IMG/VR virus record: IMGVR_UViG_3300036045_000059
Location: 1-25,391 of that record
Length of the DNA stretch: 25,391 bases
Source: a virus
Strand: one strand, 5' to 3'
Shown: one piece after another, positions 1 to 25,391 of the stretch
Layout: every line of letters starts with the position of its first letter
How positions within the stretch are numbered: position 1 is the stretch's first letter
Position numbers and translations under genes: made by a program
The notes under the pieces: model-generated
What the model was told of the DNA's origin: nothing
The model's database searches: none
The model's input: only the letters and a program-made list of their open reading frames with translations

Positions 1-489
1 GGGAATTTCCTGCTTGGGGACGCTTGGGGGAATCTCTTGACGTGGTGGTGTGGGCGGCAACGGCTGGCCGATGTACTCTCGGACAATCGGTTCGCCGCGA
101 TGGTCTCGCCGGTCTGCAACCATCAACTGCAAGATGAGGTTTTGCGTTTGCAGGATTTGTTGCTGCGTGGCGGCGATTTGGGCTATCGCGGCGCTGTTGT
201 CGTTGTGAAAGAAGCATGTGTTTGTTTGGGCTTGCAGTGGCACCGTGAGGCCGATTAGGAGCAGGAGCGATACGCCTGTCTTCACGACGGTTCGGCTGTA
301 GATGTACTTTCCAATGACGTAGGCGTCCACAATGAGCGCGAACACTTTGAGGATGGCATTGTGCATCACATCGGTGATTACCCCTTGGTCCTCTGTCGGC
401 ACCACGTCAAACAGCACCAGGCTGCTGATGGCGAGGGTTGCAAGGGTGATCCAAAATTCCGTGGTGGTGTATCCTGGCGTTTGTTGCAT
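1..489 (-). CDS. Holin/spanin-like membrane protein, 3' end cut by window edge
   Basis: This frame is open for 163 codons from an ATG at 489 to the window edge, so the C-terminus is missing. An AGGAG ribosome-binding site lies about 6 bases upstream of the ATG. Three hydrophobic segments are visible at about residues 12-28, 45-62 and 71-86. They are followed by a Gln/Ile/Leu-rich stretch that may be a coiled coil (about 99-128) and a Pro-rich tail. An in-frame GTG at residue 69 begins a classic signal-peptide-like stretch (KTG, then LLLL, then LQA before Q), so a shorter exported product is conceivable, although I see no ribosome-binding site for it. The neighbours are an exported protease and another two-TM protein, which suggests a lysis or envelope role. 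I recognise no family; holin or spanin is inference from topology and place. Confidence 0.7.
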   Translation of the reverse strand, partial: MQQTPGYTTTEFWITLATLAISSLVLFDVVPTEDQGVITDVMHNAILKVFALIVDAYVIGKYIYSRTVVKTGVSLLLLIGLTVPLQAQTNTCFFHNDNSAAIAQIAATQQQILQTQNLILQLMVADRRDHRGEPIVREYIGQPLPPTPPRQEIPPSVPKQEIP

Positions 490-526
490 GTCGCACTCCT
501 GCCGCAACTGCGGCTTTTAGTTATGG

Positions 527-1192
527 TCAGATCGGGCAGGCTGGCTCTTGTATGATTGGCTGCGGAGTTCCTGTTTTCGGAAGGAACCGCTTGATTTGGC
601 TCAAAGGCCGATAGAGGCCGTGCGTCAAGCTGTAGCCCTGGCATACGCCTACTAATTTGCCTTCCAGGTTGAAGAGTGGTCCGCCGGAACGTCCGTGCCA
701 AGGCTTTTCTTTGGTCTGAATGTGCTGTGTAGACACCTGGGTTATGGTCGTTCTGATTCGTTTTGCTGGCCAGCACATTTCGTCATATCCGCACGAGACT
801 GCTTGGTGTGTGGTGATTTGCTCGGCCAGGTCGGCCACATAGGGCACTGGTCCGTACTCGATCCTGATGAGCGCCAGGTCGGCACGATAATCCCATTTGA
901 TAAAGCGTGGGTTCACCCGCCTGGTGCCAGGCTGTACCGCTGGAGCGTTGAGGTGGATTGGTGTTCCTGATTCGGGCTCACAATGCGCGCAGGTAAGTAT
1001 CAGGCTCATGCCGAAGGACCATCGTTGTGATGGTCCTTCGGTGTGGATGAACGTTCCGGAGCACCCATGGCTGGGGATTTGAACTACTGCCATGTAGGCG
1101 CGATCCAGGGCGGGTCCGGCGCTGCTCTGTGTGCCCACACAGAGCAGCGCGGCGATAGCCAAGAAGGAAATGCGAATGGGGTGGGTCTTCAT
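527..1192 (-). CDS. Exported trypsin-like serine protease
   Basis: The gene encodes 221 aa. The N-terminus has a signal peptide (basic start, hydrophobic residues about 8-20, likely cleavage near SSAG at 23-26). A chymotrypsin/trypsin-fold catalytic triad is readable: His70 in LTCAHC, Asp105 in YRADLALI and Ser169 in GRSGGPL. The mature part has seven cysteines (44, 68, 71, 134, 140, 184, 219), in line with an exported, disulfide-bonded enzyme. The start has a GGAG site about 8 bases upstream (GTGGAGCC). It sits between two membrane-protein genes at the end of the late region, where lysis genes are often found. No endolysin is visible in the window, so the protease may act on the host envelope at lysis or on virion proteins; this role is inferred. 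The family assignment is firm and the target is unknown. Confidence 0.9.
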   Translation of the reverse strand: MKTHPIRISFLAIAALLCVGTQSSAGPALDRAYMAVVQIPSHGCSGTFIHTEGPSQRWSFGMSLILTCAHCEPESGTPIHLNAPAVQPGTRRVNPRFIKWDYRADLALIRIEYGPVPYVADLAEQITTHQAVSCGYDEMCWPAKRIRTTITQVSTQHIQTKEKPWHGRSGGPLFNLEGKLVGVCQGYSLTHGLYRPLSQIKRFLPKTGTPQPIIQEPACPI

Positions 1193-1210
1193 GGGTTTGG
1201 CTCCACGAAG

Positions 1211-1516
1211 TTATAGTGGGTTCTTGGCCAGGAGTGGTTTGATGAGTGTTAGAATTTCCGCGATTGGTAGTTTGTCAAGTCCGAATGGCAATGCAGCGTT
1301 GTCCTTGGGTGTAGGATACAACGCCTCATTGTCGTAGTTGTTGACCAAGTACCTGTAGAACTTCGCGTGCGTTACGGCGGTCTGCCTCGATTCGGCGTGC
1401 AGTGCAGCTGTTGTGTCGTCGGGGTCTACGGGCAAGCCTTCCGCAGGCGTATTGTCGCCTACGGTTGCGGTTGTAAGTTCCGCTGCGATCTGTAAGAGTA
1501 GGTCTTTCCTGGTCAT
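1211..1516 (-). CDS. Hypothetical protein, 101 aa
   Basis: The ATG at 1516 overlaps the stop of the upstream two-TM gene in an ATGA arrangement, so the two are translationally coupled. Starting further upstream would only add residues that shadow that gene. The product begins MTRKDLLLQIAAEL, has an acidic, Pro-rich middle (about residues 20-40) and ends in a hydrophobic amphipathic helix (KLPIAEILTLIKPLLAKN). There is no signal peptide and no motif I recognise. Its position between a holin-like gene and the exported protease suggests an accessory role in lysis or late assembly, which is only a context argument. Confidence 0.65.
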   Translation of the reverse strand: MTRKDLLLQIAAELTTATVGDNTPAEGLPVDPDDTTAALHAESRQTAVTHAKFYRYLVNNYDNEALYPTPKDNAALPFGLDKLPIAEILTLIKPLLAKNPL

Positions 1517-1725
1517 GCTTTGGTCTCCGTGTGTCCGTTGCCATTCTTGAAAAGCCATGCTGTTGCTGCAGAACACAGCGAGATGAGGCCGCCCGCAAGA
1601 ATCATCGTGACATCTTCGATGTGACCATCTAACTGGTCGATCACCAAGCTGATAGCCGTTACGCTGGTGATGCCAACGACGGAAGCAACAGCAACATAAA
1701 ATTGCGCGGTAGTCTTCGGTGCCAT
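1513..1725 (-). CDS. Small two-TM membrane protein, holin-like
   Basis: This 70-aa protein has two hydrophobic segments, about residues 9-28 (FYVAVASVVGITSVTAISLV) and 41-58 (MILAGGLISLCSAATAWLF), joined by a short acidic loop, with a charged hydrophilic tail NGNGHTETKA. The size, two-TM topology and charged tail fit class II holins, and the gene lies next to an exported protease and another membrane protein. The ribosome-binding site is AGGAG, about 7 bases before the ATG. Its stop overlaps the start of the next gene (ATGA). No family is recognised by sequence; holin is inferred from topology and neighbourhood. Confidence 0.7.
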   Translation of the reverse strand: MAPKTTAQFYVAVASVVGITSVTAISLVIDQLDGHIEDVTMILAGGLISLCSAATAWLFKNGNGHTETKA

Positions 1726-1763
1726 GGGGTCACTCCTGGTTCACAAAATCCTACGCTGCTGCG

Positions 1764-2180
1764 TTACAGGTCAACCGTTGAGCTTCCCCAGGTGACAGCT
1801 TGGCGTTGCAGGTAGACGCGCTTTCGGTCGTAATCTGTGCCTCTCCCAAGCCGCTCCACGAATACCACGTCGAACCTTGTCCCGTTTCCGTCTGGGATAT
1901 AAACGCTGTCGAAATTGGTTGGCGCTTGGACTGCGGCTACGTTGCCGTTAAACCCATCCCGAATATCTGTGGTGAGAGGCATGTCAGCGATGTGCGTCCA
2001 GTACAACGCTGGTTGCGTTCCGCCTACCATCAATGGCGAGGGGTTGGCGCTAAAACTGGGTATTAAGTTGATACTGACACCACTTGCAGCTGGCGGATCG
2101 GGTGGAACAACTCCTGTGCGATAGATGTTTCCGGTGGTTTTTCCAGGGTAATCGGCTTGACTGAATTCCGTAACAGGCAT
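1764..2180 (-). CDS. Hypothetical virion-associated protein, 138 aa
   Basis: The protein is rich in Pro, Gly, Thr and Val with predicted beta character and ends in a short basic stretch (DRKRVYLQRQAVTW). I see no signal peptide, membrane segment or catalytic motif. The ATG at 2180 lies 3 bases after the stop of the head-tail connector gene; the ribosome-binding site is weak. The gene follows the connector where neck, head-closure or tail-terminator genes usually stand, so a structural role is the natural guess. The sequence does not resemble a closure or terminator family that I know. Confidence 0.65.
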   Translation of the reverse strand: MPVTEFSQADYPGKTTGNIYRTGVVPPDPPAASGVSINLIPSFSANPSPLMVGGTQPALYWTHIADMPLTTDIRDGFNGNVAAVQAPTNFDSVYIPDGNGTRFDVVFVERLGRGTDYDRKRVYLQRQAVTWGSSTVDL

Positions 2181-2183
2181 GAA

Positions 2184-3023
2184 CTATGCTCGATGGTTGA
2201 TGTAGGGTGCCAGAAGTCTTTGGATGTGATCTGGGATTCCGTGGATGGTTAATCCGCTGGTTCGGCTGACGTTGCCGGGAATCTGTTGCTGGGTGAGCCC
2301 CGGGTCTCGCATGGCCTGGTAGTACAAAGCGGCGGCCCATTCTGCGGTTGCCTCTTGAACAGATTCCGGTACGCTTTCAAACCCCGCAGTGTAGATGATT
2401 CGGTAGTTCCTTAAGCCTGTGGCCCACTTCTCGCTTATGATGTAGCCTTTGTTCGCGTCGATTCCGTAATCACCCAATTCTTCGGTGTGAAGTTTTAGGT
2501 TTGCGGTTTTGTTCATGCAGCCCAAGGCTCCTTGGATGGGCCTTAAATCCCTGGAGGGTAGGAGTTGATGAGCGGTCACTGCTTCCGCGCTCCATCCATT
2601 GCCGAGTGCGTTGATGGCGGTCGCAACCGCTGCCAGGGTGGCGTTGGCGCTCCAGGTGACGCTTGTGTCTATGGATTGCACGCCGGAAGCGGTTCGGATC
2701 AGGGTCAACCCTTCGGATGTTACTTGCACCGTCGCCCGCTGATTACTGGCACTGTTGTTGATGATCCGCAAGACTTCGTTGAGGGAGGTCGCTACGCGCT
2801 CGACACTGATGATCGGGTAGTTCCGCAGCACCATGATGTTGGCGCTAGGTCCGTCGTATTGCTCGTCATATTGCTGGACGATGAAGTCTCGCCTGCAAAA
2901 CTTGCGGACGGCATCACTGGCAGCAGCTACTGCGTGGTCCAGCAAACGCCCTAGTGCTGCGGTCAGGGTTTGCGATTGCAGTGAGACTGCGGCACGGTCC
3001 CGACTGATCAGGATTTGGCTCAT
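2184..3023 (-). CDS. Head-tail connector (gp6/gp15-like adaptor) with inserted domain
   Basis: The gene encodes 279 aa. The N-terminal part (about 20-85) has a helical stretch with the pattern HAVAAASDAVRKFCRRDF followed by YDGPSANIMVLRNYPIISVERV, typical of gp6/gp15-type connectors that attach to the portal. The C-terminal part resumes connector character (YRIIYTAGFESVPESVQEA, then AALYYQAMRD and a C-terminal helix). Between them, about residues 88-190, lies an extra Thr/Ser/Ala-rich segment (LTLIRTASGVQSIDTSVTW, then ATAINALGNGW) that looks like an inserted beta/alpha domain, which explains why the protein is longer than the usual 100-200 aa. The start overlaps the previous gene's stop by one base (TAATG). 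Confidence 0.78.
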   Translation of the reverse strand: MSQILISRDRAAVSLQSQTLTAALGRLLDHAVAAASDAVRKFCRRDFIVQQYDEQYDGPSANIMVLRNYPIISVERVATSLNEVLRIINNSASNQRATVQVTSEGLTLIRTASGVQSIDTSVTWSANATLAAVATAINALGNGWSAEAVTAHQLLPSRDLRPIQGALGCMNKTANLKLHTEELGDYGIDANKGYIISEKWATGLRNYRIIYTAGFESVPESVQEATAEWAAALYYQAMRDPGLTQQQIPGNVSRTSGLTIHGIPDHIQRLLAPYINHRA

Positions 3024-3430
3024 TAGGCAGTAACCTCTCTTTCGAGGATCAGCTCTCCCCGTGCCAGCACAATGCGGTTATCCGCGTCAGTTCGGCAGAG
3101 TTCCCAGACATATCCCTCGCCCGTTGCCAGGCCTGTGGTGACGGTCAAAGAACTGGTGTTGGCTTTTGCGATGGAGACCGTGAGAATGCCACGACCGGTA
3201 TCGGTAAGGGTGATCCCAGAGCCTACGGTTTTGGTGAACTGCACCGCGCCTGCCAGTTTGATGGCAACGGTGAACGATACGGCCCAGCCCGCGATGGATC
3301 GCGGTCTGTCCATTGTGAACACCAAAGCCAAGTCTTGCGCCCGAATGATGCGGATTAACTGTTCTGGGGGCATATCGCCTACTCCCATCACAAAGGGCAG
3401 CACGCTCGGATAAGCACAGTGGAGTTGCAT
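3023..3430 (-). CDS. Hypothetical structural protein, Ig/beta-rich
   Basis: The product is up to 135 aa. It is beta-rich (alternating Val/Thr/Ile, for example AGWAVSFTVAIKLAG and SSLTVTTGLATGEGYVWELCRTDADN) and ends in VLARGELILEREVTA, a pattern seen in small beta-sandwich phage structural proteins. The start is uncertain. The ATG at 3430 leaves only a 12-base gap to the previous gene but has no ribosome-binding site. The ATG at 3373 (MPPEQLIRIIRA) has a GGGAG site 8 bases upstream and would give 116 aa. The stop overlaps the connector start (TAATG), so the two are probably coupled. A neck or decoration role is inferred from position. Confidence 0.65.
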   Translation of the reverse strand: MQLHCAYPSVLPFVMGVGDMPPEQLIRIIRAQDLALVFTMDRPRSIAGWAVSFTVAIKLAGAVQFTKTVGSGITLTDTGRGILTVSIAKANTSSLTVTTGLATGEGYVWELCRTDADNRIVLARGELILEREVTA

Positions 3431-3442
3431 GGTGTTGTTGCT

Positions 3443-3835
3443 TTAGTTTTTCACGATGAAGCCGCGAATGATAGCGTCGATCTTTGCGGCTGTACTGGTC
3501 TTGAGTTTGGGATAGGTACCTTGGAGGCAGTAATGTGGTACGTTTAGTTGGAAGCCGCAGCCGCTGTTGATTGCAAAACTACTGCGCAAAATGCTTTCCC
3601 CATTATTTGGTGTGTTGTTGGCTCCATCAAACACCCATACGGTCATCGCTAGCTCGCAATGCAGGAAAATATCTGTGATAACTACTTGTTCGTTGGCTGC
3701 TAGCGTAACTGCCGTTTTGACTGTGGCTCCTTGGCTGCGGTACATTGTAAACCGTTGGCCTGTCTCGCTAAGCTCAGTGGCGTCAGTTGAAGTGAATTCG
3801 CCGTGAAATGGCTGCCCTTGCGCAATGCTGGTCAT
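3443..3835 (-). CDS. 130-aa structural protein, paralog A of a tandem pair
   Basis: By hand alignment this protein matches the next upstream gene (3861-4253) at 80 of 130 positions without a gap. Shared blocks are PFHGEF, NEQVVITDI, NVPHYC.QGTYPK and the C-terminal IRGFIVKN. An ATG two codons further upstream exists, but the second ATG at 3835 lines up with the paralog's start and is better spaced from an AGGA site, so I use it. The protein is beta-rich with no signal peptide or TM segment. It lies in the late structural block. A capsid decoration, neck or fibre-like role is possible, but I do not recognise the family. Confidence 0.75.
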   Translation of the reverse strand: MTSIAQGQPFHGEFTSTDATELSETGQRFTMYRSQGATVKTAVTLAANEQVVITDIFLHCELAMTVWVFDGANNTPNNGESILRSSFAINSGCGFQLNVPHYCLQGTYPKLKTSTAAKIDAIIRGFIVKN

Positions 3836-3860
3836 TTGCATTTCCTATCGCGTTTTTGCT

Positions 3861-4253
3861 TTAGTTTTTCACGATGAAACCGCGAATGGTAGCGTCAATC
3901 TGTCCTGCCTGATCGTTTACCACCTTCGGGTAGGTACCTTGTCGGCAGTAATGTGGTACGTTTAGGGTTAAGGCGTATCCGGTGTTTGCTGCAAATGATC
4001 CGAGCAAGATGCGTTCTCCTGCATCCGCTGTCTCGTTAGGTCCATCAAAAATCTCCACGTTTGCATTTGCAAGGACATGCACGTAAATATCCGTGATGAC
4101 GACTTGTTCGTTTGCGGCTAAGGCCAATGCTGTTTTGACTGTGGCCCCTTTGTTTAGGTAGAGCGTGAACCGTTGGGATTCCTCATCCATTGTTGTGGCG
4201 TCTGGTGAACTGAATTCGCCGTGAAATGGGCGTCCGTGTGCAAAGCCAGTCAT
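3861..4253 (-). CDS. 130-aa structural protein, paralog B of a tandem pair
   Basis: This is the partner of the 3443-3835 gene, with the same length, 62% identity by hand count and the same N- and C-terminal blocks. The most divergent stretch is residues about 56-95 (for example HVLANANVEIFDG against HCELAMTVWVFDG). The ATG at 4253 starts one base after the stop of the small membrane-protein gene and has an AGAGAGA-type site. DNA similarity is still visible at the 3' ends (about 3440-3479 against 3859-3898), so the pair is a tandem duplication that has since diverged. The function is unknown; a structural role is inferred from context. Confidence 0.75.
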   Translation of the reverse strand: MTGFAHGRPFHGEFSSPDATTMDEESQRFTLYLNKGATVKTALALAANEQVVITDIYVHVLANANVEIFDGPNETADAGERILLGSFAANTGYALTLNVPHYCRQGTYPKVVNDQAGQIDATIRGFIVKN

Positions 4254-4254
4254 T

Positions 4255-4458
4255 TTATTCTCTCTGAGGAAGAAATAGGTGTCCAGCGAGCAGGCCGAGT
4301 CCAAAAACAATGAACAAATGAACCCATGGTGGGCTGTTCAGGAGCAAGCTGCTGATGGTGTGTTGGGGGCCATGTGCACCGATCAGGTAAATGTCATCGA
4401 ACGCTAACGCTAGCAGCCACAACGTTAGAAAGGTCCAGGTTTGTTGATTGATGTGCAT
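4255..4458 (-). CDS. Small two-TM membrane protein
   Basis: The product is 67 aa from the ATG at 4458 (MHINQQTW). An in-frame ATG at 4476 would add six residues and overlap the exonuclease gene, but it has no ribosome-binding site, while 4458 has a weak GGA. There are two hydrophobic segments, about residues 9-26 (FLTLWLLALAFDDIYLIG) and 45-62 (WVHLFIVFGLGLLAGHLFL). The gene sits between the exonuclease and the paralogous 130-aa proteins with almost no spacing. The function is unknown; a membrane protein inside the structural block is unusual and could be a second holin or an exclusion or entry factor. Confidence 0.65.
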   Translation of the reverse strand: MHINQQTWTFLTLWLLALAFDDIYLIGAHGPQHTISSLLLNSPPWVHLFIVFGLGLLAGHLFLPQRE

Positions 4459-4459
4459 C

Positions 4460-5020
4460 TCAAAATCCACTTCCATAATGATTGAAGGTCGAGCAGTATT
4501 CTTTGAGCCTGTTGAGCACCCGTTCTAAGATCAATGTGTCTCGTAAACAGTGCTCGGCGATGTAGTCCATGGCCTCAACATCTCCGTCGAGGGCTGCGCG
4601 AATCCAAGTTTCTCCAGTGACGGGAGTTTTGTTCATTTCAATCCGAAGGTGTTCAGCTACTTTTTCCAGCGAGTTCCAGCTAAGTTTGAGATTGTTCCGG
4701 GCTAGCAACACGGGGTCGATCAGTTTTTTCTTAGGGAAGGGCGGCAAGCTCCAGCGCTCCATGCGGGAGCGTAAGAACGGCATGTCGAATTTGTGCCCGT
4801 TGTGGGCCACCAGGATGTCGTAGTTTTGCAATTCGGCGGCAATGGCCTTGGTGATGCTTTCGTCGTTGCTGCGGCCTTTACGCCATGACGGATAATCATC
4901 TCCGCGAAGCACGACTGGCTTCTTGCGGTCGGCTGGTTTTATGACTGCGCAAAGAATGACGCCAAAGTCTGCGTTGAGCGAAGAACATTCCAGGTCGAAA
5001 CAGGCCGAAGTAATACCCAT
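4460..5020 (-). CDS. DEDD 3'-5' exonuclease (RNase H-like fold, YprB/DnaQ type)
   Basis: The 186-aa protein is a stand-alone exonuclease domain. ExoI is FDLEC with Asp9 and Glu11, ExoII is VAHNGHKFDMPFL with Asp79, and ExoIII is EHCLRDTLIL with His157 and Asp161 (His-x3-Asp, DEDDh-like). The intervening IDPVLLARNN and LSWNSLEKVAEHL fit the YprB/RNase_H_2 branch of the DnaQ superfamily, whose members hydrolyse nucleotides from 3' ends of DNA or RNA with two metal ions. The start has a strong GGAGG site (TGGAGGCTGAACTG before ATG). No polymerase lies nearby; the gene is embedded among virion genes, so a role in packaged-DNA processing or host DNA breakdown is only a guess. Confidence 0.85.
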   Translation of the reverse strand: MGITSACFDLECSSLNADFGVILCAVIKPADRKKPVVLRGDDYPSWRKGRSNDESITKAIAAELQNYDILVAHNGHKFDMPFLRSRMERWSLPPFPKKKLIDPVLLARNNLKLSWNSLEKVAEHLRIEMNKTPVTGETWIRAALDGDVEAMDYIAEHCLRDTLILERVLNRLKEYCSTFNHYGSGF

Positions 5021-5034
5021 CAGTTCAGCCTCCA

Positions 5035-5062
5035 GCCGGGCCTGGCTTGCTCCAGGCCCGGC
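5035..5062 (-). other. Perfect 11-bp intergenic hairpin
   Basis: Positions 5035-5045 (GCCGGGCCTGG) and 5052-5062 (CCAGGCCCGGC) are perfect inverted repeats with a 6-base loop. The element lies between the stop of the 5083-5523 gene and the ribosome-binding site of the exonuclease gene. No T-tract follows on either strand, so it is not a classical intrinsic terminator. It could be an RNA-processing or attenuation site, or a 3'-end stabiliser that lowers expression of the exonuclease relative to the abundant structural protein upstream. Confidence 0.6.
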
Positions 5063-5082
5063 AGACTTTGCGGCGCGGTGCG

Positions 5083-5523
5083 TTATGCCACGATCTCATC
5101 GACACTGGCCAGGTCACTCCCGCTTGCCGGTTTGTGGCGCGCTCTGCCCAGGACTAGCAGCCCGAAGTCGCTGGTTGCTGTTCCAAGCGTCACTTCGGCG
5201 TTGAGGTAGCGATCACCAGCGGTCAGCTCTTCAGACTTGACGCAGACAACCACTTGCTTGTCACTGTCCGAGCCTGCTTGGGTCAGTTGGGTTATGCTCT
5301 TAACGGTGTTGCCGAATGTTCCGTTGGCACTGCCCGATTCAATGTCCATGTTTAGTGTGGCAGACGAACCGAGGGTTCCTGCCATCAGGATGAACATGAC
5401 TTCCGACCAGAGCGTCATGTCGATGGTGTCGTTTTCGGTGCCATAGGTGTTGTACTCGCTTGCCGTGTAGGCATCAGGGTCGATACATGAAATCACGGCC
5501 CATTCTTCGTGTCCAAAGTTCAT
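5083..5523 (-). CDS. Hypothetical structural protein, 146 aa
   Basis: The protein begins MNFGHEEWAVISCIDPDAY and is rich in Ser, Thr, Gly and acidic residues, with probable beta structure (TLNMDIESGSANGTFGNT, then DKQVVVCVKSEELTAGDRYL, then FGLLVLGRARHK). There is no TM segment or catalytic motif. An AAGGAG site stands 8 bases before the ATG. It is the gene after the beta-helix protein in the capsid block, and it is followed by a strong hairpin rather than by direct coupling. A minor capsid, decoration or tail-completion role is plausible; I recognise no family. Confidence 0.7.
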   Translation of the reverse strand: MNFGHEEWAVISCIDPDAYTASEYNTYGTENDTIDMTLWSEVMFILMAGTLGSSATLNMDIESGSANGTFGNTVKSITQLTQAGSDSDKQVVVCVKSEELTAGDRYLNAEVTLGTATSDFGLLVLGRARHKPASGSDLASVDEIVA

Positions 5524-5541
5524 TAGGGTTGCTCCTTGAGA

Positions 5542-6465
5542 TTAGGTTGCGATTGGGTCCAGGATGGCGCTCAAATCTTCCGTAATTACGCCGTAGTAGT
5601 TTTCAGCTAGTACCATTGCGGTGGCTGTGATGCCGTTGGCTTGAGCTGCTGCACCGCAGCACAGGTTTCGCACTACCATGCCGGTGGCGGCTGCGGCAAA
5701 ATTGATGCACCCGTCTGTGGTGTTGGCGATGTTTCCAATGACGTTGTCCAGAACGCGGCAATAGGTAACAACACCTGCTCCTCCTATGGCCATCGTGCCC
5801 CAGTCGCCATGCAGTAGGTTGTTTCGGATCAGATGGCTATCGCCAGTTCCGGCGAAGTTGATGAAGTGTGTGTCTGCTGCGTCAGGGCAACGCGCCTCGC
5901 AGTTTTCCACGGTAATTCGGCTGGAGGTTGTGCTGGTTGCGTCCTGGATGCATATCAGGAAGTTCTCGTTGGTCGTTGGTTCGAGGAATCGGCATCGTCG
6001 GATGGTGAAGTCTGTTGCGTTGACGTCGATGCAAACCGCAATGTCCGCGAAAGACGCCTCAAACTGGAAACCTTCAATCGTGATGTTGGCAGCGTCAATG
6101 TCTACGTCGGCGGTTGCGGCACTGGTGAGGTCGATCTTTGGTTGCAATGTGCCGTTGCCAATACCTATGAGTGTGATGCCGGCAACATCGAGGTCTAAAC
6201 CGCCTGCTGCGGAGACCGTCTCTACGTGCCCTGGTAGGGCGATAATCACGTCGCCCTGGTTGGCAGTGCATTGCCCGACAGCGTAATCGAGTGTGGCAAA
6301 TGGAGCGTCCGGCGTTTGACCTTTGCCGGGCGTGTCGCCTTTGTTGGCGTGTGTGGAGTTGACGAAGAAGATGTTGCCAGGCGTGAAGCGTGGGTCGAGG
6401 ATCAGGAGATCGCCGACCCCGCCTTGCTGTCGCGTTTGCAAGAATGGAGAGCGGGTCAAAGCCAT
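5542..6465 (-). CDS. Parallel beta-helix virion protein (pectate-lyase-like fold)
   Basis: The 307-aa protein begins MALTRSPFLQTRQQGG. Its first third has the pattern seen in right-handed beta-helix proteins with a DUF1565-like opening (FFVNSTHANKGDTPGKG, then PDAPFATLDYAVGQC, then GDVIIALPGHVETV). About residues 95-290 form repeating short strands (ITLIGIGNG, ITIEGFQFEA, FTIRRCRFLE, ITVENCEARC, HLIRNNLLHG, CRVLDNVIGN, MVVRNLCCG), the coil ladder of a parallel beta-helix. I see no catalytic signature of a lyase. The AGGA site overlaps the stop of the preceding zinc-ribbon gene, so the two are coupled. It lies right after the capsid gene; a capsid fibre, decoration or glycan-binding spike is the likely role. 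Confidence 0.8.
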   Translation of the reverse strand: MALTRSPFLQTRQQGGVGDLLILDPRFTPGNIFFVNSTHANKGDTPGKGQTPDAPFATLDYAVGQCTANQGDVIIALPGHVETVSAAGGLDLDVAGITLIGIGNGTLQPKIDLTSAATADVDIDAANITIEGFQFEASFADIAVCIDVNATDFTIRRCRFLEPTTNENFLICIQDATSTTSSRITVENCEARCPDAADTHFINFAGTGDSHLIRNNLLHGDWGTMAIGGAGVVTYCRVLDNVIGNIANTTDGCINFAAAATGMVVRNLCCGAAAQANGITATAMVLAENYYGVITEDLSAILDPIAT

Positions 6466-6474
6466 AGTGTGTTC

Positions 6475-6651
6475 CTAAAAAAGGTTGAGCTGTCCTTTGG
6501 CGGGTGCGTTGCGTTTTCGAGTTTCGTGGGAATGCTTGCTACACTTCAGTGTGACGACGCCTCCCTGTCGTTTGTCGGTTGGCTTGGCGTATGAGTGGTG
6601 CAAATCCCCGCAGATTGGGCACTTGCACCACTCTTTCTTGAGGTTTTCCAA
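6475..6651 (-). CDS. Small zinc-ribbon protein with TTG start, directly after the capsid gene
   Basis: This 58-codon frame has TTG as its only possible start, one codon after the capsid stop (TAA TCC TTG) and in the same frame. A GCGGGG stretch lies just upstream. The peptide reads ENLKKEWCKCPICGDLHHSY and continues to a second cluster KCSKHSH, so Cys9/11/14 and Cys37 with His40/42 form a likely zinc-binding knuckle. The basic C-terminal half (ETRKRNAPAKGQ) would suit nucleic-acid binding. Its TAG stop overlaps the ribosome-binding site of the beta-helix gene (TTTTTTAGGAACACACT before ATG), which supports real translation. Possible roles are a Com-like translational regulator or a capsid-associated protein. 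Readthrough of the capsid UAA would append the same sequence to the capsid. Confidence 0.6.
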   Translation of the reverse strand: MENLKKEWCKCPICGDLHHSYAKPTDKRQGGVVTLKCSKHSHETRKRNAPAKGQLNLF

Positions 6652-6654
6652 GGA

Positions 6655-7971
6655 TTACCCCGCAGCTACGCCAACGAATGGACTCAGCGTGTTGGAGCCG
6701 TCCGCGAGCGTGAGCTTGTTGCTCATCCACGGCATACCGGCTACACGGGAAACTACTCGCCACGCGGTTTGATTTTTGTTGAAGATGAAGTGTGGCGAGA
6801 ATGCCACTTCGATTTGTTTGCGATCTCCAATGACATACTTGGAGAAGTCCGCCAGAATGATGTCTCCCGCCGTGTTGAGGGACGGAAGTTTCTCGGTGAC
6901 TTCTAGGGGCAAGCCGCCCAGAATGTATTGGGGCCGTTCGCGGGCGTTGTCTACAAAGAGCGTACTTCCTCCCGCGCCAGGAGCTTGCATTTGCAGTAGC
7001 TTTGCCAGCACCGTGGGATGGCAGGCCCAGCACGCGGCGCTGGTGTTCCAGTTAGGCAGCCAGCGTGCCAGGACGTTGGCGTAATCGCTCAGTGCGAAGG
7101 CGCTGGCAGCGCTGCGATCCACGGAGATGAATCCCGGCCAGTTCAGGATGCCTTGCGGCTGGCCAGCCCCGGTGCCACGGAGGAATGCGTAGTCGATGTA
7201 CCAGCTGATGCCTTTGGCGAACAGCTGGTGGAGGAAGTCTTCTAGGCCACCCCAGTCTTCACTCAAGGTGTTGCTGACCGGAACGTACCCGCACAGTTCG
7301 TAGTTGGTCAGTTCGGCTTGCTGGAATACCGGGCTGTCTGCTGTGATTTGGGCTGCTTCTTCGGTCCATGCCATCGTCATACCGCCCAAGGTGGCTGTGT
7401 GGCCTGCACTTGGAGCGGTGGCGCTGTCCAGCATGTTGATCTTGGTGGTTCGCCCGCCTTGTCGAATCTTGAAAGCGCGATCCCAAACCACACTCATTTC
7501 GGTGACAAGCTGCATCAGTGAGGCGTATTGCTCGTCGGGGACGAGGTAGCCACCCAGGCTGCCGGTTTGCGTCACCATCGTGGACTTGGTGTCCCATTCC
7601 ACAAACTTGCTGCCCATTTCCTCCAGGGCCTTCTGGTCGCCCAGCCGGACGGCGAGCAGGAATGCGCCCAAGGTCTTCTTGGGGTCGCCTCCGCTGTTGT
7701 TGTCGCCAAAGATGGCGGGCAGTTGGTTCTTGCGGCTCTTGGTCTGCGCGTCAGCGAATTGCTTCAATGCCTGGTCGATGCTGGTGGCGAGTGCTTGGTT
7801 CAGGCTGCCGAGCATCCCTTCCATCGCCTTGGCCAGCAGCGGAGCGAAGGGGTCAGCTTGGAGCGCTTCGGCGATGCCCTGCTGAATCAAGGCATTTGCG
7901 ACCGGCTCATCTACGTCGATGCGAGCGCCGGCTTTGTTGCCGAAGTAGTCTTTCTTGAGCTGTACGAACAT
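6655..7971 (-). CDS. Major capsid protein, HK97 fold
   Basis: The product is 438 aa from the ATG at 7971 (MFVQLKKDYFGNKAGARIDV), which has a GAGG site about 11 bases upstream. The frame stays open further upstream but that part is not protein-like. Residues about 20-90 are helical and resemble the scaffolding delta domain that the prohead protease removes. From about 97 on the sequence is typical of HK97-family capsids: KTLGAFLLAVRLGD, then TQTGSLGGYLVPDEQYA, RTTKINMLDS, MAWTEEAAQI, FLRGTGAGQPQGIL and a C-terminal IIGD-like segment (KYVIGDRKQIEVAFSPH). It lies directly after portal and prohead protease, the canonical order. The 112-base spacer before it (7972-8083) holds a small GTGA-loop hairpin at 8053-8066 and no clear promoter. 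Confidence 0.95.
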   Translation of the reverse strand: MFVQLKKDYFGNKAGARIDVDEPVANALIQQGIAEALQADPFAPLLAKAMEGMLGSLNQALATSIDQALKQFADAQTKSRKNQLPAIFGDNNSGGDPKKTLGAFLLAVRLGDQKALEEMGSKFVEWDTKSTMVTQTGSLGGYLVPDEQYASLMQLVTEMSVVWDRAFKIRQGGRTTKINMLDSATAPSAGHTATLGGMTMAWTEEAAQITADSPVFQQAELTNYELCGYVPVSNTLSEDWGGLEDFLHQLFAKGISWYIDYAFLRGTGAGQPQGILNWPGFISVDRSAASAFALSDYANVLARWLPNWNTSAACWACHPTVLAKLLQMQAPGAGGSTLFVDNARERPQYILGGLPLEVTEKLPSLNTAGDIILADFSKYVIGDRKQIEVAFSPHFIFNKNQTAWRVVSRVAGMPWMSNKLTLADGSNTLSPFVGVAAG

Positions 7972-8083
7972 AGCTAGTTGAACCTCGGTGTTGTGATTCT
8001 TTGGGTCGAGGTCCGCTTCAGAGCGTTGGCTTGGGCTGCTTGGTGTCAGCCTCAGGCGTGAGCCTGGTCGGTTTCGCTGGGAA

Positions 8084-8929
8084 TCATACGCGGCCTTGGA
8101 TTCGGTCAAGGGCGTCCTGCACAGCTTTTTGGGTGAGTATCTTGATGTCAATGCTTTCAAAGCGACGTTGCAACGCCTTCTCAATCTCTTCGATTGGTGT
8201 AAATGGGAACTCGGCTGGCGCGGTGACGGAGAGGTCGATTCCGAATTCGGCTTCGATCAGCTTTATGGCTGGCGCGGGTAGTGTGTCGGCTGCCTTGCTG
8301 ACTTGCTCCACCACGGAGGATTGATTCATCGGCAGGAAGCAGCAGGCGTATTCCAAGAGCAGCCATTCGTCGATGATAATGCCTGCGCTTGCCCACTCTG
8401 GCGAGGATTTGATTTCCTCTGGGGTTGGAGCGTGGGCCTTGATAGGAAGGAACCCGATAGATTTGCCCCTCATAAGGTCAGCACGGATGAGAGAGAATGC
8501 GTAGTCTGGCAACCACTCTTCGCCCGGGTAGTCGTCAGGCTTGCGTGGGTATTGCGTCTTGGCTTTGATGCCGATCATTTCTCCGTCTTTTCTCTTGGCT
8601 CGCCAAACGCTCTTTCCAACCGGCGGGCGGTGGTAGCTGTGCTGAAGTGTGACCAGCGGGTTTTTGGCGAAATGGGTGTCGTCCATTCCGGCGGCAATGA
8701 CCACATCGCCCACGCGGTCTACGTCTTGAGTGGAAATCCAAGAAACATCTGTGCGGTCGCCTTGCAGGACTTCGGATGGGCCAAGCGTGACTACGGCTTT
8801 GCGGTATTGTAACGCAGCGTCTTTGGAGTGCTGTTTCAGCAGACTCTCAAGTTTTTGAGCTGCCTGGCTGGGCATGGGAAAGCCAAGCGGCCCTTCAGTT
8901 TCGCCGTAGAGAGGCAGGAATTTTTTCAT
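8084..8929 (-). CDS. Prohead (maturation) protease, HK97 type
   Basis: The 281-aa protein belongs to the herpesvirus/HK97 prohead protease fold. Signature stretches are WISTQDVDRVGDVVIAAGMD (about 64-83), the His motif LVTLQHSYHRPPVG (His97, and a second His at 100) and the Ser motif MRGKSIGFLP (Ser157). The enzyme cleaves the capsid delta domain and itself during maturation inside the prohead. The C-terminal about 60 residues are helical with charged residues (EEIEKALQRRFESIDIKI), probably a capsid-interaction tail removed by self-cleavage. The start has a good AAGGAG site. It lies between portal and capsid genes as expected. Confidence 0.92.
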   Translation of the reverse strand: MKKFLPLYGETEGPLGFPMPSQAAQKLESLLKQHSKDAALQYRKAVVTLGPSEVLQGDRTDVSWISTQDVDRVGDVVIAAGMDDTHFAKNPLVTLQHSYHRPPVGKSVWRAKRKDGEMIGIKAKTQYPRKPDDYPGEEWLPDYAFSLIRADLMRGKSIGFLPIKAHAPTPEEIKSSPEWASAGIIIDEWLLLEYACCFLPMNQSSVVEQVSKAADTLPAPAIKLIEAEFGIDLSVTAPAEFPFTPIEEIEKALQRRFESIDIKILTQKAVQDALDRIQGRV

Positions 8930-8938
8930 AGTGGCTCC

Positions 8939-10306
8939 TTATTGTGCGTCTGGAATGTCCACGTTGTCGGTTTGAATGATTTGCACATTGGCGCGAGGCT
9001 GGTCGGCAGGAATCCAGTGGCCTGGAAGCCACGGCACGTAACCCCATTCGACTGGCGATTCACCTCTTCTGGCTCGTCGCTCGTTGATGGTGGTCACGCC
9101 AAACTTCAGGTCTTGCTCGTCCATTTTGAGCTGCATTTCCAGGTTTTCCGGCACAGGGTCCGGACTGGCAAAGAAGAGCCGCTTGGAAGTGTCGTATAGG
9201 GGTATCAGGGTGGCATTCAGGGTGTGATCTCTTCGCTGGAGGCAGGGGCGGATTTTCTTTCTCATGTGTACCGCTTCGCTGGCGTGTACGTTCGCCAGGT
9301 TCTGGTCGGGCGACAGTAGACTCATTGGTACGCCAAAGGCGTTGGCGATGTCGCGGATGGTGGCACCGTGTTCGGCGAGCGCCGCCATGTCCCCCATGCT
9401 GTGCTGGAGGACTTGGGTCTTCATTCCGTATTGAGCGACGACATACTTTCCATTTCCGCCTCGGGTGAATTTCTGCCGCAGTTGTTCTTCGAGTCGCTCG
9501 CGTTCCTCTTCTCCGATAAACTCTTCTGGGCTCATAATTGCGCTTGGAAGTCCAGCGTTATCCCAGGTGCTCCGCTTGAATGCGAGATACTCGCTTTGGT
9601 TGGCGGACGTTTCAAAGCACGCTTGGAGTGGAGCGAGGCCTGCTGTGTAGGGGTCTTTTGGGTCCGGGTAGCGAAAATGGATGATTCGCTCTGGAGGGAA
9701 TCGTTGCGGTCTGCCTTGCACTGCATACTCGTAGTAATCGACTACGTTCATGCTGTTTGCAAGCCGAACAGGTTTGACGAGATGTGCTGCCAGCGGCCAG
9801 AATCCGCTTGGCACGTTAAATGGCCCTAGATCAATGAGCCAGATTGCGTAGCCGATGGCTTCTTGGTAGAGCGTTGTGAGTTCCCACAGGTCAAAGCTGG
9901 AGTGGATTGGGTTTGGTTTGTTGAGCGATTCTAGTGCTGGATGCTCGATTACTTCTTCGATTTGCGCGGACTTGGTGAGCCGTGGGTGGAGAAACGGGTT
10001 AGCGCGGATATTTTTTATGGCAAGGGGGTCGATTGCTTTGGTTGGACACTTGGGCTTTGCTTGGTGCTCGTCAGTTGCGACGTACAGTTTGGGCGGGAGC
10101 GAGGCGCAGACTGCGGAGTTGATGGCAATACAGGTGTACACTGTGTTTTTGAGTGCATCGAGCAGCTCAGTGTTGTTTGGCTTCCGGTGTTTGCGATAGG
10201 CGTCAATATGGTCCGTGCCGTTGGAGTATCCGCCAGCGTTTTGGAATTCTTTCCCAATGATCCATCGCGCCATGCGTTGCAAGGCGGTGGCTAGCTGTTT
10301 TCGCAT
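8939..10306 (-). CDS. Portal protein, HK97 family
   Basis: The product is 455 aa from the ATG at 10306, two bases after the TerL stop; an in-frame GTG at 10327 would overlap TerL and is less likely. Family hallmarks are the N-terminal TVYTCIAINSAVCASLPPKLYV, the mid-region WELTTLYQEAIGYAIWLID, FRYPDPKDPYTAGLAPLQA, the Glu-rich helix EFIGEEERERLEEQLRQKF with GGNGKYVVAQYGM, and the C-terminal crown-side segment IANAFGVPMSLLSPDQNLANVHASE. Twelve copies form the DNA-entry vertex, dock the terminase and later the connector. It follows TerL and precedes the prohead protease, the canonical packaging-head order. Confidence 0.93.
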   Translation of the reverse strand: MRKQLATALQRMARWIIGKEFQNAGGYSNGTDHIDAYRKHRKPNNTELLDALKNTVYTCIAINSAVCASLPPKLYVATDEHQAKPKCPTKAIDPLAIKNIRANPFLHPRLTKSAQIEEVIEHPALESLNKPNPIHSSFDLWELTTLYQEAIGYAIWLIDLGPFNVPSGFWPLAAHLVKPVRLANSMNVVDYYEYAVQGRPQRFPPERIIHFRYPDPKDPYTAGLAPLQACFETSANQSEYLAFKRSTWDNAGLPSAIMSPEEFIGEEERERLEEQLRQKFTRGGNGKYVVAQYGMKTQVLQHSMGDMAALAEHGATIRDIANAFGVPMSLLSPDQNLANVHASEAVHMRKKIRPCLQRRDHTLNATLIPLYDTSKRLFFASPDPVPENLEMQLKMDEQDLKFGVTTINERRARRGESPVEWGYVPWLPGHWIPADQPRANVQIIQTDNVDIPDAQ

Positions 10307-10308
10307 GG

Positions 10309-11658
10309 TTAGTTCACTATGGTCCACAGGTTGGGGTCAGAAATTGCCGCTTTTTGCTTTTTCGCTGGCTTGGGCTTTTGCTCTCGAATCTTAGGGTTCG
10401 GTGGAACGCCTTTGGCGTTTCGGAAGCGTGCAATAAAGTGGCGATCTAGTTGGCTGACTAGGTATCGCAGCGCCCCCAAGGCGTGATTGTTCTCGTCGAT
10501 TGGCTTTTCGGGTTCTGGGTGGAACTCTCGCTTGTCGGGGTATCGATAAAGTTTGGCTTCTTCGGTGAGATTGGGGCATCCAGGAGCGTAAATCTTTAGC
10601 CTGCCGGTTTCCATTCGGGCCGTGACAGCGGCGATGCCAGCTTTGATGTCGTTGTTGCCCTTCCATATATTTATGTCCGCAGCCCGGAACTCGGCGATTT
10701 CCGTCGGCCCGGCTGGGTCTGCGATCCAGTTGCAGTTGAGCTTTTTCAGGGCTTCTCGGTGTTCGTGGAGGGTGGTGTTGCGCTCGTATCGCTCGGCGTG
10801 AATGTAGAGGATGTCCGTGCTGTGGTCGTGAACGCCCCAGACGGCAGCAAATGGATTGCGCCAGCCCCAGTCAATCCCACCCAACTTTCGGCCTTCTGGG
10901 TTTGGCCAACGCTCGATGAGGCATTCCTCGAATCGCGGATAAACCCGCCCCGATACAGCAGTGAATTCGTTGAGGTATTCTTGGGCAAACACACTAGGCC
11001 CCAAGGCGCGGAATTCGTCTTGGAGGAATAGCTGGTTCATTCGAGGGCACAATGATTTGGTGACTTGGTTGTTTCTGACCTCGGCGGCAGGGGAGCTTAT
11101 GCGCAGCCAATCGCCAGCACCGATCCATTCTCGATAGAAGAAGCCGCGTTGGCCGAACGGTGTGCTCAGCACCGCGATCTGTCCGTTGGAGATAGCCACC
11201 ATTGGCCGTACGGCGTTGTATAGATCATCCGGCACCCGGCTGGCCTCGTCGATTATCAGCAGGTCTACAGCCGAGTAGCCTCGGATGGTGTCCTCCCGTC
11301 CTGGCAGGGAAATGACGCGGCTCTTGTTTTCACCCTCGCAGTACAGAATGGAGTCGTGTGTGAATTTGACTGGTGCGTTGATGGCGTAATGTGCGTCCAG
11401 GAAGCGGCGGAAACTTTCAGCAGCTTGGCGCTGGGTTTTGCTGAGGATGATTGTGGTTGAGCCCGGGAAGAAGTTGAAGCGGTGGCACGCTTTGACTCCC
11501 AGCACTGTCGTTTTGCCGTTCTGGCGATGACAGTTGAGAAGGATGTGCTTTTTGGTTTCGCGCAGGACTTGCTTCTGCCATTCATCGGGTGGCTTGCGCA
11601 TGTCCACCATAATGGTCGTTGGGTCCAATGCGTAACGTAGCAAGCGTGCTGGTTCCAT
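10309..11658 (-). CDS. terL: Terminase large subunit
   Basis: The product is 449 aa from the ATG at 11658 (MEPARLLRYALDPTT), nine bases past the stop of the sigma-like gene. Longer in-frame versions overlap that gene. The ATPase domain has an atypical Walker A, CHRQNGKTT (43-51, Lys49), and a Walker B, DLLIIDEAS (Asp137, Glu138), followed by the coupling motif VLSTPFG (163-169). The RuvC/RNase H-like nuclease domain shows Asp263 in GGIDWGW, Asp314 in WIADPAG and Asp388 in DENNHALGALRYL. The protein pumps DNA into the prohead through the portal and cuts the concatemer. There is no strong ribosome-binding site, so it probably relies on coupling with the gene before it. Confidence 0.93.
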   Translation of the reverse strand: MEPARLLRYALDPTTIMVDMRKPPDEWQKQVLRETKKHILLNCHRQNGKTTVLGVKACHRFNFFPGSTTIILSKTQRQAAESFRRFLDAHYAINAPVKFTHDSILYCEGENKSRVISLPGREDTIRGYSAVDLLIIDEASRVPDDLYNAVRPMVAISNGQIAVLSTPFGQRGFFYREWIGAGDWLRISSPAAEVRNNQVTKSLCPRMNQLFLQDEFRALGPSVFAQEYLNEFTAVSGRVYPRFEECLIERWPNPEGRKLGGIDWGWRNPFAAVWGVHDHSTDILYIHAERYERNTTLHEHREALKKLNCNWIADPAGPTEIAEFRAADINIWKGNNDIKAGIAAVTARMETGRLKIYAPGCPNLTEEAKLYRYPDKREFHPEPEKPIDENNHALGALRYLVSQLDRHFIARFRNAKGVPPNPKIREQKPKPAKKQKAAISDPNLWTIVN

Positions 11659-11666
11659 ATGGAAAT

Positions 11667-12221
11667 CTACGCAGCCAGCCGCCTTGCAATCCTCCGGAGT
11701 GCGGTTTTGATTGATCCGGCCACGCATTGGTGTGATACGCCACGGCGGGCAGCGATCTGGCGGAAACTCTCTCCGTGGATGTAGTGGCAAACCAGGTCGT
11801 GCTGCTGTGTATGCGTGGCGTGTCGGATGAGGTTGGTAAAGTCGCTTGGGTTGCGTTGGTTGGTTTCCGGTGCTGCTATGAGTCGCTCCGACTCGGTTGT
11901 CATGTGTGTGATGGTTGGCACTTCATGCTGCCGCGCTTTGTAGCAGTGCCGGAACCCTTGGGGCTGGAGTTGGTAGAACAACGCTTTACAGGCGTTTCTT
12001 ACCGCAATGAAAGCGAGATGGCTGAAAGGGATGCCTCGGTCTGGTTGGTAGTTTCTCGCAGCGCGGATTAGGGCCATGCCGGCTTCTGATTGGAATTCGT
12101 CGGCCCATTGGTGGTCTCGTAATCGCCGGATGAACCTTTGGGCTATGGTTAAAGCCAAGGCGTAATGAGTCCTTGCCAATTCACGCTGCTGGTCGGTGAG
12201 CGGCGTTGGATTGAAACGCAT
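11667..12221 (-). CDS. Sigma-70-like protein (region 2 and region 4 HTH) in the small-terminase slot
   Basis: The 184-aa protein looks like a short sigma factor. An N-terminal region-2-like segment (about 18-80) includes WADEFQSEAGMALIRAARNY and PDRGIPFSHLAFIAVRNACK. A C-terminal region-4-like helix-turn-helix (about 145-182) reads SFRQIAARRGVSHQCVAGS. Sigma factors recruit RNA polymerase to promoters, so this could switch on the late genes that start here. It stands immediately upstream of TerL, where a small terminase (also a HTH protein) is expected and none is otherwise visible, so a packaging role is an alternative. The ATG overlaps the HNH gene by 41 bases and has an AAGG site 9 bases upstream. 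Confidence 0.75.
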   Translation of the reverse strand: MRFNPTPLTDQQRELARTHYALALTIAQRFIRRLRDHQWADEFQSEAGMALIRAARNYQPDRGIPFSHLAFIAVRNACKALFYQLQPQGFRHCYKARQHEVPTITHMTTESERLIAAPETNQRNPSDFTNLIRHATHTQQHDLVCHYIHGESFRQIAARRGVSHQCVAGSIKTALRRIARRLAA

Positions 12222-12666
12222 GGTGTTTGCCTTTCTTCATGTAAACTTTCGCTCCTATTTTCAGCCGCATGAGCAGGTCGTTTTTGGCAACAGGATGGAA
12301 GAACTTGAGTGTGCAAAGTAGGCGTCGGAACTCTTCGTCATTCATCAGTCCTTTTGCTTTGTTGCAACCGGCGCAGGTGATGACCAAATTGGAAAGCTGG
12401 TGACTGCCGTTGCGCGAGACGGGGGTGACGTGATCCAGACTGAGAGTGGCAATCGTGAGCGGTGCGAGGCAGTAGTAGCATCCTGCTGTAAAGCCTGGGA
12501 CTTGGCCTAGTGCTCGGTGGCATCTCTCGCGCAGCATGGTTAGGGTTAGAGGGAATGGTTTGTTTCCGGCGCGTTTTCGTTGTGTGAAATAGATACCCTT
12601 GGTCCTTTTGATGAACATGGTGTTTTGGGTTTTGTTCTCAAACCAGACAATACGTTTTTTTGCCAT
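12181..12666 (-). CDS. HNH endonuclease
   Basis: The product is 161 aa from the ATG at 12666 (MAKKRIVWFENK), preceded by a strong AAGGAG; an in-frame ATG at 12720 would add residues encoded by the GGCCCCCTT repeats. The HNH fold is clear: zinc-ribbon cysteines Cys63/Cys66 (CYYC) and Cys98/Cys101 (CAGC) surround the catalytic SLDHVTPVSRNG (Asp78, His79) and SNLVITCAGCNKAKG (Asn93, Asn102). HNH proteins beside TerL are known packaging partners, as in HK97 where the HNH protein is needed for cos cleavage; a homing nuclease is the alternative. The basic C-terminus overlaps the sigma-like gene by 41 bases. Confidence 0.88.
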   Translation of the reverse strand: MAKKRIVWFENKTQNTMFIKRTKGIYFTQRKRAGNKPFPLTLTMLRERCHRALGQVPGFTAGCYYCLAPLTIATLSLDHVTPVSRNGSHQLSNLVITCAGCNKAKGLMNDEEFRRLLCTLKFFHPVAKNDLLMRLKIGAKVYMKKGKHHAFQSNAAHRPAA

Positions 12667-12683
12667 GTCAGCCCGTCTCCTTT

Positions 12684-12986
12684 TGGCCCCCTTGGCCCCC
12701 TTGGTGCTTTTGGGGAGCATGTCTCGCTAAAGTGGTAGGCGTCATTGGAGTTACGTTTACCGCTGAAGCGGGCCAACGCATGGAGAGATTGGCCCCCTTC
12801 GCTTGGCCCTCTTCGGTGTATGGCCCTCTTCGGCGGGTCGGTTGAAGGGTGCCAAAGTGGCGAAGGGGGCCAGACGAAGGGGGCCAAATTGTGTTGCACT
12901 TGGCCCCCTACGCAGCGTCGCTGCAAGATGTATCGTTGCTTGGACTTGTGGGGCTGTTGGTTGTTGTGTTTGCCGAAGGGTGCCAA
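12684..12986. repeat. Cluster of about ten GGCCCCCTTCG-type repeats in both orientations
   Basis: Forward copies of TTGGCCCCCTT(CG), or the GGCCCTCTTCG variant, start at 12684, 12693, 12789, 12803, 12821 and 12900. Reverse copies (CGAAGGGGGCCA or CGAAGGGTGCCA) occur near 12844, 12861, 12875 and 12973. The pair at 12685-12702 is a tandem 9-bp direct repeat, and 12791-12801 with 12861-12871 is a perfect 11-bp inverted repeat. The cluster fills the spacer between the RecA-like ATPase gene and the HNH gene and runs into the ends of both reading frames. Iteron-like spacing beside a replication-type ATPase suggests an origin or a protein-binding array; RNA hairpin regulation is another option. Confidence 0.7.
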
Positions 12987-14023
12987 GTGGGCCAAGGTAG
13001 TTCGGCGTCTGGTGGGCTGGGTAGCTTCCAGACCCAGTGGCCGTTGAACCCATCTTTGACTGTCTTGATGCCCAGTTTTGCCTTTGCGCGCTTCAGTGTG
13101 CGTTCGCTAATGCCTGATTGTTTGGCTTGGAGTTTGACCGCTTCGGCTGTTTTTGGGCCTTCGCTCAGGCAATCTTCTAGGAAGCTGATTGCTTCTTGGA
13201 CAGCTCCCTGGTACTCCTCGGGTGCTTGTGGGGTAATGATTTCGTCCGCCGTGAGTTTGGAAGTTCCGCTCCAAAGTACGCGGGAGTAGCCGTTAGGTGT
13301 TCCTGTGAGGGTGAAGGTGAGTGCGGGCGGTTTGATGGCGACGTTGCTTTTGGAGCACGCTAAAATCCCTTGCTCCGACTGCTCAGGGTCTTGTGCAACC
13401 AAGAGCCCTACGCGAGCAGCCCCGATGATGCCGATGCTTCCGCCGCCTCGGTATATGGCTTTGGCACCACCCGCTTTGTTGAGATGCCTGAGGAGAATCA
13501 TGGCGCATTGTGTGTGCTCCGCCATGGATTTGAATCGGTGCAAGGCCTTGCGTACTTCCTGGTCCTTGACGGCATCAAGTCCTTCGAGGTAGGCCATGAA
13601 TGGGTCGATGATGAGCAGCTTGGCTTGGAGTTTCTTGACAATGGAGAAGATTGGCATCAGGTCTTGAGGGAGGGCGATCGGTCTGCGGCTGTTGGCGGTG
13701 CGCATTTCGTCTATGATGATGACTTTTGACAGGTCGGCTTGTGCGGCGTCGAGGCGAGGCCGGATTGTGTCGTGCTTGTCGTCTTCTGCTGAGAGGATGA
13801 TGCTGGTGCCGATTGGTCCTTGGTAGCCATCCGGCATAACGCCGTGGGTGGAAAGGCGTGCAGCCAGGTCGATGAGGATTTGGCTCTTTCCTAACCCTGG
13901 GTCGCCATCCATGACGGTGATTTTTCCAAGCGGAATCCATGGTTTCCAAAGCCAATTGACTTCCCGTGCATCTACGCTGCTCATGCGTATTGCGCGTGCT
14001 TTGGGCTTGGTGTTTTTAGTCAT
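12908..14023 (-). CDS. RecA-fold AAA ATPase (AAA_25/RepA-like replicative ATPase)
   Basis: The 371-aa protein has a Walker A, GDPGLGKSQ (40-48, Lys46), preceded by PLGKITVMD, then TSIILSAEDD (73-82) and a Walker B, AKLLIIDPFMAYL (Asp140). These are hallmarks of hexameric RepA/KaiC-like helicase-type ATPases found in phages and integrative elements. The conserved ILLRHLNKAGG and YRGGGSIGIIGAAR resemble sensor and arginine-containing motifs. The C-terminal third has a winged-helix-like stretch (TAEAVKLQAKQSGISERTL) and ends in a Ser/Thr/Pro-rich tail. It probably loads or drives replication of phage DNA. No primase or DnaB is visible nearby. Its ATG lies 3 bases after the DUF1580 gene, so the two form one unit, and the stop lies in the repeat cluster. 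Confidence 0.88.
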   Translation of the reverse strand: MTKNTKPKARAIRMSSVDAREVNWLWKPWIPLGKITVMDGDPGLGKSQILIDLAARLSTHGVMPDGYQGPIGTSIILSAEDDKHDTIRPRLDAAQADLSKVIIIDEMRTANSRRPIALPQDLMPIFSIVKKLQAKLLIIDPFMAYLEGLDAVKDQEVRKALHRFKSMAEHTQCAMILLRHLNKAGGAKAIYRGGGSIGIIGAARVGLLVAQDPEQSEQGILACSKSNVAIKPPALTFTLTGTPNGYSRVLWSGTSKLTADEIITPQAPEEYQGAVQEAISFLEDCLSEGPKTAEAVKLQAKQSGISERTLKRAKAKLGIKTVKDGFNGHWVWKLPSPPDAELPWPTWHPSANTTTNSPTSPSNDTSCSDAA

Positions 14024-14026
14024 GGC

Positions 14027-14365
14027 TTAGATGCCCGCCTGGTTGAGGATTTGTGCTGCTGCATCTCTGGCAATCCCTGCGCCTTGCTCTCGGTTGATTT
14101 CTTTGATGAACTGATCGAGCCATCGTCTTGTGGTGCATAGCAGCACCCCAACATAGATGGTTCGCAGCTTGATGCCGCGAAAACCCTTCTTGCTCCATCT
14201 GCGCAAGGCGTTGACGTGAATGTGTCCGCTTTTCCCTCGGCCGGGAAGGAATTTGGCAGCCTCTACGAGGGTGATGGGCCGATCGTAGGGTTCTTGGCAG
14301 TGGGTTTGTTGGGCTGGAGCGGTGAGGTTGTCGGGATTGAAAATCGTGAGTTCCGGCTGGTCCAT
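14027..14365 (-). CDS. DUF1580-type winged-helix protein, candidate excisionase
   Basis: The product is 112 aa from the ATG at 14365 with a GAGGAG site 6 bases upstream. The core (about 32-90) reads ITLVEAAKFLPGRGKSGHIH, VNALRRWSKKGFRGIKL and YVGVLLCTTRRWLDQFI, matching my memory of DUF1580, a family I know almost only from Planctomycetes. The pattern, with a MerR/excisionase-like HTH and a second strand-helix, suggests DNA binding. It lies right after the integrase gene and directly before the RecA-like ATPase. A role as recombination directionality factor or as regulator of the module is inferred. The frame could begin further upstream at 14446, but that lacks a ribosome-binding site. Confidence 0.82.
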   Translation of the reverse strand: MDQPELTIFNPDNLTAPAQQTHCQEPYDRPITLVEAAKFLPGRGKSGHIHVNALRRWSKKGFRGIKLRTIYVGVLLCTTRRWLDQFIKEINREQGAGIARDAAAQILNQAGI

Positions 14366-14417
14366 GAGTTGCTCCTCTGTTTGCGCTAAGAAGTATAGGC
14401 GGGAAAGCCTACTGTGG

Positions 14418-14446
14418 AGCATAGTGTTAAGTTGTACAGTAAGCAA
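14418..14446 (-). promoter_or_regulatory. Candidate sigma-70-type promoter for the DUF1580-ATPase unit
   Basis: On the minus strand a TTGCTT (14441-14446) and a TATGCT (14418-14423) are separated by 17 bases. They stand about 50 bases before the DUF1580 start in the only real gap between integrase and this gene (14366-14497). A second -10-like TATACT lies at 14392-14397 without a good -35. The hexamers are only partial matches, so this is a position-supported guess. Confidence 0.35.
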
Positions 14447-14497
14447 CTAGAAAGCGCTATTTTTGTGACAGATTGACCTAAAAATGGTGCTTTGTGG

Positions 14498-15535
14498 TCA
14501 TCCTAGCTGCTTGGCGATCGCAATGGCGATTTCCAGCTGTGCGTGTGCATATCGTTGGGTTATTTGTGCGCTGTTGTGCCCTAGGGATGCGCCGGCGTTT
14601 TGCAGCCCAGCTATTTCCATTGCTTGGATGGTTGTTGCCACGCTATGGCGTAGCTGGTGCGGGTGCCAGTGTGGCACTTGAGCTTTACTGCAAGCCTTGG
14701 CGATCTCATGATCGTAGGCGGTTACTGACCAAGGGTTCCCACGGTGGGTCAGAAAGATTGGTTCCGAATCCTGGCAGTTCGACTTCCTCCAAGAGAGAAG
14801 AAATTGAGACCGCCTCCCAAGCGGAATCATCCTCCACTTTCGTTTGAATTTTACTCGATAAATCCAGGGGTCGGTGTTGCTGTCAATGTCCCGCCAAGTC
14901 ATTCGGCAGACTTCTCCGGGCCTCATTCCAGTCCATTGCTGTAGTCGTGCCAGGCAGGCTACGGTTGGTGATACGTGCTGTAGGGTTTGGTTGACGATCT
15001 CTTGAGGCACAGCTGTGACCGGCTTGGATTCAATGGCGTGTGATTCGCCCTCTCGGAGATGATGGAGGAGTTGCAGCTGCATCCAGAGCGTTGTTGGAAT
15101 CAATTGTCGTTGCGCGGCCCAGTGAAAGAGGCGCTTGATGCGCCCAATGCGTTGATTGATGAGTTGCCTGGTGTGGCCACGACTGATCATGGCTTGGCGG
15201 ATGGTTTCCAAACTGGCAATGCCGAACTGCGAGACCAACGCTTGCTCGTAGAGCTGTCTCAACTCTCGGAGAGAGTGGCGGATGTCTCGCAGTTCGGTTG
15301 GTGAGGCAGCGTATCGCTGCTCTGCCCATTGCCAGTAGGTGGCCATCACTTGCCCGATGGTGGACGGTGTGTCGTTTGTGAATCGGGGGCGTCCCTGGGC
15401 AATCCATTCGGCAATTTTGGATTCGTAGCGCTTTTTGGCTTCTGGTGTACGCCAGAAGCCGAAGTAAAAATCTTTTCCCCCGATTCTAGCGGTGGCTTGC
15501 CCGGTGGTGTGTCGGCGTAAACGCGGTACGCGCAT
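14498..15535 (-). CDS. int: Tyrosine recombinase (phage integrase)
   Basis: The product is 345 aa from the ATG at 15535 (MRVPRLRRHTTGQA), preceded by AGGAG; an earlier in-frame ATG lacks such a site. The N-terminus has an AP2-like arm-binding look (GKDFYFGFWRTPEAKKRY), followed by a SAM-like core-binding domain (about 55-145). The catalytic domain shows Arg205 in TGMRPGEV, a Lys-rich beta region (KFKRKWRMIPLG), His293 and Arg296 in HPHQLRHS, His320 in LGHNS and the nucleophile Tyr329 in TQRYAHA. It integrates and excises the phage genome by site-specific recombination. The attP core with a tRNA-Lys 3' half lies about 100 bases upstream of the start codon. Confidence 0.95.
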   Translation of the reverse strand: MRVPRLRRHTTGQATARIGGKDFYFGFWRTPEAKKRYESKIAEWIAQGRPRFTNDTPSTIGQVMATYWQWAEQRYAASPTELRDIRHSLRELRQLYEQALVSQFGIASLETIRQAMISRGHTRQLINQRIGRIKRLFHWAAQRQLIPTTLWMQLQLLHHLREGESHAIESKPVTAVPQEIVNQTLQHVSPTVACLARLQQWTGMRPGEVCRMTWRDIDSNTDPWIYRVKFKRKWRMIPLGRRSQFLLSWRKSNCQDSEPIFLTHRGNPWSVTAYDHEIAKACSKAQVPHWHPHQLRHSVATTIQAMEIAGLQNAGASLGHNSAQITQRYAHAQLEIAIAIAKQLG

Positions 15536-15552
15536 GTGCGACTCCTGGCTGA

Positions 15553-15576
15553 AAAGGTGGTGATCTACCACTTTTT
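15553..15576. repeat. Left arm-type inverted repeat near attP
   Basis: The sequence AAAAGGTGGT (15552-15561) and ACCACTTTTT (15567-15576) form an imperfect palindrome around GATCT. The right half, CTACCACTTT (15565-15574), is the exact inverse of AAAGTGGTAG at 15791-15800 on the other side of the attP core. Paired repeats on both sides of a core are what integrase arm sites look like. As a hairpin followed by T5 it could also terminate plus-strand transcription. Confidence 0.5.
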
Positions 15577-15578
15577 CG

Positions 15579-15697
15579 AGCTACAGCGCCGCACCCTTTC
15601 GGGGTCGCATCCTCGCGTCAGCATTGCCTTTGTGCGATTGAGGGCGTTGGGACTCGAACCCAAGACCTACGGATTAAAAGGACGCTGCGCTGTAGCT
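15579..15697. repeat. 11-bp perfect inverted repeat bracketing the attP core
   Basis: AGCTACAGCGC at 15579-15589 and its exact inverse GCGCTGTAGCT at 15687-15697 flank the core. Similarity continues imperfectly inwards to about 23 bases. Such symmetry suggests integrase core-type or accessory-factor sites; alternatively it lets the single strand fold into a large hairpin. Confidence 0.55.
15639..15680 (-). other. attP: attP core: 3' half of tRNA-Lys(TTT)
   Basis: Read on the minus strand this is the anticodon loop CTTTTAA (15674-15680), the 3' anticodon strand TCCGT, the variable bases AGGTC, a complete T-arm (TTGGG, TTCGAGT, CCCAA) and the 3' acceptor strand CGCCCTC with discriminator A. 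The matching 5' half is absent: the bases before the anticodon loop do not pair with TCCGT (ACGGA would be expected) and no GAGGGCG acceptor partner or D-arm is present. It is thus not a tRNA gene but the piece that restores a host tRNA-Lys on integration, placed about 100 bases upstream of the integrase start. Confidence 0.85.
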
Positions 15698-15718
15698 GAG
15701 AAAGTGCTTGCAGGCAAG

Positions 15719-15747
15719 AGTTTAGCTCGTTTTCGGTGCAAGTGCAA
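15719..15747 (-). promoter_or_regulatory. Candidate integrase promoter, upstream of the attP core
   Basis: The minus strand carries TTGCAC (15742-15747) and TAAACT (15719-15724) with a 17-base spacer. It faces the integrase gene, but the attP core lies between. If real, recombination at attP would separate this promoter from the gene. The hexamer matches are modest. Confidence 0.3.
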
Positions 15748-15790
15748 AGGTATTCAAGAATCGCGGTGGTTGGCTATGCCATGCGATCGC

Positions 15791-15811
15791 AAAGTGGTAG
15801 CAAGATGGTAG
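15791..15811. repeat. Right arm-type direct repeats near attP
   Basis: AAAGTGGTAG (15791-15800) and AAGATGGTAG (15802-15811) are two near-identical 10-mers with an 11-bp period. The first is the exact inverse of CTACCACTTT at 15565-15574 on the far side of the core. They are candidate integrase arm-binding sites. Confidence 0.5.
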
Positions 15812-15991
15812 TCGTCACGCCGTTTTTCATGGGTGTTTTGGTGTGATTATCAGCAGCCTGGAGTGGCGTATAGCGGCACTAGGTTCCCGGCCCTACTGCT
15901 GGGGGACGGGACTCACAACAAGGTCAACGCTAAACAGCCCGCTCGCTTGTTGTGGGCGTGTCATGTCCACGCTGCTGCTGTTGTGGTGATG

Positions 15992-16549
15992 TTAGAACGG
16001 GATCGAACTGTCGGCTTCCGGTGCCTTGTGGAATTCAGGGCCTTCTTGGTTTGCTGGGGCGGCTGGTTTCCGGCGTGATTTTGCGGCTGGTGGCTTCACG
16101 GCGGGTCGGGCCACGCCGAAGAGCATATCCAGTCGCTTGGCGTCTTCCTGGGTGATCCGCTGGTTCGGGGTTCCGCTTCGCCTCGCATCCCAGTTCCATC
16201 GTTCCCGTTCCTTGCCCTGCCACACCTCGTAGGACAGCTTGGCATCGAACTCCATGCCGATGAGGTTGTAATGCCCCTCCACTTCCGACATGAGCCTGGT
16301 GAATGTGCCATGCTCGTAGCCAAAAAGCTGCCTGAGGTCTTCAAAGAAGCCGGCAACGGTCTTCTCGCTGATGCTCTTGTAGATGGTGCGCATATCGTCG
16401 GCACATGCAACCAGCTCGCCTGTTTGCGGGTCGTACTGCCCCAAGGGTTCAAACTGCAACTCGAATTGATCGGTGCCAGTTTTGGCTTTGGTGAAAGCTT
16501 GGCACGTTACACGGCATCGGTAAGTGCCGGGAAGAAACACTTTGTTCAT
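15992..16549 (-). CDS. SSB-like single-stranded-DNA-binding protein with IPF tail
   Basis: The 185-aa protein begins MNKVFLPGTYRCRVTCQAFTK, a beta-strand opening seen in phage single-strand-binding and recombination-associated proteins. It ends in a disordered Pro/Ala/Lys-rich linker (about 145-170) and the acidic tip EADSSIPF, the same kind of tail that bacterial SSB uses to recruit partner enzymes. The middle (YKSISEKTVAGFFEDLRQLFG) is helical. A GGAG site precedes the ATG. It is the last gene of the recombination block containing the Sak4-like ATPase and the Fe-S nuclease, so coating of ssDNA and presentation to the annealing protein is the likely job. The fold assignment is by pattern and context, not by a recognised family. 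Confidence 0.65.
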   Translation of the reverse strand: MNKVFLPGTYRCRVTCQAFTKAKTGTDQFELQFEPLGQYDPQTGELVACADDMRTIYKSISEKTVAGFFEDLRQLFGYEHGTFTRLMSEVEGHYNLIGMEFDAKLSYEVWQGKERERWNWDARRSGTPNQRITQEDAKRLDMLFGVARPAVKPPAAKSRRKPAAPANQEGPEFHKAPEADSSIPF

Positions 16550-16591
16550 AGTTTTCTCCTGCAGTTGGGTGTGTAGAAGTCCGTGTTGATC

Positions 16592-16924
16592 TTACGCTGC
16601 GATGTTGTCTTTGGTCCAGAAGTCCTCAGGGAAGGGTTCTCCGATCTTCTTGCATAGGTCGTGCAAGCAGCGAGCGAGCTTGTTGACTTTGCTGTTGAGC
16701 TGCTTGTTTGGGGAGATGGTTGCGTTTGGGCGATTTATGCCTATGCTTTTCATTGCTTGGGCGAGAGAGCGTTCGCATACTCCAAAGTCGCACAATGTTG
16801 AGGCGACCCTTGCTAGCTCGATGAGAGTTCGCTCTGTGGTCTCAAACTCCTTGCGATGAGTTTCGATCATCTTGCAGAGCTTGAAGTATCGTTCATGGCT
16901 GAGCCTGTTCTTCATCCTGGTCAT
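16592..16924 (-). CDS. Hypothetical protein, 110 aa
   Basis: The ATG at 16924 (MTRMKNRLSHERYFKL) has an AAGGA site 8 bases upstream and overlaps the end of the Sak4-like gene by 32 bases. The product is mostly helical and basic with five cysteines (LCKMIE, STLCDFGVCE, LARCLHDLCKK), not in a clear zinc-binding spacing. The stretch ERTLIELARVASTLCDFGVCERS may be a helix-turn-helix, but I would not name it. It stands between the Sak4-like and SSB-like genes, so a link to phage recombination or replication is possible. Confidence 0.65.
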   Translation of the reverse strand: MTRMKNRLSHERYFKLCKMIETHRKEFETTERTLIELARVASTLCDFGVCERSLAQAMKSIGINRPNATISPNKQLNSKVNKLARCLHDLCKKIGEPFPEDFWTKDNIAA

Positions 16925-18059
16925 TCTGTTTTCCTTGGAATGCAGCTTCGAGGTCTGCCCACGCCTGTGCAGGCGACTCGTTGCTGACGTAAATGATGTC
17001 TGAAAGGTTGTGCCGGTTTTTTGCTTCATGGGACGCAGATTGGGTGGTGTGAATGATTCGTTCGCGACCTCCTTTGGCTTTGGTTTTCTTCTTGGGATCG
17101 TTCTCCAGGGTCACGATGTTGTATTGCCCGAAGAGGATGGCATCGACACGCCCTTTGGTGACAGCCCATGTTTTCTTGTGCATTTCGGGGCCAAAGCATG
17201 TGTATTCTGGTCCCGCCGGGTTTGGTACCGCCATGATGCCTTGATGTGCCAGGCTTAGTACGGTCATGCCTTGGTCTCGAAGCCGGTTGAGGAGTTCTAG
17301 GAATCTCTCCCATTCCGGCACTGAGATGTCGTAGCCACGCTGGAAGGCGGTAAACCCTTTTTCTCCCCAGTTTCCGTCAAACTGGGTTCTGCAAATGTAT
17401 TCAAAGCAGAGTCGTTCCAAGCCGTTGATGGTGTCCAGGACCAATGTTTGGCGATCATGGGTGTTGGTGAGCAAAAGCTGCACTGCCCATAGCACCTCTT
17501 CCCAGGATCGAGCGTCAGGTTGCAGGCTTTCGTCTCGTGGAAACTGAAGGTACGTCGCTTCTTGGATTACTTCGTTTTCCATGAGAGTGAGCAGTCCTGT
17601 TTCCCCTTTGCTCAAGAGGTAGACCGGGTTGGGTGCGTAAGCGGCGATCGAAGTTTTTCCCCATCCAGGAACCGCGTACAGAAGGATGTGGTTAGGCCGC
17701 TTGGTGGGTTTGCCCTTGCTGAGTATGGCATGGAGACTCTGCGGGCGTGCTGAAGTGCTGCCACCAAGCGGCGAGCGCGGCGTGGATGGCGCTGCCGAAG
17801 TCGAGCGGGTCGGCAGGCTGGGGCGTGACGAGGCCCTGGTGGTAACGGAAGTCGTACTTTTTGGGGCATTGCGCGTATGTGCTGATCGCGCTGTGTGTGA
17901 GGAGGTTGGCGGCTGGGATTCCAAGTTCGACGTGGTGTTCGGTGTGCTGGAACTTTTCGGCGTTTCCGGATCCGGCGCAGAGGTCGAGGTATTCGCATTC
18001 TCGGTGATAGGCGAAGCAGGCTTTGTCGTTGCGGCGGAAGTGTTGTCGTTTTGTTGCAT
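16893..18059 (-). CDS. Sak4-like RecA-fold ATPase (AAA_24), start unresolved
   Basis: The RecA-like core spans about residues 115-365: Walker A YAVPGWGKTS (Lys135), PVYLLSKGETGLLTLM, Walker B QTLVLDTINGLERL (Asp209), then FLELLNRLRDQGMTVLSLAHQ and DAILFGQYNIV. This matches Sak4, the minimal phage RecA relative used for single-strand annealing with phage SSB. The start is odd. The only ATG in frame is at 18059, with AGGAG 7 bases upstream, which gives an about 105-residue Ser/Thr/Pro-rich leader overlapping the nuclease gene by 368 bases in another frame. Between there and Walker A the only standard alternative is a TTG at 17921. The leader looks like shadow sequence, so a rare start codon (such as the ATA near 17725) or a +1 frameshift from the nuclease gene is possible. 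The core is certain; the N-terminus is not. Confidence 0.8.
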   Translation of the reverse strand: MQQNDNTSAATTKPASPITENANTSTSAPDPETPKSSSTPNTTSNLESQPPTSSHTARSAHTRNAPKSTTSVTTRASSRPSLPTRSTSAAPSTPRSPLGGSTSARPQSLHAILSKGKPTKRPNHILLYAVPGWGKTSIAAYAPNPVYLLSKGETGLLTLMENEVIQEATYLQFPRDESLQPDARSWEEVLWAVQLLLTNTHDRQTLVLDTINGLERLCFEYICRTQFDGNWGEKGFTAFQRGYDISVPEWERFLELLNRLRDQGMTVLSLAHQGIMAVPNPAGPEYTCFGPEMHKKTWAVTKGRVDAILFGQYNIVTLENDPKKKTKAKGGRERIIHTTQSASHEAKNRHNLSDIIYVSNESPAQAWADLEAAFQGKQNDQDEEQAQP

Positions 18060-18738
18060 CTGCGATCTCCTGGGCTTGTTGCCAAAGTTCTGTTGCGTAG
18101 GTGAAAATCTCTTCTTTGCTTCGGTGAATCAGCCTTCGCTGGAAATACCATTCGGGCCTCTCGCGGCAATCGAGCATTAAACGAATGCCGTACATTTCTG
18201 GTGTTTCCCGCTTCTCCTCGTCCATGCAAATGCGCTGGTAGCTTTCCGCGCTGATCGGGTGGCCTAAGTATTCGCTGTTCGTGCCCACACTGAGGACGGT
18301 GCCAGCGGTGAGCTTTTTGGGCTCAATGCTTGGCTTTCGGATGACATCGTAGAGGCACGTGTCAAGCTGCTGGCGGCCTTGCCATGCAGCTAGCATGTAG
18401 CCGCTGATCTGGGTGTCAATGCGTAGCCGCTTCCAGTAGGAAGAGTTTGGCTCAATGCTTTCAGAGCATGTTTTGTGCTCAACCAACACGGTTCCCGATG
18501 GCCCAACTGCGATGGCGTCGAACTTTCCTGCATGATTGAAACGCCTGCTTTTCCGCCCGGTGTTGGGGTTGAAAACGGGCAGCTCAAAGACTTCCTCGAC
18601 TGTTTGTGTGGTCCACGGATGGTTGGTGGCCCATCGTTCGTGATAGCCTTGGATCAAGGCGCGGATGGTGTGATACCTTACTTGGTCGCGTTGTGGCGGT
18701 ATGGCGGCAATGGCCGCTTCGAGCGCAGGATGCTTCAT
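17692..18738 (-). CDS. Fe-S PD-(D/E)XK nuclease (Cas4/RecB family), circularly permuted
   Basis: The 348-aa protein carries all elements of the Cas4/AddB-like nuclease family but in a rotated order. It opens with the helical segment LIQGYHERW (29-36), then the beta core FELPVFNPNTGRKSRRF, GKFDAIAV (Asp74), VLVEHKT (Glu87, Lys89) and RIDTQISGYMLAAW (Gln110, Tyr114), then LYDVIRKPSIEP and three Fe-S cysteines, Cys241, Cys248 and Cys254 (ACFAYHRECEYLDLCAG). Only after these come SAISTYAQCPKKYDFRYHQ (Cys291) and DFGSAIHAALAAWW (His319), which in the usual proteins form the N-terminus. The four Fe-S cysteines are therefore all in the last third. The ATG overlaps the previous stop (ATGA). With Sak4 and SSB it forms a recombination module, probably as the end-resecting exonuclease. 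Confidence 0.88.
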   Translation of the reverse strand: MKHPALEAAIAAIPPQRDQVRYHTIRALIQGYHERWATNHPWTTQTVEEVFELPVFNPNTGRKSRRFNHAGKFDAIAVGPSGTVLVEHKTCSESIEPNSSYWKRLRIDTQISGYMLAAWQGRQQLDTCLYDVIRKPSIEPKKLTAGTVLSVGTNSEYLGHPISAESYQRICMDEEKRETPEMYGIRLMLDCRERPEWYFQRRLIHRSKEEIFTYATELWQQAQEIADATKRQHFRRNDKACFAYHRECEYLDLCAGSGNAEKFQHTEHHVELGIPAANLLTHSAISTYAQCPKKYDFRYHQGLVTPQPADPLDFGSAIHAALAAWWQHFSTPAESPCHTQQGQTHQAA

Positions 18739-18944
18739 GTGTTCTCCGTGCCTGGTATTGCTTCAAAAGCGTCGCTGATGGCTTTGTGGAGCGCGTAAAT
18801 GTGGCTGGTTGTTCCGCAGATGGTAAGTCTTCCATCCAGAGTGATTGCCCAGTTGTGATGGTTGCGGTGGATGGTGATCGTGTCGCGCGCCTGCATCCTG
18901 GCGAAGACGGGGCTAAGTTCGGTGTAATGGTGAGTTAGAATCAC
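18735..18944 (-). CDS. Hypothetical protein, 69 aa, GTG start
   Basis: The GTG start overlaps the stop of the upstream gene (GTGA) and its stop overlaps the nuclease start (ATGA), so it is locked into the operon. The protein (ILTHHYTELSPVFARMQ, then ITIHRNHHNWAITLDGRLTI) is His-rich with alternating strands and a C-terminal helix (HIYALHKAISDAFEA). No motif is recognised. Its small size and coupling to the nuclease gene hint at an accessory role, without further support. Confidence 0.7.
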   Translation of the reverse strand: MILTHHYTELSPVFARMQARDTITIHRNHHNWAITLDGRLTICGTTSHIYALHKAISDAFEAIPGTENT

Positions 18945-19189
18945 TTTGGCGCTCCTATCTGCTCCATGTGTTCTTCGAGGTATTGAACTTCAGACGCTAA
19001 GGCTTGTGATCGGGTGGGGAATGGGCCCAAGGTGGGCATTCCCACTGGGGTCAAGTCAGCGATCCACGACAAGCCGCATGGCTCGACATGGCTTGCGCGA
19101 GTGATGTGGCATTGGCCCAGCTCGGCGAAGGGCCATTCTTCGGTGTAAAGGCATCGGGCATTGCCTTCTTGGGTTACCAAGAGAATCAC
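18941..19189 (-). CDS. Hypothetical protein, 82 aa, GTG start
   Basis: The GTG at 19189 overlaps the upstream stop (GTGA) and is preceded by AAGGAG, which decides the start over a longer in-frame ATG at 19261 inside the previous gene. The protein reads VILLVTQEGNARCLYTEEW, then FAELGQCHITRASHVEPC and a C-terminal helix ALASEVQYLEEHME. It resembles the many small proteins of actinobacterial and planctomycete phages that are compact beta sheets with a terminal helix. The function is unknown. Confidence 0.7.
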   Translation of the reverse strand: MILLVTQEGNARCLYTEEWPFAELGQCHITRASHVEPCGLSWIADLTPVGMPTLGPFPTRSQALASEVQYLEEHMEQIGAPK

Positions 19190-19425
19190 GCTTTCTCCTT
19201 CGCTTTGTGGATGGCGTCCTGGAGCTTCTTTAGGTCCAGGTGTGTCATCAAGGTGTCCCACTTGATTTCGTCGCAGGGATCACAGTCTGTTGCTTTAATT
19301 GCGACATCGACCATCTCACATACGGCCAGAAGTTCGTCTGCTGCTTCGTGGAGATTGCACAGCTCCACATAGTCATCTCTTGGCTCAGTTCCAGGCCTGA
19401 TAGCTCGGCACTTGTTGCAGTTCAC
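19186..19425 (-). CDS. Hypothetical protein, 79 aa, GTG start
   Basis: The GTG at 19425 follows an AGGAG at 8 bases, which favours it over the ATG at 19458 inside the methyltransferase gene. The product opens NCNKCRAIRPG, has further cysteines in VELCNLHEAADELLAVCEM and DCDPCDEIKWD, and ends in a basic helix KKLQDAIHKAKEKA. The CxxC pairs could bind a metal, but the rest is not a zinc-finger pattern I know. The segment LCNLHEAADELLAVCE is typical of small phage proteins of unknown role. The stop overlaps the next start (GTGA). Confidence 0.7.
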   Translation of the reverse strand: MNCNKCRAIRPGTEPRDDYVELCNLHEAADELLAVCEMVDVAIKATDCDPCDEIKWDTLMTHLDLKKLQDAIHKAKEKA

Positions 19426-19438
19426 TGGTTCGCTCCTG

Positions 19439-20251
19439 TCAGAAGTTGCACCAAACATGCTCCGTCATTCTTCGTTTGGTCTTGCCGCTTGCTGCGTTGT
19501 TGGGCAGGTCGAAGATGTGCCGGTTCCACTGGTGCTTGTTGGCGTAGGTTTGGTAGAGGTCGCTGTAATATCCGCTCAGCAGAAACTTGCCTTGGATGCA
19601 CTGCAGCGCGTCCAGTAAGCTTGCGTGCTGGGCTTTGGTCATTTCGTAGTGACCGTACTCTTTGGTGGTCTCCCTGGTTTCGTGCAAGTAGGGCGGGTCC
19701 AAGTAGAATAGTGTGTTGGGTCCGTCCTGCTGTCGGATGACTTCCAGGGCGGTTCGGTTCAGGATGACCACTCGTTTGAGCCTTGCGTGGACTTCTGGCA
19801 GACCTTCGATGGCGGTAAGCCAGGCGGCAGCTTGTTCGTTCATGCCTCGTCGGATGCGGTTCTTGGTGAGTGGTGCAAAGTTGGTCATTCGTCCCGCTAG
19901 GGATTGACGACATTCGATGAAGAAGTTGACGGCATCTTCCCATGATACTTCGGAGTGCCATATTGAGGGGCTTTTTCTGGCGCGCTCGTATTCCCATTCC
20001 GAAAATGGTGTCGCTTCAATGGTGCGTTTGAACCTGCTGTAGAGGACGTCCTCTTGCAGCACCCTCCAGAAGTTGGTGAGCCGGTCGTTCAGGTCGTTGG
20101 CGACCTCGCTCACTCCCCTGGGGTCTTTGGCGAGCATGACGGCCAGCGATCCAGCGTATGGCTCTACATAGTGCAGGTGAGGCGGCATGATGGCGACAAT
20201 TCGGCTGGCCAGGTAGCGCTTCCCGCCCGGCCATTTGATAGGGCTGTTCAT
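19439..20251 (-). CDS. dam: DNA N6-adenine methyltransferase, D12/Dam class
   Basis: The product is 270 aa from the ATG at 20251 (MNSPIKWPGGKRYLA). The order is that of alpha-class adenine methyltransferases (MethyltransfD12): motif X KWPGGK (6-11), the SAM-binding motif I YVEPYAGSLAV (28-38), NDLNDRLTNFWRVLQ, and the catalytic DPPY (185-188) in TLFYLDPPYLHETR. The C-terminal LLSGYYSDLYQTY also fits the family. It transfers a methyl group from SAM to adenine in DNA. The recognition site cannot be read from sequence; GATC is the commonest for this class. In a phage it would protect DNA from host restriction or mark replicated DNA. No cognate endonuclease lies next to it. Confidence 0.92.
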   Translation of the reverse strand: MNSPIKWPGGKRYLASRIVAIMPPHLHYVEPYAGSLAVMLAKDPRGVSEVANDLNDRLTNFWRVLQEDVLYSRFKRTIEATPFSEWEYERARKSPSIWHSEVSWEDAVNFFIECRQSLAGRMTNFAPLTKNRIRRGMNEQAAAWLTAIEGLPEVHARLKRVVILNRTALEVIRQQDGPNTLFYLDPPYLHETRETTKEYGHYEMTKAQHASLLDALQCIQGKFLLSGYYSDLYQTYANKHQWNRHIFDLPNNAASGKTKRRMTEHVWCNF

Positions 20252-20270
20252 TGTATGTGCCTTTCTGGTG

Positions 20271-21188
20271 TTAGGCGGCAACCTCTTGGTCTTGAGGCAT
20301 GATCAGCTTCCGCCGGGGTGCCTTGATGATCATGCCTTCCAGTTGCTGCGATACCTGGTTTAGGTTTTTCGCAATATCCGCCTTCAGCTCCTCGCTCTTT
20401 CGCAACATCTTAGGCGTAATGCCTTCCATGAGCACGCAAGCGTCTTGCACCAGCTTGTCAAGATCGGCGTTAGAATTGATGTTGAGCTTTTTGAATCGCC
20501 CAAAGAACTCTTGCATGTTGTTGATTGCACTATCTCGGAACACCTTTTTTTCGCCATTGGTGGTGAGCCGTTCCTGCAAGTGTTGGACCAGCTGGGCGAA
20601 CTCCGATATGAACGCTTGTTCTGCGAGGGTGATTGCCTCTTGGAGTTTGACTTGAGCTTTCTTTACTTCGTTCTCGTAGATGGCTGGCGCGATCGTTGCC
20701 AAGTCGATTGGCGGCTCCACGCTGGGGAACTCCCAGGTGAAGCCAAATTGGCCCTGCAAGCTGGGCGGATAGTCCTCTGCGTTAAAGAGCGATCCCAGGT
20801 CTTCTTCTGCTTGGTTGCGAATTTGGAAGTAGTTCTGTTCGAGTTCTTTGACGGCCTCGTGCAGCTCGTTTTGGTATTGCTGCATGGTGGCGTCAAAGAA
20901 CTCTATATCTTGCTTTCGGATCAACCTTAATCCTGGCTCTGGGTATGGAGTGGTCCACTTCTTCCAAAACCCAACCGCGTGCGTCTTGATTTTGCTGACG
21001 CTTCGCCATGCTGCCGTGCGCGTGTTAATCAGCTTCTTTCGTGCTGACAGCATGTTCTGGTCAGCATCAAAAGACTCTGCTGCTTGCTTGATCTGGTCGT
21101 GACTGAGCGCTCGTGTGGTTCCGAACCAGGTGATCTTGAGCCGGCACGCCGTAGCGGTGGCTTTGAGCTGTTCTGCGGTGGCTGTCAC
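20271..21188 (-). CDS. Coiled-coil protein of the Ycf46/DUF1257 module
   Basis: The 305-aa protein starts at a GTG at 21188 with AGGAG 6 bases upstream. It is almost wholly helical with long charged segments (about 30-65, 90-135, 170-215 and 230-290). From memory, the pattern KTHAVGFWKKWTTPYPEPGLR, then LIRKQDIEFFDATMQQYQ, then LFNAEDYPP and GFTWEFPSVEPP matches a family of phage proteins found near AAA+ ATPase genes, in which each helix pair is joined by a Pro-rich linker. No catalytic residues are evident. It follows the AAA+ gene and a 70-aa gene closely and is probably a substrate or partner of the ATPase. Family recall is unverified. Confidence 0.72.
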   Translation of the reverse strand: MTATAEQLKATATACRLKITWFGTTRALSHDQIKQAAESFDADQNMLSARKKLINTRTAAWRSVSKIKTHAVGFWKKWTTPYPEPGLRLIRKQDIEFFDATMQQYQNELHEAVKELEQNYFQIRNQAEEDLGSLFNAEDYPPSLQGQFGFTWEFPSVEPPIDLATIAPAIYENEVKKAQVKLQEAITLAEQAFISEFAQLVQHLQERLTTNGEKKVFRDSAINNMQEFFGRFKKLNINSNADLDKLVQDACVLMEGITPKMLRKSEELKADIAKNLNQVSQQLEGMIIKAPRRKLIMPQDQEVAA

Positions 21189-21197
21189 TGGTTTCTC

Positions 21198-21410
21198 CTA
21201 GTTACTGCTTGGAGCGAGTTGTTGGTTGGTCAGTTGCAGGGCTTGCTGCGTCAGCTTGATGAGCCAAATGGCTTCAGGTCGATCAATGACGATCTCGATT
21301 TTTCTGTGGTCTCTAACGTCGTAGAAGCGTAGGCCGATGCGCTTTTCTTTTGTGTGCAGGTTTTTTATTTCGCTCACCGCTTCGAGCGCGGCGGGGATGA
21401 TTTCAGGCAT
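21198..21410 (-). CDS. Hypothetical protein, 70 aa
   Basis: The ATG at 21410 (MPEIIPAALEAVSEIKN) overlaps the AAA+ gene end by 8 bases and has a GAAGG site. The product has a helix, then RIGLRFYDVRDHRKIEIVID (a beta hairpin) and a C-terminal helix IWLIKLTQQALQLTNQQLA. No motif is recognised. Its TAG stop overlaps the ribosome-binding site of the coiled-coil gene, so both are coupled to the ATPase. It is a likely small accessory subunit of the module. Confidence 0.72.
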   Translation of the reverse strand: MPEIIPAALEAVSEIKNLHTKEKRIGLRFYDVRDHRKIEIVIDRPEAIWLIKLTQQALQLTNQQLAPSSN

Positions 21411-22854
21411 GAGCAACCTTCCTTCGCGTGGCGGTTGATTTGGGCTTCTCGTAGGCTCGGCCTGTTTCTGCGTCCAGTGCGCGTGTGGTTGCCCAATCGC
21501 GAACCTTGGTGATTCGTTCCCGGGCCGCAATCGCGACTGGAATGATGTAGCTTGCTGCTTCCATGAGCGAAACATCCAGCAGCGTTGCCAGGCGGCAGCA
21601 CGCGGCGATTTCAGCTCCAGTCCATTGCTCATCGTCTGGTAGGAGTTCTCTTGGTTTGCGGTCTGCAATCCCGGTGTTGTGTTCGTGAATGTTCCAAATG
21701 CGGGTCTTCTGTTCTTTGGTGGGCAGGTCCAAGAACCAGACGGCGTCAAACCGCTCTGCGCGGGTGAACGCTCCAGCGCTGAGGTTGGAGATGGCTTCAA
21801 TGTCGTTGCACGTCATAATGGGATACACTTTGTTTTTGTGGTCGTTGAGCCATGTGAGGAGCGTGCCTAATTGGTCAGCTGAAACTCCGCTGTCTCCGCT
21901 GTGCGCCGCGTTTGCCCCAGCGAGGGCTTTTTCGATTTCGTCGAAAAACAGAATGCACGGCTCCATGGCGTCAGCAATCTTGAGTGCCTGTCGGGTTTTT
22001 TGCTCCGTCTCGCCAACGAGCGAGCCCTTCCATGACCCAATGTCGGCGATGAGCGTTGGCAGCCCTAGTGTGTTGCCCAGGCACTTGGCGAAGGCGCTTT
22101 TTCCCGTACCGGGGACTCCTATGAGTAGAATGCCGCGTGGTTGTGCCTTGGGATTGCTCAGTGATTTTATGGCGAACTGTTTGAGCCCTTCCATTCCTCC
22201 CAGCGTGTCTAGCTTGACGCCGTTGCGATGAAGCTGTAGGAGTCCACTTTTCTTCACTGTTCCTGACTTTATCTCCCAGATGGCTTCTGGGTCGAGCTTC
22301 TGCTTTCGCACTAAGGAGAGTGCAAACGCTCCTTCGGCTTCAAAGCGTGTGAGTCCTTTGGCTGCTCCGGCCACTTGAGCGACGTCCGGCTGCAGTTGTT
22401 TGTAGTTATTGCCCTCAATCAGGTTTGCAGCTATCCCTGCAATGGTTTGTTCGTCTGGCAGTTCATGCTCGACCACAACGAGATGCTTTTGTAACTCAAC
22501 CGGAATGCTGGTGTGAGGAGCAAGAACGATGTGGATGTTGGTGTGTTGCTTGCCTTGGATGATGGAGTTGAAGAGCGCTTGCAACACCATGACGTTATCT
22601 AGCAACCTGTGCAGGTTGGTGTAGGTCGTAATGACGTCCTTGAGGTCCGTGCTGCTGTGAATGGCGCTAATCGGGTCTTTGCAGTCATGGTCGGTACTGA
22701 GTCCGTGGTCGATGTTCCATTTTCGGTAGTGGGTGTTGTTGGTTGCCGCAAGCTGTTCTATCTCTCGCTCCGCTTCTTCAGGCTCCACGGTGCAGACCCA
22801 GATGCCCGAGAATCCTGCGCAGATGAGTTCTGTGAGTCGTTTGGCGAGTGTCAT
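21403..22854 (-). CDS. AAA+ ATPase, Ycf46-like
   Basis: The product is 483 aa from the ATG at 22854 (MTLAKRLTELICAGFSGIWV). The N-terminal half (about 1-215) matches Ycf46 proteins: AGFSGIWVCTVEPEEAEREI, then VMVLQALFNSI, NIHIVLAPHTSIPVELQ and a helical lid segment with AAKGLTRFEAEGAFALSLV. The AAA+ domain follows: Walker A GVPGTGKS (246-253), Walker B ILFFDEIEKAL (Asp305, Glu306), a sensor-1-like MTCNDI, and FTRAERFDAVWFLDLP with probable arginine fingers. Ycf46 proteins form hexameric ATPases of unknown substrate in cyanobacteria, plastids and phages. The start overlaps the DUF2997 stop (ATGA). Confidence 0.9.
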   Translation of the reverse strand: MTLAKRLTELICAGFSGIWVCTVEPEEAEREIEQLAATNNTHYRKWNIDHGLSTDHDCKDPISAIHSSTDLKDVITTYTNLHRLLDNVMVLQALFNSIIQGKQHTNIHIVLAPHTSIPVELQKHLVVVEHELPDEQTIAGIAANLIEGNNYKQLQPDVAQVAGAAKGLTRFEAEGAFALSLVRKQKLDPEAIWEIKSGTVKKSGLLQLHRNGVKLDTLGGMEGLKQFAIKSLSNPKAQPRGILLIGVPGTGKSAFAKCLGNTLGLPTLIADIGSWKGSLVGETEQKTRQALKIADAMEPCILFFDEIEKALAGANAAHSGDSGVSADQLGTLLTWLNDHKNKVYPIMTCNDIEAISNLSAGAFTRAERFDAVWFLDLPTKEQKTRIWNIHEHNTGIADRKPRELLPDDEQWTGAEIAACCRLATLLDVSLMEAASYIIPVAIAARERITKVRDWATTRALDAETGRAYEKPKSTATRRKVAHA

Positions 22855-23045
22855 TGGTTTACCCTTTGTCGCTGGCTTTGTGTTTGGCCCCACATTTCGC
22901 TGGTGGGTTGATCGTTGGTTTTGTATCCAAGCGCTTCCTCCAGGAAGCGTGATGCGTCTTGGCATGTTTGACCAGGAAACCCCATCGTGGCGATCTTCAT
23001 CTCGCCGTTGGGCTGGATGATTACTTCGATGACTTTTGCTGACAT
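22851..23045 (-). CDS. DUF2997 protein
   Basis: The 64-aa protein reads KVIEVIIQPNGEMKIATMGF, then GQTCQDASRFLEEALGYK, the pattern of DUF2997: a beta hairpin followed by a conserved Cys and a short helix. The conserved Cys is in position 27. A GGGAG site lies 7 bases before the ATG, and the stop overlaps the AAA+ start. DUF2997 and DUF1257 occur together with Ycf46-like ATPases in cyanobacteria and in phages; their role is unknown. Confidence 0.85.
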   Translation of the reverse strand: MSAKVIEVIIQPNGEMKIATMGFPGQTCQDASRFLEEALGYKTNDQPTSEMWGQTQSQRQRVNQ

Positions 23046-23061
23046 CTGGTTGCTCCCTATC

Positions 23062-23544
23062 CTAGGCGTGAATTTGCAGTTTGACCGCTCCGCTGGGCAG
23101 CAGCTGTTCGGTGACGTAGTAGCCTTTTTTTTGCGCTTCCAGCTTGGTTTTTTCGATGGCGTAGGCGTGCTTGATGGTCTCGCCTCTCACACCGACTGCA
23201 TGGCCTAGCTTTCCTTCCCACCAATCCCAGATTGGGATGTATTGATCTCCTCTCTGGAGTAGCCCGATTTCATAGGTGCATCCGGGCACCTTGATGGCGT
23301 GCGTACATTTGCCCAGCAGGGTGGGCATGAACTCCTTGCGCTGTTGCCTTGTCATCGCAAGCACCGCTTGGTATTCCTCTTCTGTTTCAAAGAGATGCCT
23401 TGGCACGGGTGAGTCGTCCGCCCAGTATCCGGCGTAGGTGTAGGATGTTTGGTTTTCCTTGAAGATCCAGCCGAGCCGGTCGCACATTTTCTTGACGGCT
23501 TTGAGGTCCTTGATCTGGATGTCGATGGCAACTACGTGAGACAT
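23062..23544 (-). CDS. DUF1257 protein, Ycf35-like
   Basis: The 160-aa protein starts MSHVVAIDIQIKDLKAVKK, the hallmark opening of DUF1257/Ycf35 proteins. It carries the conserved YEIGLLQRGDQYIPIWDWW (about 93-111) and ends with KKGYYVTEQLLPSGAVKLQI. Compared with cyanobacterial Ycf35 (about 120-130 aa) it has an insertion at about 40-80 (DDSPVPRHLFETEEEYQAVL). The start has an AAAGGA site. It leads the DUF1257-DUF2997-AAA+ operon. Function unknown; presumed partner of the ATPase. Confidence 0.85.
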   Translation of the reverse strand: MSHVVAIDIQIKDLKAVKKMCDRLGWIFKENQTSYTYAGYWADDSPVPRHLFETEEEYQAVLAMTRQQRKEFMPTLLGKCTHAIKVPGCTYEIGLLQRGDQYIPIWDWWEGKLGHAVGVRGETIKHAYAIEKTKLEAQKKGYYVTEQLLPSGAVKLQIHA

Positions 23545-23562
23545 GGCTTTCCTTTGGTGGTG

Positions 23563-23662
23563 AAAAAACGGCTCCCTCTGCGGAGTCGAACCGCAGAGAC
23601 ATCGCCCCTCGGTATGCGGGTAGGAGGATGGTTTAACCCTGACGGCGTGCGATCAGAAGCCG
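23563..23662 (-). ncRNA. Candidate tRNA-like structured RNA with T6 end
   Basis: The intergenic stretch between the MazG-like and DUF1257 genes folds on the minus strand. Closing helix P1 pairs CGGCTTC (23656-23662) with GGAGCCG (23569-23575), with one G-U pair. Helix P2 is ATCGC (23649-23653) with GCGAT (23601-23605). P3 is an 8-bp hairpin, CTCTGCGG (23591-23598) and CCGCAGAG (23576-23583), with a 7-base loop TTCGACT that is a canonical tRNA T-loop. P3 abuts P1 as a T-arm abuts an acceptor stem, but the stack is 15 bp rather than 12, and I find no 5-bp anticodon arm. A T6 tract (23563-23568) follows P1 at once, like an intrinsic terminator. The G-U pair favours the minus strand. Confidence 0.5.
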
Positions 23663-23668
23663 AATTGG

Positions 23669-23977
23669 TTAAGCTGCGGTTGTGAACCCCTTGGGGTAAC
23701 GATCTGTGAGCTTTTCCTTGTTGCGTTCCATGATTCTGTCCATGCTGATCCCCAGGGTTGTGGCGGTCGCCACCAGGTAGAACAGCTGGTCGCCCAACTC
23801 TTCTTCGATGGCTGGGATGGAGAGCGGCTTGTTGTGAAAGACGTGCTTTTTGACATGCTCGACGGTTTCTCCGGCTTCACCGGCCATGCCGAGAGCCCAG
23901 TTGGTGAGCTGTTCGGCTGTGCTTAGTCCTGGCTTCATTCGGGAGCGAACGAAGGACTGATACTCGGTTGTGGTCAT
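23669..23977 (-). CDS. MazG-like nucleotide pyrophosphohydrolase
   Basis: The 102-aa protein is a single MazG domain of the all-alpha NTP pyrophosphohydrolase fold. The metal-binding pattern is E-x2-E (Glu34, Glu37 in GMAGEAGETVEHVKK) and E-x2-D (Glu60, Asp63 in EEELGDQLFYLVATATTLG), followed by MERNKEKLTDRYPKGF, the usual C-terminal motif. Such enzymes hydrolyse NTPs or dNTPs to monophosphates and pyrophosphate; phage versions are thought to adjust nucleotide or alarmone pools. AAGGAG precedes the ATG, which overlaps the upstream stop (ATGA). Confidence 0.92.
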   Translation of the reverse strand: MTTTEYQSFVRSRMKPGLSTAEQLTNWALGMAGEAGETVEHVKKHVFHNKPLSIPAIEEELGDQLFYLVATATTLGISMDRIMERNKEKLTDRYPKGFTTAA

Positions 23978-24414
23978 GCGATTCTCCTTACGGTTTCAAG
24001 TCTTCCAGCAAGAAATGCTACGCACTGAGCAACCTGGACATCGCTGGTATTTTTGGCCGCTCTGCCTGCGGCACGGGCGTGATAGTATAGCGCCATCAAG
24101 GCGATCGCGATGCCTTCGCGGCTGGTCAGCTCTTCACTGATACGATCGGCGATGTAGTCGAGTTGGTATCCGTTGTTGGCTGTCCATTCCATCCATATTT
24201 GTGTGGTGAAGTCGTACTCTCCAGGCAGGAATGGGCAGGGCGGCATTGGGTGGTAGTGCCGCTGGTGTAGGATCCATGCTCGTTGCAAGGCGTAGCAGAA
24301 GATTTGCACAAAGGTCTCGCAGTGGTTGTACCCAGCAATGGAGCTGTTGACGATCGGATTGAGGATTGCTCCTCCGATAGCGTAAACCCAGCTGGGGAGG
24401 CGCATCCTAAACAT
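23974..24414 (-). CDS. Hypothetical protein, 146 aa
   Basis: The ATG at 24414 has a strong GGAGGAAAACGA site. The product is helical: IGGAILNPIVNSSIAGYNH, CETFVQIFCYALQRAWILHQ, then YQLDYIADRISEELTSREG and IALMALYYHARAAGRAAK, ending in AQCVAFLAGRLETVRRI. There is no TM segment or recognised motif, but the composition is that of a real soluble protein. The stop overlaps the MazG-like start (ATGA). The function is unknown; coupling to MazG suggests a linked metabolic role. Confidence 0.72.
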   Translation of the reverse strand: MFRMRLPSWVYAIGGAILNPIVNSSIAGYNHCETFVQIFCYALQRAWILHQRHYHPMPPCPFLPGEYDFTTQIWMEWTANNGYQLDYIADRISEELTSREGIAIALMALYYHARAAGRAAKNTSDVQVAQCVAFLAGRLETVRRIA

Positions 24415-24605
24415 TCGTTTTCCTCCGGAAAGTGATAGTTCAGGCGTGGGATTCGCAGCGCTAAACGGGTTTCTAGGTCCATGCGCTCTGCTTCGATGCG
24501 CTCTAACTGCTTTGCGGCTTGGTGGAGTGTAACGTAACAGCGTGCTGGCGCTTCGCGTGCGAGTTCACGCAGCTGGTTGGCTATGTTGCAAACGTGTGGT
24601 CTCAT
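24126..24605 (-). CDS. Hypothetical protein, N-terminal 65 aa real-looking, tail overlaps the next gene
   Basis: The ATG at 24605 begins MRPHVCNIANQLRELAREAP, followed by a charged helix (AAKQLERIEAERMDLETRL) and FPEENECLGC. This part fills 24415-24605, where no other gene lies, so it is probably translated. The frame then continues 289 bases into the 23974-24414 gene in another frame. That tail is Ser/Thr/Pro-rich and looks like shadow sequence. The start has only a weak GGA site and overlaps the ASCH gene by 41 bases. Either the protein carries an arbitrary tail, or a frameshift has joined or split the two frames. Confidence 0.45.
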   Translation of the reverse strand: MRPHVCNIANQLRELAREAPARCYVTLHQAAKQLERIEAERMDLETRLALRIPRLNYHFPEENECLGCASPAGFTLSEEQSSIRSSTAPLLGTTTARPLCKSSATPCNEHGSYTSGTTTQCRPAHSCLESTTSPHKYGWNGQPTTDTNSTTSPIVSVKS

Positions 24606-25017
24606 AGTTCCATATTCCGAGTTGGCCGGGACATTGAATCCACTGTGTTTCAGGCCACCATTGTGGGTTGGTGAGCTGCCAGGCGAATCTCCCCGGGCTG
24701 AAGTTGCCCAGTTTGATTTCGCGTTCTTTCTCATCTATTTGGCGATGGCTGAATGCCTCTTCGGTTATGCAGTCTACTAACTCCACGGTGCCCAAGATGC
24801 AGCTTAGTGGCATATCTGCCATGCTGCGGAAATGCTTTTTCAACATGCTGCGCATTGGTTCCTGGAAGCACAGGGGAATGCCGTCTTTCATCCATCGTCG
24901 GGATGCGTGTATGGCGAGCAGGCCTCGGTAGCTGGTTGACCAGCTGCGAGTCTCATAGTGTTTTATGCCGGTGAGGATCAAGCTCGCATAGGGTTGCTGG
25001 ACGGAGAGCACTTTCAT
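24565..25017 (-). CDS. ASCH-domain protein
   Basis: The product is 150 aa from the ATG at 25017 (MKVLSVQQPYASLIL), preceded by AAAGGA and overlapping the upstream stop (ATGA). It has the ASCH signature VQQPYASLILTGIKHYETRS (6-25), then RGLLAIHASRRW, the strand SCILGTVELVDCI and the closing FAWQLTNPQWW. ASCH domains are PUA-like beta barrels that bind RNA or act on modified cytidine; in phages they are common early genes. Without the conserved catalytic residues being verified, I do not assign an enzyme activity. Confidence 0.9.
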   Translation of the reverse strand: MKVLSVQQPYASLILTGIKHYETRSWSTSYRGLLAIHASRRWMKDGIPLCFQEPMRSMLKKHFRSMADMPLSCILGTVELVDCITEEAFSHRQIDEKEREIKLGNFSPGRFAWQLTNPQWWPETQWIQCPGQLGIWNYETTRLQHSQPAA

Positions 25018-25319
25018 GGTGTTCTTTCCTTTCGTCGGGCGATGATCAGTTCGCGCCAGAGCTGGTTGAGGATGGCCATGACGGTGATAAATGCTTTGTG
25101 GTATTCTTTTGCGTCGACCGGTATGGCTTTCATGTTGAAGCCGTTTTTCCAGTGTCGGAGACACCTGGGGGATTCGTCGTACATCCCGTATAGCTGTCCT
25201 AGCACACAGCAATTGGCTCTGCTCATGTCTAAGATTTCCAGGTCGATTTGTTTGTCCCAGCCGGGATAGATGGTGTCGAGCATCGTTGCACCATTGTGGA
25301 CGCAGGTGTTGAGGTTCAT
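25014..25319 (-). CDS. Hypothetical early phage protein, 101 aa
   Basis: The ATG at 25319 has an AAGGAG site about 10 bases upstream. The N-terminal half (NGATMLDTIYPGWDKQIDLE, then ILDMSRANCCVLGQLYGMYD) resembles a small protein family of unknown role that I recall from actinobacterial and other phages (a GA.LLD...PGW...ID...L....CVLGQ pattern). The C-terminal half is a basic helix. The frame is also open 24 codons further to the window edge, so a longer product that begins outside cannot be excluded; the ribosome-binding site argues for 25319. The remaining 72 bases (25320-25391) hold no separate feature I can support, though another frame ends in TGA at 25324-25326 and may be the tail of an upstream gene. 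Confidence 0.75.
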   Translation of the reverse strand: MNLNTCVHNGATMLDTIYPGWDKQIDLEILDMSRANCCVLGQLYGMYDESPRCLRHWKNGFNMKAIPVDAKEYHKAFITVMAILNQLWRELIIARRKERTP

Positions 25320-25391
25320 CGCGTCATACTCCTTGACAAATGTGGGTTTTGGGATTTGGAAATCTGATACTTCGCGCGCTAGGGGGCGCCC

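Follow-up and report, generated by a model that had tools for sequence, protein, structure and literature searches.

A predicted Cas4/AddB-type nuclease with a circularly permuted chain, encoded next to a Sak4-like gene in phages

Introduction

Cas4, ACE1, AddB and AdnA are nucleases of the PF12705 class, in which an N-terminal element comes first in the chain, the nuclease core follows and three cysteines come last. They share with the protein described here four cysteines, the FGxxxH, D...(D/E)xK and QxxxY motifs and the predicted core fold, but they lack the permutation, and in AddB and AdnA the nuclease is in addition fused to a helicase. In phages, unpermuted exonucleases of the PHROG family phrog_1218 (for example L087, L076 and L067) are approximately 34% identical to our protein over 257 aligned profile columns. 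They carry the same motifs and have the same Sak4 neighbour, and differ in that the N-terminal element stands at the start of the chain. Sak4 is an annealing protein that acts on single-stranded DNA together with its cognate SSB (PMC5928155).

A protein with the order reported here has already been deposited. The 'exonuclease' XJP11549.1 of Tunturi_1 and Tunturi_2 is approximately 38% identical to our protein and has the same permuted order, but it is annotated merely as an exonuclease, and this word is absent from the main text of the Tunturiibacter virus paper (PMC11924767). Circularly permuted phage DNA methyltransferases provide a precedent for permutation in a DNA enzyme family (PMC7824862), although their fold and chemistry differ. 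Our literature search, the coverage of which is incomplete, found no published report of a permuted Cas4/AddB-type Fe-S nuclease, and a Cas4 phylogenomics study makes no use of the word for permutation. A review of the PD-(D/E)XK superfamily (NAR 2012) reportedly discusses permutations elsewhere in the superfamily. Nucleases of the Fe-S PD-(D/E)XK type are known, as is circular permutation, and a permuted Fe-S member is apparently new, its priority not being certain.

Results

The nuclease gene and its surroundings

The window analyzed here is the whole of a single metagenomic virus record (25,391 bases), the larger genes of which include those for the major capsid protein, terminase, integrase, a DNA methyltransferase and Sak4. 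A 520-aa AAA ATPase encoded at 21403-22965 matches the PHROG family phrog_8638, of unknown function (1.1e-75). The open reading frame that had been proposed to encode a nuclease was confirmed at 17692-18738 on the minus strand, with 348 amino acids and an ATG start, and this start codon overlaps the stop codon of the upstream gene (18735-18944, minus strand) as ATGA.

17692..18738, minus strand: permuted PD-(D/E)XK nuclease gene, 348 aa (ORF list, Pfam and PHROG matches, rotation scan, AlphaFold2 model)
18744..18747, minus strand: GGAG, a ribosome-binding-like site 5 nt before the nuclease ATG (read from the sequence)

The frame stays open for just 8 codons ahead of residue 1, and an N-terminal element has therefore not been overlooked there. 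Moreover, a search of the six frames of the window with a profile of the element found no second CPxKY/FGxxxH element. An upstream segment of this kind joined to the nuclease frame, which according to the original prediction would have spoken against permutation, is thus not present.

Two swapped segments become continuous upon rotation

Searching the protein against nuclease profiles, as had been suggested, resulted in Pfam and PHROG matches in two pieces. PF12705 matches residues 280-334 at the start of its profile (3.1e-16 for the whole protein), and phrog_1218 matches residues 24-261 with profile positions 99-336 (2.9e-20) and residues ~278-328 with positions 8-59 (8.9e-11), the order of the latter two matches being swapped. 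All 348 rotations of the protein were scored against a profile of 24 unpermuted relatives. The best single stretch in the native order scored 253 bits, whereas cutting the chain after residue 273 gave one continuous match of 303 bits, which spans positions 8-322 of the unpermuted profile and is a clear single optimum. In the reverse test, the score of the unpermuted protein L087 against the permuted profile increased from 237 to 291 bits when L087 was cut at residue 59. Almost every member of either set, permuted or unpermuted, gained in score upon rotation, in both directions. The protein thus has the two segments of a circular permutant, homologous to one domain, swapped in order and continuous after rotation. 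Because the element is C-terminal and rotation restores the order, we file the nuclease as a permuted variant and not as a standard member of the PF12705 class.

The optima at residue 273 and at residue 59 of L087 place the break within a few residues of the predicted point between AAWW and ALEAAIAAI. The unpermuted relatives have a short loop at this point (L087 residues 58-61). At the joint, the old C-terminal HxEL motif is retained and is followed by a short variable linker and then LTxS, which is what a fusion between the end of one copy and the start of another would be expected to leave. The parts of the protein are the following:

17953..18738, minus strand: nuclease core (residues 1-262), found behind the N-terminal element in relatives (HMM order, rotation scan)
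18517..18519, minus strand: catalytic Asp74 of the GKxD motif (invariant in permuted and unpermuted representatives)
18472..18480, minus strand: E87-H88-K89, the (D/E)xK motif (conservation in representatives)
18397..18411, minus strand: Q110...Y114, the QxxxY motif of RecB/AddB/Cas4 nucleases (conservation)
17977..18018, minus strand: C241, C248 and C254, the three C-terminal-type cysteines (conservation)
17905..17976, minus strand: joint, with the old C-terminal tail HHVEL (VHEEL in relatives) and the linker to the moved element (alignment, rotation scan)
17749..17904, minus strand: N-terminal element in its new position (residues 279-330), containing C291 and the FGSAIH motif (H319) (profile matches, rotation scan, model)

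Conservation of these motifs was counted in 45 permuted representatives. The residues of the (D/E)xK and QxxxY motifs (D74, E/D87, K89, Q110 and Y114) are present in all 45, and so are the one N-type and three C-type cysteines (C291 and C241/C248/C254) and the GxxxH of the N-terminal helix (G315 and H319). The four cysteines and H319 are at the positions that the original prediction had given them. This invariance across permuted representatives argues strongly for a working enzyme, and from the four invariant cysteines an Fe-S cluster is predicted.

The predicted fold is complete

An AlphaFold2 model of the window protein, built on an alignment of 36 permuted sequences, had a pLDDT of 92.4 and a pTM of 0.88, with disorder only in the last 15 residues; the model of the unpermuted L087 protein had values of 93.3 and 0.87. 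Compared as element lists, the main helices and strands of the two models correspond, in rotated order. The moved element was modelled with confidence as helices 282-290, 292-300 and 310-327, and the predicted fold is complete. Failure of residues 276-348 to complete the nuclease fold, the other outcome held to contradict permutation, was therefore not observed in the model.

Comparisons with known structures using a sequential aligner differed between the two models. The unpermuted model aligned with AdnA, ACE1 and AddB across the whole nuclease domain with Z scores of 13-15 (Z 15 over AdnA 788-1039 and ACE1 7-274). In contrast, the permuted model reached Z scores of 7.3-8.5 with AdnA and ACE1 (8.5 for AdnA, only over chain residues 840-1039, and 7.6 for ACE1, over residues 81-271), and the alignments missed the first 50-75 residues of the domain, which correspond to the part supplied by the C-terminus in the permuted protein. 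A partial alignment of the permuted model next to a full one of the unpermuted model is what a permutation predicts. A Z score near 8 is weak by itself, and it is the contrast between the two predicted models that appears informative. Against solved structures, the unpermuted profile matched Cas4 (4ic1) weakly, with an E value of 0.0095, and the permuted profile gave chance matches only.

The permuted order recurs in many phages

Among the distinct sequences identified by scans of viral contigs and phage genomes, 57 were permuted, 93 unpermuted and none mixed. The permuted order, which the original prediction had suggested looking for in other phages, was found in many of them, down to 28% identity, including Tunturi_1 and Tunturi_2, isolated phages of Tunturiibacter (Acidobacteriota). 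One 94 kb viral contig (IMGVR_UViG_3300020229_000001) carries two different permuted nuclease genes, L159 and L168, approximately 60 kb apart. No relatives were found in bacterial and archaeal genome contigs by single-sequence and alignment scans, nor on plasmids. Altogether, with both halves homologous to the same unpermuted nucleases, the claim of circular permutation in the original prediction largely holds: the gene encodes a Cas4/AddB/AdnA-type PD-(D/E)XK nuclease in permuted order.

Linkage to Sak4 and an SSB-like protein

Permuted and unpermuted nuclease genes share one position, directly before a Sak4-like gene. In almost all loci, whether permuted or not, the Sak4-like gene follows the nuclease at once or after a short interval; it is annotated as such in the isolate Tunturi_1, where the neighbours of the nuclease are recombination genes. 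In the window, the following 2 genes accompany the nuclease:

16893..18059, minus strand: Sak4-like RecA-fold ATPase/annealing protein, with a predicted ATG inside the nuclease gene (phrog_124, 9.7e-34)
15992..16549, minus strand: SSB-like protein with an acidic DSSIPF tail, likely a partner in the module (24% identical, 2e-10, to the protein annotated as SSB in Tunturi_1)

The SSB-like protein is not matched by any Pfam, PHROG or NCBIfam model. With the phrog_124 match, the synteny and the SSB-like neighbour, the locus has the arrangement of a Sak4 module, in which an exonuclease gene adjoins Sak4 and SSB. The association that marks CRISPR-associated Cas4 was not found, as a scan of ten window proteins, those that are larger or lie adjacent, gave no cas1/cas2-type match. 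Of the possible roles, the best supported is resection of DNA ends, with the nuclease acting as the exonuclease of a Sak4/SSB recombination module.

Close to its ATPase domain, the window's Sak4 gene lacks a start codon that could be used. The likely ATG, at 18059, is located 366 nt within the nuclease gene and in a different frame, so that the two genes would overlap at 17692-18059 on the minus strand. In L011 an ATG is found at the corresponding position and the extension resembles that of the window, the two having the start, the ribosome-binding site and a portion of the N-terminal extension in common. Inside the overlap, the nuclease shows greater conservation at third codon positions (74/113 vs 117/225, Fisher p 0.012). 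In a comparison with synonymous shuffles the open frame itself was not significant, being reached by 12-15% of them. This pattern in the sequence is a hint of dual coding, not a proof.

Origin of the permuted order

In trees rooted with distant unpermuted members, the permuted genes are nested within the unpermuted ones, which indicates that the permuted state is derived. The permuted genes form one clade in a tree of 61 rows (support 53/16) and two clades, P-A (which holds the window) and P-B, in larger trees. A second permutation at the same loop, with P-A and P-B each having acquired the order once, is a possibility we entertain tentatively; it concerns the origin only and is compatible with the explanation preferred here. 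The two clades do not join in the rooted tree of 106 rows, nor in the Sak4 tree. However, a single origin is worse by only 0.04 log-likelihood units (p-AU 0.48), so that the AU test rejects neither one nor two origins, and the shared breakpoint and joint favour one event. It is doubtful, going further, that the fold is permutation-prone and was permuted twice at this one loop while the moved segment became dual-coding in the lineage of the window, overprinted by the N-terminal extension of Sak4. As for the route, tandem duplication followed by loss of the outer halves, proposed originally, is plausible and remains a proposal: no gene with two copies of the element was found among ~255 classified, and no remnant of the element within 1.5 kb of permuted genes.

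Discussion

We consider it probable (approximately 0.88) that the product of the gene is a circularly permuted exonuclease belonging to the Cas4/AddB/AdnA (PF12705) class and acting with the Sak4-like protein and SSB in recombination. The permuted order and its conservation, the invariant motifs, the complete predicted fold and the linkage to Sak4 are results of the present analysis, while nuclease activity, its polarity and the bound cluster are inferred from the family, and the role in recombination is likewise inferred. With the window being a single metagenomic virus record, an assembly error or frameshift could in principle have produced the order by fusing the end of one nuclease copy with the beginning of a second. 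This reading is refuted by the presence of the same order in 57 distinct sequences and in the isolates Tunturi_1 and Tunturi_2, and by the lack of an upstream or second copy within the window, and we reject it as next to impossible.

The C-terminal CPxKY/FGxxxH segment could instead be degenerate or accessory, the enzyme working without it or pairing in trans as a domain-swapped dimer. An element with a cysteine of its own might serve a neighbouring subunit, and the linker of approximately 20 residues would permit this. However, the chain has no other copy of the element, the Cys, Gly and His of the element are invariant, and the single-chain model places the element with high predicted confidence, which makes such an arrangement very unlikely. 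A role in counter-defence or interference with CRISPR spacers is known for some phage Cas4-like proteins, those of Campylobacter phages being described as altering host spacer acquisition (PMC5704561, citing earlier work). For the present nuclease this role seems improbable because the nuclease is constantly found with genes for Sak4 and an SSB-like protein, and no CRISPR genes were seen nearby.

In the permuted chain, the N-terminal element, with its cysteine and FGxxxH helix, now stands behind the three C-terminal cysteines. The new chain ends lie at a loop that follows the FGxxxH helix, and the former termini are joined beside the presumed Fe-S cluster, the folded enzyme being expected to be the same as the unpermuted form. 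D74, E87 and K89 would bind metal and cut, H319 would complete the active site, and C241/C248/C254/C291 would hold the cluster. The nuclease may then resect DNA ends, and Sak4 would anneal the exposed strands.

Natural circular permutants within catalytic metal-cluster enzymes are uncommon, and with this family it can be tested whether the fold owes a tolerance of re-wiring to an Fe-S cluster that clamps the ends of the chain together. Two independent permutations, had they occurred, would show that the loop and the cluster-tethered termini predispose the fold to permutation. With the permuted order, a domain search may recover only half of the protein, and such genes may therefore be under-annotated. 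For the phages that carry it, the permuted nuclease family would supply the exonuclease partner for Sak4.
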